DNA from: Archangium lipolyticum
Lineage (GTDB): Bacteria; Myxococcota; Myxococcia; Myxococcales; Myxococcaceae
Assembly (NCBI RefSeq): GCF_024623785.1
Contig: NZ_JANKBZ010000001.1
Coordinates: forward strand, 310,001-374,000
Direction of reading: 5' to 3'
Length of the DNA stretch: 64,000 bases
The position numbers were made by a program, and so were the translations under genes. Each line of letters opens with the position of its first letter. Position 1 is the first letter of the stretch. The notes under the pieces were generated by a model. The model saw nothing but the letters and a program-made list of their open reading frames with translations. It ran no database searches and was not told where the DNA came from. Positions 1 through 64,000 of the stretch are shown here, in pieces.

Positions 1-359
1 GGGCCTTCCAGGAGATGTTCACGCAGGCCGTCGCGCGCTGGACCGCGGGAGGACACGACGCCGAGTACACGGAGCCCTGGTCCTCCTTCCAGGCGCGCTG
101 CCTGGGGGCCCTCGAGGAGCTCACCCGGCGGCTCGGGTCCAGCAAGACCGCGATCGTCTTCACCTCCGGCGGGCCCATCACCGCCATCTGCCGGGAGTTG
201 CTGCAGATCCCCGTGAGCCACGCGTTCCGCCTCAACTGGACGCTCGCCAACTGCGGCATCACCAAGGTCATCTACAGCGAGCGGGGCCGCTACCTCTCCA
301 CGCTCAACGAGCACGGCCACTTCGAGGGCTCGCGGCGCGCGCTCATCACCTACCGGTAG
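1..359 (+). CDS. histidine phosphatase family protein, C-terminal part
   Basis: Only the last ~119 codons are in the window (frame begins at base 3, TAG at 357-359); the start and the N-terminal catalytic RHG region lie outside. The visible part has the later half of the phosphoglycerate-mutase/histidine-phosphatase fold: a strand followed by TSGGPITAICRELL, where the family carries its second catalytic His turn (usually S-H-G-G), then NCGITKVIY and a short tail. In this copy the residue before GGP is Ser, as in a subset of the branch. Substrate cannot be told from this fragment; fructose-2,6-bisphosphate-like, alpha-ribazole-5-phosphate or protein phosphohistidine are all possible. Confidence 0.7.
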   Translation, partial: AFQEMFTQAVARWTAGGHDAEYTEPWSSFQARCLGALEELTRRLGSSKTAIVFTSGGPITAICRELLQIPVSHAFRLNWTLANCGITKVIYSERGRYLSTLNEHGHFEGSRRALITYR

Positions 360-407
360 CCAGCTCCGGGCTCCCGGCACGCGCGCGGCGACATGTCGGA
401 GCACCCG

Positions 408-452
408 GCTGACACGTCGGCCCGAGTGTCAGCGGGGACCCCGCCTGTCAGC
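408..452. promoter_or_regulatory. inverted and direct TGTCAGC repeats upstream of the DUF481 gene
   Basis: GCTGACAC (408-415) and GTGTCAGC (426-433) are a perfect 8-bp inverted repeat around a 10-bp spacer. A third half-site, CTGTCAGC, follows at 445-452, 19 bp after the second. They lie in the 293-bp gap between the phosphatase stop (359) and the DUF481 start (653). The arrangement suits an operator; the hairpin could also end the upstream transcript, although no T-tract follows. The gap holds no convincing gene. Confidence 0.35.
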
Positions 453-652
453 ACCCGTCCGAACACCTCTCTTCTCGCGGGGTTCCGCATGGTACGGGGT
501 TGGTCCGGCCCGTGCATGACGAGGCTTCAGTGATGGAAACAGGACATTGCGCCCGGGGCATCCCTGGTAGAAGACTCCGCGTCCTACCAGCGGCCTCGCG
601 AGTGCCGTTCCTGCCTGGCCGCTGAAGTCAATCTCCACCTCATGAGTACGCC

Positions 653-1663
653 GTGATTCCCGTTCACACCCTCCTCTCCGCTTTCCTGACGTTCCAGGCC
701 CCCGCCGCCGCGCAGCCTTCCACCCCGGCCCAGGCCCCCTCTTCCGAGCAGGCCGCCAGCGCCGCCGAGCGCGCCGCGTCCTCCGCCGAGCGCGCCGCCG
801 CCGCCGCCGAGCGTTCCGCCGAGGCCAACGCCCGCATGGCGGAAGCCATCAAGCTGCTGGCCGAAGGCATCGCGCGGACGGCGCCCGACGCCGAGCAGTC
901 CGCCGGCCCCGAGACGTCCGCCGACAAGAAGGAAGAGGCGAAGAAGGACGTCTGGGACGTCACCGTGGGCCTGGGCCTCATCTTCATCACCGGCAATGCC
1001 TCCACCGTCACCTTCAACGGCCTGGCCACGGCGGAGCGCAAGACGGAGCACTGGATCTACTCCGTCAAGGCCACGGGCGTTTACGGTGAGAGCCGTCCCC
1101 CCGGAGTGGCCGGAGAGGTGGCGCCGGAGTCGCTGGTGAATGCGCTCGGCGCGGCCCTGCAGCTCCGCGGAGACCGCCGCTTCACCCAGAAGGTCAGTGG
1201 CTACCTGCTGGCCAGCGGGGACACGGACCATGTGAAGAGCGTCGAGTTCCGCGGTGCCGGCGAGGCCGGTGTCGGCATCATCTGGTGGGACGAGAAGCGG
1301 AAGGATGGCGGCGAGGCCTTCCTGCGCACGGACCTGGCCTTCCGCTACGCCCGCGAAATGCGCTTCCAGTACTACCCCACGCGCATGGATGTGCCCGACG
1401 TGTCCCTCGGCGGCCCCCGCTTCGGCGCGGCCTTCCGCTACGGCATCACCAAGGACGTCGCCTTCATGGAGGAGCTCAGCGTGCTGCCCAGCCTCATCGA
1501 GGGCTCGCGCCTGCTGGTCAACAACCAGACGCAGCTCAACGTGAAGCTCACCAAGGCGCTGGCGATCAACACCACCTTCCTGCTCCAGTACGACAGCGAG
1601 CCGGCCGAGGGGAAGGTTCCCACCGACACCTCGCTCTCGGTGAGCCTCGCGGTGACCTTCTAG
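653..1663 (+). CDS. DUF481-family outer-membrane beta-barrel protein
   Basis: 336 codons from a GTG; the only nearby ATG (642) opens a four-codon frame whose TGA overlaps this GTG. The first ~21 residues (IPVHTLLSAFLTFQAPAAAQ) form a signal peptide. Residues ~25-75 are an Ala/Glu-rich heptad-like segment with repeated AAERAA units, predicted coiled coil. From ~98 to the end lies the DUF481 (YdiY-like) barrel: alternating strands with many aromatic residues, ending in Phe (AVTF) as outer-membrane barrels do. Function is unknown in the family. It stands alone, with the phosphatase 293 bp upstream and a glutaredoxin downstream. Confidence 0.75.
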   Translation: MIPVHTLLSAFLTFQAPAAAQPSTPAQAPSSEQAASAAERAASSAERAAAAAERSAEANARMAEAIKLLAEGIARTAPDAEQSAGPETSADKKEEAKKDVWDVTVGLGLIFITGNASTVTFNGLATAERKTEHWIYSVKATGVYGESRPPGVAGEVAPESLVNALGAALQLRGDRRFTQKVSGYLLASGDTDHVKSVEFRGAGEAGVGIIWWDEKRKDGGEAFLRTDLAFRYAREMRFQYYPTRMDVPDVSLGGPRFGAAFRYGITKDVAFMEELSVLPSLIEGSRLLVNNQTQLNVKLTKALAINTTFLLQYDSEPAEGKVPTDTSLSVSLAVTF

Positions 1664-1780
1664 TCTTCACGGCTGGACGTGACGCCCGCCTGGCTCGTGA
1701 GCATGCGAGCGTCCCCGCTTCCCACGCGCCCCCCTCGCGCGTGACTAGCTTGGGCGGAGGTGCGAGGAGGCACCTCCCCC

Positions 1781-2062
1781 ATGAGTCTCGTGACGCTCTA
1801 TACGAAGACGTACTGCGCCCACTCCAAACGCGCCAAGGAGCTCCTGTCCGAGAAGGGAGTGAACTTCGAGGACATCGACGTGACCGAGGACGAGGCCCGC
1901 TTCTCCGAGATGGTGGAGCGCACGGGCGGCGGCACCTCGGTGCCGCAGATCTTCATCGCCGGGCGGCACATCGGCGGCTGCTCCGAGCTGATGGAGCTCG
2001 ACGAGCGCGGCGAGCTGGATGCGCTCCTGGGCACCGGGGACGTCGTCTCCCATCCCTCCTGA
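1781..2062 (+). CDS. monothiol-type glutaredoxin (CAHS active site)
   Basis: 93 codons. ATG 1781 is preferred over an in-frame GTG at 1760 because GAGGAGG (1764-1770) sits 10 bp upstream and the family start (MSLVTLYTKTYC) begins there. The fold is that of class I GrxC: TKTYCAHS near residue 10, then TSVPQIFIAGRHIGG with the cis-Pro glutathione-binding loop and a C-terminal CSEL helix. The usual CPYC active site is CAHS, so the resolving Cys is missing. It should act by the monothiol (glutathione-mixed disulfide) mechanism. It converges with the epimerase gene, leaving 2 bp between stops. Confidence 0.88.
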   Translation: MSLVTLYTKTYCAHSKRAKELLSEKGVNFEDIDVTEDEARFSEMVERTGGGTSVPQIFIAGRHIGGCSELMELDERGELDALLGTGDVVSHPS

Positions 2063-2064
2063 GC

Positions 2065-3027
2065 TCAGCCCTCGCCACCCCGGTACCACGCCACCAGCTT
2101 CGTGAGCCCCTGCTCCAGCGTCACCGAGGGACGGAAGCCCGTCTCGCGCTCCAGGGCCGTCACGTCCGCGCACGTCACCTCCAGTTCCTCCGGCTGCGCG
2201 GGCCTCAACTCCACCCAGGCCTTCGTTCCCAGCCGCTCCTCCAGCAGGTCCACGAAGCGCGCCATCGTCACCGGCGCGCCCCGGCCCACGTTCAACATCC
2301 GGTACGGCGGCGCTCCCGAGGGCGGCTTGTCGAGCACCCGCACCAGCGCCTCCACCACGTCGCCCACGTACGTGAAGTCGCGCTGCATCTTCCCCTCGCC
2401 GTTCAGCACGATCGACCGGCCCTCCAGCATCGCCCGGAGGAACAGCATCGGCGCCATGTCCGGCCGGCCCCAGGGGCCATACACCGAGAACAGCCGCAGC
2501 CCCGTCACCGGCATCCCGTACTGGTGGCTGTAGACGTGCGCCATCAGCTCGTTGGCCCGCTTCGTCGCCGCGTAGAGGCTCAGCGGGCGATCCGCCAGCG
2601 CCTGCTCGGAGAAGGGCACCGGCGTTCCCATCCCGTACACCGAGCTCGACGAGGCGAACACCACGTGTCCCACCCTCGCCTGCCTGCACCGCTCCAGCAC
2701 CTGCAGGAAGCCCGTGACGTTCGTCTCCGTGTAGTCGTGCGCCTCGGCCGCCGTCGCGCGCACCCCCACCCGCGCCGCCAGATGCACCACCCGCTCCGGC
2801 TTCGCTTCCTCGAACAGCTCCCGGCACGACTTCTCGTCGCGGATGTCCATCCGGTGGAAACCGAACCTCGGCGCCGCCCTCAGCCTCGACAGCCTCGTCG
2901 CCTTCAGCGTCACGTCACCCGACGCGTCCAGGTTGTCCAACCCGATGACCGTGTCGCCTCGCGCGAGCAGCCGCTCACATACGTGGTACCCGATGAAGCC
3001 CGCTGCGCCCGTGACGAGCACCTTCAT
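2065..3027 (-). CDS. NAD-dependent epimerase, UDP-glucuronate 4-epimerase-like
   Basis: 320 codons from ATG 3027, which starts right at the family N-terminus MKVLVTGAAGFIG (NAD-binding GxxGxxG). Further family marks are NLDASGD after the second strand, FASSSSVYG (catalytic Ser/Thr strand), the YAATK catalytic Tyr-Lys pair and YGPWGRPDMAPMLF, a stretch typical of UDP-glucuronate 4-epimerases. The likely reaction is C4 epimerisation of a UDP-sugar for surface polysaccharide; the exact sugar is inference. It lies 94 bp downstream of the FAD-oxidoreductase gene, with a palindromic repeat in the gap, so co-transcription with that run is possible but unproven. Confidence 0.85.
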   Translation of the reverse strand: MKVLVTGAAGFIGYHVCERLLARGDTVIGLDNLDASGDVTLKATRLSRLRAAPRFGFHRMDIRDEKSCRELFEEAKPERVVHLAARVGVRATAAEAHDYTETNVTGFLQVLERCRQARVGHVVFASSSSVYGMGTPVPFSEQALADRPLSLYAATKRANELMAHVYSHQYGMPVTGLRLFSVYGPWGRPDMAPMLFLRAMLEGRSIVLNGEGKMQRDFTYVGDVVEALVRVLDKPPSGAPPYRMLNVGRGAPVTMARFVDLLEERLGTKAWVELRPAQPEELEVTCADVTALERETGFRPSVTLEQGLTKLVAWYRGGEG

Positions 3028-3074
3028 GACATCCACTCCATTGCTTCCAGGGTGACGGGAGTGCTGAGGGGAGA

Positions 3075-3107
3075 CCCTCACCCCGACCCTCTCCCAGAGG
3101 GAGAGGG
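3075..3107. repeat. REP-like palindromic element, copy 1
   Basis: CCCTCACCCCGACC followed by the near-perfect palindrome CCCTCTCCCAGAGGGAGAGGG. The same element recurs at 16984-17016 with one base changed (CCCCGGCC). It sits between two minus-strand genes, as REP-type repeats often do, and would form a stable hairpin in RNA. Confidence 0.75.
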
Positions 3108-3121
3108 GACATACCACCGAG

Positions 3122-4483
3122 TCAGTCCTCGATCCGCGTTTCGAGAAAGGGTTTCTGCCGGCTCCGCCAGACTCGGGAACTCGCACCTTCCACGAGCAAT
3201 CTCCCTACCTCCAAACCCGCCGCGCACGCGTGGTGTACGTTGTCGTGGACGAACAGAGCACCGCGACCCAATGGGTAGAGCCCGTCCACCTCACTCAATG
3301 CATTCAACGCACGCGCCCGTGCTTCGGCGAAGCCCTTGCGGTACAGCGGATAGGCCGTCGCCATGCGCCGCACCTGGGCCCCGAGGATGTCCACCCCCGC
3401 CAGCCCTGTCCGCGCCAGCGCCGGACGCACCCGCTCCGTGAGCTCCTCCGGTGACGCACGCCAGATGGCGTCTCCCACCGCGCACGGCAGATCGAAGCCC
3501 ACCACCGTCCGCCCCGCCGGACCCGCTCCACCCAGGAAGTTCCGCGCCTCGAAGAGCCGGTTCGCCGGCAGGTGCTCGTCCGCGAAGTAGTGCACGTCCT
3601 GCGTCGTGCCCCGCTCCCTCGCGAGCACCAGGTACAGCAGCGTCAGGGAACGGTAGTCGAGCCCCTCGGCCGCATCCGCCCTTCCCGTCCAACCGCACAG
3701 CAACGGCAGCGGCGCCGTCGCCACCACCGACTCCGCCGGCAGCTCCCTCCCCCCCACGAGCACGGCCCGCACCCGCCCTCGCTCCACCACCAGCCCCTCG
3801 GCCGCCACCCCACAGCGCACCTCGCCACCCGCACGGCGCACGCCCTCCGCCAGTCCCTCCGCCAGCGCGCCGAAGCCGCCCTCCGGGTAGAAGTAGCGCC
3901 GCCCCGCGAACGAGCCTCCCCGCCCGAGCGCCGCGCGCACCACTCCCAGCGGGCCTCCCTTCTGCACCCGCGCCTGGCCGAGCGAGGCGTCCAGCTCCTC
4001 CGGCCGCAGTCCCCACACCTTTCTCGCCGCGGGCTCGTACAGCACTCGCGCCGCGTGCCGGCCCAGCCGCCGCGCCGCCTCCGCCCCGAAGTGGTTCCCC
4101 TCCGGAGGACGCAGCCGCGCCACCACCGCCGACAGCCCGTGCCTCGCCACCTCGGCGAGTCCCAGTCCTCTCGCGATTCCCAGCAGCGACAGCGGATAGG
4201 GCAGCCTCCGCCCATCCACGTGCACCATGCCGCTGCGTGCCCTCACCTGGAGCGCGCCGCCCAGGGCCGCCCGGTAGAGCGCCAGCACCTCCGGCCCCGC
4301 CGCCTGGTGCAACCGGTGCGGGCCGTAGTCCACCTTGAAGCCCGCCACGTCGAACGAGCCCGAGAGTCCTCCCACCCGCTCGGACGCCTCGAGCACCACC
4401 ACCCGCCTGCCAGCCTGGACGAGCGCGTGCGCCGCGGCCAGCCCCGAGGGCCCCGCGCCAATCACCACCGTCGCCGCGCTCAC
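3122..4483 (-). CDS. NAD(P)/FAD-dependent oxidoreductase (protoporphyrinogen oxidase / amine oxidase fold)
   Basis: 453 codons. GTG 4483 is chosen because it overlaps the stop of the upstream glycosyltransferase (GTGA) and places the Rossmann motif VVIGAGPSGLAAA at residues 6-18. The second FAD segment (ERVGGLSGSF, then VDYGPHRLH) is typical of flavin oxidoreductases related to UDP-galactopyranose mutase and HemG-like proteins. A C-terminal GLYPLGRGALFVHDNVHHA segment fits the FAD-closing motif. Translationally coupled to a GT2 glycosyltransferase, it may oxidise a sugar or lipid carrier; the substrate is unknown. Confidence 0.8.
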   Translation of the reverse strand: MSAATVVIGAGPSGLAAAHALVQAGRRVVVLEASERVGGLSGSFDVAGFKVDYGPHRLHQAAGPEVLALYRAALGGALQVRARSGMVHVDGRRLPYPLSLLGIARGLGLAEVARHGLSAVVARLRPPEGNHFGAEAARRLGRHAARVLYEPAARKVWGLRPEELDASLGQARVQKGGPLGVVRAALGRGGSFAGRRYFYPEGGFGALAEGLAEGVRRAGGEVRCGVAAEGLVVERGRVRAVLVGGRELPAESVVATAPLPLLCGWTGRADAAEGLDYRSLTLLYLVLARERGTTQDVHYFADEHLPANRLFEARNFLGGAGPAGRTVVGFDLPCAVGDAIWRASPEELTERVRPALARTGLAGVDILGAQVRRMATAYPLYRKGFAEARARALNALSEVDGLYPLGRGALFVHDNVHHACAAGLEVGRLLVEGASSRVWRSRQKPFLETRIED

Positions 4484-5205
4484 CCCGTGCCTCCCACGGC
4501 TGGCAGCTCCAACGCCGCGAGTGCTCCCGGCGCCCGGCCCTCGCGCAGCCAGCCGATGCCTCGCGCCACCGTACGGCCCATGAGCCAGGTGTCCCGCACC
4601 GGCCTCCACTTCGAGCGGCCCACGCGCGCGTGGTACGCGATCGGCAGGAAGACGATGGGATCTCCCGCCGCCGCCAGCGCCAACGTCAGCGTCGTGGTGA
4701 GCGAGAAGCGATCCGGCAACACCGGCGCGAGGGACAGCAGATCCGCCGTGCGCAGCACCCGCAGGCCCGAATTCAAATCCGGCGCCTCGAAGCCGCCCAG
4801 CCACCGCACCGCGCCCCGGAAGAGCGCCTTCACCGCCGAGCGCGCGAAGGGCTCGGCGGCCCCGAGCTTCGGCCGGGCGCCGATCGCCTGCCGCGCGCCA
4901 CTCCGCACCGCCGCCACCAGCTCCGGCAACGCCGCCTCCGGGTACGTGCCGTCCGCGTCGAGCAGCGCCAGCAGCGGGCCCCGGGCCTGGGCGGCCCCGG
5001 CCTTGATCGCCGCGCCGTAGCCCACGCCCGTCAGGGTCAGCACCCGCGCCCCGGCCTCACGCGCCACCTCGCCCGTGCCGTCCCGCGAGCCATCGTCCAC
5101 CACGAGGATCTCGTGCGCCTCCCCCGCCAGCGACTCGCCCACCCTTCGCACCACTCCAGCGATGGCGCGTACCTCGTCGCGAGCGGGGATGACGACGCTG
5201 ATCAT
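4480..5205 (-). CDS. family 2 glycosyltransferase
   Basis: 241 codons from ATG 5205, which overlaps the stop of the preceding membrane-protein gene (ATGA); the next gene begins inside this gene's stop. GT-A marks are VVIPARDEVRAIAGVV at the N-terminus, VVDDGSRDGT (nucleotide-sugar binding) and LLDADGTYP (the DxD-like metal site). DLNSGLRV resembles dolichyl/polyprenyl-phosphate sugar synthases. It has no clear membrane helix and is probably cytoplasmic, at the inner face. It likely transfers a sugar from an NDP donor to a lipid carrier; donor and acceptor are inferred only from fold. Confidence 0.85.
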   Translation of the reverse strand: MISVVIPARDEVRAIAGVVRRVGESLAGEAHEILVVDDGSRDGTGEVAREAGARVLTLTGVGYGAAIKAGAAQARGPLLALLDADGTYPEAALPELVAAVRSGARQAIGARPKLGAAEPFARSAVKALFRGAVRWLGGFEAPDLNSGLRVLRTADLLSLAPVLPDRFSLTTTLTLALAAAGDPIVFLPIAYHARVGRSKWRPVRDTWLMGRTVARGIGWLREGRAPGALAALELPAVGGTG

Positions 5206-5792
5206 CCCGTCGCCGTCTCCGGAGTTTGCACTGGCCGCCACATCTCCCACAGCGGCCACACCAGCATCGGCAACCACCCCACCGCCGCCCCCACCACCGA
5301 CACCGGCATCAGCCAGCCCCACTGGGGCCCCACGAAGCGCACCAGCAACGGCGCCAGCAGGTGCACGAACGTCGCCACCGAGGCCACCGTGATGGTGCCC
5401 ACCTTCAGCCGCGTGGACAGCGCCGTCAGCATGAACAGGTGGCCCACGATGAGCAGCACCACCGGCACCGTGAACAGGTGGAAGTGGAACGTCTCCATCA
5501 CCTGCCTCGCGGGCTTCTCCAGCCGCATGGGCGCGGCCGCCACCGTCTCCTCGGGCAGCTCCAGCGCCGGGCCTCCCTCCGCTTCCACCGCCGCGGGAGC
5601 GGGCGCGGCGGCCGTGGCTCCACCCCGGTAGTACTCGACCGTGCCCTGCCCGGACAGGTTTCCGAACGAGTCCGCGTACAGCCACGCCGAGGACACGAAG
5701 CCCAGCACCAGGAACAGCAGGAACCCGGTGTAGAGGACGCGGGCCTCCAGCGAGAGGCGGGTGATGGGAAACGGACGGGCGAACTGGCGCAC
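5202..5792 (-). CDS. four-helix membrane protein with intramembrane histidines, unknown function
   Basis: 196 codons. Predicted helices lie at about 18-39, 98-122, 126-148 and 155-178, with a Pro/Ala-rich loop (residues ~57-95) between helices 1 and 2. Histidines cluster in helices 2 and 3 (FHFHLF, VGHLFM, FVHLL), which would suit haem or metal ligation; this is inference. No family is recognised with confidence. It starts 7 bp after the FMN-binding protein gene and overlaps the GT2 gene by 4 bp. Its neighbours suggest an electron-transfer membrane partner for the flavoprotein. Confidence 0.65.
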   Translation of the reverse strand: MRQFARPFPITRLSLEARVLYTGFLLFLVLGFVSSAWLYADSFGNLSGQGTVEYYRGGATAAAPAPAAVEAEGGPALELPEETVAAAPMRLEKPARQVMETFHFHLFTVPVVLLIVGHLFMLTALSTRLKVGTITVASVATFVHLLAPLLVRFVGPQWGWLMPVSVVGAAVGWLPMLVWPLWEMWRPVQTPETATG

Positions 5793-5799
5793 GAGCGGG

Positions 5800-6390
5800 C
5801 TATCCCTTCGACACAGCGCCGGGCTTCTTGAGGATGAGCTCGTCCAACAGGATGAGCGCGCGGCGCACGCCCACCGCCATCGACCTCGACGAGATGGTCG
5901 CCCCCGTCACCACGTCGATGTCCTCCCCCGCCCGCACCGCGTCCTTCGCCGTCTTCCCCTGGAACTGGCGCCGGAAGCGCGCGTCGGTGATCTCCTCACC
6001 GTACTTCTCCCGGTACACCATCACCTCGTGCCGCTCGACCACGCCCTCGGGCGACAGCTTCACCGCGAAGGTGATCTGCTCGTGCTGCCCGAGCTCCTCG
6101 TCAATGATCGCGTAGCCGTCCACGTGCTCCCCCGTGGTGGCCACGAAGATGACGTACTCGGGCTTCGCCGGCTTGTACCCGAGCCGCCCCTGCAACGCGG
6201 CCAGCTCGGCCGGGCCCGGCTTCACCTTGCGGAAGGAGACCCGCTGGCTCTTGGGGAAGAACTCCTTGAGCACCTGCGGCGTGGTGAAGTACGTGGCCGC
6301 TGCCTCCGCGGGCAGCGATGCCCCCATCCACAACCACACCGCCAGCGCCAACGAGAAGTGCTTCACGGGCCATCCCCTTACCACGCTCAT
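5800..6390 (-). CDS. exported FMN-binding domain protein with covalent-flavin motif
   Basis: 196 codons from ATG 6390, overlapping the stop of the lipoprotein gene (ATGA). Residues 1-31 are a signal peptide with a hydrophobic core (LALAVWLWMGASLPAEA). The C-terminal FMN-binding domain carries D159-V-V-T-G-A-T165, matching the D-x-x-S/T-G-A-T consensus at which ApbE links FMN through a phosphoester to the last Thr. An apbE gene lies divergently at 10745, so substrate and enzyme are in one locus. It should be a periplasmic single-electron or hydride carrier, related in principle to NqrC/RnfG and flavinylated reductase subunits. Confidence 0.88.
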   Translation of the reverse strand: MSVVRGWPVKHFSLALAVWLWMGASLPAEAAATYFTTPQVLKEFFPKSQRVSFRKVKPGPAELAALQGRLGYKPAKPEYVIFVATTGEHVDGYAIIDEELGQHEQITFAVKLSPEGVVERHEVMVYREKYGEEITDARFRRQFQGKTAKDAVRAGEDIDVVTGATISSRSMAVGVRRALILLDELILKKPGAVSKG

Positions 6391-6908
6391 GGCAACTCCC
6401 GAACCGCTTGGACGACGGCCTGCCTGACATGCGAGCGCCAATCCGTCCGCGCGCGATAGAGATTCTCCGTGGTGGCACCCCGGCGCTCACCGTTCGACAG
6501 CACCTGGCCATCCGGTCCCACCATCATCGACTCCAGCTCCACCTCGGCCCGGCCGAGCGGCTGCAGCGCGGACAGGTCCAACCGGGTCAGCACCAGCACC
6601 ACCGCCGCCTCCGCTTTGTACTGGCGCGCCAGCCCCGCGGCCTGCTCCACCGTGGGCGCGGGCCCCAGCAGCGACTCCGCCGCCACCACCTCGTAGCCGC
6701 GCGAGCGCAGGGCCTCGGCCCCCTCGCGCGCCACGACGTCGCGCGGCTCCTCTCCGCCAAACACGTCTCCGACGACCCCTCGTGGCGCTGGCTTCGACAC
6801 CGCCGATGCGCCCACCACGACGACGCGCGATGGAGCCCCCGCGGGCCGTTTGGGCGTGGCACAGGCGGCGGTGAACAGCACGACGGTGGCGAGAAAGAAG
6901 GCGCGCAT
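6387..6908 (-). CDS. small lipoprotein, unknown function
   Basis: 173 codons. The start MRAFFLATVVLFTAAC gives a classical lipoprotein signal with Cys16. The mature part has a VVVVGASAV strand, a VLVLTRLDLSAL strand and a positively charged C-terminal helix, in general shape like small secretin- or Tol-associated lipoproteins with a Rossmann-like half domain. No family was recognised. It starts 14 bp after the barrel gene and overlaps the FMN-binding protein gene by 4 bp, so it is part of the same transcript. Confidence 0.7.
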   Translation of the reverse strand: MRAFFLATVVLFTAACATPKRPAGAPSRVVVVGASAVSKPAPRGVVGDVFGGEEPRDVVAREGAEALRSRGYEVVAAESLLGPAPTVEQAAGLARQYKAEAAVVLVLTRLDLSALQPLGRAEVELESMMVGPDGQVLSNGERRGATTENLYRARTDWRSHVRQAVVQAVRELP

Positions 6909-6922
6909 CGGTTCCCCGGCTT

Positions 6923-8314
6923 TCAAAAGAGGTAGGCCACGCTGGCCATGAAGTTCCAGTGGCCCTCGCTCCAGAAGTCGCGGGACCACGCATGCGGCAT
7001 CTGTCCATCTCCGCCGCTCTTCTCCCAGAAGAAGCTCGTCTTGAGAACGTAGGGCGGCAGCGGCCGGAAGTTCAGGCCGAGCGTCAGCCGCGACACATCT
7101 CCCGCGGTGACGAACTCCGTGTCGGTGTCCTTCTCCTCGTAGCGGAGCGAGGCGGTGAAGTGGCCGTCGTGCCACTCGTCCGGGAGCAGCCGGAAGAAGG
7201 GCTCGATGCGGAAGCGGTAGTTGGCCTGCCCGTAGAAACCGAACATCCCCGTCGGCACCCGGTCCCGGGTGTTGGCCGTCGAGCCATCCGGGAAGCCCTG
7301 CACATAGCCGGGATCGATGAACGCGCGCACCACCTCGCCCGTGAGATCCCACGCGCCCAGACGCCAGAAGACATCCGCATTGACCATGTTCACCCGGCGG
7401 CCCTCGAGGTCATACGCCCCCGTGTAGCCGGACAGGCCCGCCTCCAGCCCCAGGAAGGGCGAGACGGAGACGCGGCCGGTGACGGCCTTGTCGTCGTTGT
7501 TGTCCTCCAGGTGGCTGCCGCGCGCCGCTCGGAAGCCCTGGCCATCGAGGATCTTCGCGTCGAGGCCGTTGACCGCGTACACCTCGTAGGACAGCCGCCA
7601 GTCCCGCCCCAGATCGAAGCCTCCGAGGAAGCCCGCGCCGGACTCGAACCAGGTGGTGGGCACCACCGTGGTGTATGCGATGGGCCGCTCGGGCAGTTCC
7701 TGCGCCGGCGCGTCGTGCCGCAGGTTGTACGCGCCTACGGGCATGAGGATGACGCCGGCCCGGAAGGTGAGCCAGTCCGTCAGCATCAGGTCCACCACGG
7801 AGAACTCGAGCAGCACCTCGCCCGCGCCCAGGACGCCATCGCGCTTGAGCGGACTGCCCGCGAACTCGAACTCGATCTCCGTCGCCGTGGAGATGCGCTC
7901 GGAGATGTGGCTGTAGACGAAGAGTACGTACCGGTGGTTGCGGAACGTGCTCTTGCCCTGCTCCGGCACGATGAAGTCGTGCTCGGCGTAGCCGCCCAGC
8001 GTCGTCCGGTCGAGGATGGCCGCCGCCCGCTGCGTCAGCGTGGTGGTCGGCTGGAGCCGCTGGTTGAAGGTCTCCTGGGCCGACTCGCCGGGTGTCTCGG
8101 CATTGGGCGCCGGGGGCGTCGTGCCCGTGGCGGCTGGATCCTCCAGGCCCTCCAGATCCAGGCGCGGGCCCTCCTCCTGCTTCGGTTGCTCCTCCTGGGG
8201 TACTCGGGGAGCGTCCGACGCTGGCTTCTCGGGCGTGGAGCCCTCGTCTTGCGCCAGACCGGTCAGGGGCGCGAGCAGCAGGGACAGGAGGATGAGGGGG
8301 AGGCGGCGCGGCAC
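6923..8314 (-). CDS. outer-membrane porin-like beta-barrel
   Basis: 463 codons. GTG 8314 is preferred: CCGGAG precedes it and it gives a clean signal peptide (MPRRLPLILLSLLLAPLTGLAQ); an in-frame GTG 18 bases upstream is the alternative. Residues ~22-95 are acidic and Pro-rich. After this come amphipathic strands with many aromatics (GGYAEHDFIV, FGFYGQANYRFRIEPFF) and a terminal Phe, as expected for a BAM-inserted barrel. Its shape recalls phosphate-selective (OprO/P) porins, but specificity cannot be read. It sits in the minus-strand run with redox lipoproteins, suggesting transport of the substrate of that system. Confidence 0.75.
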   Translation of the reverse strand: MPRRLPLILLSLLLAPLTGLAQDEGSTPEKPASDAPRVPQEEQPKQEEGPRLDLEGLEDPAATGTTPPAPNAETPGESAQETFNQRLQPTTTLTQRAAAILDRTTLGGYAEHDFIVPEQGKSTFRNHRYVLFVYSHISERISTATEIEFEFAGSPLKRDGVLGAGEVLLEFSVVDLMLTDWLTFRAGVILMPVGAYNLRHDAPAQELPERPIAYTTVVPTTWFESGAGFLGGFDLGRDWRLSYEVYAVNGLDAKILDGQGFRAARGSHLEDNNDDKAVTGRVSVSPFLGLEAGLSGYTGAYDLEGRRVNMVNADVFWRLGAWDLTGEVVRAFIDPGYVQGFPDGSTANTRDRVPTGMFGFYGQANYRFRIEPFFRLLPDEWHDGHFTASLRYEEKDTDTEFVTAGDVSRLTLGLNFRPLPPYVLKTSFFWEKSGGDGQMPHAWSRDFWSEGHWNFMASVAYLF

Positions 8315-8400
8315 GGTGGCTCCGGAAGTCACGCGGAGGAAGAGAGCGAGGCCAGAGGCGCGTCGAGCCCTGGCCGGAGGATGGGTTTCTGGACGCGGGC

Positions 8401-9099
8401 TCACTGGCCGGTCTCGGAGCTCACGCAGCGGCCGCGCAGACACGTCCTGCCCGTGGCGCAGTGGATGTCCTTCTCGCAGCACACGCCCAGGCAGGTGCAG
8501 CACACGGTGCCCTCGGGCTGGGTGCCGGCCAGGCACTCGGCGGACGCGACACAGTTGGGTGGATCCACGCACACCACCGCCTTGGGCGCATTCGACTCGC
8601 CGACGTACGTGACCGTGCCGTAGTAGGAGTCCACCACCTTGCGGCCCGGCTCGCCCATGTTGGTGTCGAAGTACTCGTAGGCTCCCGGCGTGGGGAACGC
8701 GTAGCGCCAGTAGGAGTACGTCTCCTTGCCCTCGGTGCGGACGTTGTAGGGCTTCACCAGGTTGGGGCTGAAGAGCGCCGCGGGCGCCGACAGCGACGTG
8801 ACGTTGGTGGGCACCTCGGGCTGGTAGTTGCGGAACTCGACGACCTGCCCCGGCAGGATGGACAGGCCTCCCGCCGGCTGGATGTCCATGGGCTCTCCCG
8901 TTGCCGTGCGCAGGGTGTACTGCTGCCCGATGCACGCGGGCGCGATGGCGCGGTAGAGGCCGGCGGTGATGCGGTTGAGGGACACGGAGACGCGAGGGTT
9001 TCCCTTCGCCGACTCCTGAACGGGCCGGAAGTCCTCGGGGACGGGGCCCTTGCAGGCGGCGAGGCAGAGCGCGAAGGCGAGGATGAGACGAGCGCGCAT
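8401..9099 (-). CDS. Cys-rich lipoprotein with cupredoxin-like region
   Basis: 232 codons. ATG 9099 shares one base with the TGA of the upstream membrane-protein gene (TGATG). The lipobox is ALCLAAC, with Cys16. Residues ~75-165 (GQVVEFRNYQP ... YAFPTPGAYEYFDTN) look like a cupredoxin-type beta-sandwich, but the usual copper Cys is not obvious, so metal binding is unsure. The last ~65 residues hold about eleven cysteines in close spacing (VCCTCLGVCC), a disulfide- or metal-rich module. It is coupled to the GT-C-like gene and is followed by an 86-bp gap before the porin gene. Confidence 0.7.
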   Translation of the reverse strand: MRARLILAFALCLAACKGPVPEDFRPVQESAKGNPRVSVSLNRITAGLYRAIAPACIGQQYTLRTATGEPMDIQPAGGLSILPGQVVEFRNYQPEVPTNVTSLSAPAALFSPNLVKPYNVRTEGKETYSYWRYAFPTPGAYEYFDTNMGEPGRKVVDSYYGTVTYVGESNAPKAVVCVDPPNCVASAECLAGTQPEGTVCCTCLGVCCEKDIHCATGRTCLRGRCVSSETGQ

Positions 9100-10586
9100 C
9101 AGAGGACTTTCTGCGGACGGACCGGCGGCGCGGGCCGGTAGTGGAAGAGGATGATGTCGTGAGCGTGCGAGCGCACGCGCCGGTCGCACGCGAAGCGCGA
9201 GACGGGCTCCAGGTGGGCCGCGAGCGCCTCGACTCCGGGAGCGGTGGAGGTGACGTAGACGTCCGCACCCGCCGCGGCCACGCGCTCCACCTCGCGGCGC
9301 AGCTGCTCGCCCGTGGCCGGACGGCCGGCGCGGTAGTGGGGCACGTAGTGCTCGAAGAGCCGCGCCTCCTCGCCGGTGAAGAGCAGCGTGCCGGATGGAG
9401 GCAGCGTGCGGGACACGTGCGACACCAGGCGCGCGGCGGGAGAGGGCTCGCGGCCCTGCTCGAGTGCCACCGGCAGCATCACCCCCAGGGTGGCCACGGT
9501 CAGCGCCCCGGCCAGGGGGAGGAGCACCCGGGGAGGACTCGTGCGCGCGAGCACCGCCACGCCCACCGCCACCAGCAATGCCAGCGACAGCACCACGGGC
9601 AGGGCGTGACGTGCCTTGAGCAGGTTCTGCCCGAGGAACATCCACGCGCCATAGGGGACGCCGAACGCCAGGGCCAGCAGCGTCACGCGTCGCTCGGTGA
9701 CGGACAGGCTCCCCAGCAGCGCCGCGCGGGCGAGCGCCACGAGCGCCCCAGCCAGTCCCAGTGCCAGGAGGAAACGAGCGGTCAGCAGGATGGCGGAGTC
9801 ACCACCCATGCCGGGCCAGGGCAGCCCGAGGCCCGCGGCCACGATGTCGAACCCGAAGTTCTCCAGGCGCCAGCCGAGCTCCGGGCGAACGGCCACGGTA
9901 CCGCCCCACTCGCCCGTGTGGCCGCGCAGGAAACCCGAGCCGATGCGCAGGAGATCCGCCGGGCCGGTGAGAGCAACCATCGGGAGGAGCCAGGCTCCCA
10001 CGCCGAGCCCGCTGCCCAGAAACGCCGCCAGCCGCCGTCCGCGAGGCACCACCAGGGCGAGTCCGAGCAACGCCGGGAGGAACGAGGGCCGGGCCCCGAG
10101 CGCCAGGCCAGTCATCACGCCCGCGAGCACTGCCGCCCGAGGCGAGGAGTCACCTACCAGCACGGCACAGGCCGCGAGCACCAGAAGCGCGAGCCCCACC
10201 CCATCCGAGCCGGGCGTAGCACCGAAAAGGACCGGGAGGGGAAGCAGCGCCAGCAGGGCCGAGGCCGCCAGGGCCCCGGTCACTCCGAGGTACGGCCGCA
10301 GGACGAGACCCAGGGCACCGATGGCCACCGCCCCGAGCACGACGCCAGGCAGGGCCAGTGCCACTACCTCTTGTGCACCGGCGGCCGAGGCCAGCCGGGC
10401 CATGGCCACGTACACGGGGTAGCCGGGAAAATGAGGGGCCTGCGCCGCCAGGTCGAAGCCGTGAAGAGAGCGAGCGAAGTTCACCGCGTCGAGGTCCGGC
10501 AGGAGCCGGGGCAACGCGAGCACTCGCGCCGCCACTCCGGCCCCTGTCAGCAATGCCAGGGCCACGGCGAAGACACGAGGTGTCAT
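9099..10586 (-). CDS. polytopic membrane protein, GT-C / DUF2723-like
   Basis: 495 codons from ATG 10586, preceded by AGGGG. It has about ten to twelve hydrophobic helices and a soluble C-terminal ~110 residues. The N-terminal loop between helices 1 and 2 carries LPDLDAVNFARSLHGFD followed by HFPGYPVYV. This acidic loop is seen in GT-C lipid-linked sugar transferases such as DUF2723, PMT and ArnT, with Asp as catalytic base. A membrane glycosyltransferase using a polyprenyl-phosphate sugar is likely. It is the first gene of the minus-strand run facing apbE, about 50 bp from the Fur-like box. Confidence 0.7.
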   Translation of the reverse strand: MTPRVFAVALALLTGAGVAARVLALPRLLPDLDAVNFARSLHGFDLAAQAPHFPGYPVYVAMARLASAAGAQEVVALALPGVVLGAVAIGALGLVLRPYLGVTGALAASALLALLPLPVLFGATPGSDGVGLALLVLAACAVLVGDSSPRAAVLAGVMTGLALGARPSFLPALLGLALVVPRGRRLAAFLGSGLGVGAWLLPMVALTGPADLLRIGSGFLRGHTGEWGGTVAVRPELGWRLENFGFDIVAAGLGLPWPGMGGDSAILLTARFLLALGLAGALVALARAALLGSLSVTERRVTLLALAFGVPYGAWMFLGQNLLKARHALPVVLSLALLVAVGVAVLARTSPPRVLLPLAGALTVATLGVMLPVALEQGREPSPAARLVSHVSRTLPPSGTLLFTGEEARLFEHYVPHYRAGRPATGEQLRREVERVAAAGADVYVTSTAPGVEALAAHLEPVSRFACDRRVRSHAHDIILFHYRPAPPVRPQKVL

Positions 10587-10636
10587 GGACCCCTGCACCA
10601 CCGCATCCGGTGCACCCCTCGATAAATGAATGAAAT

Positions 10637-10651
10637 TGAGATTCATTCTCA
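10637..10651. promoter_or_regulatory. Fur-box-like operator between divergent genes
   Basis: TGAGATTCATTCTCA differs by one base from a perfect 7-1-7 inverted repeat of the Fur type (TGAGAAT-N-ATTCTCA). The surrounding palindrome is ATTGAGA-N5-TCTCAAT at 10635-10653. The block 10621-10675 is strikingly AT-rich for this genome. It lies 51 bp from the start of the minus-strand run and 94 bp from apbE, so one site could control both. Ferric uptake regulation is inferred from the motif alone. Confidence 0.6.
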
Positions 10652-10744
10652 ATAATCGCACATTTGAATACTATGGCCTGGGACAGGCGGTCAACGAGAG
10701 GACCCCTGGCACCAGTAGGCGCTCTCATGGGACAGAGGGAGGCC

Positions 10745-11758
10745 ATGATGCTGAGTGCCCTGCTGGTGGTTCTGGCCGCCGCACCCGCGCCGAGGGTCCG
10801 CACCGAGACGCGCCCGATGATGGGGACGACGGTGACAGTGACGCTGGTGGGAGGCACGGCGGAGAAGGCGCGCGAGGGTTTCGACGCGGCGTTCTCGGCC
10901 TTCGAACGCGTCAACCAGGTGATGAACGAGTGGCGCCCGGACAGCGAGCTGTCGGCGGTGAACCGCAAGGCGGGAGACGGGGAGTTCGTGACGGTTCCCG
11001 AGGATCTGTGCGCGGCGCTGCGGCACGGAGTGCAGGGATCGGAGCAAACGGGCGGGCTGTTCGATCCCACGTGGGCAGCGCTGCGGGGGATGTGGCGCTT
11101 CGGGACGGACCTGACCCCCGCCCTACCGGACCCGGCCGAGCTGAAGAAGCGATGCGAGCTCATCTCGTACAAGGACCTGGAGTTCGCACCGGTGGGGGAC
11201 GGAGGCGATACAGGGTGCGCGGTGCGGCTGAAGCGCGCGGGGATGCAGCTCGGGCTGGGAGGGCTGGCGAAGGGCTGGGGCGTGGACCAGGCGGTGAAGA
11301 AGCTACGAGGGCTCGGGTTCAACGACTTCTTCGTGCAGGCCGGGGGTGACTTCTACGCGGCGGGGAAGAAGGCGGGCCGGCCGTGGAAGGTGGGCATCCG
11401 GGATCCGCGTGGAGAGCGGGACAGCGTCTTCGCGGTGCTCGAGGTCTCCGACGCGGCGTTCTCGACGAGCGGCGACTACGAGAACTTCTTCGTCCTGGAT
11501 GGGAAGCGCTACCACCACATCATCGATCCACGGACGTGCTACCCGGCGAACGCCTCGCGTTCAGCGACGATCCTCGCGCCGAACGCGGTGGATGCGGAGG
11601 TGCTGACGAAGTCCGTGTTCATCCTCGGAGGCCAGGAGGGACTGGCGCTCGCGGAGAAGTTCGGCGCCTCCGCCGTGGTGGTGACGGCGGAAAACCAGGT
11701 ATTGGTGTCGCCCAGGCTGGAGAAGAAACTGAAACAACCAAGGCCCATGACACCGTGA
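10745..11758 (+). CDS. apbE: ApbE family FAD:protein FMN transferase
   Basis: 337 codons from ATG 10745 (ATG 10748 is equally good; AGGGAGG at 10736-10742 serves both). The N-terminus is hydrophobic (MLSALLVVLAAAPAP), so the enzyme is exported, as ApbE usually is. Family signatures in order: PMMGTTVTVTL, GGLAKGWGVDQAV, VQAGGDFYAAG, then FSTSGDYENFF and YHHIIDPRTCYPA, which form the FAD and magnesium site. It moves FMN from FAD onto Thr/Ser of exported flavoproteins. The FMN-binding protein at 5800-6390 carries the target motif and sits in the divergent run across the same Fur-like box. Confidence 0.93.
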   Translation: MMLSALLVVLAAAPAPRVRTETRPMMGTTVTVTLVGGTAEKAREGFDAAFSAFERVNQVMNEWRPDSELSAVNRKAGDGEFVTVPEDLCAALRHGVQGSEQTGGLFDPTWAALRGMWRFGTDLTPALPDPAELKKRCELISYKDLEFAPVGDGGDTGCAVRLKRAGMQLGLGGLAKGWGVDQAVKKLRGLGFNDFFVQAGGDFYAAGKKAGRPWKVGIRDPRGERDSVFAVLEVSDAAFSTSGDYENFFVLDGKRYHHIIDPRTCYPANASRSATILAPNAVDAEVLTKSVFILGGQEGLALAEKFGASAVVVTAENQVLVSPRLEKKLKQPRPMTP

Positions 11759-11800
11759 GCCAATTATCAATCCATCCCAAAACTGAATCAAAGCCAGCTC

Positions 11801-11884
11801 ATGCGCAACTACATCTTTATCGACGAAAATCGTCTCGGCGACCGAGTAGAACCAAAGACACGGCGAAACCCATTTGCCCGATAG
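11801..11884 (+). other. possible 27-residue open frame in the apbE-sitA gap
   Basis: ATG 11801 to TAG 11884 encodes MRNYIFIDENRLGDRVEPK and eight further, mostly basic residues. The 147-bp gap 11759-11905 is clearly lower in GC than its neighbours. No good ribosome-binding site is seen, and the peptide could equally be a remnant of another gene or chance. It is listed because base composition changes here, just before a toxin locus of a kind known to spread horizontally. Confidence 0.15.
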
Positions 11885-11905
11885 TCCCTCGATTGAGGGT
11901 CGGGC

Positions 11906-13450
11906 ATGCTACCGGACATGAGGAGCACCACTTCACTGCTGCGCATGGCCCTGGCCTTGAGCTTCGCCCTTGCCGCCGCGTGTGTCACCTCGCGAGCGCA
12001 GATTCCGGTAGACGGTGGTCAGCAACAAGCACAGGCTCCGTCACACATCTCCCATCGCTCGGAAGCTTCCCAGAGCGTGCCCCATTGGGCGAGCGCACTT
12101 CCCACCGCTGACCATCAGGCGCGGGCAACAACGGGTGGACTCATCTGGGCCGATCCCCTGCCCGTGCTCATCCACATTCTACCCGGTGGTCGATTACGGC
12201 TCGCATTGCCTGCGTTGGCGCCCCACCCCGATTCGGAGAAGCTGAGCCTGAACGAGGTACGTCCACTACGTGTGGCCTTCGATTCCTTCCAACCACGTAT
12301 TGGTCCCCGACTGAGACTGATGATGGAGTCCTCAGGAGCGATCGGAGCGGGCCCAGTGCCCACCGCCCCTTGGGAACTACGGTTACGCGAGGACTTCCTC
12401 TCCCAGTTCGGCCCGTCGCTCCTCCCCATACCCGAGTCCCTGGAGACGAGCCGCCTCTATCTCGCGCTCAAGCTTTCTACCCGTTACATGGACGACGGCA
12501 TCCGCGAGGCCGCCCAAGAACTCTTCAGCGCCCCGGCCTTCCTGGCCAGCGTCTCACTCTCGGTGCTGGTGTACTTCGCCGCCTGGCTGGCCCCGGAGCC
12601 CCTCTTCTCCAAAGCATTCGCCGCCGCTCTCACCGTGCGCCTGTCGTTGCTGGTTGGGGTGGTGGAGTTGAGCCGTCTGGCCATGGCGTGCTTGCGCCTG
12701 TACCAGGAGGCCGAAGCAGCCAATACGCCCCAGGAACTGGAGGCAGCATCCGAGCGCTTCGGCAAGTCGCTGGGCGGCACGCTCCTACGGGTGCTGGTGG
12801 TGGTGGCCAGTCTCGGAGTTCCCCAGGTGCTCCCCAAAGTGCCGGAGGGCGGCGTCTGGACCCTGCTGAGCCCCCTGCGCCATGCACCCGCAGGTGGTCC
12901 GGCCCTCCAGTCCGTTGCCACGACCCAGATCGTGGCTGACGGGACCCTGGTCGTCACCGGGGTGGCCGCGGGCACCTCCGCCACGGCGCTTTGCGGTGAG
13001 CTCGCCACCTGCGCGATCATGGATGGTGCAGGTGGCACCTCTGGCGGCGGCCCGAAGCTCTCCACCCGCTATGGCAAGCCCCACACCCGGCAGAACCCGC
13101 CACATAACGAAGCCATCGAGCAGGAATTGGCCAGACGCGAGGCTGCTGGACACACCGGTCTGAGGAAGAACAAGCCGCAGTTGAATGCCGAGGGCAAACC
13201 ACTTGACGACCCGGCACTGGCAGGGGGTGTTCGCTTCCGCAAACCGGATGTCTCCTCGGTCCGGCCCGATGGGGTGCGGCACAACACCAACTACGTTTCG
13301 AATTCTCGGGACATGCAGCGTGAGTTGGATGCCTTCGAGGCCATGCTGCGGGCTGACAGGTCGGCCATCCACGAATTGTATCTGCTCGATGGAACCCTGG
13401 TTCGCCGCTACGTACCTCCAGGTGTCAGCTTCCCTTTGACGAACAGGTAG
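11906..13450 (+). CDS. SitA-like lipoprotein polymorphic toxin
   Basis: 514 codons from ATG 11906, with GAGGG six bases upstream. Residues 1-26 form a lipoprotein signal (LLRMALALSFALAAAC). The middle (residues ~190-330) has hydrophobic helices (FLASVSLSVLVYFAAWLAPEP and a long RLSLLVGVVEL segment) that recur in myxobacterial SitA toxins, which pass between cells through TraA/B-dependent outer-membrane exchange. The C-terminal ~135 residues after GGGPKLSTRYGKPHTR are hydrophilic, His/Arg-rich and likely the toxic domain (nuclease-like, inferred). The HEAT-repeat gene three bases downstream is the probable immunity gene. Family assignment rests on remembered SitA architecture. Confidence 0.65.
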   Translation: MLPDMRSTTSLLRMALALSFALAAACVTSRAQIPVDGGQQQAQAPSHISHRSEASQSVPHWASALPTADHQARATTGGLIWADPLPVLIHILPGGRLRLALPALAPHPDSEKLSLNEVRPLRVAFDSFQPRIGPRLRLMMESSGAIGAGPVPTAPWELRLREDFLSQFGPSLLPIPESLETSRLYLALKLSTRYMDDGIREAAQELFSAPAFLASVSLSVLVYFAAWLAPEPLFSKAFAAALTVRLSLLVGVVELSRLAMACLRLYQEAEAANTPQELEAASERFGKSLGGTLLRVLVVVASLGVPQVLPKVPEGGVWTLLSPLRHAPAGGPALQSVATTQIVADGTLVVTGVAAGTSATALCGELATCAIMDGAGGTSGGGPKLSTRYGKPHTRQNPPHNEAIEQELARREAAGHTGLRKNKPQLNAEGKPLDDPALAGGVRFRKPDVSSVRPDGVRHNTNYVSNSRDMQRELDAFEAMLRADRSAIHELYLLDGTLVRRYVPPGVSFPLTNR

Positions 13451-13453
13451 GAG

Positions 13454-14437
13454 ATGACCCGCGCGATGGACATGAAGCAGTTGCGAGACGAACTGGTAGA
13501 CGCATGCGCCTGGGGAGAGGAGGAGCGAGCGCGCGCACTGGTTTCAAGAATTGGTGAGCAGCCCCGTCGGGCAAGGACCTTGCTGGATTCCATGCTGAAG
13601 GACCCTGATGCTCGAGTACGTCAGGCAGCAGCCTTCGGTCTGGGTGTGCTTGGCGGAGCGGCCAGTGCCAGGCGCCTGGAGCAGCAACTCGCCATCGAGG
13701 AGGCCCGGAGTGATTACGACGGAGAGTCCGTGGTAGAGGCCATCGTCAGCGCACTGGGTCGTATCGAGGAGACGAGCGTACGAGCCCCCCTGGTGCGCAG
13801 GCTGGAGAGATTGGCCGAGGATACGCCAGAGCCTGGGGATGTGTTTCCGGTGGTGCACGCTCTTTGGAAGCGACGCCACCCGGAGCTGTTGCCTGTCGTT
13901 CGGCGGAGCCTGGAGAAGTTGATCCCGGCTCGCTACAAGAGCCTGCAGGGCCTGCTCGTGCTCCTGGAGAAGACGCCTGAAGAGCTTCGCACCTGGGCTA
14001 TCGACCCTTCCATTCCCGTGGAGCACAAGACGGGCGTCATCAACGTGCTCGAAGAGGAACTGCCAGCAGAACAGCTCTCGACCCTCCCCTCGTTCATCTC
14101 CGCCGCCCGCACCTTGCTCGCAAACGCGGCAGGCCAGCGGGATGAACGAGATCCGGTCGCGTACTACTGCGAGTGCCTCGCGTCACTGCTGTTGCGGCAC
14201 AAAGAGCAGGTCCTGCCCGCCCTCCCCGAGGAGACTCGTTCCGAGCTGCGCGATCTGGCTCGGAAGCTGATTGTCGTCACCGCTCCCAACAGTTCCCTCC
14301 GAGCCGCAGTGCTGCTCCAGCTCATCGGCCAGCCGGAGGATGCAGCCCTCATCGAGGCACACCGTCCGGCGGAGCCGACTCTGGCCAAGGTTTTCGATGA
14401 TGCCGTACGAGCGCTGCGCCACCCTCGGAAGGAATGA
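13454..14437 (+). CDS. HEAT-repeat protein, probable immunity partner of the SitA-like toxin
   Basis: 327 codons; GGTAGGAG directly precedes ATG 13454, and in-frame ATGs at 13466 and 13472 are alternatives. It is all-alpha with HEAT-type repeats early on (DPDARVRQAAAFGLGVLGGAASARRL, then VVEAIVSALGRIEETSVRAPLVRRLE). No signal peptide is present, so it is cytosolic. It starts three bases after the toxin-like gene and is therefore co-expressed. In Sit loci the gene in this position encodes the immunity protein, and that role is inferred from position; HEAT scaffolds can also bind other partners. It converges with imuB, leaving 17 bp. Confidence 0.65.
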   Translation: MTRAMDMKQLRDELVDACAWGEEERARALVSRIGEQPRRARTLLDSMLKDPDARVRQAAAFGLGVLGGAASARRLEQQLAIEEARSDYDGESVVEAIVSALGRIEETSVRAPLVRRLERLAEDTPEPGDVFPVVHALWKRRHPELLPVVRRSLEKLIPARYKSLQGLLVLLEKTPEELRTWAIDPSIPVEHKTGVINVLEEELPAEQLSTLPSFISAARTLLANAAGQRDERDPVAYYCECLASLLLRHKEQVLPALPEETRSELRDLARKLIVVTAPNSSLRAAVLLQLIGQPEDAALIEAHRPAEPTLAKVFDDAVRALRHPRKE

Positions 14438-14454
14438 CGCCTCGTTCTCCAACC

Positions 14455-15966
14455 TCAGTCGAACAGGCCCTGTAGATAGAAGCGGCCGTCCCTCGCGTCC
14501 CTGAACACCCACGCCGGGCCCAGCCCCTCGAAGTGCACACGGTAGTAGTCCCGGCTGTACGGCCTCGCGTCCCACCAGTCCCCGCTCAGCCTCTCCGGTC
14601 CCACCAGCGCCATCACCCGGCGTCTCCGTCCTCCGAGCCTCGCCGCCAGCAGCTCCCCCGCCGCCGTCATCTCCACGTCGATCGTCGTTGGCTTCGTCAG
14701 CACCCGCGAGGGCCGCTCCCGCAGCACCTCCGGCACCGGCTCCGCTTCCTCCACCGACTGGAGCAGCTCGCCCTCCAGGCCTCGCCGCATGGGCGGCGGC
14801 CGGAACGTCTGGGTCCCATACGCGTCTTCGGGCCGGTGCGTGTCCTCCAGCGACGCCATGAAGAGCGAGTCCTCGCCCAGCGCCGTCGCCAGACGAGAGA
14901 GCACCACCTCCAGTGCCGCGTCACCCTCGGGCGCGTCCCCCAGTGACAGTTGCTGGCCCCGGTCCTCGCAGTCCTCCTCCACCCGGAGGATCAGCCCCGC
15001 CACCGGGCCCTCGAGCCTCACGTCCGACAGCCGGTGTCTCGTCAGATCCAACAGCATCTTCGACTGCGCCGTCGGCCTCGCCAGTGTGAGCGGCACCACC
15101 GCCTGCCCCGAGGGGTCCAGCTTCAACGTGAGGTTCAGCCGCACCGCCGCCCGCCTCCGGCCCCCCAACCGCCCGCACAGCCGATCCAGCACCGTCTTGA
15201 GCGCGAACTGCAGCGGCTCCAGCGACTCGGCCGGCCACTCCAGCGTCAGCCGCTCCTCCAGCACTTCCTCCAGCACCTCCGCGATGAACGGCGTCTCATC
15301 CCCGCCCCGGCATCGCGTGTGCGCCCTCATGCCCGCCGCGCCTCCTCGCGCCGTCACCGCTCCCACCGGCAACGCCGCCACCTCCCCCAACGTCGTCAGC
15401 CCGAGCGCCGCGAATGCCGTCTGCTCCGGTCCCTCCAGCGCTCCCAGCGGCAGCGGGGCCAGCGCCCGCGCTCCCTCCCCTTCCGCCACCACGTCCATCC
15501 GCTTCGCCCCGTGCCTCGCCAGCGTCCTCGCCGTGAACTTCTCCGAGGCCACCACCACCCTCCCCCTCCACCCGTGCTCCGAGCACTGCGCCAGTACCTT
15601 CGCGCACAGCCCCTCCTCCCCGTTCGTCAGGTTCGCCGCCCCCGCGTCGAACCACAGCCCGTCCGGCTCCGACACCTGGAAGCCCGGCGCCAGCCCCATC
15701 AGCATTTCGCCAATGCCCACCAGCGCCCGCCTCTCCTCCTCGGGCCGGTAGGGGAAGTGTTTCAGCGACGGCTCCAGCGCGTTCGCCGCCGTCAGCGTCA
15801 TCCCCGCCTTCACCCCCGCCTTCAGCGCGCTCGTGGACGCGCACGCCACCCGCTGCTGCCCTCGCACCTCCTCCACCAGCACGAACGGCTTGCCCGAAAG
15901 CTCCGGCAGCTCGATCACCTTGCGCTGCACCGGAAAGCGCGGAAAGTGCAGATACCCCAGCCTCAT
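14455..15966 (-). CDS. imuB: ImuB, inactive Y-family DNA polymerase of the mutasome
   Basis: 503 codons. The Y-family polymerase fold is clear: an N-terminal LHFPRFPVQR, then VACASTSALKAGVKAGMTL, and a palm/fingers region with GLWFDAGAANL. The acidic catalytic residues of true Y polymerases (the N-terminal D-x-D and the S-x-DE site) are missing at the matching places, as in ImuB. ImuB is a clamp-binding hub that joins ImuA and the error-prone polymerase DnaE2 during SOS mutagenesis. It follows imuA by 21 bp on the same strand; no dnaE2 is in the window. Expression should be damage-induced through the palindrome upstream of imuA. Confidence 0.88.
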   Translation of the reverse strand: MRLGYLHFPRFPVQRKVIELPELSGKPFVLVEEVRGQQRVACASTSALKAGVKAGMTLTAANALEPSLKHFPYRPEEERRALVGIGEMLMGLAPGFQVSEPDGLWFDAGAANLTNGEEGLCAKVLAQCSEHGWRGRVVVASEKFTARTLARHGAKRMDVVAEGEGARALAPLPLGALEGPEQTAFAALGLTTLGEVAALPVGAVTARGGAAGMRAHTRCRGGDETPFIAEVLEEVLEERLTLEWPAESLEPLQFALKTVLDRLCGRLGGRRRAAVRLNLTLKLDPSGQAVVPLTLARPTAQSKMLLDLTRHRLSDVRLEGPVAGLILRVEEDCEDRGQQLSLGDAPEGDAALEVVLSRLATALGEDSLFMASLEDTHRPEDAYGTQTFRPPPMRRGLEGELLQSVEEAEPVPEVLRERPSRVLTKPTTIDVEMTAAGELLAARLGGRRRRVMALVGPERLSGDWWDARPYSRDYYRVHFEGLGPAWVFRDARDGRFYLQGLFD

Positions 15967-15987
15967 GTCCGTTCCCCTCCCCTCGCC

Positions 15988-16842
15988 TCAGTGCATCGCC
16001 GAGCCCGCTTCCAGGCTCGACCGCAGCGACGGCATCGGCACGTCACGTCCCGGCCGCTGCCCCATGATTCCCCGGTGGCCCTCGCGCGGCGTCTCCTCCC
16101 TCGGGAGCTCCGGCACCGTCACGTCCTCCGCCGACAGCAGCTCCGCTCCCCACGGGGACTCGTCGTCCCTCAGCTCCGGATAGAGCGCCTTCCACGGCAC
16201 CAGCGTCCTCGCCCCGATTCCCCCCTGCCGGCTCCGCACCACCTCCACCGACAGGCCCGCGTCACCTCGTGACTCCGTCCGCAGCCTCATCATCCCGTCC
16301 CCGGGCGCCTCCGGCGCCGTCAGCAGCACCAGCAGGCTCCCCCCTCGCACCGCCGCGTCCATCAGCCGCTTGCCCTCCGCTGGCGACAGCCGCACTCCTC
16401 CCTCGCCCCTCCCCGCCGGGCCCCGCGTCAGATCCAGCACCACGCACGCGAACGCCCCGCTCCTCACCAGCTGCACCGCCGACCACGCCAGTTGTTCCAC
16501 CGTCTTCGGCCGCACGATCAGCAGCCGGGTGGGATCCACCCCCGCCGCCACCGCCGCCGGCGGGTAGAGCTCCCCCGGGCCATCCACGTACGCGCATAGG
16601 CGCCCTTCCCGGTGCGCCGATGCCACAGCCCTCAGCGCCAGGCTCGTCCTCCCCGACGCCGCCTCCCCCCATAGCTCCACCACCTGCCCCAACGGCAGCC
16701 CTCCCCCAGGTAGCAGCCCGTCGAAGGCCTCCACCCCCGTCCGCAGCGTCGCCAGGTACTGTCTCGGCGCCGCCTGCAACCGGCGGATCTGCTCCCTCAG
16801 GGCCTCCACCGTCACCGACACCTTCTCGGCCGTCGCACTCAT
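15988..16842 (-). CDS. imuA: ImuA, RecA-like mutasome protein
   Basis: 284 codons from ATG 16842 (an in-frame GTG at 16845 is the alternative). It has the short RecA-like core of ImuA: LRTGVEAFDGLLPGGGLPLGQ, then the P-loop-like GEAASGRTSLAL and a Walker-B-like strand FACVVLDLTRG. The 3' part (residues ~230-284) is hydrophilic and variable. ImuA acts with ImuB and DnaE2 in damage-induced translesion synthesis. A LexA-type palindrome lies 18 bp upstream of the start, so this is the first gene of an SOS operon. Confidence 0.87.
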   Translation of the reverse strand: MSATAEKVSVTVEALREQIRRLQAAPRQYLATLRTGVEAFDGLLPGGGLPLGQVVELWGEAASGRTSLALRAVASAHREGRLCAYVDGPGELYPPAAVAAGVDPTRLLIVRPKTVEQLAWSAVQLVRSGAFACVVLDLTRGPAGRGEGGVRLSPAEGKRLMDAAVRGGSLLVLLTAPEAPGDGMMRLRTESRGDAGLSVEVVRSRQGGIGARTLVPWKALYPELRDDESPWGAELLSAEDVTVPELPREETPREGHRGIMGQRPGRDVPMPSLRSSLEAGSAMH

Positions 16843-16859
16843 CACGTCCCTCGTCCCAC

Positions 16860-16883
16860 ACTGAACCTGAAACTCGGTTCAGT
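16860..16883. promoter_or_regulatory. LexA-like SOS operator of imuA-imuB
   Basis: ACTGAACC (16860-16867), 8 bp, then GGTTCAGT (16876-16883): a perfect inverted repeat with 8-bp arms. The right half contains GTTCAG, the core of the SOS box reported for Myxococcus xanthus (as I remember it, ending in GTTCAGS). It lies 18 bp upstream of imuA, where it would block the promoter. Confidence 0.7.
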
Positions 16884-16983
16884 ATGACGAGCGGGCTGAC
16901 ATGCGCCAGGAAATGTCGCTCGGTGATCAGCCGGGCCGACAGTTTGGACAGGTGGGATTGTGGGTGCGCAGGGGGGATACATA

Positions 16984-17016
16984 CCCTCACCCCGGCCCTC
17001 TCCCAGAGGGAGAGGG
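16984..17016. repeat. REP-like palindromic element, copy 2
   Basis: CCCTCACCCCGGCC followed by CCCTCTCCCAGAGGGAGAGGG, matching 3075-3107 with one base changed. A further partial CAGGGAGAGGGGG follows at about 17033-17045 and reaches the stop codon of the von Willebrand A gene. The element lies at the 3' end of that gene and may protect or end its transcript. Confidence 0.75.
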
Positions 17017-17046
17017 GGTTGACTCCAGTTCAACAGGGAGAGGGGG

Positions 17047-18261
17047 TTAGTTCGCGCAGAGGAGTTTGACCTCCAGCTTCTGGTCCGTCGGTGTTCTCGG
17101 GCACGAGGATTGGAAGTACAGGCGCGCTGCCCGCCCCTCCTCCGACGGCGTGTAGGTCAGGTCTCCCCCCGCCACGCTACACGTCTGGATCTCCCCGTTC
17201 TCCCTCGTCACCTGCACCTGCGCCAGTCTCCCGTCCGGCAGGTTTACGACCTCGATGCTCTGCGACGTCCTCGCCAGCGTCGCGATCGACACCAGCGTCT
17301 CCCGGAAGCTCGCACGGCAGATGGAATCCAGGTTCTTCAGCCCCGTGTCGAACAGCGACGCCATCTCCCTCTGCCGGTACCCAGGTCCATACGACGTCGG
17401 GCAATCCACGTTCCTCACGAACGTCCCCTGCGCCGTCCTGTCCAGCACCAGCTCCGCCCTCTTGTCCGTCAGCGCCACCGGGCCAATCGTCGCCCAGAGC
17501 ACCTCACGCGTAGCGCCCTTCCCGTCCTCCAGGTTCCGGAAGATCCGGGCGTACTCCGCCACCGGCGTCAGCCGATCCGCCTGCTCGCTGCACAGGTCCC
17601 TCGACGTGTCCTCCGTCAACATCACCGGCGGCGGGCGCTCCGTCGAGCTGCAGTCCTCCTCGTCCGAGACCACCACCACCAGCAGCCGGGCCTCGTCCCT
17701 CAGGAAGCCCGCGTTGCCCCCCTCCCCGATCGCCAGCGTGCTCAGCGGCGGCGTCACCGCCAGCCTCACCGCTTCCAGGGGAGACTCCTGGCCGCTCCCT
17801 CGCGTCCCCTGCCGGATCAGCCGGCGGAACTTCGCCAGCAGCTCAGGGTCGTTCTGCTCGATGAACCGCTCGGCGGTCGGCCGGCCCTGATCGTCCGGCA
17901 CGGGCTGCAACCGGCCAGATTGGTCGGGATAAAACGTGTTCTGCTCGCGGTTGGCGAAGAAGGTACGTTGGTACACCGACGTGGTGATGACCCCGACCCG
18001 GAAGTCCTGCTCCACCCCGTTGCCCTTCCTCAGCTCGTCCAGGAAGGCCGGTAGCTCGGTCGCGATGGCCGCCTGCTCCTCGGCCATGGACCCCGAGTTG
18101 TCGATGACGAAGAGGATGTCCGTCTTCTGGGCCGAAACCACGGGGGCCTCCGCCTGGCACCGGCCCGGCAACGTGGAACCGGGCTCGTCCACCGGAGAGG
18201 TGCATGCCGCTCCCCACAGGGCGACGGCCATCAGCGCGATCGAACGGAAGGGATGCTTCAA
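17047..18261 (-). CDS. von Willebrand factor A domain lipoprotein
   Basis: 404 codons. No ATG fits; TTG 18261 is chosen because AGGAG lies eight bases upstream and it gives the signal LKHPFRSIALMAVALWGAAC with lipidated Cys20. The vWA domain starts at about residue 45 (KTDILFVIDNSGSM) with an intact D-x-S-x-S metal site; a later strand LLVVVVSDEEDCSS supplies a further acidic site. The C-terminal ~100 residues hold paired cysteines. Function is unknown; myxobacteria have many such surface or periplasmic vWA lipoproteins, thought to mediate protein binding or adhesion. It stands alone, divergent from lon. Confidence 0.78.
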   Translation of the reverse strand: MKHPFRSIALMAVALWGAACTSPVDEPGSTLPGRCQAEAPVVSAQKTDILFVIDNSGSMAEEQAAIATELPAFLDELRKGNGVEQDFRVGVITTSVYQRTFFANREQNTFYPDQSGRLQPVPDDQGRPTAERFIEQNDPELLAKFRRLIRQGTRGSGQESPLEAVRLAVTPPLSTLAIGEGGNAGFLRDEARLLVVVVSDEEDCSSTERPPPVMLTEDTSRDLCSEQADRLTPVAEYARIFRNLEDGKGATREVLWATIGPVALTDKRAELVLDRTAQGTFVRNVDCPTSYGPGYRQREMASLFDTGLKNLDSICRASFRETLVSIATLARTSQSIEVVNLPDGRLAQVQVTRENGEIQTCSVAGGDLTYTPSEEGRAARLYFQSSCPRTPTDQKLEVKLLCAN

Positions 18262-18403
18262 GGGTGTATCTCCTGGAAAACGCGGCCTGATGTAGCACGC
18301 ACCGCGTCGCGACAAAGATGGACCGCCAACATGCCCCACCCCCAGGGCCTGTGCGAGCAACCGTCCGGCACCCGACGGCCTTCAGGAAAAACGAAGGCCG
18401 CGT

Positions 18404-18431
18404 TTGCCATGTCCTTTTTGGTTGCTACGTT
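18404..18431 (+). promoter_or_regulatory. possible sigma-70-type promoter of lon
   Basis: TTGCCA (18404-18409), 16 bp, then TACGTT (18426-18431), in a locally AT-rich part of the 258-bp gap upstream of lon. The -35 matches consensus at five of six positions; the -10 is weak. No other gene was seen in 18262-18519. Confidence 0.25.
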
Positions 18432-18519
18432 GAGTCAACTCCCACAGAAGATCGACAACAGAGTTGTTTGACCGGCACGGAAGCCGTCCGGCCGAGCTGG
18501 AAACCGAGGCATCGACTAC

Positions 18520-20997
<2,478 letters not shown>

Positions 20998-21024
20998 TCG
21001 CGGGCTGAGTCAGGGTTGAAGTCG

Positions 21025-21065
21025 AACGGGCAGGTTCCCACTCGGGAGCCTGCCCGTTGTCTTTT
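21025..21065 (+). terminator. rho-independent terminator after lon
   Basis: A 15-bp stem (21025-21039 pairing with 21044-21058; one G-U pair) encloses the four-base loop ACTC and is followed by TCTTTT. It begins 28 bases after the lon stop. Confidence 0.85.
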
Positions 21066-21104
21066 CCGGGGAACGTCCGCCCGCCGGCCGGGGTCCGAGG
21101 GGAC

Positions 21105-22058
21105 ATGTCGAAAGTCCCCGCGTGGCCGCTGCTGCTCGCCCTGGGCCTGTCCTCCGCTGGCTGCGGGGAGCAGGCCCGGGCCGCGTCCATCCCGCCCGAG
21201 CCCCTCCCCGCCCCCGCTGCCGTGTCCTCCCCCGTCACGCCCACCGTGGCGTCTCCGCCCTCGTGGCCCGCCGCGGACGCCCCGCTCACGGTGGCGCGGG
21301 TGGCGTTCCCCCCAGCCTTCGGACGCAAACGCATCTACCTGGACGCCGGGCACGGCGCGCCGGGGAACGAGGGGAACTCGTCCGTCACCTGCGAGCCCGA
21401 GGAGTCCTTCACGCTCCGGGTCGCGCAGGATCTGGCCCGGCGGCTCGAGGCCACCGGGCATTTCAAGGTGAAGCTCAGCCGGAAACCGGGACAGCGGCCC
21501 CGCTACCCGCACAGGCTCGCGGAGGCCGAGCGCTGGCGGGCGGACCTCTTCGTCAGCCTGCACTCGGATGCCCGGGGCGAGGCGAGCTGGTGGATGGGTG
21601 CTCCAGAACAGTGGTGCCTGCGGAACGACGCGGCGCCGGGGTACAGCGTGCTGTACGCGGACGATACCTCCGAGCCCCTGCTGTCCCAGCGGCTCACCCT
21701 CGCCCGGGCCCTCGCCCGGCGCATGGGGGAGGCCGGGTTCTTCCCCTACGGCGGAGAGGACTATGTCGGCCTGTACGATTCCGATCCCGTGCAGCCGGGA
21801 ACCTTCGTGAGCCGGCACCAGCCGGGACAGCGCATCTTCGTGCTGCGCAAGCCACGCATGCCCTCGGTCATCATCGAGACGCACCACGCCCTGGACCTCC
21901 AGGAGGTGGCCCGCTGGAACGAGGAGCGCACGCTGGAGGCCTTCGCCGCGGCCGTGGCGCAGGGGCTGGTGGACTCGCTGGCGCCTCCCGCGAGTCCACC
22001 CAGGCCCCAGGTCTCAAGCCGTGCCGTTCTCCCCGCTCCCCGACGCTCCGTCCCCTGA
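21105..22058 (+). CDS. N-acetylmuramoyl-L-alanine amidase (Amidase_3) lipoprotein
   Basis: 317 codons. ATG 21105 is preferred over 21057 because GAGGGG precedes it and it gives a lipoprotein signal (LLLALGLSSAGC). A Pro/Ala-rich linker leads to the amidase domain at ~residue 75: IYLDAGHG (zinc His), GNEGN (zinc Glu), LFVSLHSDA (zinc His) and VIIETHHALD (catalytic Glu). It should cleave the amide between muramic acid and the stem peptide in the periplasm. Its last 45 bases overlap the 3' end of the convergent NRPS gene, so the Ser/Pro/Arg-rich tail was probably gained by read-through into that region. Confidence 0.85.
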   Translation: MSKVPAWPLLLALGLSSAGCGEQARAASIPPEPLPAPAAVSSPVTPTVASPPSWPAADAPLTVARVAFPPAFGRKRIYLDAGHGAPGNEGNSSVTCEPEESFTLRVAQDLARRLEATGHFKVKLSRKPGQRPRYPHRLAEAERWRADLFVSLHSDARGEASWWMGAPEQWCLRNDAAPGYSVLYADDTSEPLLSQRLTLARALARRMGEAGFFPYGGEDYVGLYDSDPVQPGTFVSRHQPGQRIFVLRKPRMPSVIIETHHALDLQEVARWNEERTLEAFAAAVAQGLVDSLAPPASPPRPQVSSRAVLPAPRRSVP

Positions 22059-25000
22059 CTCCTCCACGCTCCTGAACCAGCGCTCGAACCGCTCCGCCAG
22101 TGCCCCGACATGGGGCGCTCGCAGCAGGCCGTGGTGATCGCCGGGCACCTCCTCGACAGTGAGCCCCGAGGACACGAGGCGCCCCCAGCCGTGAGTGGCG
22201 TCCACCCTCGCCTCCCTCCGCGCATCACCCGCCTTGAGCAGGACCACCCGTCCCTCGTAGGGCTCGGGTTGGTACCGCGTCACCGCGCCCAGGTTGGCCC
22301 GGGCGACCTCCAGCAGCACGCGCAGTTCCTCCAACCCCGTCCCCGGAGGCAACAGGCCCGCCTCGCGCACTCGCGTCCAGAGGGTCTGGAGCTGCTGCTC
22401 GGACGTCAGGCCCTCCAGGGCGTCGGGCGTGAGGAACGGCTCGCGCCCGGCACTCCGGGCCAGGTCCGCGGCGAAGCCGGCCAGGAGCTCGGCGGGCTCC
22501 GGCTCCCGAGCGGGCGCCCCGCTCGGAGCGAAGCTGTCGAGCAGGACCAGCAGGGCCACCTCCTGCCCCTGGCGCCGCAGCTCCCGCGCCATCTCGAAGG
22601 CCACCGCTCCGCCCAGCGACCAGCCTCCGAGGAGATAGGGCCCCTCGGGCTGGATGGAGCGCACCTGCTCCACGTACCGGCGGGCCATCTCCTCCACGCT
22701 CGCAAGCGGCGCCTCCCTCCCGTCCAGCCCCGTCGCCTGTAGGGCGTGGAAGGGCCGTCCAGGGCCGAGGTGCCGCGCGACCTCCGCGTAGCAGAGCACG
22801 TTGCCGCCCACCGGATGCACCCAGAAGGTCGGCGTGCGCGTGCCCCCGGGTTGGAGCGTGACGAGGTTGCCCCCGGCCGGAGCCAGGGCACCCGCGCGCA
22901 GCCGGGCGGCCAGCGCCTCGATGGTGGGTCCCTCGAAGAGCGCCGCCAGTGGGATGACGTGCCCCAACCGCTCCCGGAGCCGTGCCACCAGCCTCACGGC
23001 CAGCAGCGACTGTCCGCCCAGCTCGAAGAAGGAGTCCGTCACGCCCACGGAGGTGACGCCGAGCACCTCCTCCCAGACGCGCGCCAGCTCCCGCTCGAGC
23101 TCATCCCTCGGCGGCACCGAGGCCCGGCCACGAGCACCCGTCTCCTCCGGCGCGGGCAGCGCACGCCCGTCCACCTTGCCACTCGCCGTGAGCGGCAGGG
23201 ACTCCAGGTAGATGCACGCCGAGGGCACCATCGCCTCCGACAGACGCTGGCGCAACCGCGCGCGGAGACCCAGCTCCTCGCGCGGCGTGGACTCGCCGGG
23301 CACCACGTACGCCACCAGCCGCGTCTCTCCCGAGGGGCTCCGCCAGACCGTCACGTGCGCCTGTCTCGCGCCCGCCAGCTCCCGCAGCGCCGCTTCCACC
23401 TCCCCTGGCTCCACCCGGACGCCGTTCACCTTCACCTGCGCGTCCACACGACCCACGAAGTCGAGCCGCCCATCCGCCCGCCAGCGCACCACGTCTCCCG
23501 TCCGGTACAGCCTCGCCCCCGGCTCGCCCGAGAGCGGATCCGGCACGAAGCGCTCCGCTGTCAGCTCCGGCCTCCCCACGTAGCCCCGCGCCAGCCCTGG
23601 TCCTCCGACGTACAGCTCCCCGGCCAGGCCCGGCGGCACCGGCCTCATCGCCTCGTCCAGCACGTACGCCCGGACGTTCGGCAGCGGCCTCCCGATCGGC
23701 GGCCGGACCTCGCCCGCCACGCACTCCTCCCACGTGGCACACACCGTCACCTCCGTCGGCCCGTACCCGTTGAGGAAGCGCCGGCCCCGGCTCCACCTCT
23801 CCACCAGCTCCGCCGGGCACGCCTCACCCACCGAGAACACCACCCGCAGGTGCTCCAACCCCTCCTCCGACAGCAGCGCCAGCACCGACGGCGGCAGCGT
23901 GGCCACCGACACCCGGCCCTCCACCAGCGCTCGCCGCAGCTCGTCTCCCAGCGGCACCGCCCCTCCCGGAGGCACGTACAGCGTCCCTCCGGTCCCCAAC
24001 GCCAGCAGGTACTCCCAGAGCGACGAGTCGAAGCCCAACGAGGCGAACTGCAGCACCCGCGTGTCTCCGCCCAACCCGAGCGACCTCGCCTTGCCCCGGA
24101 TGAGATCGCTCGCGCCCTCGTGCGTCACCACCACGCCCTTCGGCATCCCCGTGCTCCCCGAGGTGTAGAGGACCCAGGCCGCGTTCCCCGGATGGACTCC
24201 GCTCTCCAGCGGGCCCGTATCCCCGGCCTCCAGTTCCTCCCAACGCACCACCCGGACGCTCCCGGACAGCCGGCACCGCTCCTCCAGGCCCCGCCGCGTC
24301 ACCACCACCCGCACGTCCGCGTCCTCCGCCATCCACGCCAGGCGCTCCGGCGGCTGCGTCGCCTCCAGCGGTACGTACACGCCCCCCGCGAGCTGCACGC
24401 CCCAGAAGGCCACCACCGCCTCCACGCTCTTCTCCAGCAGCACGCCCACCCGTACTTCCGGGCCCACCCCCTCGCGCCTCAGCCGGTGTCCGAGCCGCCT
24501 CGCCCGCTCCCACAGCTCGCGGTAGCTCAGCCGCTGTCCACTCCCCTCCACCGCTCCCGCTTCCGGCATCCGTGCCGCCTGAAGCTCCAGCAGCTGCCCC
24601 AGCGTGGCCTCCGGCGCCTCCACTCGCGGACCTCGGGCCCAGTCCTCCAGCACCCGCGCCCGCTCCTCTCCCACCAGCAGCTCCGCCTCCGCCACCCGTC
24701 GATCCGGTGCCTCCACCACCGCCGCCAGCAACACCTCCAGGTGTCTCGCCAGGCGCTCGATCGTCGCGGGCTCGAAGAGCGCCGCGTCGTAGGAGAACAC
24801 GCCCCGCAGTCCCTCCCGCGTCTGGACGAAGCTCAGGGTCAGATCGAGCTTCGCCTCCGCTCCCTCCTGCGCAACCGTGGACAGCTTCAGCTCCGGCAGC
24901 GACACCTCGCGGGCCGGGAGGTTCTGCAGCACGAACATCACCTGGAACAGCGGCGAGTGCCTCATCTCCCGCACCGGCCTCAGCTCCTCCACCAGCTTCT

Positions 25001-28000
25001 CGAACGGCACGTCCTGGTGCGCGTATGCCCCCAGCGCTATCTCCCGCACCCTCGCCAACAGCTCCCGGAACGTCGGCGCTCCGCCCACGTCCGTCCTCAA
25101 CGCCAGCGTGTTGACGAAGAAGCCGATCAGCCCCTCCACCTCCGCCCTCGTACGGCCCGCCACCGGTGTGCCCACCACGATGTCCTGCTGCCCGCTCCAA
25201 CGCGCCAACAGCGCCTGGAACCCCGTCAGCAACACCATGAACAGGCTGCTTCCCTCTCGCTGCCCCAGGGATTCCAGCGCCTCGCTCAGCTCGCGGGACA
25301 GCGCCACCGGGACCCGGCCGGCCTTCGCGCTTCTCGTGCTCGGGCGCGGCCTGTCCAGGGGCAGGCTCAACACGGGCGGGCTGCCCGCCAGCTTCTGGCG
25401 CCAGTACGCCAGCTGCTCCTCCAGCACCTCTCCCTTCAGCCACTCCCGCTGCCAACGCGCGTAGTCCGTGTACTGCAACGGCAGCTCCGGCAGCGGGCTC
25501 GGTTCGCCTCTCGTCATCGCTCCGTACAGCGCCGCCAGCTCCCGGAAGAGCAGCCCCGCCGACCAGCCGTCGAAGACGATGTGATGCACCGTCAACAACA
25601 GCACGTGCTCCGTCTCTCCCAGCCGCAGCAGCTTCGCCCGCAGCAGCGGCCCCCGGGAGAGCACGAACGGCCGGCTCGACTCCTCGGACGCGAGCCGCTC
25701 CACTTCCTCGCTCCGCCGCCCGGCGTCCAGTGCCGACAGGTCCACCGGCGCCAGCGGCAGCCGCAACGACCCGGCGATGCGCAGCACCGGCTCGCCCGCC
25801 TGGCTCTCGAAGCTGGCCCGGAGGATCTCATGCCGGCGCACCACCTCCTCCAGGCTTCGCTCCAGCGCCGCCGTGTCGAGCCGGCCCTCCAGCCGCAGCG
25901 CGTAGGGGATGTTGTAGGCCGTGCTCCCCGGCTGCAGTTGCTCCAGGAACCACAGCCGCTGCTGCGCGAAGCTGAGCGGTAGCACCTCCTCCTTCGGGCC
26001 CGACCTGAGCGCGGGCTCCGCCTTCACCTTCCGGGCCGCCACGACGCGCATGGTCAGCGCGCCGAGCGTCGGAGCCTCGAAGAGGGCGCGCAGTGGCACC
26101 TCCACCCCGAGCACCTTGCGCACCCGCGACACCAGCTGCGTGGCCAGCAGCGAGTGCCCGCCCAGCTCGAAGAAGCTGTCGTGCATCCCCACCCGCTCCA
26201 CTCGCAGCAGCTCGCGCCACAGCCTCGCCAGCTCGAGTGCCACCGCGCCCTCGGGCTCCACGTACCCGGGCCTCACTGGCACCGACGTCAGCAGAGGAGG
26301 CACCGGGCGCGCCGGAGCGGCTCCTTCTCCCAGGAAGCGCACGAGCGGCGCGTCCGGCTCCTTCGCCACCGCGCCCAGCAACTCCTCCAGCTCCCTGGCC
26401 CAACGCTCCACCGTGCCCGCCTCGAACAGGCACGCGTTGTAGCTGAACGCTCCTCTCAGCCCTCCCTCCCACTCCTCCAACGCCAGGGAGAGATCGAACT
26501 TCGAGCTGCCGCCAGCAGGCTCCAAGCCGCTGAGCGTCAGACCCGGCAGCTCCAGCCTTGCCTTGGGCGTGTTCTGCAACGAGAACATCACCTGGAACAG
26601 CGGCGTGTACCGCATGTCCCGTACCGGCCTCAGCTCCTCCACCAGCTTCTCGAACGGCACGTCCTGGTGCGCGTACGCGCCCAGGGCTACCTCACGCACC
26701 CTCGCCAGCAACTCCCGGAACGTCGGTGCTCCGCTTACGTCCGTCCTCAGCGCCAACGTGTTGACGAAGAGGCCGATCAGCCCCTCCACCTCCGCCCTCG
26801 TGCGGCCCGCCACCGGCGTGCCCACCACGATGTCCTGCTGCCCGCTCCAGCGCCTCAACAGCGCTTGGAAACTCGCCAGCAGCACCATGAACAGGCTGCT
26901 CCCCTCTCTCTGTCCCAGCGCCTGGAGCGGCTCCACCAGCGCCTTCGGAAGGGAGAGCATCCGCGTGCCCACCTGGAACACCGGCACCTCGGGCCTCGGC
27001 TTGTCCAGGGGCAGGTTCAGCACGGGCGGACTGCCCACCAGCTTCTGGCGCCAGTACGCCAGCTGCTCCTCCAGCACCTCTCCCTTCAGCCACTCCCGCT
27101 GCCAACGCGCGTAGTCCGCGTACTGCAACGGCAGCTCCGGCAACGGGCTCGGCTCTCCTCTCCGCATGGCCGCGTACAGCGCCGCCAGCTCCTTCACGAA
27201 GATGCCCGTGGACCAGCCATCCGTGACGATGTGGTGCATCGTCAGCAGCAGCACGTGCTCCGCCCCTCCCAGCCGCAGCAGCGTGGTCCTCAGCAACGGC
27301 CCCTCCGCGAGTACGAAGGGCTTCTGGGCTTCCCTCTGTGCACGCCGAAGCACCTCGGCCTCTCGCTCCTCCTCCGCGAGTCCCGAGAGCTCCACCCTCT
27401 CCAACGACACCGGCATCCGCGCCACCACATGCGCCACCGGCTCGCCGTCCTTCTCCCCGAACGTCGTCCGCAGCCCTTCGTGGCGCTGCACGAGCGCCTC
27501 CAGCGCCCTCTCCAGTGACTGGACGTCCAACTCCCCCGTCAGCCTCACCGCGTAGGGAATGTTGTAGGCCGCGCTCCCCGGTTGCAGCCGATCCAGGAAC
27601 CACAACCGCTGCTGGGCGAAGCTGAGCACCGGTTCCTCTCCCGGTCTCGCCACCAGCGGCGGCGGCGCCCCTGCCCCCTTGGCGAGCCTCGGCAACTGCT
27701 CCACCCGGCGGGCGAGTGCCTCCAGCGTGGGGTTCTCGAAGAGGGCTCGCAGAGGCACCTCCACCCCGAACACCTTGCGCACCCGCGACACCAGCTGCGT
27801 GGCCAGCAGCGAGTGCCCGCCCAGCTCGAAGAAGCTGTCCTGCATTCCCACCCGCTCCACTCGCAGCAGCTCGCGCCACAGCCTCGCCAGCTCGAGTGCC
27901 ACCGCGCCCTCGGGCTCCACGTACCCGGGCCTCACTGGCACCGACGTCAGCAGAGGAGGCACCGGGCGCGCCGGAGCGGCTCCTTCTCCCAGGAAGCGCA

Positions 28001-31000
28001 CGAGCGGCGCGTCCGGCTCCTTCGCCACCGCGCCCAGCAACTCCTCCAGCTCCCTGGCCCAACGCTCCACCGTGCCCGCCTCGAACAGGCACGCGTTGTA
28101 GCTGAACGCTCCTCTCAGCCCTCCCTCCCACTCCTCCAACGCCAGGGAGAGATCGAACTTCGAGCTGCCACCGGCCGGCTCCAGGCCGCTGAGCGTCAGG
28201 CCCGGCAACTCCAGCCGTGCCTTGGGCGTGTTCTGCAACGAGAACATCACCTGGAACAGCGGCGTGTACCGCATGTCCCGCACCGGCCTCAGCTCCTCCA
28301 CCAGCTTCTCGAACGGCACGTCCTGGTGCGCATACGCGCCCAGCGCCACTCCCCTCACTCTGGCCACCAGTTCCCGGAACGTCGGCGCCTCGCCCACGTC
28401 CGTCCTCAGCACCAGCGTGTTGACGAAGAGGCCGATCAGCCCTTCCACCTCCGCCCTCGTGCGGCCCGCCACCGGCGTGCCCACCACGATGTCCTGCTGC
28501 CCGCTCCAGCGCGCCAGCAGCGCCTGGAATCCCGCCAGCAGCACCATGAACAGGCTGCTCCCCTCTCTCTGTCCCAGCGCCTGGAGCGGCTCCACCAGCG
28601 CCTTCGGCAGGGAGAGCATCCGTGTACCCGCCTGGAACACCGGCACCTCGGGCCGCGGCTTGTCCAGGGGCAGGTTCAGCACGGGCGGGCTACCCGCCAG
28701 CTTCTGGCGCCAGTACGCCAGCTGCTCCTCCAGCACCTCTCCCTTCAGCCACTCCCGCTGCCAGCGCGCGTAGTCCGCGTACTGCAACGGCAGCTCCGGC
28801 AGCGGGCTCGGCTCTCCCCTCCGCATGGCCGCGTACAGCGCCGCCAGCTCCTTCACGAAGATGCCCGTGGACCAGCCATCCGTGACGATGTGGTGCATCG
28901 TCAGCAGCAGCACGTGCTCCGCCCCTCCCAGCCGCAGCAGCGTGGTCCTCAGCAACGGCCCCTCCGCGAGTACGAAGGGCTTCTGGGCTTCCCTCTGTGC
29001 ACGCCGAAGCACCTCGGCCTCTCGCTCCTCCTCCGCGAGTCCCGAGAGCTCCACCCTCTCCAATGACATCGGCATCCGCGCTGCCACACGCGCCACGGGC
29101 TCGCCGTCCTTCTCCCCGAACGTCGTCCGCAGCCCCTCGTGGCGCTGCACGAGCGCCTCCAGCGCCCTCTCCAGTGACTGGACGTCCAACTCCCCCGTCA
29201 GCCTCACCGCGTAGGGAATGTTGTAGGCCGCGCTCCCCGGTTGCAGCCGATCCAGGAACCACAACCGCTGCTGGGCGAAGCTGAGCACCGGCTCCTCTCC
29301 CGGTCTCGCCACCAGCGGCGGTGGTGCCCCAACCCCCGTGAGGAGCCTCGGCGACTCCTCCACCCGGCGGGCGAGTGCCTCCAGCGTGGGAGACTCGAAG
29401 ACCGCGCGCAGCGGCAGCTCCACCTTGAAGCCGCCACGCACACGCGACACGAGCTGCGTGGCCAGCAGCGAGTGCCCACCCAGCTCGAAGAAGGAGTCCG
29501 TCACCCCCACGCGCTCCACGCCCAGCGTCTTCACCCAGAGCTCCGCGAGCCGCCGCTCCGTGTCCGTACGCGGCGCCACGAAGCCCACGCTCCTCGAGGA
29601 CACTCCCGGCAGCGGAAGCGCCTTGCGATCCACCTTGCCACTCGGGGTGAGCGGGAAGGCGGACAGCTCGACGATCGCCGCGGGCACCATCGACTCGGGC
29701 AGGCGCGTCTTGAGCGCGGCCCTCAACCCGGCCGTGTCCACCGGCGCCGCCGTCACCACGTACGCCACCAGCCGCTGATCTCCCGGTCCGTACTCGCGCA
29801 CCGCCGCCACAGCGTCACGCACGGAGGGCTGCTCGCGCAGCGCCGCTTCCACCTCACCCAGCTCGATGCGGTGGCCTCGCAGCTTCACCTGGAAGTCCAC
29901 GCGCCCGAGGAACTCCACCGTCCCGTCCGCCAGCCACCGGGCCCGGTCTCCCGTCCGGTACAGCCTCGCGCCAGGATCGCCACCGAACGCATCCGGCACG
30001 AAGCGCTCGGCCGTCGCGTCCGGACGCCCGAGGTACCCACGCGCCAGTCCCGCTCCTCCGATGTACAGCTCTCCCGCGACCCCCACCCCCACCGGCTGCC
30101 CGTGCCTGTCCAGTACGTACAGCCGCACGTTCTCGATCGGCCGGCCAAGCACCGGGCGCTCGTACTCCGGAGTGATGGGGCACACCGTCGCGTCCACCGT
30201 GCACTCGGTGGGGCCGTACACGTTGAAGGCTCGCACGACACGCGAGGCCCCCAGGCGCCGCCACAACGTCTCCGAGATGGCCTCGCCGCCAATCAGCAGG
30301 GTGATCGGGCGCGTGGCCTCCTCCAGCCAGCCCGTCTCCAGCAGCAGTTGCAGCTGCGAAGGCGTGCAGTCGAAGACGTCCACCCGCTGCCGATCCAGGT
30401 ACTCGCGCAGGGAGTCACCGTCGAAACGCACGGACTCTGGCGTCACGTCCAGCGTGTGCCCTCGCAGCAACTGGAAGAGCTGCTTCACCGAGGTGTCGAA
30501 GGACACCGAGCCGTTGACGCTCACCCGCCGCCCGGTCCCCAGTGGCGCGTACACCGCCTGGTGCAACGCCTCGACGAGGTTGGCCACCGCCCGCTGCCGC
30601 ACCATCACCGCCTTGGGCCGGCCCGTGCTGCCCGAGGTGTAGATGGCGTACGCCAGGTGCTCCGGTCCCGCACCGCCCGGCACCGGCGTCTCCGGCTCCC
30701 CGCGCAGTGCCTCCACCTCGGCATCCAGCCGCAGCAGTTGCGTCCCGGGCCCCACCAGCCCCTCGGCCGCACCTCCCGCCGTCACCACCACCCCCGCCCC
30801 CGAGTCCTCCAACATGTAGCGCAACCGCTCGGACGGATACGCCGGATCCAACGGCACGTACGCGCCACCGGCCTTCAGGATGCCCCACTGGCCCACCACC
30901 AGCTCCAGCGAGCGCTCCACGCACAGGCCCACCCGCACGTCCGGGCCCACGCCCATCCGCCTCAGCCGGTGCGCCACCTGGTTGGCCCGCGCGTCCAGCT

Positions 31001-34000
31001 CGCGGAAGGTGAGCCACTGCGTCCCCATCACCACCGCCACGGCCTCCGGCGTGCGCGCCACCCGCGCCTCGAACAGCGCCGCGAGTCCCTCCCCCTCCCC
31101 ACGCTCCACCGCCGTCGCGTTCCACTCGCGCAGCACCCGCTGGCGCTCCGTCCCGTCCAGCGGCGACAGCTCCGCCACCGGGCGCTCGGACTCCTCCACC
31201 ATCCGCATCAGCAACACCCGGAGGTGCCCCAGCATCCGCTCCGCGTCCGCCGCGTCGATGCGCCGCGCGTCGTGGAACAGGTGCAGGCCCAGCCCGTGGT
31301 GGGCGTCGGCCACCAGCACCAGCGGATAGCTGTCCAGCTCATGCGTGCGCACGTCGCGCACCTCGAGCCCCGAGCCCTCCCCCATCACTCCTTCCATGGG
31401 GTAGTTCTCCACCACCACCAGCGTCTCGAAGAGCGGCGTCCCGGACGGCACCTCGCTCCAGCGCTGCACCTCCGGCAGGGGGCTGTGCTCGTGCTGCCGC
31501 GTCTCCAGCAGCCAGTCCTGCAGCTTCAGGAGCCACTCGCCCACCGTCACCCCGCGCTGGATGCGTGCCCGCACCGGCAGCGTGTTGATGAACAACCCGA
31601 CGATCTCCTCCACGCCCGGCAGCGACGCCGGACGGCCGGAGACGGTGTTGCCGAAGACCACGTCGTCCTCGCCGGCATGGTGGCGCAGCAGCAACGCCCA
31701 CGCCCCCATGACACACGTGCCCAGCGTCACCTTCTTCCGGCGCGCGAGCCCCTGGAGCGCGGCGACCTCCTCGGGCGACAGCAGGGCCCGCCGCTGCTGG
31801 CGATCGGGCACACCCCCGGGGATGGGGCCTCGATCCACTCCCACTCGCGTGGGCGACGTGAAGCCCGCCAGCGACCTGCGCCAGAACTCCCGGGCGGGTC
31901 CCAGGTCCTGACGCTTCAACCACGCGATGAAGTCCCGATACGGGCGCGCCTCGGGCCAGTGACGCGTGAGGCCGAGCGTCAACGCCTCGTACCGGGCGAA
32001 CACCTCACGCACCACCAGCGGCAGGGACCAGCCATCCATCAACAGGTGCGAGAAGCTGAGGACGAACCGCCAGGCCCGCTCACCCGTCCGCAACAGCGTG
32101 AGCCGCATCAGGGGCGCGCGCTCCAGCTCGAGGCCGATCCGCCGATCCGCTTCGATCCACGCGGCCAGCCGCGCCTCCCGCTCCGGGAGCGGTACCTCGC
32201 GCCAGTCCTCCGAGCGCACCGGGAGCGCCGCGTCGCGCGATACCAGTTGCAGCGGCTCCTCCAGGCCCTCCCAGAAGAAGGCCGTGCGCAGGATGGCATG
32301 GTGGGCCACCGTCTCCTGCCACGCGCGGGTCACCGCGGTGACGTCCAGCGGGCCGTGCACCTCCCAGGAGAGCTGGTTGAGGTACATGTCCGGGCTGGCG
32401 GCGTGCAGCACGTGGAAGAGCAAGCCCTGCTGCAACGGGGACAGCGGGTACAGGTCCTCGATGCTCCGGCGCCCCACCCGCTCCACCAGCGAGTCCAGCG
32501 CCTCCTGGGTGATCGCCGCCAGCGGGAAGTCGGACGGCGTGTAGCCACCCGCCTTCGAGGACTGGCAGTGCGCGATCAGCTCGCGCAGGCGCTCCAGGAA
32601 GTCCGCCGCGAGCCGCTCGATGGTCTCCCGGCGGTGGAGTGCCTCCCCGTACGTCCACGTCATCTGGAGCTGGCCGCCCACCACCGCGCCCATCACGTCG
32701 AGCAGGTACGGCCGGCGGTTCCCCGGGCCACGCTGGAGCCCCATGCCCTCGGGCGCGAGCGAGAGCATCCCGCTCCCGGCCAGCGCACCGTCCACCTGTC
32801 CGAGGTAGTTGAAGCTCAGCTCCGCGGCGGGCAGTGCCGCCAGCCCGGAGTCCTCGCGCAGGTGGCGCAGCAGCCCGTAGCCCATGCCCTTGGAGGGCAC
32901 GGCGCGCAGCTGCTCCTTCACGGCCCGCAGCGCCTCGCCGGGGCCTCCCGCGTTCCGCAGGTCCACCAGCGCCGGGTAGTACGTGGTGAACCAGCCCATC
33001 GTGCGCGAGACGTCCAGGTCCGCGAGCAGCTCCTCGCGCCCGTGGCCCTCCACGTCCACCAGCACCAGCGGGTTGCCGGCCCAGTGTCCCACCGTCCGCG
33101 CGAGCGCCGTGAGCAGCGCGTCGTTGATTCGCGTGTGGTACGCGCGCGGCACGTCCTGCAACAGCGCTCGCGTCTCCTCGACGGAGAGGCTCGCGGTCAC
33201 GTTCCGGGCCAGGCCCTCGGTGTTCCCGCCTCCCGGCAGCTCCACCGGCAGGCGCGTCACACGCGACCAGGGACGCTCCAGCCACCAGGAGCGTTCGGAC
33301 TCCAGCTCCTTCGAGAGCGCGTACTCGGAGAGGCCCCGGGCCCACGCCTGCAAGGAGGTGGTCTTCGGCGGCAGGCCCGCCGGAGCACCGGCCGCGAGCC
33401 GCTGGTACGCCGTCAGCAGGTCCTCCAGGAGGATGCGCCAGGAGACGCCATCCACCACCAGGTGGTGCAGCACGAGCAGCAGCCGCCCGGACCGCCCCGC
33501 CCCGAGGTCGAACAGCACCGCCCGCAGCAGAGAGCCCTCCTCCAGCCGCAGCGAGCCCTGCACCTCCGAGGCCCGCCGCTCCAGCTCCGCGGCCTGCTCG
33601 CCCGCCGGTACGCCCGACAGGTCCACGCGCTCCAGCCGCACGGGCTCGCCCGGGGCCGCGCACGCCTGCCGCCAGCCGTCCTCCCCTCGAGCGAAGCGCA
33701 GACGCAGCGCATCGTGGTGCTCCACCACGTGCCCCAGCGCGCGCTCCAACACCGCCGCGTCCAGGGCCGTGCGCACCTCCAGGAAGAGCGACATGTTCCA
33801 GTGGTGCGGCTCCGCGGGCGCCTGGGCGAAGAACCAGCGCTGGATGGGCGTGAGCGCCACCGGGCCCGTCACCGGTCCCTGCTCGGCCCTCACCGCCAAC
33901 CGCGTGTTCGCCACCGCCGCGAGCCGGGCCACCGTGGGATTCTGGAAGATCTGGCGCGGCGACAGCTCGATGCCCGCCCGGCCCGCCCGTGTGACGATCT

Positions 34001-37000
34001 GGATGCTGAGGATGGAGTCCCCGCCCAGCTCGAAGAAGTTGTCCTCCACGCCCACGCGCTCCACGCCGAGCACCTCGCACCAGATGCGCGCGAGCTGCTC
34101 CTCCCGCTCGTCACGGGGCGCCACGTACGCCGTGCTCCGGGCGGCCGCCTGGGCCTCCGGGGCCGGCAGCGCGCCCAGGTCCACCTTGCCGGTGCGCGTG
34201 CGCGGCAGGGCCTCCCGCTCCACGAAGGCGGACGGCACCATGTACTCGGGCAGCCGCTCGCGGAGGAAGGCGCTCAGGGCCTCCGCCCCGGGGGCTGGAA
34301 GCTGGTGGGGCACGACGTAACCGACGAGCCGCTTGCCGCCCCGCCCGTCCTCGTGCGCGGCCACCGCCACCTCGCGCAGCCCGGGGTGGGCGGCGAGCGC
34401 CGCTTCCACCTCGCCCGTCTCGATGCGGAAGCCCCGCACCTTCACCTGTCCGTCCTGGCGCCCGAGGAACTCGAGCACTCCGTTCCGCAGCCAGCGCACG
34501 CGGTCGCCCGTGCGGTACAGCCGCGCGCCCGGGGCCGTGTCGAACGGATCGGCCAGGAAGCGTTCGGAGGTCAGCTCGGGCCTGCCGAGGTAGCCACGCG
34601 CCACGCCCGCTCCGCCGATGAACAGCTCGCCCGGGACTCCCACGGGGACGGGCTGGAGACGCTCGTCCAGCACGTACACCCGGGCGCCAGGAATGGCGCG
34701 GCCGATCGGCACCGGTCCCGTCTCCGACGCGGAGACGCGATGCACCGTGCTCCAGATGGTGGCCTCGGTGGGGCCGTACTCGTTGAAGAGCGGCGTGTGA
34801 GGCAGCGCCTCGTGGTGGGCGCGGACCAGTTCCTTCTGAGGTGCCTCGCCACCAACGGAGACGGCGCGCAGGCTGGAGAGCCCACCGGCCGGCGCCGCCG
34901 CGAGGATCTGCGCGTAGAGCACCGGCACGCAGATGAGGTGCGTGACGCCGTACTTCGAGAGAGAGGCGGCCAACGCCTTCGGATCATCCAGCACTCCGGT
35001 GTCCGGGAAGCGCAGCGTGCCGCCGTGGAGCAGCGTCCAGAACAGGCCGGCGAGCGAGGCGTCGAAGGTGAACGGCGACAGCGAGAGGCTGACGCCCGGT
35101 GCCCCATACACCTCGAAGCGGGCGCGCGTGGCGTGCACGAGCTGGCGATGCTCCACCACCACGCCCTTGGGCTTGCCCGTGGAGCCGGAGGTGAAGAGGA
35201 CGTACGCCGCGTGATGGGGCTCCGGACGAGGCGCGGGAGACACATCGGGCTCGGACGCCACGGCCTCCAGCAGGAGCTCCCGGTCGAGCATCACCCGGGC
35301 GCCCGCGTCCTCCATCAGGAACCGCAACCGCTCCCGAGGGTGCGAAGGATCCAACGGGAGCCAGGCGCCTCCCGCCGCGAGCGTGCCCAGGATGGCGGAC
35401 ACCATGTCCGTGGAGCGCTCCAGCGCGAGCGCCACCACGTGCTCGGAGCCCACGCCACGCCGACGCAGCCACGAGGCGATGCGCGAGGCCCGCGCGGACA
35501 GCTCGCGGTACGAGAGCACCTCCCCGGCGGCGGCCACGGCGGGCGCGTCGGGAGTCCGAGCCACCTGGGCCTCGAAGAGCTCCAGCACGGTGGCGGAGTC
35601 CCGGGGCGCGGTGGACGGATTCCACTCGACCAGGAGCCGCTGACGCTCGGCCTCGGACAGGAGCGCCAGCGCGGAGAGCCGCCGCTCCGGTACCTCGGCG
35701 ATGCCCTCCAGCAGGCGCACGAAGTGCTCGCCCATGCGGGCGATGGTCTCCGCATCGAAGAGATCGGTGTTGTACTCGAGCCCGGCCCAGAGCCCGTCCG
35801 CCGTCTCGCGCAGCTCCAGCGCGAGATCCAACTTGGCGGCGCCCGCGTGGGCGTCCATGCCGCTCAGGGTGAGGCCCGCGAGCTGCACGGTGGGCATGGG
35901 GACGTTGTGGAGCACCAGCAGCGTCTGGAAGATGGGCGAGTGGCCCAGGTCACGCGAGACGTGCAGCGCGTCGACGAGCTTCTCGAAGGGCGCCTCCTGG
36001 TGGGCGAAGGCCTCCAGGGCGGTGCGGCGGACGCGGCCGAGCAGCTCCACGAAGGACGGATCCCCGGACAGTCCGGCACGCAGGGGCAGCGAGTTGATGA
36101 AGCACCCGACGAGGGGCTCCAGCTCGGGCCGGCTGCGGCCCGCCACCGCGGTGCCCACGGCGAAGTCCTCCTGGCCACTGTAGCGGAACAGGAGCACCTG
36201 GTAGGCGGCCATGAGCGCCATGAAGGGTGTGGCCCCCTCGCGCTTCGCGAGCGCGCCCAGCGCATCGGCCAGGCGCCGGGGGATGGTGAAGCAGTGCTGC
36301 GCGCCCCGGTAGCCCTGCACCGCCGGCCGGGGCCTGTCCGTGGGGAGCCGCAGCACCGGGACCTCGGCCAGCGTCTGCTTCCACCAGGACAGCTCCGACT
36401 CCAGCGCGGGGCCCCTCATCCACTGGTGCTGCCAGGCGGCGTAGTCCGCGTACTGCACGGTCAGCTCGGGCAGCGGAGACGCGGCGCCCGTGACATAGGC
36501 CGCGTAGAGGATCGCCAGCTCCTTCATCATCACGCCCGCGGACCAGCCGTCGGACACGATGTGGTGCGGGGTGACGAGCAGCACGTGCTCCGTGTCCTCG
36601 ACCTGGAGCAGCGCCGCGCGCATCAGCGGACCGGCCGCGAGATCGAACGGCCGCCGGGCCTCCTCGCGGGCCCACCGGGCGATCTCCGCGCCGCGGTCTC
36701 CCGACGCTTCCAGCCGCGCCCGCTCCAGGGGCACGGACATGGACGGGGCGATGCGCTGCACGGGGCCGGAGTCCTCCAGGGCGAAGGTGGTCCGGAGCAC
36801 CTCGTGGCGGCGCACCACCTCGTTGAGGGCCCGTTCCAGCGCGGAGGTGTCCAGGCGCCCGCTGAGGCGCAGCGCGGACGGGTTGTTGTAGGCCACGTTC
36901 CCGGGCTCGAGCTGGTCCAGGTACCACAGCCGCTGCTGGGCGAAGCTGAGGGGCAGCGGCCGATCGCGCGGCACGCGGGTGATGGCGGGCGGGCCCTCGG

Positions 37001-40000
37001 GGCGGCGAGGCGATTCCGCACGCGGAGCCTGGGCAGCGGGGGCCGCCGGCCGGCGGGCCGGAGCGCTCCCCGTCGAGAGGAGCTCCACCGAGCCATCCGC
37101 GCGGAGCCGGGCGCGCCGTCCCGTGGTGAGCAGCCGTGCTCCCGCCTCGGAGGGATGGGGCACGAGCCGGCTGCGCGTGGCCTCCGGAGCCATCCAGAAG
37201 CCTCGCGGGACTCCTCCGCCCCCGAGGGCGAGCTCACCGGCCACGCCCACGGGCACGGGCTGTCCCCGCGAGTCCAGCACGTGGAGCCGCACGTGCGAGG
37301 GAAGCGCGGCGAGCACCTGGAGCTGCGCGCTCTGATCCGGACGAACCGGCAGCCACGTCCCGGGCCCGAGCGTCTCCTCGCGGCGCACCACCTCCACGCC
37401 GGCCGCGCGAGCGAGCGAGACGGCCAGCTCCGGCGCACCGCCCGCGATGAAGAGCCGGCGCACCGGGCGAAGGGCCTCGGCCACACCGGGCATGCCCGCG
37501 AGCGCGCGGGCCAGGGTGGGCGTGCAGTGCAGGTGCGTGACGCCCGCCTCGCGGACGAGCGCGAGCAGCGCCCGCGCGTCCGGGCCACTCTCGTGCAACA
37601 CGGTGGGCGCGCTTCCCGTGTCCTCCGGTTGCGAGCGCCGCCGCAGCGTGTCCAGGTGCTGGAGGCTGACCAGCGTCGCCTCGGTGCCGATGCCGAAGTC
37701 CACGAGGCAGGCCACCTCGTCGATGTCCAACCGCTTCACGCGCTCGACCATGGGAGCGCTGGACTCGGGCGTGCCGAAGAGGCCACCGTCCTCCATGTAG
37801 CGCTCGAGCCCGTGCTCCACCAGCGCCTCCATGTCCCGGGGCGTCAGGGTGCGCGGGTCCACCTTCAGCCCCTGGCTGGCGGCGAAGCCACTGAGGATGT
37901 CCACCGAGCTGCGGAAATACTTGAGGAGCGGCTCGCGCACGGTGCGGCGCGCCTCGGCCGCATCCGAGCCGAGGAAGGCGTGCATCATCAGGCTCACGTG
38001 TCCGCGGCCCGCGTGGCCATGCTGCCGCCACGTCTCGCGGTAGAGCGCCACCTTCTCGGCCAGCGAGTCCAGCTGCTGGCCCATCAGGTTGGTGAGCACG
38101 TTGGCGCCCATCTCTCCCGCAAGCCGGAAGGTGTCGGGGCTGCCCGCGGCCGTCAGCCAGAAGGGCAGCTCGGCCTGCACGGGACGCGGGCGGATGGTGA
38201 GCTCCACCTCCTTGCCCTCGCCGTTGCGGCGGCGCACCGTTCCACCCCGCCACAGGTGCCGCACCAGCTCGATGCCCTCGTGGAGGACCGCCTTGCGGCG
38301 CGCGTAGTTGTCGGGTGCGAAGACGAAGTCGTTGGCGTGCCACCCCGAGGCGAACGACACCCCCACCCGTCCGCCGGAGAGGTTGTCGATCATCGCCCAT
38401 TCCTCGGCGACCTGGATGGGATCGTGCAGGGGGAGCACCACGCTGCCCGCGCGGATGCCGATCTGCTCGGTGATCGTCGCGATGCCCGCGCCGGTGATGG
38501 CGGGGCTCGGATAGAGGCCACCGAAGGAGTGGAAGTGACGCTCGGGCGTCCAGATGGCCGAGAAGCCGTGCGCGTCGGCGAAGCGCGCCCCATCCAGCAG
38601 GAGCTGGTACTTGCGCCGGCCGAGCCCGTCCTCGTCATTGGCGAAGTACGAGAGGCCGAAGGCCAGCGGGCGGCGAGCCGGGGTGCCCTGCCCCACCGCG
38701 ATGAAGCGCGCGTGACCGGTCTCGGGAGCCAGGAGGACGCGCAGGCCGCGGCTCAGGGCCCAGAGCACCTCCAGGCCGCTGCCGTGAGCACCGGGCTCCT
38801 CGGCCCAGAGCCAGGCACCGCCCGGAGTGGCCCCGTGGCCCTCGTCGAGCGCGCGGAACAGGTGGGCCACCGTGCCCTGGGTGTGAATGGCCTGGAGCGG
38901 CGCGCCCGTGGAGCCGGCCAGCGGCTCGAGGCACACCATGGACTCGACATCGGGGGCCGAACGGCGCGCCACCGGAGACGGGAGCGTCCCCTCGGGCAGC
39001 GCATCCACGTGCAGCATCCGGGAAGCGTCGAGCGCCAGGCTCGTCCGCAGCCGCGAGTGCGTGAGCAGCAGCGGCGGAGGAGAGCCCTCGGGCGAGAACG
39101 AGGCCAGTTCGCGGAGCCGGGCCGGCGGCAGGAGCACCCAGGCCGCTCCGGCCTCCAGCACGGCCCAGAGGGCCACGAGGCGCTCGGGCGAGGGCTCCAG
39201 GCACACGGCCACGAGCTGCTCCGCGCCCACGCCCTTCTGGCTCAGCAGGCTGGCGAGGTGCCGGGCACGCTCACGCAGCTCGCGCCAGGACAGACCGCGC
39301 TCCCCGGCGGAGACGGCGAGGGCCTCCGGGGCCTGAGAGGCCTGGGCCTCCAGCGAGGCCAGGACCGGAATGACCTCGGCACGAGGAGCGTCCACCCGGA
39401 TGACGGCGAGCTGGCTCCGCTCGGCCGCGGTCAGCAGGGACAGCTCGGAGAGGCGCTGGCCGGGGTTGGCGAGAGCGGACTCGAGGAGCGCCTGGAGGTG
39501 GTGGAGCAGCCGATCGACGGTGGGCGGCTCGAACAGCTCGGCGGCGTACTCCAGGTGGCCCTCGTAACCGTGCGGGCCCTCGTTCATGAAGATGGAGAGA
39601 TGCGAGAGCGTGGCGCCGAACTGGGCGGGTGCGTCCGGCACCTCCACGAGCTCCAGGCGGAGCGCGGGCAGCTCCATGCTCGACGCGAAACCGGCGTGGA
39701 GGACGAACACCGCGTCGAACAGCCGGGCGCGCTCGGGGTCCTTGCCGGGCTCGAGCTCGCGCACGAGGTGCTCATAGGGCACGTCCGGATTCGCGTAGGC
39801 GCCGAGCGTGGTGTCTCGCACGCGGGAGAGCAGCTCGAGGAAGGTGGGATCGCCGGACAGGTCCGTGCGCAGCGGGACGGCGTGGGCCACGTAGCCGATC
39901 AGCGGCTCCAGCTCGCCCCGGGTGCGGTTGCCGATGGGGGTGCCCACCACGATGTCGTCCTGGCCGGCGTAGCGGGCCAGCAGCGCCTTGTATGCGGCCA

Positions 40001-43000
40001 GGAGGATCATGAAGTCGGTGAAGCCCTCGCGCTGGCCGAGCGCGTGGATGGCATCGGTGAGCGCGCGGGAGAAGCCGAAGGGCCGGCGCGTCCCGAGGAG
40101 CTCGCGGACGGCCTCGCGCGGACGGTCCATGGGCAGCGCCAGCGGGGCGGGCGGCTGGGCCATGCGCTCGCGCCAGTAGGACTCCTGCTCCGAGAAGGCG
40201 CCGGCCGCCAGCACGCGACGCTGCCACGCCGCGTAGTCCATGTACTGCACGGACAGGGCCGGAAGCGGCGAGGGTCTGCCCTGGAGGAACGCCGCGTAGA
40301 GCACCGACAGCTCGCGGACGAGGGCCACCATGGACAGGGTGTCCGAGACGACGTGGTGCAGGGTGACGAGCAGCAGGTGCGCGTCCGCGTCGATGCGGAC
40401 GAGGCTCGCGCGGATGACGGGGCCACGCTCCAGCGAGAACGGCCGGGCGGCCTCTTCGCGGGCGAGCCGCATCGCCTCGGCTTCGCGCTGCTCGCGGGAG
40501 CCCTCCAGCACGGTGACGGCGAGCGACGGCTTCAGCTCGGGGGTGACGCGGAGCACGGTCCGGCCATCCACGGTGGCGTAGGTGGTGCGGAGGGCCTCGT
40601 GGCGGCGGATGACCTCACCGAGGCTCCGCTCCAGCACGGCCACGTCCAGCGAGCCCGTCAGCCGAAGGGCCACGGGCATGTAGAGCGCCGGGTTGCCGGG
40701 GACGAAGCGCTCCAGCGCGCACACCCGCTCCTGCACGAAGGAGAGCGGCAGCACACCCTCGCGCGGAATGGGGACGAGGGGCGGCACCGGGGCGCGCCCC
40801 GCGCCGGGAGCCAGCTCCTTCAGCCGGGCCTCGATCCGCGAGGCGACTCCCGCCACCGTCGGGGCCTCGAACAGGTCGCTCAACGGAAGCTGCACGGGGA
40901 ACGTCTCGCGCAGGCGCGTGAGCATCTGCGCGGCCATCAGCGAGTTGCCGCCCAGCTCCAGGAAGTTGTCGTTGATGCCGAAGTCCGCGATGCCGAGCCG
41001 CTCGCGCCAGATCTCCATCACCTGGCGCTCGATGTCGTTGCGCGGACCGGGAGCGCCCTCCCCCGCCACGGCCGGAACCGGTTTGGGAACGGGAGCAGGC
41101 GCGGGAGCCTCCTGCCGGGGTGCCTCCTGCTCCAACCACCGGGACTCGAGCACGAAGCGCTGACGCTCGAAGGGATAGGTGGGCAGGGGGACGCGCAGGC
41201 GCCGCTCATGCGCGTAGAACCGGTCCCAGCGGATCTCCAGGCCAGCCCGCCACAGTGCGCCGACGGACTCCAGGAGCGCGCCATGATCGGACGCGGACAC
41301 GCCCGCGCGAGGCAGCGACGGCACGGCCAGGGAGCCCTCCACGCCACGCAGGCGCAGGCGGGCGAGCGCGGTGAGCGCCTGATCCGGGCCCACCTCCAGG
41401 AGCACGAGGCCCCCATCACGCAGCAGGGAGTCCAGACCCTCGGCGAAGCGGACGGGTTGGCGCATCTGCCGGACCCAGTACGAGGGATCGGTCACCTCCT
41501 CGGGGCGGATCCACGTGCCCGTGAGGCTGGAGACGTAGGGCCGCGTCGGAGCGGAGAGACGCAGCCCCGCGACGACGCGCTGGAGCTCCGGCATCACCGG
41601 CTCCACGTCGGCCGAGTGGAAGGCCTGACGCGCGGGGAGCCGCAGCACGCCCACGTCCCGGCGCACCAGCTCCTGCTCGAGCCGCTCCACCTCGGAGACT
41701 GGGCCGGAGACGACACACCGGGAGGCGCCGTTGATGGCGGCGAGCGAGAGCCCACCGGTGAGCAGCGGGCGCAGGTCCGCCTCGGAGCAGCCCACGGCGG
41801 TCATGGCGCCCGGAGGCATGGAGGCCATCAGCCGGCCCCGGGCCACGGCGAGCGTCAGCGCGTCCTCCAGGGACAGCACGCCCGCGAGGCACGCGACGAC
41901 GTACTCGCCATAGCTGTGCCCGAGCATCGCGTGGGGCTCGATGCCCCAGTCCATCCAGAGGCGAGCCAGCGCGTACTCCACGGTGAACAGCGCGGGCAGC
42001 GCGAAGCGGGGGTCCGCCAGGGCCTCACGGGCGGCGGCCTCCTGGCCGGGCGCGGGGTACAGCAGCGGGCGCAGGTCCCTGCCCAACCGGGGAGCGAGCA
42101 GCATGAAGCACGCGTCGGCGTGCTCACGGAAGACGGGCTCGGAGACGTACAGCTCGCGGGCCATGCCCACGGACTGCGCGCCCTGGCCGGGGAACAGGAA
42201 GGCCACGCGCTGCTCGCGGGCGGCCTCCAGGCTGGCGAGGCTGCGGATCGCGGGAGGCGCCTTCAACCGGGCGAGCAGCCCGGCCGTATCCGCGGCAACG
42301 AGAGCCCGCCGGTGCTCGAAGGACTTGCGGCCCACGGCGCGGGTGAAGGCCAGGTCGGCCAGGTCCACCTCGGGCCGGGCCTCCAGGTGGGCGGCGAGCT
42401 CGCGCGTCATCGCCTCCAGCGCCTCGGGGCTGCGGGCGGAGAGCGTGACGAGCTGGTGGGGCCGAACGCTCGGCTGGCTCTCGACGATCGGGGCCTCGCC
42501 GAGGATGGCGTGCGCGTTGGTGCCGCCGATGCCGAAGGAGCTGACGGCCGCGAGCCGCGGCGTCTCCCCGCGCTTCCACTCGCGGCGTCCGGTGACGACG
42601 AAGAAGGGGCTGCTCTCCAGGGCGAGCGCGGGGTTGGGCCGCTCGAAGTGGAGGCTCGGAGGCAGCTCCTCGTTGTGCAGCGCCAGCGTGGCCTTGAGCA
42701 ACCCGGCGATGCCCGCGGCGGTGTCCAGGTGGCCGATGTTCGTCTTCACCGAGCCGATGCCGCAGAAGCCCCGGGCGTCCGTGTCGCGGCGGTAGGCGCG
42801 GGTGAGCGCGGCGACCTCTATCGGATCCCCGAGCGGCGTGCCGGTGCCGTGCGCCTCCACGTAGCCGATGTCCCCGGCCTGGACGCCGGCATAGGCGAGG
42901 GCCTCGGAGATGACGTCGGACTGGCCCTCGACGCTGGGGGCGGTGTAGCCGACCTTGAGGTGGCCGTCGTTGTTGATGGCCGAGCCCTTGATGACGGCGT

Positions 43001-43802
43001 AGACGTGATCGCCATCGCGCAATGCATCCGCGAGCGGCTTGAGGACGACGACGCCCACGCCGTTGCCGCTCACGGTGCCCCGGGCGCGCGCGTCGAAGGC
43101 GCGGCAGTGCCCGTCGGGGGAGAAGATCATCCCCTCCTGGTAGAGGTAGCCGGTGCGCTGGGGGAGCGAGACCTTCACCGCGCCGGCCAGGGCGATGTCG
43201 GACTGGCGCATCAGCAGGCTCTGGCAGGCCATGTGGACGGAGACGAGGCCCGTGGAGCACGCGGTGTAGACGGCGAGGCTCTCGCCGCGCAGCCGCAGCT
43301 TGAAGGAGACCTTGGTGGCCGCGTTCTCGCCGGAGGTGCCGAGCGCCTCGAAGAGGGCGGCCGGCTCCTTCTTCACGTGCCCCAGGAGGGACAGCATGTG
43401 CCCGGACTGGCCCACGCCCGCGTAGAGGGAGATCTTCCCCGCGAAGCGCTCGGGGTCGTACGCCGCGTCCTCGAGCGCGGCCCAGGCACATTCGAGGAAC
43501 ACCCGCTGCTGCGGATCCATCCACAGCGCCTCGCGTGGGGCGATGTCGAAGAACCCGTTGTCGAAGAGCTCCGCGCCCTCGAGCACGCCGCCGGCGCGCA
43601 CGAAGTCCGGGTGCCCGCGCAGCGCCTCGGGGACGAGCGGAGACGGCTCCAGCTCGTCCGGGCGGAAGCGGGAGATGGACTCGACGCCCTCTCTCAGGTT
43701 GCTCCAGAAGGCGTGCATGTCACCGGCGCCAGGGAAGCGCCCCGCCATGCCGATGATCGCGATGTCGTTCCCGGTGCCCTCATCCATCTGCGGCTCAGCC
43801 AT
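22014..43802 (-). CDS. hybrid PKS-NRPS megasynthase with embedded monooxygenase and tandem A-less C-PCP units
   Basis: 7262 codons; the start overlaps the FAAL-NRPS stop by 8 bp. Domains by residue: KS 12-435 (TACSTG, Cys182); AT 530-825 (GHSYGEY, Ser630; AFHS suggests malonyl); ACP 922-992; C1 1015-1455 (HHVVSDTLS); degenerate A, first part 1480-1704; luciferase-like monooxygenase 1708-2042; degenerate A, second part 2050-2240, no carrier; C2 2285-2714; A2 2738-3205; PCP2; E 3313-3748 (HHLVVDG); C3 3785-4213 (SHLLMDG); A3 4240-4728, code read as DTKDLGVVD, glutamate-like; PCP3; C4; PCP4; C5; PCP5; C6 5945-6375; A6 6405-6878; PCP6; TE 6998-7262 (GGWSLGG, Ser7062). It extends the acyl-aminoacyl chain by one malonate and several amino acids and releases it. 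C4-PCP4 and C5-PCP5 lack A domains. Confidence 0.95.
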   Translation of the reverse strand: MAEPQMDEGTGNDIAIIGMAGRFPGAGDMHAFWSNLREGVESISRFRPDELEPSPLVPEALRGHPDFVRAGGVLEGAELFDNGFFDIAPREALWMDPQQRVFLECAWAALEDAAYDPERFAGKISLYAGVGQSGHMLSLLGHVKKEPAALFEALGTSGENAATKVSFKLRLRGESLAVYTACSTGLVSVHMACQSLLMRQSDIALAGAVKVSLPQRTGYLYQEGMIFSPDGHCRAFDARARGTVSGNGVGVVVLKPLADALRDGDHVYAVIKGSAINNDGHLKVGYTAPSVEGQSDVISEALAYAGVQAGDIGYVEAHGTGTPLGDPIEVAALTRAYRRDTDARGFCGIGSVKTNIGHLDTAAGIAGLLKATLALHNEELPPSLHFERPNPALALESSPFFVVTGRREWKRGETPRLAAVSSFGIGGTNAHAILGEAPIVESQPSVRPHQLVTLSARSPEALEAMTRELAAHLEARPEVDLADLAFTRAVGRKSFEHRRALVAADTAGLLARLKAPPAIRSLASLEAAREQRVAFLFPGQGAQSVGMARELYVSEPVFREHADACFMLLAPRLGRDLRPLLYPAPGQEAAAREALADPRFALPALFTVEYALARLWMDWGIEPHAMLGHSYGEYVVACLAGVLSLEDALTLAVARGRLMASMPPGAMTAVGCSEADLRPLLTGGLSLAAINGASRCVVSGPVSEVERLEQELVRRDVGVLRLPARQAFHSADVEPVMPELQRVVAGLRLSAPTRPYVSSLTGTWIRPEEVTDPSYWVRQMRQPVRFAEGLDSLLRDGGLVLLEVGPDQALTALARLRLRGVEGSLAVPSLPRAGVSASDHGALLESVGALWRAGLEIRWDRFYAHERRLRVPLPTYPFERQRFVLESRWLEQEAPRQEAPAPAPVPKPVPAVAGEGAPGPRNDIERQVMEIWRERLGIADFGINDNFLELGGNSLMAAQMLTRLRETFPVQLPLSDLFEAPTVAGVASRIEARLKELAPGAGRAPVPPLVPIPREGVLPLSFVQERVCALERFVPGNPALYMPVALRLTGSLDVAVLERSLGEVIRRHEALRTTYATVDGRTVLRVTPELKPSLAVTVLEGSREQREAEAMRLAREEAARPFSLERGPVIRASLVRIDADAHLLLVTLHHVVSDTLSMVALVRELSVLYAAFLQGRPSPLPALSVQYMDYAAWQRRVLAAGAFSEQESYWRERMAQPPAPLALPMDRPREAVRELLGTRRPFGFSRALTDAIHALGQREGFTDFMILLAAYKALLARYAGQDDIVVGTPIGNRTRGELEPLIGYVAHAVPLRTDLSGDPTFLELLSRVRDTTLGAYANPDVPYEHLVRELEPGKDPERARLFDAVFVLHAGFASSMELPALRLELVEVPDAPAQFGATLSHLSIFMNEGPHGYEGHLEYAAELFEPPTVDRLLHHLQALLESALANPGQRLSELSLLTAAERSQLAVIRVDAPRAEVIPVLASLEAQASQAPEALAVSAGERGLSWRELRERARHLASLLSQKGVGAEQLVAVCLEPSPERLVALWAVLEAGAAWVLLPPARLRELASFSPEGSPPPLLLTHSRLRTSLALDASRMLHVDALPEGTLPSPVARRSAPDVESMVCLEPLAGSTGAPLQAIHTQGTVAHLFRALDEGHGATPGGAWLWAEEPGAHGSGLEVLWALSRGLRVLLAPETGHARFIAVGQGTPARRPLAFGLSYFANDEDGLGRRKYQLLLDGARFADAHGFSAIWTPERHFHSFGGLYPSPAITGAGIATITEQIGIRAGSVVLPLHDPIQVAEEWAMIDNLSGGRVGVSFASGWHANDFVFAPDNYARRKAVLHEGIELVRHLWRGGTVRRRNGEGKEVELTIRPRPVQAELPFWLTAAGSPDTFRLAGEMGANVLTNLMGQQLDSLAEKVALYRETWRQHGHAGRGHVSLMMHAFLGSDAAEARRTVREPLLKYFRSSVDILSGFAASQGLKVDPRTLTPRDMEALVEHGLERYMEDGGLFGTPESSAPMVERVKRLDIDEVACLVDFGIGTEATLVSLQHLDTLRRRSQPEDTGSAPTVLHESGPDARALLALVREAGVTHLHCTPTLARALAGMPGVAEALRPVRRLFIAGGAPELAVSLARAAGVEVVRREETLGPGTWLPVRPDQSAQLQVLAALPSHVRLHVLDSRGQPVPVGVAGELALGGGGVPRGFWMAPEATRSRLVPHPSEAGARLLTTGRRARLRADGSVELLSTGSAPARRPAAPAAQAPRAESPRRPEGPPAITRVPRDRPLPLSFAQQRLWYLDQLEPGNVAYNNPSALRLSGRLDTSALERALNEVVRRHEVLRTTFALEDSGPVQRIAPSMSVPLERARLEASGDRGAEIARWAREEARRPFDLAAGPLMRAALLQVEDTEHVLLVTPHHIVSDGWSAGVMMKELAILYAAYVTGAASPLPELTVQYADYAAWQHQWMRGPALESELSWWKQTLAEVPVLRLPTDRPRPAVQGYRGAQHCFTIPRRLADALGALAKREGATPFMALMAAYQVLLFRYSGQEDFAVGTAVAGRSRPELEPLVGCFINSLPLRAGLSGDPSFVELLGRVRRTALEAFAHQEAPFEKLVDALHVSRDLGHSPIFQTLLVLHNVPMPTVQLAGLTLSGMDAHAGAAKLDLALELRETADGLWAGLEYNTDLFDAETIARMGEHFVRLLEGIAEVPERRLSALALLSEAERQRLLVEWNPSTAPRDSATVLELFEAQVARTPDAPAVAAAGEVLSYRELSARASRIASWLRRRGVGSEHVVALALERSTDMVSAILGTLAAGGAWLPLDPSHPRERLRFLMEDAGARVMLDRELLLEAVASEPDVSPAPRPEPHHAAYVLFTSGSTGKPKGVVVEHRQLVHATRARFEVYGAPGVSLSLSPFTFDASLAGLFWTLLHGGTLRFPDTGVLDDPKALAASLSKYGVTHLICVPVLYAQILAAAPAGGLSSLRAVSVGGEAPQKELVRAHHEALPHTPLFNEYGPTEATIWSTVHRVSASETGPVPIGRAIPGARVYVLDERLQPVPVGVPGELFIGGAGVARGYLGRPELTSERFLADPFDTAPGARLYRTGDRVRWLRNGVLEFLGRQDGQVKVRGFRIETGEVEAALAAHPGLREVAVAAHEDGRGGKRLVGYVVPHQLPAPGAEALSAFLRERLPEYMVPSAFVEREALPRTRTGKVDLGALPAPEAQAAARSTAYVAPRDEREEQLARIWCEVLGVERVGVEDNFFELGGDSILSIQIVTRAGRAGIELSPRQIFQNPTVARLAAVANTRLAVRAEQGPVTGPVALTPIQRWFFAQAPAEPHHWNMSLFLEVRTALDAAVLERALGHVVEHHDALRLRFARGEDGWRQACAAPGEPVRLERVDLSGVPAGEQAAELERRASEVQGSLRLEEGSLLRAVLFDLGAGRSGRLLLVLHHLVVDGVSWRILLEDLLTAYQRLAAGAPAGLPPKTTSLQAWARGLSEYALSKELESERSWWLERPWSRVTRLPVELPGGGNTEGLARNVTASLSVEETRALLQDVPRAYHTRINDALLTALARTVGHWAGNPLVLVDVEGHGREELLADLDVSRTMGWFTTYYPALVDLRNAGGPGEALRAVKEQLRAVPSKGMGYGLLRHLREDSGLAALPAAELSFNYLGQVDGALAGSGMLSLAPEGMGLQRGPGNRRPYLLDVMGAVVGGQLQMTWTYGEALHRRETIERLAADFLERLRELIAHCQSSKAGGYTPSDFPLAAITQEALDSLVERVGRRSIEDLYPLSPLQQGLLFHVLHAASPDMYLNQLSWEVHGPLDVTAVTRAWQETVAHHAILRTAFFWEGLEEPLQLVSRDAALPVRSEDWREVPLPEREARLAAWIEADRRIGLELERAPLMRLTLLRTGERAWRFVLSFSHLLMDGWSLPLVVREVFARYEALTLGLTRHWPEARPYRDFIAWLKRQDLGPAREFWRRSLAGFTSPTRVGVDRGPIPGGVPDRQQRRALLSPEEVAALQGLARRKKVTLGTCVMGAWALLLRHHAGEDDVVFGNTVSGRPASLPGVEEIVGLFINTLPVRARIQRGVTVGEWLLKLQDWLLETRQHEHSPLPEVQRWSEVPSGTPLFETLVVVENYPMEGVMGEGSGLEVRDVRTHELDSYPLVLVADAHHGLGLHLFHDARRIDAADAERMLGHLRVLLMRMVEESERPVAELSPLDGTERQRVLREWNATAVERGEGEGLAALFEARVARTPEAVAVVMGTQWLTFRELDARANQVAHRLRRMGVGPDVRVGLCVERSLELVVGQWGILKAGGAYVPLDPAYPSERLRYMLEDSGAGVVVTAGGAAEGLVGPGTQLLRLDAEVEALRGEPETPVPGGAGPEHLAYAIYTSGSTGRPKAVMVRQRAVANLVEALHQAVYAPLGTGRRVSVNGSVSFDTSVKQLFQLLRGHTLDVTPESVRFDGDSLREYLDRQRVDVFDCTPSQLQLLLETGWLEEATRPITLLIGGEAISETLWRRLGASRVVRAFNVYGPTECTVDATVCPITPEYERPVLGRPIENVRLYVLDRHGQPVGVGVAGELYIGGAGLARGYLGRPDATAERFVPDAFGGDPGARLYRTGDRARWLADGTVEFLGRVDFQVKLRGHRIELGEVEAALREQPSVRDAVAAVREYGPGDQRLVAYVVTAAPVDTAGLRAALKTRLPESMVPAAIVELSAFPLTPSGKVDRKALPLPGVSSRSVGFVAPRTDTERRLAELWVKTLGVERVGVTDSFFELGGHSLLATQLVSRVRGGFKVELPLRAVFESPTLEALARRVEESPRLLTGVGAPPPLVARPGEEPVLSFAQQRLWFLDRLQPGSAAYNIPYAVRLTGELDVQSLERALEALVQRHEGLRTTFGEKDGEPVARVAARMPMSLERVELSGLAEEEREAEVLRRAQREAQKPFVLAEGPLLRTTLLRLGGAEHVLLLTMHHIVTDGWSTGIFVKELAALYAAMRRGEPSPLPELPLQYADYARWQREWLKGEVLEEQLAYWRQKLAGSPPVLNLPLDKPRPEVPVFQAGTRMLSLPKALVEPLQALGQREGSSLFMVLLAGFQALLARWSGQQDIVVGTPVAGRTRAEVEGLIGLFVNTLVLRTDVGEAPTFRELVARVRGVALGAYAHQDVPFEKLVEELRPVRDMRYTPLFQVMFSLQNTPKARLELPGLTLSGLEPAGGSSKFDLSLALEEWEGGLRGAFSYNACLFEAGTVERWARELEELLGAVAKEPDAPLVRFLGEGAAPARPVPPLLTSVPVRPGYVEPEGAVALELARLWRELLRVERVGMQDSFFELGGHSLLATQLVSRVRKVFGVEVPLRALFENPTLEALARRVEQLPRLAKGAGAPPPLVARPGEEPVLSFAQQRLWFLDRLQPGSAAYNIPYAVRLTGELDVQSLERALEALVQRHEGLRTTFGEKDGEPVAHVVARMPVSLERVELSGLAEEEREAEVLRRAQREAQKPFVLAEGPLLRTTLLRLGGAEHVLLLTMHHIVTDGWSTGIFVKELAALYAAMRRGEPSPLPELPLQYADYARWQREWLKGEVLEEQLAYWRQKLVGSPPVLNLPLDKPRPEVPVFQVGTRMLSLPKALVEPLQALGQREGSSLFMVLLASFQALLRRWSGQQDIVVGTPVAGRTRAEVEGLIGLFVNTLALRTDVSGAPTFRELLARVREVALGAYAHQDVPFEKLVEELRPVRDMRYTPLFQVMFSLQNTPKARLELPGLTLSGLEPAGGSSKFDLSLALEEWEGGLRGAFSYNACLFEAGTVERWARELEELLGAVAKEPDAPLVRFLGEGAAPARPVPPLLTSVPVRPGYVEPEGAVALELARLWRELLRVERVGMHDSFFELGGHSLLATQLVSRVRKVLGVEVPLRALFEAPTLGALTMRVVAARKVKAEPALRSGPKEEVLPLSFAQQRLWFLEQLQPGSTAYNIPYALRLEGRLDTAALERSLEEVVRRHEILRASFESQAGEPVLRIAGSLRLPLAPVDLSALDAGRRSEEVERLASEESSRPFVLSRGPLLRAKLLRLGETEHVLLLTVHHIVFDGWSAGLLFRELAALYGAMTRGEPSPLPELPLQYTDYARWQREWLKGEVLEEQLAYWRQKLAGSPPVLSLPLDRPRPSTRSAKAGRVPVALSRELSEALESLGQREGSSLFMVLLTGFQALLARWSGQQDIVVGTPVAGRTRAEVEGLIGFFVNTLALRTDVGGAPTFRELLARVREIALGAYAHQDVPFEKLVEELRPVREMRHSPLFQVMFVLQNLPAREVSLPELKLSTVAQEGAEAKLDLTLSFVQTREGLRGVFSYDAALFEPATIERLARHLEVLLAAVVEAPDRRVAEAELLVGEERARVLEDWARGPRVEAPEATLGQLLELQAARMPEAGAVEGSGQRLSYRELWERARRLGHRLRREGVGPEVRVGVLLEKSVEAVVAFWGVQLAGGVYVPLEATQPPERLAWMAEDADVRVVVTRRGLEERCRLSGSVRVVRWEELEAGDTGPLESGVHPGNAAWVLYTSGSTGMPKGVVVTHEGASDLIRGKARSLGLGGDTRVLQFASLGFDSSLWEYLLALGTGGTLYVPPGGAVPLGDELRRALVEGRVSVATLPPSVLALLSEEGLEHLRVVFSVGEACPAELVERWSRGRRFLNGYGPTEVTVCATWEECVAGEVRPPIGRPLPNVRAYVLDEAMRPVPPGLAGELYVGGPGLARGYVGRPELTAERFVPDPLSGEPGARLYRTGDVVRWRADGRLDFVGRVDAQVKVNGVRVEPGEVEAALRELAGARQAHVTVWRSPSGETRLVAYVVPGESTPREELGLRARLRQRLSEAMVPSACIYLESLPLTASGKVDGRALPAPEETGARGRASVPPRDELERELARVWEEVLGVTSVGVTDSFFELGGQSLLAVRLVARLRERLGHVIPLAALFEGPTIEALAARLRAGALAPAGGNLVTLQPGGTRTPTFWVHPVGGNVLCYAEVARHLGPGRPFHALQATGLDGREAPLASVEEMARRYVEQVRSIQPEGPYLLGGWSLGGAVAFEMARELRRQGQEVALLVLLDSFAPSGAPAREPEPAELLAGFAADLARSAGREPFLTPDALEGLTSEQQLQTLWTRVREAGLLPPGTGLEELRVLLEVARANLGAVTRYQPEPYEGRVVLLKAGDARREARVDATHGWGRLVSSGLTVEEVPGDHHGLLRAPHVGALAERFERWFRSVEESGDGASGSGENGTA
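26080..27738 (-). repeat. 1,659-bp tandem direct repeat, copy A (C5-PCP5 region)
   Basis: Matching landmarks are exactly 1,659 bp apart; for example, the base string for VRSRVRKVLG-region TCCACCCCGA occurs at 26101 and 27760, and GTTGCAGCCGATCCAGGAAC at 27581 and 29240. 1,659 bp equals 553 codons, one condensation domain plus one carrier domain. Differences between copies are scattered single bases, which points to recent duplication or gene conversion. Confidence 0.88.
27739..29397 (-). repeat. 1,659-bp tandem direct repeat, copy B (C4-PCP4 region)
   Basis: This is the second copy of the unit described at 26080-27738 and lies next to it. Past about 29340 similarity falls to the level of ordinary carrier domains (PCP3), and below about 26080 copy A diverges in the same way, so the repeated unit is defined at both ends. 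Confidence 0.88.
37677..38681 (-). other. luciferase-like (MupA/Atu3671 type) FMN monooxygenase domain inside a split adenylation domain
   Basis: Residues ~1708-2042 of the megasynthase. It begins PLAFGLSYFANDEDG and includes FSAIWTPERHFHSFGG, GSVVLPLHDPIQVAEEW, NLSGGRVGVSFASGW and PFWLTAAGSP, the pattern of flavin-dependent luciferase-like monooxygenases specific to secondary-metabolite enzymes. Before it, the A domain keeps LSWRELRERARHLASLL but has LAGSTGAPLQ in place of the YTSGSTGxPKG loop. After it come a few A5-A8-like strands and no carrier. It probably oxidises the chain on a neighbouring carrier. Confidence 0.85.
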
Positions 43803-46800
43803 TGCCTCGGGTTCCTCTCGGGTTGCGGCGCTGGAGAGCCTGACGGCGGGCCTCGGCGCGATCCTGGTGTTGGGTGTTGCCTGCCTGGGGGGCGGCGGGG
43901 GCCTGACCCAGACGCTTCGCGAGCGCCTGGACCGTGGGGTGTTCGAAGAAGTGTGTGATGGGCACGTCCTGCTTCAGCTCCTCGCGAAGCAGGGCGCAGG
44001 CCCGGACCACCGTGAGCGAGCTGCCCCCGAGGTCATCGAAGAAGTGATCGTGCAGGCCCACCGGCTCGCGGCCGAGCGCCTGCTCCCAGGTGCGGGCGAT
44101 GGTCACCTCCAGCGGGGCGCGAGGCGCGACGAAGGAGGCATCGCGCTCGGGCGGCTGGGGAGGCGGGAGGGCGCGCACGTCCACCTTGCCCGTGGGCGAC
44201 AGGGGCAGGGACTCGAGCAGGACGAAGGAGGCGGGCACCATGTGCTCCGGCAGCCGCTGGCGCAGGCGGGTGCGGGCCTCGCGGGCATCTCGCGGCGTGG
44301 CCTCGCCGGGCACCACGTACGCCACCAGCCGCGTCTCGCCCGCCGCCTTCCAGGGACGCACGAGCGCCTGTCGCGCGCCGAGCACCTCCAGCAGCGCGGA
44401 CTCCACCTCGCCGGGCTCCACGCGCATGCCGCGCAACTTCACCTGGGCATCCGCGCGGCCGAGGAAGTCCAGCGAGCCATCCACCCGCCAGCGCACCACG
44501 TCGCCGGTGCGGTACAGCCGGGCGCCGGGCTCGCGGGCGAAGGGGTGTGGAACGAAGCGCTCCGCCGTCAGCTCCGGCCGGCCCAGGTAGCCGCGCGCCA
44601 CACCCGGTCCGCCGATGTACAGCTCTCCGGCCACGCCTGGCGGGACCGGCCGCATCGCTCCGTCCAGCACGTACGTCTGGACGTTGGCCAGCGGCCTGCC
44701 GATGGGAGGAGCCCCCTGCCCCGGCGTGCACTCCGTCCACGTGGCGCACACGGTGATCTCCGTGGGGCCGTAGGCGTTGAAGAAGCGGCGTCCGGGCGCC
44801 CAGCGATCCACCAGCTCCGCGGGGCAGGCCTCGGCGCCGGAGACCATCACCCGCAGGTGCGCCAGGCCGCCCTCGGACAGGGAACCCAGCACGGAGGGGG
44901 TCATCGTGACCGCCGCCACGCGGTGCTCCTCCAACAGGCGCTTGAGGCCCTCGCCCACCAGCACCTCGCCCGCGGGAGGAACGACCACCGACGTGCCCTG
45001 GGATGCCGCCAGCAGGTAGTCCCAGACGGAGATGTCGAAGCCGAGCGGCGAGAGCTGAAGCACCCGCTCCCCTTCCGCGACACCGAGCCGGCGCAGGGCC
45101 ACGGCCAGGTTGAGGGCGCCCCGGTGCGTCACCTCGACGCCCTTGGGCCGTCCGGTGCTTCCGGACGTATAGATGATGTATGCGGCGTTCTCGCTCCGGG
45201 CCTCGCTCACGGGCGGACCCGCGTCCTCCCCGCCCGGCTCCTCCATCCGCACCAACCGGACGCCCTCCGGCAGGCGGCACCGCTCCTCCAGGCCCGCGCG
45301 CGTCACCACCGCCAGGGGCCGGGCGTCCTCCACGAGCCACTCCAGCCGCTCGCGAGGCTGCGCCAGCTCCAGCGGCACGTACACGCCGCCCGCGAGCTGG
45401 ATGCCCCAGAAGGCGACCACCGCCTCCACGCTCTTCTCCAGGAGCATGCCCACGCGCACCTCGGGCCCCACTCCTTCGCGCCGCAGCCGGTGCGCGAGCC
45501 TCCGGGCCCGCGCCTCCAGCTCGCGGTAGCTCAGCCGCTCGGAGCCACACACCACCGCCTCCGCCTCGGGCCGTGCCTCCACCCGCCGCGCCAGCAGCTG
45601 CGCGAGGTTCCCGGGCTCCTCGGCATCCCGAGGCCCCTCGCTCCAGGGGCCCAGCACCGTGGCGCGCTCCTCCTCGCCCAGCAGCTCCAGCGCCTCCACG
45701 GGCCGCTCCGGCTCCCGTACCAGACTCTCCAGCAGCGACGTGAAGTGCCGCGCCATGCGCGAGGCCGTGGAGGCCTCGAAGAGGTCCGTGCAGTACTCCA
45801 GCGAGGCGCCCAGCCCCTCCCCCACCTCGGCCATCGTCAGGGACAGCTCGAAGGCCGAGCCCCGTTGCGCGAGCGGAAGGGACTTGAGCTCCAGCGCGCC
45901 GAGGCGCATGCGCGCGCCCTTCTCTCCCAGCGCGAAGGCGGCGAGCGAGCCGCCCGTGTCGGGCAGGTGGGCGCGCTGCAGGACGAACATCGACTGGAAG
46001 ACGGGCGAGCGCCCCGGCTCGCGCGCGGGCTGGAGCTGCTCGACGAGCCGGGCGAAAGGCATGTCCTGGTGCTCGAGCGCCTCCAGGACCGTCTGACGCA
46101 CCTGGGAGAGCAGCTCCAGGAAGGTGAGCCCCGGAGGCAGGCTGGCGCGCAGGGCCACGGGGTTGACGAGGTAGCCCACGAGCCGGGACAGCTCCGGGCG
46201 CGAGCGGCCGGCGGTGGGCGAGCCGACGACGAGCTCCTCCTGTCCGGTGTAGCGGCGCAGGAAGGAGAGGTAGGCGGCCAGCAGTACCATATAAGGAGTG
46301 GCGCCGTGCTCACGAGCAAGCGCTTTCACGCGCGACGTGGTCTCCGGCCCCACCTGGAACGCGAGCGAGGCGCCCCGGAAGGACTGGAGCCGGGGCCGGG
46401 GGTGATCCGTCGGCAGCGCCAGCACGGGCAGCTCGCCACCGAGGCGGGAGCGCCAGAAGGAGCGCAGCGCCTCGCCCCTCGGGCCCGCGAGCCGGGCCGA
46501 CAGGGCCCGCGTGGCCGCCGAGGGGCTCAGGGGAATGGCGGGCAGCACGGCCGGGGCGCCACCCGTCTCCGCCGAGTAGAGCGCGCCCAGCTCCTCCACC
46601 ATCAAGCCCAGGGACCAGAAGTCGGTGATGAGGTGGTGCAGCGCGAGCAGCAGCACGTGCTCGTCGGGGCCTCGGGAGAGGAGCAGGACGCGCATCAGCG
46701 GGCCCTTCATCAAGTCGAAGGGCCGGTGTGCCTCGGCATCGAGCCGCGAGCCCACCTGGGCCTCGCTCCAGCCGGAGGCCTCCTCCACGAGCAGCACGGG

Positions 46801-49140
46801 GCCGGTGGACGCCACGAATCGCTGTACGGGGATGCCCTGCTCCTCGGGGAACACGGCGCGCAGGGACGGATGCCGCGCCACGAGCGCCTGGAAGGCGCGC
46901 TCCAGCGCCGCGACATCGAGGCGGGAGTGGATCCGCACCGCGCGCACCACGTGGTACGCGGTGCTCTCCGGGGCCATGCGTTGCAGGAACCACAGCGCGC
47001 GCTGGCCGTCCGAGAGCGGCTGGGGTCCCGAGGTCTCCTCCGGCGCGAGCGGAACCTCGGCCTCCGGAGAGGGACGCTCCGCGATGCGCGCGGCCAGCTC
47101 GCGGAGACTCGGCCCTTGCAAGAGACAGGTGATCGGCAGCCGCACCCCGAGCGCCGTCTCGATGCCGCCCTGCACTTCCATGGAGCGCAGCGAGTCGAGC
47201 CCGTACCGGGTGAGCGGCACATCCAGCTCCAGCTCACGGGACGAGACCCCGAGCATCCGGGACACGCGAGAGGAGAGCCACGGCAGCAGCGCCTCCGGAC
47301 CGGAGCCGGCGGGAGGAACGGGCACCTCGGCCTCGGCCGGGCCCACGGGCGCCACACCGGAGACCGGAGTCCCCTCGCGCCAGGAGCCCACCACCTCCAG
47401 GGAGCCGTCGAGGAACGCGGCGCGGCAGGCGTGGCGCTGGATCTTCCCGCTCGAGGTCTTCGGGATGCTCCCGGGCCCGAGCAGCACCACGGCATGCGCG
47501 CCGAGCTCGTGCTGCTCGGCCACCGACTGGCGGATGCGGGCGATGGCCTCGCGAGCGCGCTCCTCGGGGTCCGCGCCGGAGCGGTCGGCGAACTCGTGGA
47601 CGACGACCAGTTGCTCCTCCCCGTTCACGTCCACGGAGAAGGCGGCGCCGCAACCGGGACGCAGCCCGGGGTCGCACCGCTCCACGGTGAGCTCGATGTC
47701 CTGCGGGTAGTGGTTGCGCCCGCGGATGATGAGGAGATCCTTCCGCCGCCCGGTGACGAACAGCTCGCCGCCGTCGAGCACACCGAGGTCTCCTGTGCGC
47801 AGGAACGGCCCCTCGCCGGAGCCCGCCAGACGGGCCTGGAAGGTGCGCTCGGTCTCCTCGGGCCGCTCCCAATAACCCCGGGCCACGCTGGCGCCGCGGA
47901 CCCAGATCTCCCCGATGCGGCCGGGCGCGCACGGCGCACGCGTCTCGGGATCGACGATGCGGACCTCCTGCTCCGCCAGGGACTGGCCGCAGCTGATCAT
48001 CGTCACGCCCTCGGCGCCCTCACCTGGAGCCCGCGCCTCCGCGCGCAGCAGCGCCTCGCGCTCGAAGCGGCGCGCCACGGGCGGCTCGGCCCGGCGCCCT
48101 CCGCTGACGATGAGCGTCCCCTCGGCGAGCCCGTAGCACGGATAGAAGGCCTCGCGCCGGAAGCCAGCGGGAGCGAACGCCTCGGCGAAACGATCCAGCG
48201 TCTCCTGGCGGATGGGCTCGGCGCCGCAGAAGGCCACCTCCCAGCTGCGCAGGTCCAACGCGGCGCGCTCCTCGGGGGTGGTCTTCCGGACGCACAGCTC
48301 GTAGGCGAAGTTGGGGCCGCCGCTGACGCTGCCCCGGTGCCGGGAGATCGCCTCCAACCAGCGCAGGGGGCGCTGGAGGAAGAAGAGCGGCGACATGAGG
48401 ACGGTGGGGATGTCGCGGTAGAGGGGCTGGAGGATGCCGCCGATGAGGCCCATGTCGTGGTACGGCGGCAGCCAGATGACGCCCACGGGTTGGGGAGGGG
48501 CATCGAACCCGAGGGCGATGAGCCCCGAGTTGTGCAGCAGGTTGCGGTGGCTGAGCATCACGCCCTTGGGCGTGCCGGTGGAGCCGGAGGTGTACTGGAG
48601 GAAGGCCAGGCCATCGGAGGACAGGCTCGGAGCGGACCAGGCGTTGGCGGCGCCGGGCTCGAGCGAGTCCGTGGCGATCCATCGCAGGGCACGGAGATCG
48701 GGAGCGTCCTCGGTGAGGAACCCGACCATGTCCAGCACGGCGGAGGTGGTCAGCGCGGCGGTGGCGCGGCAGTCGGCGACCAGGGATTGGAGCCGGGGCA
48801 GCGTGCGGCCCAGGCGGGCCGGATCGGGCGGATACGCGGGGACGGCGATCACCCCGGCGTAGAGACAGCCGAGAAAACCGAGCACGTACTCGCGGCCCGG
48901 AGGATAGAGCAGGAGTGCCCGCTCTCCGGGGGCGAGGTAGCGCCGCAGGGAGGCGGCGACGGCGCGCGCGCCCTCGTCCAGCTCGCGGTAGGAGACATGG
49001 GTCTCACCGTCCTCATCGAGGAAGGTGAAGACACGTGCCTCGGGCTGGTTCCGGACTCGCTCGCGGAGCACGTCCACGAAGGTGACGCCATCGGGCAGGG
49101 AAATGGCGTGAGCGGGAGTGTCTCGCGTCGGCAGATACAT
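43795..49140 (-). CDS. FAAL-ACP-C-A-PCP lipopeptide initiation NRPS
   Basis: 1781 codons from ATG 49140 (AGAGGA upstream). Residues ~20-585 are a fatty acyl-AMP ligase: LQYTSGSTGTPKGVML, WLPPYHDMGLIGG and SSGKIQRHACR, all FAAL hallmarks. An ACP follows (~615-695, YGLDSLRS), then a condensation domain (~714-1147) with HHLITDFWS, an A domain (~1184-1651; IIYTSGSTGRPKG; code read as DIWTMSAVC, substrate unresolved) and a PCP (~1672-1740, DDLGGSSLT). The last ~35 residues are basic and may dock onto the next protein. It activates a free fatty acid as acyl-adenylate, loads it on the ACP and acylates the first amino acid. Confidence 0.94.
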   Translation of the reverse strand: MYLPTRDTPAHAISLPDGVTFVDVLRERVRNQPEARVFTFLDEDGETHVSYRELDEGARAVAASLRRYLAPGERALLLYPPGREYVLGFLGCLYAGVIAVPAYPPDPARLGRTLPRLQSLVADCRATAALTTSAVLDMVGFLTEDAPDLRALRWIATDSLEPGAANAWSAPSLSSDGLAFLQYTSGSTGTPKGVMLSHRNLLHNSGLIALGFDAPPQPVGVIWLPPYHDMGLIGGILQPLYRDIPTVLMSPLFFLQRPLRWLEAISRHRGSVSGGPNFAYELCVRKTTPEERAALDLRSWEVAFCGAEPIRQETLDRFAEAFAPAGFRREAFYPCYGLAEGTLIVSGGRRAEPPVARRFEREALLRAEARAPGEGAEGVTMISCGQSLAEQEVRIVDPETRAPCAPGRIGEIWVRGASVARGYWERPEETERTFQARLAGSGEGPFLRTGDLGVLDGGELFVTGRRKDLLIIRGRNHYPQDIELTVERCDPGLRPGCGAAFSVDVNGEEQLVVVHEFADRSGADPEERAREAIARIRQSVAEQHELGAHAVVLLGPGSIPKTSSGKIQRHACRAAFLDGSLEVVGSWREGTPVSGVAPVGPAEAEVPVPPAGSGPEALLPWLSSRVSRMLGVSSRELELDVPLTRYGLDSLRSMEVQGGIETALGVRLPITCLLQGPSLRELAARIAERPSPEAEVPLAPEETSGPQPLSDGQRALWFLQRMAPESTAYHVVRAVRIHSRLDVAALERAFQALVARHPSLRAVFPEEQGIPVQRFVASTGPVLLVEEASGWSEAQVGSRLDAEAHRPFDLMKGPLMRVLLLSRGPDEHVLLLALHHLITDFWSLGLMVEELGALYSAETGGAPAVLPAIPLSPSAATRALSARLAGPRGEALRSFWRSRLGGELPVLALPTDHPRPRLQSFRGASLAFQVGPETTSRVKALAREHGATPYMVLLAAYLSFLRRYTGQEELVVGSPTAGRSRPELSRLVGYLVNPVALRASLPPGLTFLELLSQVRQTVLEALEHQDMPFARLVEQLQPAREPGRSPVFQSMFVLQRAHLPDTGGSLAAFALGEKGARMRLGALELKSLPLAQRGSAFELSLTMAEVGEGLGASLEYCTDLFEASTASRMARHFTSLLESLVREPERPVEALELLGEEERATVLGPWSEGPRDAEEPGNLAQLLARRVEARPEAEAVVCGSERLSYRELEARARRLAHRLRREGVGPEVRVGMLLEKSVEAVVAFWGIQLAGGVYVPLELAQPRERLEWLVEDARPLAVVTRAGLEERCRLPEGVRLVRMEEPGGEDAGPPVSEARSENAAYIIYTSGSTGRPKGVEVTHRGALNLAVALRRLGVAEGERVLQLSPLGFDISVWDYLLAASQGTSVVVPPAGEVLVGEGLKRLLEEHRVAAVTMTPSVLGSLSEGGLAHLRVMVSGAEACPAELVDRWAPGRRFFNAYGPTEITVCATWTECTPGQGAPPIGRPLANVQTYVLDGAMRPVPPGVAGELYIGGPGVARGYLGRPELTAERFVPHPFAREPGARLYRTGDVVRWRVDGSLDFLGRADAQVKLRGMRVEPGEVESALLEVLGARQALVRPWKAAGETRLVAYVVPGEATPRDAREARTRLRQRLPEHMVPASFVLLESLPLSPTGKVDVRALPPPQPPERDASFVAPRAPLEVTIARTWEQALGREPVGLHDHFFDDLGGSSLTVVRACALLREELKQDVPITHFFEHPTVQALAKRLGQAPAAPQAGNTQHQDRAEARRQALQRRNPRGTRGNG

Positions 49141-49253
49141 TCTTCCTCTCGACAGGGAGTCGGAGGGGGTGAATGGCTCGCCGGGGACTCACACGGCCAT
49201 GAGGGCCGAGCAGTCGAGACGAAACGCATCGAGCCCCCTTTGGCGCGCGCGAC

Positions 49254-49281
49254 ATTTAACGTTCTCTTTTTCTATTTCCAA
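49254..49281 (-). promoter_or_regulatory. possible promoter of the lipopeptide genes
   Basis: On the minus strand, TTGGAA (49281-49276), 16 bp, then TTAAAT (49259-49254), in the most AT-rich block of the 234-bp gap between the FAAL-NRPS gene and the divergent aldo/keto reductase gene. It lies 114 bp upstream of the start codon at 49140. Assignment is by eye. Confidence 0.3.
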
Positions 49282-49374
49282 GCCTCATGACTTGACGCGC
49301 GATGCCTTCACTGCGAGTGGACGCGACGTGCACTTCAATGAAGCGCATTCCCATCTCTCAAGGAGTGATGACGA

Positions 49375-50355
49375 ATGAAGTACGTCAATCTGGGTCATAC
49401 GGGCCTGAAGGTTTCCCGTATCTGTCTGGGATGCATGAGCTACGGCACCTCGAAGTGGCGCCCGTGGGTGCTGGACGAAGAGGCCTCGCAACCCTTCTTC
49501 CGCCGGGCGGTGGAGGCGGGCATCAACTTCTTCGACACCGCGGATATGTATTCATTGGGGGTCAGTGAGGAGGTCACCGGCCGAGCCCTGCGCAAGTATG
49601 CGCGGATGGAGGAGGTGGTCCTCGCCACCAAGGTCTACAACCCGATGGGTGACGGGCCCAACATGCGCGGGCTCTCTCGCAAGCACATCGTGCAGGGGTG
49701 TGAGGCCAGTCTGAAGCGTCTGGGGGTGGAGACGATCGATCTGTACCAGCTCCACCGGATGGATCCGGACACGCCGCTGGAGGAGACGCTGGGCGCGTTG
49801 GATCAGCTCGTGCGGCAGGGGAAGGTCCGCTACATCGGCGCGAGCTCGTCGTCGGCGTGGAAGTTCGCCAAGGCGCTGAGCATCTCCGAGCGCAACGGCT
49901 GGGCGCGCTTCGTGTCGATGCAGAACCACTACAACCTCGTCTACCGCGAGGAGGAGCGCGAGATGATGCCCCTGTGCCAGGAGGAGGGCATCGGCGTCAT
50001 CCCCTGGTCGCCGCTGGCGCGCGGGCTGCTGGCGGGCACGCGCAAGTCGCTGGATGACAAGCAGTCGACGACGCGCTCGGGCTCGGACGCGTTCGCGAAC
50101 TCGCTCTACGACAACCCTCGGGACTGGGACGTGGTGGAGGCGGTGAAGAAGGTGGCCTCCGAGCGGGGCAACAAGCCCGCCGAGGTGTCCCTGGCGTGGC
50201 TGTTGTCGAAGCCCGCGGTGGTGGCGCCCATCATCGGCGCCACGAAGCTGGATCACCTGGAGGACGCGCTGCGCTCGCTGGACGTGAAGCTCACGCCGGC
50301 CGAGGTGAAGGCGCTGGAGGCGCCCTACGTGCCGCACGAGGTCCGCGGGCACTGA
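49375..50355 (+). CDS. aldo/keto reductase
   Basis: 326 codons; AGGAG at 49361-49365 sets the start. The fold is complete: MKYVNLGHTGLKVS start, catalytic tetrad Asp54-Tyr59 (FFDTADMYS), Lys86 (VLATKVYN) and His127 (YQLHRMD), and C-terminal NADPH-binding PIIGATKLDHLEDAL. It reduces aldehydes or ketones with NADPH in the cytosol and resembles the YajO/voltage-channel-beta branch. It is divergent from the lipopeptide synthetase genes and could reduce the unreduced beta-keto unit of that product, but this role is only positional inference; it may be a general detoxification enzyme. Confidence 0.9.
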   Translation: MKYVNLGHTGLKVSRICLGCMSYGTSKWRPWVLDEEASQPFFRRAVEAGINFFDTADMYSLGVSEEVTGRALRKYARMEEVVLATKVYNPMGDGPNMRGLSRKHIVQGCEASLKRLGVETIDLYQLHRMDPDTPLEETLGALDQLVRQGKVRYIGASSSSAWKFAKALSISERNGWARFVSMQNHYNLVYREEEREMMPLCQEEGIGVIPWSPLARGLLAGTRKSLDDKQSTTRSGSDAFANSLYDNPRDWDVVEAVKKVASERGNKPAEVSLAWLLSKPAVVAPIIGATKLDHLEDALRSLDVKLTPAEVKALEAPYVPHEVRGH

Positions 50356-50364
50356 GCGCGGGGT

Positions 50365-51336
50365 TCAGGGCGCCTCCTTCGCGAGCTCATCCACCTCCTT
50401 CTGGAGCTCCTGGGTGCTGTCGAAGAAGGCGTCCACGGGCTTCGCGGACGCCGCGCGGAAGGAGGGGGGCAGCAGCGTGTGATCGAAGTCCAGGCTGGAC
50501 GAGAAGTCCTCGTCGCCCAGCAGCGAGTCCAGCTGCGTCAGGAAGCCGAAGCACACCAGGATGAGCGCCAGCAGGGTGGCGAGCCGCTTCGGCTCCGCGC
50601 GGGACACGTAGCGCACGTGCCAGAAGAACACGCAGCCCATCCACCCCAGGTAGCCCAGCAGGTACAGCCAGCGCACCCAGGTCCCCAGGGCCAGGCTGTA
50701 CACCACCGCCCCGAGCAGCAGCGGAATGGCCAGCGCCCCCAGCAGCCCGAGGCTCGCGATGGTGCCGTGCGCCCCGAAGTGGAACTGCCGGCGCGCCACC
50801 TTGCTGGCGACGGACCAGATGCCCGCCCAGAAGAAGGCCACGACCACCGGCACCAGCACCGCCAGCGTCATCGAGCCCCAGTCCGTCTTCTGGTAGCTGG
50901 ACAGGTACTCCTGGAGGAGGAAGGCCGCGACGGTCAGGGCCAGCATCGCGGGGAAGGCGAAGGGCCGCTCGAAGACGCGGCCCCGGGGTGCGGCCGGGAT
51001 GGCGGTGACGCGCGTGTCCTCCACCTTGTGCGCGCGGCTCCGGAAGCGCAGCACCGTGTCCCCCACGGCCACCCGCGCGTCGTCCGCGAGCACCAGCTCC
51101 GCCAGCTGCGCCCACGGCTCCACCCGGAACGTGCCATTGCGGCTGCCCACGTCCCGCACCACCAGCTTGCCGTCCTCGGTGCGCTCGATGCGCAGGTGCG
51201 AGGCGGACACCTTCGGGTCGTCCAGGACGACGTCGTTGGCGTAGCCGCGCCCCACCGTCACCGGGAAGCGCTCCAGGCGGTGCCGCGCGTGCACCGCGTC
51301 TCCTTCCAGCACCTCCAGGAAGATCACTTCGTCCAC
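50365..51336 (-). CDS. FHA-domain membrane protein
   Basis: 323 codons. GTG 51336 is chosen: GGAGG lies eight bases upstream, and the frame overlaps the 3' end of the protease gene by 13 bp. Residues ~18-90 are a forkhead-associated domain with the phosphothreonine-binding GRGYANDVVL, SASHLRIE and GSRNGTF motifs. Behind it are about five or six hydrophobic helices (residues ~125-265) and an acidic cytoplasmic tail with DSTQELQKEVDEL. It should bind a Thr-phosphorylated partner at the inner membrane. It is co-transcribed with a secreted trypsin-like protease, and a Ser/Thr kinase is encoded about 2 kb away. Confidence 0.8.
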   Translation of the reverse strand: MDEVIFLEVLEGDAVHARHRLERFPVTVGRGYANDVVLDDPKVSASHLRIERTEDGKLVVRDVGSRNGTFRVEPWAQLAELVLADDARVAVGDTVLRFRSRAHKVEDTRVTAIPAAPRGRVFERPFAFPAMLALTVAAFLLQEYLSSYQKTDWGSMTLAVLVPVVVAFFWAGIWSVASKVARRQFHFGAHGTIASLGLLGALAIPLLLGAVVYSLALGTWVRWLYLLGYLGWMGCVFFWHVRYVSRAEPKRLATLLALILVCFGFLTQLDSLLGDEDFSSSLDFDHTLLPPSFRAASAKPVDAFFDSTQELQKEVDELAKEAP

Positions 51337-52655
51337 GCGAGCGCCTCCAGGTAGCGGCGCGCGATGGCGCGTGCGTTGTCCGCGGAGAACCCGGCCAGGT
51401 CCAGGCACGTCTGGACTCCCGAGGTGCTCGCGTTGACCGTGGCCGCCCGGAGCGCCAGGTCATACAGGCCGGGGAACTTCTTGTAGGCGCGCAGGCACAG
51501 GGCCGTGCGCACGGGGATGCCGCCCACCTTCACGAACTCCACCTTGCAGCGGAAGTTCGTCACGTCCTCCCGGGTGGCGTCCACGCCGCCCGCGTCGTTG
51601 CCGAAGGTGTCCGCGTAGAGCGACGCGAAGCGCAGGGGGCCGAGCGTGTCGCTCGCCACGGCGGCATGGTCATACGCCACCACGCCCGTGCGGTGGTCCG
51701 AGCTCAGGTAGATATCCTCCTCGGAGGAGCACTGGTAGCGGGTGATGGTGTACGGGTTCTCGGGGTTGTGCGGGGTGTCGCCCCAGCACTTGAGGAACGG
51801 CAGCCAGCGGCCGGGCACGCGGTAGTCGCCGAGCTGCTGCGTCGGCAGGGGCTCGGCCAGCAGGCGCTCGGTGATGCGCTGCTGGTTGTCCAGCAACTGC
51901 GAGCCCACCACGGCCAGCAGCGCGGAGGGGCTGCTCTCCTTCACCTGACGCGCCCGCTCCAGCAGCGCGCGGGCATGTGCCACCGGCACCAGGAAGCCGA
52001 GCTGGTTGCCCAGCGTGGCCACGTTGACGCCCACCACCCTGCCCTCGCCCGTCACCGTGGGGCCGCCACTCATGCCGGGGTTGATGGCGCCGCTGAAATG
52101 CACCTTGTCGTAGAGGGCGTCCTGCACCAGGCCGTTGTAGGTGCCCTCGACGATGGTGGTGCCCAGGTCATGCGGGTTGCCCATGGCGTACAGCCGGGTG
52201 CCCTGCGGAGGCTCCTTCGTCGACAGCTCGAACCAGTCCTTCACCGGCCCGGTCTGCTGGATGACGGCCAGGTCGTGCACCACGTCCACGTCCACCAGCC
52301 GCACCGGGATGGCCGACGCGTCATTCCCATCGCGCACCAGCTCGGCGGTGTAGTCCTCCGGGTGGTGAACGATGCTGGAGACGACGTGGTAGTTGGTGAC
52401 GGCGTGCCCCTCGGCGCTCACGAAGAAGGCCGAGCCGATGGAGGACTTGGTGCCGCTGCGCCGCTCGATGATGCGCACCTGGGCCACGCGGCCCTTGAGC
52501 CGCTCGAAGAGCTCATGGGTGGCCGGAGGCAGCGTGGCCACGGGCAGAGGAGGAACGACGGCCGGAGCGCCCGCGTCCGGTGCGCCCTCGGGAACGTCGT
52601 CCTGAGCCGGGACCGGGGCCTGCGCCAGCGCGGCGAGGAGGAGGATCGTCAACAT
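51324..52655 (-). CDS. secreted trypsin-like serine protease
   Basis: 443 codons from ATG 52655, which starts a signal peptide (MLTILLLAALAQAPVPAQ). Residues ~48-245 are a chymotrypsin-fold (S1C/DegP-like) protease with His90 (VTNYHVV), Asp128 (DVVHDLAVI) and Ser196 (GMSGGP). No PDZ domain follows; the C-terminal ~200 residues contain four or five cysteines (FLKCWGD, YQCSSEED, NFRCKVEF, ALCLRAY) and are unlike known families. It acts outside the cytoplasm. The FHA membrane protein gene overlaps its 3' end, suggesting a signalling pair. Confidence 0.82.
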   Translation of the reverse strand: MLTILLLAALAQAPVPAQDDVPEGAPDAGAPAVVPPLPVATLPPATHELFERLKGRVAQVRIIERRSGTKSSIGSAFFVSAEGHAVTNYHVVSSIVHHPEDYTAELVRDGNDASAIPVRLVDVDVVHDLAVIQQTGPVKDWFELSTKEPPQGTRLYAMGNPHDLGTTIVEGTYNGLVQDALYDKVHFSGAINPGMSGGPTVTGEGRVVGVNVATLGNQLGFLVPVAHARALLERARQVKESSPSALLAVVGSQLLDNQQRITERLLAEPLPTQQLGDYRVPGRWLPFLKCWGDTPHNPENPYTITRYQCSSEEDIYLSSDHRTGVVAYDHAAVASDTLGPLRFASLYADTFGNDAGGVDATREDVTNFRCKVEFVKVGGIPVRTALCLRAYKKFPGLYDLALRAATVNASTSGVQTCLDLAGFSADNARAIARRYLEALAWTK

Positions 52656-52900
52656 AGCGGGCGCACAGTAGCGGAACGACCGCCCGTTGCCCGCCCGACC
52701 TGCCCCACCCGCGGCCGTGTCCCCTGTGCACCTCCCGGAGCGGAGCGGGCGGACCGCTACCACGCTTTTTTGACGCCGGGGACGGAATTTTGAAGGCAGT
52801 GGCGAAAAATTTGCGTAGCAGGCAGGCAACAGAGCCGGCAAAATGAGAGAACCCTCGGCCCCGTGACATCCCTGCCCCGTACGGTAACCTTGCGCCCGAG

Positions 52901-53398
52901 ATGAACCCCGAAGCCCGCGCCGAAATGGTCGCCCATGCCGAACGCGCCCTGCGTCGCGGAGAGCTGAGTGAGGCGTTGAGCCTCTACGAGCGGCTCTGCC
53001 GATCTTTCCCAGGCGATGAGAGTCTGGCGCACAAGCTGACCAACGTGCGCGAGATGCTCCTGCCCGAGGAGCTCGAGGCCCTGCGGTCCCTTCGTGTCGA
53101 GCGGCCCAGTGTCCGGCAGGAGCGGGTTCCCCTGGGTCCTTCCTCACCCGTGGCCGAGGGCGAGCGCCTCTTCGCCCTGGGGGATTACGCCGCCGCCGCG
53201 GCCGCCTACCGCCGGGCCCTTCAGGAGCGGCCCGACAGCGAGCTCATCCGTGAGCGGCTCGAGGAGCTGTACAGGCTCGCACGCACACTCCCCGTGCGGC
53301 CCTCTCCCACGGACAAGAAGTTGCCCCGGCAGGTGGAGCCGTTGTTGCTCGCCCTGCTGGACCGGGTGGCCGCGCGCCGTCGCCTCAAGCGCGATTGA
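52901..53398 (+). CDS. small TPR-type protein
   Basis: 165 codons. Two helix-turn-helix TPR-like units are visible: AERALRRGELSEALSLYERL (~13-32, 34-residue spacing with the next helix) and GERLFALGDYAAAAAAYRRALQERP (~87-111). No signal or membrane segment is present; it is cytosolic with a basic end (RVAARRRLKRD). It lies 98 bp upstream of the Ser/Thr kinase gene and divergent from the protease/FHA pair across a 245-bp gap (52656-52900), in which nothing else was seen. A scaffold role is likely; the partner is unknown. Confidence 0.7.
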   Translation: MNPEARAEMVAHAERALRRGELSEALSLYERLCRSFPGDESLAHKLTNVREMLLPEELEALRSLRVERPSVRQERVPLGPSSPVAEGERLFALGDYAAAAAAYRRALQERPDSELIRERLEELYRLARTLPVRPSPTDKKLPRQVEPLLLALLDRVAARRRLKRD

Positions 53399-53496
53399 CG
53401 CGTTGCACCCCTTGGGGCCGGCTCCTAGAATCCGACCCCGACTTCGTTGTCATACCCGCGATCCACTCCCTGACAACCGCGTCTCATCTGGGACCC

Positions 53497-55331
<1,835 letters not shown>

Positions 55332-55335
<4 letters not shown>

Positions 55336-56300
55336 GCCGCTGCCTCGCCCTTCTTCTCGTCTTGGGGCTGTTGGCCTCCGGAACCGTGCTCGCCGCCGAC
55401 GAGCCGGTGGATCCGGAGGTGAACGCCCTGCGTGCCAGCTACGAGTACGGCCGCTATGCCGAAGTGCTGGACCGGGCGGGCAGCCGCATCGATCGGGGCC
55501 GCCTGTCGGACAAGGATCTGGCGGAGCTGCACAAGCTGGCCGGGCTGAGCGCCTTCCACCTCAACCGGAGCGAGGACTCCTCGCGCCACTTCCGCGCGCT
55601 GCTGCGGTTGGAGCCGGACTTCAACCTGGATCCCTTCTCGGTGCCGCCGCCGGCGGTGGCCTGGCTGGACGGCATCCGCGAGCAGATGTCGGCGGAGCTG
55701 GAGCTGGTGCGCCAGGAGCGGCGGCTGCGGGTGGAGCGTGAGCGCGCGGAGAACGAGCGCCGCGAGCGCGAGCGCGTGGCCACCGAGGAGCAGCGCCGCC
55801 GGGTGGAGGAGCTGTCGCGGCAGGTGATGGTGCGCGAGGTGGAGAAACGCAGCTACCTGGTGAACTTCGTGCCCTTCGGGGCGGGCCAGTTCCAGCAGGG
55901 CCGCACTGGCATGGGCACGCTGTTCGCGGCCGCCGAGGGCGCGCTCGCCATCACCAGCATCCTCTCCTTCTTCGCCTATGACTCGCTCATCGAGACGAGG
56001 AAGGTGACCGTGGACGACATCCACGGGCCCAAGGATCTCACCGTGAGCTACATCCCCACCGCGCGCAAGCCGCAGGCCACGCTCTGGAAGAGACTCAAGT
56101 GGGGCACCGCCGGTGGCTTCTACGCGGTCTACGCGGCGGGCGTGGTCGATGCGCTCGTGAACCACCAGGACCAGGTGGTGGTCCAGACACACCTCGAGAC
56201 CCCGCCCTCCACCCCGCCGCGGTCGACCCCGCCCGCGGCGAATCTGCACCTCTACCCCACGCCCGGCGGAGCCGGCGTCGGCTTCACCCTCGCATTCTAG
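55332..56300 (+). CDS. exported coiled-coil protein with membrane segments, unknown function
   Basis: 322 codons; ATG 55332 overlaps the kinase stop (ATGA). A signal peptide (MSRCLALLLVLGLLASGTVLAA) is followed by TPR-like helices (residues ~25-110), then a long charged coiled coil (RRLRVERERAENERRERER, ~125-170). Next are FVPFGAGQFQQGRTGMG and hydrophobic stretches (~195-215 and ~255-275) resembling DUF5683-like membrane proteins, and a Pro-rich tail ending in Phe. It is translationally coupled to the kinase and may present a signal to it or be assembled with it; this is inference. Confidence 0.65.
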
Positions 56301-56312
56301 GAACACGTCGAC

Positions 56313-58220
56313 ATGGCCAGCCTCACCGTCCGTACCCCCGATGGAAAGGTCCGCACGGTCCCCCTCCACAAGCGCATCACCAGCATCGGCCGCTCGGCCG
56401 ACAATGACGTGCAGGTGGAGGACCCGTCCGTGCCGGACAGCGCCCTGCACCTGCTCTTCGATGGAACGCGCTACCAGCTCGGCAGCCTGGGCGCGAGCTT
56501 CCAGGTCAACGGCAAGAAGCGGGACAACCACGTGCTCGCCACCGCCGACATCATCCGGGTGGGGGGCACCGAGCTCGTCTTCGCCCGCGAGGACGCCGCG
56601 CCCCCCCGGCCCTCCCTGGTGCCCACACCGGCCCTCACCGTCACCCATGAGACCGAACGGACGACGGATCCGGACTCGCATACCCGGGACATGCCCGGCG
56701 TGGTGGGCCGCGAGCTGGTGCTGCTGCGCCGGCTCACCGCCTTCAGCGAGCGGCTGCTCGGCAGCTCCAGCCGGGACGATCTGCTGGAGAGCCTGCTGGA
56801 CGAGGCCATCGAGGTGACGCGGGCGGACAAGGGCTTCCTCATCCTCCGGGAGAACGGCGAGCTGCGCGTGAAGGTGGCGCGCAACCTCACGCGGGAGAAC
56901 CTGATCGACGCGGTGGAGCGCGTGTCCGACTCCATCGTCGAGAAGGTGGCGCGCACCCGCAAGCCGCTCATCATCAGCGACGCGCTGGACGACCCCGAGT
57001 TCAAGGCCAGCAAGTCCGTGGTGAACCTCCAGCTCCTGTCCGTCATGTGCGTGCCGATGGTGCGCGGTGACGAGCTGTTCGGCGTGCTCTACGTGGGCAA
57101 TGACCGGTTGGTGAACCGGTTCGAGCCCAAGAGCCTGGACATGCTCACCATCTTCGCGGCGCAGGCGCTGCTGCTCATCCACAACGCGCTGCTGGTGAAT
57201 GATCTCAAGCTGGACAACACCGAGCTGCGCAAGCGCCTGGACGACACCCGCTACGGAGAGATCGTCGGGGCCTGCCAGGGCATGCTCGACGTGTACAAGC
57301 GCATCGACAAGATCGCCCCCACGGACATCTCCGTCCTCATCACCGGCGAGACGGGTACGGGCAAGGAGCTCATCGCCCGGGAGATCCACCGGCACTCCCC
57401 GCGGACCAAGGGACCCTTCGTCACCATCAACTGCGGAGCCATCCCCGAGAACCTGCTGGAGAGCGAGCTGTTCGGCCACGTGCGCGGCGCCTTCACCGGC
57501 GCGGTGAACACGAAGGCGGGCAAGTTCCAGGCGGCCATCGGCGGCACGCTCTTCCTGGACGAGATCGGCGAGATGCCGCTCCAGCTCCAGGTGAAGCTGC
57601 TGCGCGCGCTCCAGGAGAAGGTCGTCTACAAGGTGGGCGACCACCGGGGCGAGCCGGTGGACATCCGCGTGGTGGCGGCCACCAACCGGGTGCTCGAGGA
57701 CGAGGTGCGCAAGGGCACCTTCCGCGAGGATCTGTACTACCGCCTCAACGTGGTGACGTTGAAGCTGCCGCCCCTGCGCGAGCGCGGCGAGGATCTCTTC
57801 GTCCTCGGCAAGTACTTCCTGCAGAAGTACGCCAAGGAGTTCGGCGCGAAGACCAAGAGCTTCTCCCCCTCGGCCACGGTCGCCATGAAGAAGTACAGCT
57901 GGCCGGGCAACATCCGCGAGTTGGAGAACCGCATCAAGAAGGCGGTGGTGCTCGCGGAGAAGCCGCTGCTCGGCCCGGACGACCTGGATCTCAAGCCGGA
58001 GAACCTGGACCCCGTGCTGCCGCTGTCCGACGCGCGCGAGCGCTGGCAGAAGCAGTACATCCAGGAGGTCTACGAGCGGAACAACCGCAACAAGACCAAG
58101 ACGGCCAAGGATCTGGGCGTGGATCCGCGCACCATCTTCCGCCACTTCGAGAAGCTGGAGGCAGAGAAGGCCGGCATGCCCCTGCCTCCCGATGAGGGCG
58201 GCGACGACGAGCTGCTGTAG
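56313..58220 (+). CDS. FHA-GAF sigma-54-dependent transcriptional activator
   Basis: 635 codons, 12 bp after the preceding gene. Domains in order: FHA (~20-95, [12 protein letters not shown]), GAF (~140-290), AAA+ (~310-540) with Walker A GETGTGKE (~344), the sigma-54 contact GAFTGA (~392), Walker [13 protein letters not shown], and a C-terminal Fis-type helix-turn-helix ([20 protein letters not shown], ~595-615). It activates RNA polymerase-sigma-54 at enhancer-bound sites. FHA in place of a receiver means control by phosphothreonine, most simply from the kinase two genes upstream, as known for other myxobacterial FHA activators. The FHA has some substitutions (PDSALHL for S-x-x-H), so peptide binding should be tested. 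Confidence 0.9.
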
Positions 58221-58371
58221 TCCCGGGAACAGAACCGGCCCCCGGGGACGCCGTGACAGGGCTGTCGCGGTTCCCCGGGCTTGCCCCCTGTGGCACCCTT
58301 TTCAACCCCCCATTCCGACGATGAATTTCTCTCTGCGCCAGCTGGCCGGTGAATTGCTACCACGCCCCTCC

Positions 58372-58911
58372 ATGAAGTGGTTGGGACTCGGAGTGGCCGT
58401 GTGGACCTTGGGGGGATGCCTCATCCCCCAGGACGAGAACTACCTCAACGAGTTCCCCATCCAGCGCAACCGTCCCCCCCGCATCGTGGAGAGCCAGGTG
58501 GAACCGGTCGAGCGCATCGTCCGCAGCTACGGCTCCGACGCGTGTGAGATGACGTTCTCCGTCATCGTCGAGGATCCCGACACCGCCAACAGGCTCTCCG
58601 TGTACTGGTTCGTGGACTACGATCCCAGCCAGCCCCGGCAGGCCGACGCCGTGTCCCGGGTGGAGCCCCGGGACAACAAGATCGCGCGCGAGGATCGCGC
58701 CTACTTCCAGGTGAGCTTCAATTCGGGGGAGCTCAACCGCCTGAACCTGCCGGGCGATCACGTCGTCGAGGCGATCGTCTCCGACACCTCCCTGGTGGGA
58801 CGGGATCCCGAGCTCAAGCCCATCTCGCTCTCGGATGGAAGCACCTTCAACGACGCCGGTTACACCGCCACGTACGTGTGGTTCGTGAAGACCGGAAATG
58901 GTTGCCGATGA
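58372..58911 (+). CDS. lipoprotein, unknown function
   Basis: 179 codons. ATG 58372 gives a compact lipoprotein signal (MKWLGLGVAVWTLGGC, Cys16); ATG 58321 would add 17 residues. Neither has a clear Shine-Dalgarno. The mature part is a beta-rich domain with VIVEDPDTANRLSVYWFVDYD, like extracellular Ig/cadherin-type folds, and ends in VWFVKTGNGCR. No family was recognised. The stop overlaps the next lipoprotein gene (ATGA), so the pair is made together. Confidence 0.68.
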   Translation: MKWLGLGVAVWTLGGCLIPQDENYLNEFPIQRNRPPRIVESQVEPVERIVRSYGSDACEMTFSVIVEDPDTANRLSVYWFVDYDPSQPRQADAVSRVEPRDNKIAREDRAYFQVSFNSGELNRLNLPGDHVVEAIVSDTSLVGRDPELKPISLSDGSTFNDAGYTATYVWFVKTGNGCR

Positions 58912-60521
58912 TCCGCCCTACCCTGCTGAGGATGATGTGGATGGCCCTCGCCACGGCCGGTTGCGGCGCGAGCGATGACATCTATCCCTACGAGATCAGC
59001 TGCCGCGCCGACAGCGATTGCCAGGGCGATGAGGTGTGCTTCATCGACGGCTGTGGAGACCCCGGCAGGAACATCGTCGTGGAGGTGGTCCCCAACCCCA
59101 AGGGAGGGTTGTACGCCCAGGACTTCCCGGTGAACGAGCTGCGCAGCCAGCAGAACCTCGAGCTGTTCGATCCGGCCATGCTCCAGGGCCAGGTGCGGGT
59201 GGCGAGCACGGAGGCCCCCAGCGGCTACTCGGCCCCCGTCACCCTGCGCCTGACGGGCGAGAGCCTGCTCATCCCGGGCCTGGTGCGCCGCCACGAGAGC
59301 ACCCTCACCCCGAGCGATGGCCTCTACATGCTGCCGGTGGGCTCGGGGCGCTACAACGTGACCCTGATCCCCACGGATCCCGTGCTGCCGCCCCTGTCCA
59401 ACACCCGTGACGTGCAGCCGGGCCGCGCGGTGACGCTGGACTTCGTCCTGCCGGCCCTCGCGGACCTGGTGCGGCTCTCCGGGAAGGTGGTACGGCCGAA
59501 CCAGCTGCCGCTGGGCGCGCTGATGGAAGCCCAGGCGTTGGACGATGAGCTGCGCCCGCTCTCGCAGCGGGTGCAGGTGGACGCCTCGGGGAATTTCTCC
59601 CTGTCGCTGCCACCCTCGGCGCTGCTGCTCCCCACGGTCGTCGTGCAGGTGATGCCCACCTCGGCGGAGGCGCTGGTGCCGCAGAAGCAGTTCACCGTGA
59701 ATCCGCGCCAGGCGCTCCTCGGTTCGCTGTCCCTGGGGGACTACGGCGACCCGGTGACGTACCAGGGCCGGGTGCTGGACCAGGACGGGAAACCGGTGCC
59801 GCAGGCCACGGTGTACCTGCAGGGCAAGGTGGGCGGTGGAGGGCAGTACCGCAGCCGGAAGGTGCTCACCGACGAGAGAGGCGACTTCACGCTGTCCACC
59901 CTGCCGAGCTCCCCCGAGTCGGCGATGACGCTCTCCGTCATCCCGCCGTCGGGCTCGCCCGCGGGATTCACCGTCAGGTCAGTCTCCGTGCCGCGCAATG
60001 TCACGACGCGGGGGCCGGACGTGGTGTGCGGAGACCGGATGAAGGTCCGCGGCACCCTGCGCATGCCGAGCGGCTCGTTGTGGGCCGCGGGCGTACGGGT
60101 GGTGGCCGAGCCGATCGACGCGGTGCCCGGCTGGCCCGCGCCCTCGTTCAGCGTCGAGGCCGCGCGCCCCACGGATGACATGGGCCGCTTCGAGATCGCG
60201 CTGGATCCGGGGCAGTACCGCTTCGACTTCATCCCCACCGATGATCTTCCCCGGGTCAGCCGCATCGTGTCGGTGCGCCCCGGGGACGGTATCCTGTCGG
60301 ATGGCTCGATGGAGCTCGCCCCCTTCACGCTCTCCAACGGCCGCCGCATCACCGGGCTCGTCAGCTTCGGCGGCGAGAAGCGGAACCTGCCGACCGTGCC
60401 CTACGCGTCCGTCCGCTTCTTCCGCGTGGTGAACGTGGAGGGCAAGCCCTCCGCCCTGCTGCTCACGCAGACGCTGACGGACCAGAACGGCACCTACTCC
60501 ACCACCGTGCCCACGCGCTGA
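58908..60521 (+). CDS. lipoprotein with carboxypeptidase-regulatory-like domains
   Basis: 537 codons from ATG 58908, overlapping the stop of the preceding gene. The signal ends LATAGC. The first ~60 mature residues have two Cys pairs (EISCRADSDCQGDEVCFIDGCG), a pattern common in myxobacterial surface lipoproteins. Behind these are several beta-sandwich repeats of the carboxypeptidase regulatory type: VTYQGRVLDQDGKPVPQATVYL, VRGTLRMPSGSLWAAGVRV and ITGLVSFGGEKRN. It is probably on the cell surface, with a structural or adhesive role. It converges with map, leaving 2 bp. Confidence 0.75.
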   Translation: MIRPTLLRMMWMALATAGCGASDDIYPYEISCRADSDCQGDEVCFIDGCGDPGRNIVVEVVPNPKGGLYAQDFPVNELRSQQNLELFDPAMLQGQVRVASTEAPSGYSAPVTLRLTGESLLIPGLVRRHESTLTPSDGLYMLPVGSGRYNVTLIPTDPVLPPLSNTRDVQPGRAVTLDFVLPALADLVRLSGKVVRPNQLPLGALMEAQALDDELRPLSQRVQVDASGNFSLSLPPSALLLPTVVVQVMPTSAEALVPQKQFTVNPRQALLGSLSLGDYGDPVTYQGRVLDQDGKPVPQATVYLQGKVGGGGQYRSRKVLTDERGDFTLSTLPSSPESAMTLSVIPPSGSPAGFTVRSVSVPRNVTTRGPDVVCGDRMKVRGTLRMPSGSLWAAGVRVVAEPIDAVPGWPAPSFSVEAARPTDDMGRFEIALDPGQYRFDFIPTDDLPRVSRIVSVRPGDGILSDGSMELAPFTLSNGRRITGLVSFGGEKRNLPTVPYASVRFFRVVNVEGKPSALLLTQTLTDQNGTYSTTVPTR

Positions 60522-60523
60522 CG

Positions 60524-61300
60524 TCAGCGCCGGGTGAGCACCATCGGCCCCTGGGCGGTGATGGCCACCGAGTGCTCGACGTGCGCGGCGAGCCGGCCGT
60601 CCGCCGAGACGGCCGTCCACTCGTCGTCGAGCACCTCGATGTCCTCGCTGCCCGCGGTGACCATCGGCTCGATCGCCAGGACCATGCCGCGCTTGAGCCG
60701 GAGCCCCTGGCCCCGCTGGCCGACGTTGGGGACGGCGGGCATCTCGTGCATGAAGCGCCCGATGCCGTGCCCGCTGAAGCTCGTCACCACCGAGAAGCCG
60801 TGCTTCTCCACGTGGCTCTGCACGGCATGGCCGATGTCCTCCAGGCGGTTGCCGTGCACGCAGACGGCGATGGCGCGCTCCAGGGACTCGCGCGTCACCT
60901 GGATCAACCGGCGCGCCTCCTCGCTGATGTTCCCCACCGGGATGGTCCGGGCCGAGTCGGCGCAGAAGCCATTCTTGTAGCAGGCGAAGTCGATGCCGAT
61001 GATGTCCCCTTCCTCGAGGATGACGCTCTTGCTGGGGATGCCGTGGACCACCACCTCGTTCACCGAGGTGCAGATGACCGCGGGGTACGGAGGCATCCCG
61101 TGAGGCGCATACCCCAGGAACGCCGAAGTGGCCCCGGCCTTGGTCATCACCTCGTTGGCGATCTCGTTGAGCTCCCAGGTGGACACACCCGGGCGGCAGG
61201 CGGCTTCGACGGCATCCAGCACGTCGGCGACGATCAAACCCGTCCGCCGCATCTTCGCGATGTCCTCGGCGCTCTTCAGGGTAATGGACAAGGGGCTCAC
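60524..61300 (-). CDS. map: methionine aminopeptidase, type I
   Basis: 258 codons from GTG 61300. The pita-bread fold is complete: substrate His86 (VVVHGIP) and the five metal ligands Asp104 (GIDFAC), Asp115 (CADSART), His178 (SGHGIGR), Glu211 (AIEPM) and Glu242 (HVEHS). It removes the N-terminal Met from new proteins in the cytosol. There is no N-terminal SEC-C zinc extension. It is divergent from argC across 144 bp. Confidence 0.95.
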   Translation of the reverse strand: MSPLSITLKSAEDIAKMRRTGLIVADVLDAVEAACRPGVSTWELNEIANEVMTKAGATSAFLGYAPHGMPPYPAVICTSVNEVVVHGIPSKSVILEEGDIIGIDFACYKNGFCADSARTIPVGNISEEARRLIQVTRESLERAIAVCVHGNRLEDIGHAVQSHVEKHGFSVVTSFSGHGIGRFMHEMPAVPNVGQRGQGLRLKRGMVLAIEPMVTAGSEDIEVLDDEWTAVSADGRLAAHVEHSVAITAQGPMVLTRR

Positions 61301-61392
61301 CCGCGGACGACGGTGGAAATTCCCAGATAGGGCACCGCCTGTGCACCGTCAAGGGAGCGGCGGGACCGGCCCCCGGGCCCCGTTGGCGGGAA

Positions 61393-61450
61393 TATGCATT
61401 TGCCGCTTGCTTGTATGCAGAGTAACGAATATTCATGCACGCCCATGCAT
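61393..61450. promoter_or_regulatory. four phased ATGCA repeats upstream of argC
   Basis: ATGCA occurs at 61394, 61415, 61435 and 61445, spaced 21, 20 and 10 bp, i.e. on one face of the helix, in an AT-rich block. Two are in the contexts TATGCA and ATTCATGCA, which resemble half-sites of arginine-repressor (ARG) boxes. The last copy overlaps the argC start codon. An ArgR-type operator is inferred from spacing and context. Confidence 0.35.
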
Positions 61451-62506
61451 AAGACGGTGATCGGCATCATTGGCGCGTCCGGCTACTCCGGCGTCGAGGC
61501 GACCCACATCCTGGCGGCCCACGAGAAGGTGGAGCTGCGGCTGGTGACCAGCGACAGGTGGCAGGGGGAGGCCGTGGGCCGCCGTCTGGGCATCATGGGG
61601 CCACTGGGGCAGCTGCGGTATGCGCCGCTGGACAAGAGCGTGGAGCTGGCGCGCGAGTGCGAGGTCGTCTTCCTGGCTACGCCGGCCGAGTCCTCGCTGC
61701 ACCTGGTGCCCCAGCTGCTGGCGGCGGGCGTGCGGGTCATCGATCTGTCGGGGGCCTTCCGGCTCCAGGACACGGCCACCTACCCGGCCTTCTACAACTT
61801 CACGCACTCGTCACCGGAGCTGCTGGGGCAGGCGGTGTATGGGCTGCCGGAGCTATTCCGCGAGCGGATTCCGGGCGCGCGGCTGGTGTCCAACCCGGGC
61901 TGTTATGCGACGGCGTGCGCGCTGTCGGTGGCGCCGCTGCTGCGGGCCGGGCTGCTGGACGAGGGCTCGGTCATCTTCGACGCCGCCTCGGGCACGACGG
62001 GCGCCGGGCGCAAGGGCTCGGAGGACATGAGCTTCAGCGAGGTGGACGAGGACTTCCGCGCCTACCGCGTGCTGCGCCACCAGCACACGCCGGAGATCGC
62101 CCAGACGCTCGCCCTCACGGCCGGCCGGAAGGTGCCCCTGACGTTCACCGCGCACCTGCTGCCGCTCAAGCGGGGCATCCTCGTGACCGCCTACGCGCGC
62201 CTGCGCCCGGGAGCCACCGCCGCCGAGGCCCGCGCCGCGCTGGAGCAGGCCTATGCCTCCACTCCTTTCGTGACGGTGGAGTCCTCGCCGGACGCGGTGG
62301 GCCTGAAGGCCGTGGTGGGCACCAACCGCTGCGTGGTGGGCCTGGCCGCGGACAACACGGGGTTCGACCCGGGCCGCGTGGTGGTGACGGCCGCCATCGA
62401 CAACCTGGTGAAGGGGGCGGCCGGACAGGCCGTCCAGAACCTCAACCTCATGATGGGGTGGGACGAGACCCAAGGCCTCTCCACCCTGCGGGGTTTCAAT
62501 CCGTGA
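61445..62506 (+). CDS. argC: N-acetyl-gamma-glutamyl-phosphate reductase
   Basis: 353 codons. ATG 61445 gives the family start KTVIGIIGASGYSG (NADP-binding glycines); the in-frame GTA-region start at 61394 adds 17 atypical residues. The catalytic Cys is in SNPGCYAT, and the active-site His in HQHTPEIAQ. The C-terminal DNLVKGAAGQAVQNLN is characteristic. It reduces N-acetylglutamyl-5-phosphate to the semialdehyde in arginine synthesis. The argJ-argB frame starts inside its stop codon (GTGA), so the genes are translationally coupled. Confidence 0.94.
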   Translation: MHKTVIGIIGASGYSGVEATHILAAHEKVELRLVTSDRWQGEAVGRRLGIMGPLGQLRYAPLDKSVELARECEVVFLATPAESSLHLVPQLLAAGVRVIDLSGAFRLQDTATYPAFYNFTHSSPELLGQAVYGLPELFRERIPGARLVSNPGCYATACALSVAPLLRAGLLDEGSVIFDAASGTTGAGRKGSEDMSFSEVDEDFRAYRVLRHQHTPEIAQTLALTAGRKVPLTFTAHLLPLKRGILVTAYARLRPGATAAEARAALEQAYASTPFVTVESSPDAVGLKAVVGTNRCVVGLAADNTGFDPGRVVVTAAIDNLVKGAAGQAVQNLNLMMGWDETQGLSTLRGFNP

Positions 62507-64000
62507 AGGTGCCGCTCGGCTTCTCCTTCTCCGGCACGCATGCCGGCCTCAAGCCCCAGCGCAAGGACGTGGCGCTCGTCTACAGCGACACGCCCTGCTC
62601 CGCCGCGGGCTGCTTCACCGCCAACAAGGCCAGGGCCGCACCGGTCCAGGACGCCGAGCCCCGCCTGCCCGCCACGGGCATCCAGGCCGTACTCATCAAC
62701 TCCGGTAACGCCAACGCCCTCACCGGCCCCTCGGGCCTGGAGGACGTGCGCACCCTGCTGGCGGAGACGGCCCGGGTCCTCTCCGTGCCCGCTTCCGCCG
62801 TGCTGTCCGCCTCCACGGGGGTGATCGGCCACCCGCTGCCCGTGAACAAGGTGCTGGCGGTGCTCGGGCCGCTCAAGGGCGCCCTGCGCGCCGAGCCCGA
62901 TGCGGCCGCCGAGGCCATCATGACCACCGACACGCGCCCCAAGCAGGCGTGGCGCGAGGTGCGCATTGGCGGGCGGGACGTGACGGTGTCCGCCATCTTC
63001 AAGGGCTCGGGGATGATGCACCCGTCGCTGGCGACGGTGATCGCCGTCATCACCACCGACTGCGCCATCCAGCCTGGAGCGCTCGCGGGTGCCCTGCGCG
63101 AGGCGGTGTCCTCCACCTTCAACAGCCTGACGGTGGATGGGGACATGAGCCCCAACGACACCGTGTACGCGCTGGCCAATGGCCGCGCCGGCAACCCGGC
63201 CATTACGGCTCCGGGGCCGGAGCTGGACGCCTTCACCGCCACGTTGTCGGACCTGTGCCTGGAGATGGCGCGGGAGATTGCCTCGGATGGCGAGGGCGCC
63301 ACCAAGCTGCTCGAGGTGAAGGTCTCGGGAGCGCCCACCGGGGCCATCGCGCAGGATCTGGCGAGGTCCGTGGCCGGCTCCACGCTGGTGAAGGCCGCGG
63401 TCTTCGGGGCGGATCCCAACTGGGGCCGCGTGCTGGCGACCGTGGGAGCGCGCGCCGGCACGCAGGGCTACGAGGTGGATCCCTACTCGGCCCGGGTCCG
63501 CATCCAGGGCATCACCGTCTACCAGGGCCAGCCCCAGCCGCACGATCCCGGGCAGCTCAAGGCGCGCATGCGCGAGCCCGAGGTGCACATCGAGGTGGAG
63601 CTCACCAGCGGCGAGGGCTCGTCGGTGGCCTGGGGGTGCGATCTCTCGTACGACTACGTGAAGATCAACGCGGACTACACCTCGCTCATCATCCCGAGAC
63701 CGGATGGAGGCGTGGGCAAGGACGATCGGCTGGCCAACTACAGCCCCGCGTTCAAGACGACGCTGCTGGTCGAGGCGCTCTCGTACATCTCGCGCTTCAA
63801 GGGCAGGCGCTGCGTCATCCGCTTTGGCGGCGCGGCCATGGTGAAGGAGAACCTCAAGCAGTCCTTCTGCCGGGACATCGAGCTGCTGCGCTCGGCGGGC
63901 CTGCAACCCATCATCGTGCACGGCGGCGGGCCGGAGCTCACCCGCACGCTGGACAAGCTCGGACTGCGGCAGGAGGGCGAGCTCATCACCGACGACTCGG
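62503..64000 (+). CDS. argJ: ArgJ-ArgB fusion: glutamate N-acetyltransferase joined to acetylglutamate kinase (3' end outside window)
   Basis: An open frame from GTG 62503 with no stop before the window end. Residues ~1-400 are ArgJ: LINSGNANALTG, the autocleavage region GSGMMHPSLATVI with nucleophile Thr178, DGDMSPNDT and the C-terminal GCDLSYDYVKINADY. After a ~12-residue Gly/Asp linker, an ArgB N-terminus follows (from ~residue 415): VEALSYISRF, VIRFGGAAMV and IIVHGGGPELT, the phosphate-binding loops of N-acetylglutamate kinase. The protein would do two arginine steps: transfer of acetyl from ornithine to glutamate, and phosphorylation of acetylglutamate, feeding ArgC. ArgJ needs Thr178 cleavage, so it may work as a processed enzyme. 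Confidence 0.88.
   Translation, partial: MKVPLGFSFSGTHAGLKPQRKDVALVYSDTPCSAAGCFTANKARAAPVQDAEPRLPATGIQAVLINSGNANALTGPSGLEDVRTLLAETARVLSVPASAVLSASTGVIGHPLPVNKVLAVLGPLKGALRAEPDAAAEAIMTTDTRPKQAWREVRIGGRDVTVSAIFKGSGMMHPSLATVIAVITTDCAIQPGALAGALREAVSSTFNSLTVDGDMSPNDTVYALANGRAGNPAITAPGPELDAFTATLSDLCLEMAREIASDGEGATKLLEVKVSGAPTGAIAQDLARSVAGSTLVKAAVFGADPNWGRVLATVGARAGTQGYEVDPYSARVRIQGITVYQGQPQPHDPGQLKARMREPEVHIEVELTSGEGSSVAWGCDLSYDYVKINADYTSLIIPRPDGGVGKDDRLANYSPAFKTTLLVEALSYISRFKGRRCVIRFGGAAMVKENLKQSFCRDIELLRSAGLQPIIVHGGGPELTRTLDKLGLRQEGELITDDS

Follow-up and report, generated by a model that had tools for sequence, protein, structure and literature searches.

The window analysed here is a 64,000-nucleotide stretch of the genome of the soil bacterium Archangium lipolyticum. 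In it, apbE (10745–11758, plus strand), encoding an FAD:protein FMN transferase (ApbE, PF02424, 5e-79), stands divergent to a run of eight genes on the minus strand that extends from 10586 to 3122. A preliminary description had placed a 15-bp Fur-type palindrome between the two, and this palindrome, TGAGATTCATTCTCA, is present at 10637–10651 and widens to the 17-bp TTGAGA-ttcat-TCTCAA. It lies upstream on both sides, 51 bp from the ATG (10586) that opens the run and 94 bp from the probable ATG of apbE. The longest apbE open frame opens with a TTG at 10664; since the signal-peptide-like stretch begins only at 10745, the ATG at that position is the likely start. A promoter and terminator scan returned one sigma-70-like site, where 0.4 would be expected, and three terminator-like sites, for which the expectation is 3.1.

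The run begins with a membrane glycosyltransferase (9099–10586), for which we keep the GT-C assignment made earlier, with a PMT_2-like match (6e-5) that falls under the cut-off of that family. It is followed by a Cys-rich lipoprotein (8401–9099), a porin-like outer-membrane barrel (6923–8314), a small lipoprotein (6387–6908), an RnfG-like FMN_bind protein (5800–6390; PF04205, 2.4e-8), a four-helix membrane protein referred to as TM4 (5202–5792), a GT2 glycosyltransferase overlapping TM4 by 4 bases (4480–5205) and an FAD-dependent oxidoreductase, amine oxidase/PRK07208-like, which ends the tightly packed run (3122–4483). Signal peptides of ApbE and the FMN_bind protein and lipoboxes of both lipoproteins (TAAC in the small one) were read from the sequence. 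The small lipoprotein, which has no family, the GT2 protein and the FAD oxidoreductase are run members that the preliminary description did not list. An NAD-dependent epimerase on the same strand (2065–3027) is separated from the run by a 94-base gap, and its operon membership is uncertain. The Pfam scan of the locus covered ten proteins between 2068 and 11755.

The porin-like protein passes the curated cut-off of Porin_O_P (PF07396, 1.9e-4) marginally, with 21.3 against 20.9 bits, which agrees with its earlier description as a barrel; 14 of 31 homologues match this family at E ≤ 0.01. The lipoprotein upstream of it is indeed Cys-rich, with 13 Cys invariant in all ten aligned rows, while no column of the alignment has His in more than six of them. 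A type-1 copper (cupredoxin) site is formed by two His and one Cys ligands, and because the alignment has no conserved His, the label "cupredoxin-like" is unsupported as a copper site. The protein has no Pfam or NCBIfam match, none of its four PDB matches at E ≤ 10 (best 0.012) is credible, and its AlphaFold2 model (mean pLDDT 43) was unusable.

The flavinylation pair and the membrane protein TM4

ApbE and the FMN_bind protein of this locus are the only ones of their kind in the Archangium genome. The FMN_bind protein carries a TGAT flavinylation motif with T165 as the predicted acceptor threonine, so that only a few genes separate apbE from a substrate predicted to be exported and bearing the [S/T]GA[S/T] motif; 23 of 26 homologues have [S/T]GA[S/T] and the other three have GST. 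Among 145 genomes of the order, 31 encode an FMN_bind protein, and ApbE and TM4 are each found in 28 of these 31. At two loci (L041 and L042), ApbE was not found within 18 kb; genome G143 encodes it at another site, and the ApbE of G084 is divided between two contig ends. The motif and the one-to-one pairing suggest a dedicated enzyme–substrate pair in which ApbE would attach FMN, in keeping with the earlier view that apbE accompanies its probable substrate.

The AlphaFold2 model of TM4 (pLDDT 85.8) has four long helices, and the His-rich four-helix membrane protein of the preliminary description is thereby borne out. Its histidines are H103, H105, H118 and H144. Across 60 homologues, the HxH signature is strongly retained (H105 in 60, H103 in 56), and H118 is kept in 48, being missing in the Bacteroidota, WOR-3 and Calditrichota rows; because a two-haem reading of TM4 needs H118, this loss weighs against it. 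Thirteen loci contain a TM4 paralogue in which H103 is the only one of H103, H105 and H118 to be kept, and the main copy at such loci keeps H105 and H118 with H103 gone (8/8 aligned).

Pfam, NCBIfam and PDB searches across the 60 homologues assigned TM4 to no family. Only stray matches turned up, each confined to one or two homologues and read as noise or a lead; the best are Claudin_2 (3.5e-4) and DUF2871 (4e-4) in Pfam and an antiporter subunit (1e-5) in NCBIfam. For DUF2871 (PF11070), the window TM4 has no match at E ≤ 1, and the best flavobacterial relative reaches 20.7 bits against a cut-off of 27.4. The best PDB match by sequence stands at 0.0045. With the model as query, none of 28 Foldseek matches reached E ≤ 0.001, and the best VIA-align matches (Z up to 6.6) are ordinary helical bundles; the list of fold matches holds no DUF4405, FezC or PepSY chains, an absence that excludes nothing. 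The Pfam families of the five described transmembrane classes (NapH-, MsrQ-, PepSY-, DsbD- and RNF/NQR-like) are absent from the ten scanned proteins and match none of the 60 TM4 homologues at E ≤ 0.1. We read TM4 as a putative, so far unrecognised membrane electron donor.

The predicted Fur box and recurrence of the locus

The 12.6-Mb genome was searched with the pattern TGAGAWTNAWTCTCA, which was derived from TGAGATTCATTCTCA itself, so that the zero mismatches of the palindrome hold by construction. Five sites, including the box itself, were found at ≤1 mismatch, against none for the reversed pattern in the same genome. The other four each have one mismatch: a TonB siderophore receptor and a 2,3-dihydroxybenzoate (myxochelin-type) biosynthesis run are accompanied by one site each, and a siderophore-synthetase/TonB-receptor cluster by two. 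Because these four best sites adjoin siderophore and TonB-receptor genes, we call the palindrome a predicted Fur box. It is thus shared with the upstream regions of iron genes in a genome that encodes two Fur-family proteins. Myxochelin genes of M. xanthus are described as repressed by FurA (PMC11388931).

The box recurs in relatives. Thirty loci were fetched and 26 tested (L037, L060, L062 and the short L057 were left out). In 18 of the 26, the 300 bp preceding the run contain a box with a score of 12/14 or more, as does one of 385 control promoters taken from 40 arbitrary segments; in 22 of the 26, the box beats dinucleotide shuffles at p ≤ 0.05. L045, L046, L055 and L061 failed to do so in the tested stretch, with boxes listed nearby for L045, L046 and L061. 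Beyond this set, 79 named loci less six duplicates (L112, L113, L114, L150, L156, L160) gave 73, seven of which lacked a scorable region, and 17 of the 66 tested beat the shuffles (3.3 expected); all these box counts, like the neighbour counts below, include loci that share a genus and are therefore not independent.

The recurring core consists of the porin, the FMN_bind protein and TM4 (plus ApbE). The full run with its divergent apbE is conserved in seven loci and in the cut part of L037. According to record titles, mostly of MAGs, porin, FMN_bind protein and TM4 are found together in Myxococcota, Gemmatimonadetes, Calditrichota and Flavobacteriaceae, and FMN_bind with TM4 but without the porin also in Nitrospirae and WOR-3. 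No porin was found in 16 of 17 flavobacterial loci, and no TM4 in the three Planctomycetota loci that combine a porin with FMN_bind. The set must be dispensable, since a genome of the same genus as the window (G046) lacks all of it. One genuine Rnf operon met in the search (L060) was excluded from all later counts. Given the five genomic sites against none for the reversed pattern and the recurrence of synteny and boxes, gene set and box go beyond chance.

Iron genes are recurrent neighbours of the core. FeoB, counted above 120 bits with a homemade profile, is present at 8 of 29 loci of the order against 0 of 40 controls, and Fur at 9 of 29 against 1 of 40. All eight FeoB-bearing loci of the order belong to one genus, in which the core stands behind iron genes (at L047: fur–feoB–72 aa–dtxR/feoA–porin–FMN_bind–TM4 paralogue–TM4). 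Elsewhere, FeoB or Fur adjoins parts of the core in Planctomycetota, Kordia and deltaproteobacterial MAGs; FeoB precedes porin–FMN_bind in a Planctomycetota MAG, and a Kordia MAG has the order FMN_bind–TM4–73 aa–FeoB.

A proposed role in ferric reduction and uptake

The observation made in the preliminary description is confirmed, and its interpretation is partly supported: the locus seems somewhat likely to encode an iron-starvation-induced, flavin-based envelope redox system for ferric reduction and uptake. When iron is plentiful, Fur bound to the box would silence apbE and the run, and when iron is short both would be expressed. Exported ApbE would then put FMN on T165 of the sole FMN_bind protein, and TM4 in the inner membrane would hand electrons to this flavoprotein, perhaps drawn from quinol and relayed by haem b that the conserved histidines would bind in a dimeric TM4. 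The flavoprotein would reduce periplasmic ferric iron, the co-regulated porin may provide outer-membrane passage for iron complexes or Fe(II), and a ferrous transporter would import the Fe(II): FeoB where present, and some other transporter in Archangium. A search of the Archangium genome with the FeoB_C profile gave 0 matches and thus no FeoB, which we count against this explanation; the FeoB_N matches (best 3e-15) are weaker and were read as other GTPases. The Archangium-type version adds the Cys-rich lipoprotein and the GT-C/GT2 pair, perhaps as a surface-exposed or glycosylated partner.

More tentatively, TM4 might found a further donor class, namely a dimeric, His-rich (perhaps haem-b) HxH four-helix protein that feeds an RnfG-like, covalently flavinylated protein and a dedicated porin as a Fur-controlled route of ferric reduction and uptake. 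As part of this proposal, which we regard as possible rather than probable, the TM4 dimer may in 13 loci have turned into unlike copies that share out the histidines. Such paralogues amount to a natural experiment on cofactor binding by a membrane protein of this small size, and flavin on T165, haem on TM4 and a response to iron are simply testable predictions.

It is unlikely that the Fur-controlled GT-C, GT2, FAD oxidoreductase and epimerase instead glycosylate surface proteins, with the electrons of the flavoprotein serving this task or the disulfides of the lipoprotein. These genes do keep company: GT-C, lipoprotein, GT2 and FAD oxidoreductase occur together in 9 of the 30 fetched loci (10 with L037, on a cut contig), GT2 is retained in ten loci (L033–L042), GT-C stays next to the lipoprotein in relatives, and the order GT-C–lipoprotein–extra gene–porin–FMN_bind–TM4 is also found in L122 and L151. 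However, the remaining loci of the order and most named loci have the core without these four genes, and the lipoprotein is found in 11 of 195 genomes of the phylum against 37 for TM4.

As neighbours that are co-conserved, porin and periplasmic flavoprotein could also form with TM4 a trans-envelope conduit to dissimilatory or extracellular acceptors, a flavin counterpart of porin–cytochrome conduits in which Fur would be merely a metal sensor. This is quite unlikely, as the Fur boxes and the fur/feoB neighbours favour assimilation over respiration, Archangium is an aerobe, and any carrier inside the porin would be hypothetical. We give still less credit to uptake or handling of haem, copper, zinc or manganese, controlled by a Fur-family protein with another specificity. 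The genome has two Fur-family proteins and the porin no known substrate, but the siderophore genes carry the same box, the ferrous transporter FeoB repeatedly adjoins the core, and the lipoprotein lacks the conserved His that a type-1 copper site requires. Finally, ApbE lies elsewhere in G143 and not next to the run in L042, but mere adjacency of an ordinary boxed apbE to unrelated envelope genes is highly improbable given the conserved run with divergent apbE, the core shared across phyla and the recurring boxes.

Comparison with known systems

A literature search found no description of this system or its core, in line with the earlier claim that it had not been described in this form. PepSY–DUF2271–DUF4198–ApbE clusters resemble it in joining ApbE to a membrane protein of small size and to a substrate flavinylated outside the cytosol; such PepSY flavinylation clusters are reported to be tied to iron uptake and repressed by Fur in Shewanella and Caulobacter, with iron reduction and assimilation as their proposed function (PMC8238504, eLife 2021). 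The Archangium locus differs in its FMN_bind/RnfG-like substrate, in a TM4 without a PepSY match and in a core that includes a porin; neither DUF2271 nor DUF4198 was found in the run by the Pfam scan. Two papers on iron in Herbaspirillum and in Caulobacter (PMC6037834, PMC3751524) contribute one relevant item, the Caulobacter PepSY-type cluster, and Riemerella ApbE appears in an iron-restriction table from which gene context is absent (PMC5609570). P19–FTR1 clusters likewise place an FMN_bind protein within an iron-uptake cluster but are described as mostly Gram-positive (PMC8238504), and the Archangium run has neither P19 nor FTR1. The FMN_bind alignment matches RnfG (PDB 9eri_G, 2.3e-13), yet no other subunit of an Rnf/Nqr complex is present in the run.

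Like TM4, the DUF4405/FezC haem cytochromes are described as small, iron-linked membrane proteins with conserved histidines, whose haem sites are proposed to form by homodimerisation (PMC11334425, mSystems 2024); FezC is set beside TM4 by description only, with 0 of 60 TM4 homologues matching DUF4405 in Pfam at E ≤ 0.1. The window porin is similarly likened by description to the Fur-boxed, weakly PF07396-like "psp" porins of Geobacter metallireducens and Desulfuromonas, suggested for ferrous iron; another Fur-boxed porin of Geobacter/Desulfuromonas is OprB-like and followed by feoAB (PMC545781, Genome Biology 2004). Unlike the Archangium run, the psp porins are presented in the relevant section of that paper with no flavoprotein, ApbE or membrane partner named.

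About half of the genomes with ApbE machinery lack a previously characterised system, as the survey is restated in PMC11334425, and the five new membrane classes it defines are reported to cover 3,635 of 6,230 such genomes (PMC8238504), which therefore leaves room for other partner classes. The core described here is a candidate for such a partner family, outside the domain libraries searched and tied to iron through its Fur boxes and FeoB.

The run and the Fur-type box in the host genome

In the window (positions 310001-374000 of contig C1; genome size 12.6 Mb), eight minus-strand genes extend leftwards from the Fur-type box and encode, in order, a GT-C protein, a Cys-rich lipoprotein, a porin, a small lipoprotein, an FMN_bind protein, the four-helix membrane protein TM4, a GT2 protein and an FAD oxidoreductase. 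The genes overlap or are separated by gaps of fewer than 90 bases, and apbE is divergent from them.

Allowing at most one mismatch, TGAGAWTNAWTCTCA occurs at five sites genome-wide, and its reversed-pattern control at none. Apart from the box at the run, one site adjoins genes for a TonB siderophore receptor, an Fe2+-dependent (YbiX-type) dioxygenase and a putative PepSY-like membrane protein, for which NCBIfam gave no such match. Another lies upstream of a 2,3-dihydroxybenzoate run (DhbA, DhbC, DHB-AMP ligase), and two fall in one cluster (G000:C47:36600-50200, L070) encoding an SbnF-like siderophore synthetase, a PLP decarboxylase and a TonB receptor. The host encodes two Fur-family proteins, and FurA of M. 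xanthus is described as a repressor of the myxochelin genes (PMC11388931). Given this precedent, these two proteins and the siderophore or TonB genes at all four other sites, the palindrome noted in the preliminary description is, by context, a Fur box at which Fur binding is predicted.

Elsewhere in the window, positions 11906-14437 encode a 514-aa protein and, after it, a HEAT-like one. The related locus L033 retains the latter (90%) while its best match to the 514-aa protein covers only 34 residues, and at a guess the two could resemble a toxin-immunity pair. Two genes at 14455-16845 resemble, judged from their translations, ImuB and ImuA, presumably a DNA damage mutagenesis cassette.

Conservation within and beyond the order

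An FMN_bind relative is present in 31 of 145 genomes of the order, the window's own included, and 30 further loci were fetched for gene-order comparison. The preliminary description had proposed looking for the gene order and box in other myxobacteria, and both recur. The Archangium-type run with divergent apbE is kept in L033-L040 except L037, a short contig that begins within the porin gene; L041 and L042 keep the run, plus an extra gene, without a local ApbE. Most remaining loci contain porin and FMN_bind with TM4 and/or ApbE nearby (porin in 27, TM4 in 27 and ApbE in 23 of 29 order loci). Of 26 loci, 18 have a box scoring 12/14 or higher no more than 300 bp from the run; in a control set of 40 arbitrary segments from related genomes, 1 gene start out of 385 reached that score. 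The box outperforms shuffled sequence in 22 of the 26, many of which are close relatives rather than independent events. In G046, of the same genus as the window, ApbE, FMN_bind, TM4 and the lipoprotein all lack a match, so the set seems to be gained or lost as a unit. ApbE occurs without an FMN_bind relative in 13 order genomes (G048, G131, G133, G134 and nine others).

The Cys-rich lipoprotein is narrowly spread (11/195 phylum genomes), with a weak relative beside GT-C in two distant MAG loci, L122 and L151. The extra gene encodes a ~342-aa protein. In four loci (L041:11608-12636, L042:10224-11261, L122, L151) it separates porin from Cys-rich lipoprotein, and the Archangium runs lack it; the L041 copy has no Pfam match.

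Among 73 further named loci, some cut by contig ends, the full trio of porin, FMN_bind and TM4 occurs in 18, FMN_bind with TM4 in 49 and porin with FMN_bind in 25. The box is better than shuffles in 17 of 66 (3.3 expected), including L151 with its GT-C/lipoprotein version. In the flavobacterial loci L159 and L169, a related-looking exported ~308-aa protein precedes FMN_bind in the porin's place, with a divergent TonB receptor in L159.

TM4 histidines and iron-gene neighbours

The FMN_bind protein resembles RnfG, and its homologues carry a flavinylation motif, [S/T]GA[S/T] in 23/26 and GST in 3/26. For TM4, no consistent Pfam or NCBIfam family emerged across 60 homologues, nor was a PDB relative found. 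Its histidines are conserved to differing degrees (H105 60/60, H103 56/60, H118 48/60, H144 31/60). In 13 loci (L047-L055, L057-L059 and L061; 12 of family f3, plus L048), a paralogue lies beside TM4. Every one of these paralogues has H103 but carries Gly or Ser at position 105 and lacks H118; in the eight main copies aligned with them, H105 and H118 are present and H103 is absent. These complementary histidines suggest that the pair may share one site split over two chains, which would imply dimerisation.

In genus g31 (family f3, probably Anaeromyxobacter-like), as seen in L047, fur and feoB come first, then genes for a 72-aa protein and a DtxR/FeoA fusion, and after these porin, FMN_bind, TM4 paralogue and TM4, with apbE opposite. 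FeoB is near the core in 8 of 29 order loci, every one from g31 (controls 0/40); Fur is near in those eight and in L041 (controls 1/40), and in L041 it is close to the head of the run. The 73 further named loci include three with FeoB nearby (L131, Myxococcales; L168, Planctomycetota; L174, Kordia), two with Fur (L143, deltaproteobacterial; L164, Planctomycetota) and 15 flavobacterial ones with a TonB receptor.

Comparison with known systems

Sequence, gene order, box and neighbours show that the flavin system in the window is real, conserved and linked to Fur, and that one of its membrane components is unnamed; its products are predicted to carry attached flavin and haem, to pass on electrons and to reduce iron. 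A published survey lists, in the text available, five membrane classes for flavinylated systems (PMC8238504); none of their families is found among the ten window proteins scanned, and the word "porin" is absent from the available text of this survey and of its 2024 follow-up (PMC11334425). Among the papers listed by full-text searches of a library that excludes bioRxiv preprints altogether and the majority of subscription journals, none joins these parts. The nearest precedents, as far as the available texts describe them, are Fur-repressed PepSY clusters (PMC8238504) and Fur-boxed psp porins (PMC545781), and the window system is a variant of flavinylation-based iron systems that is itself new.
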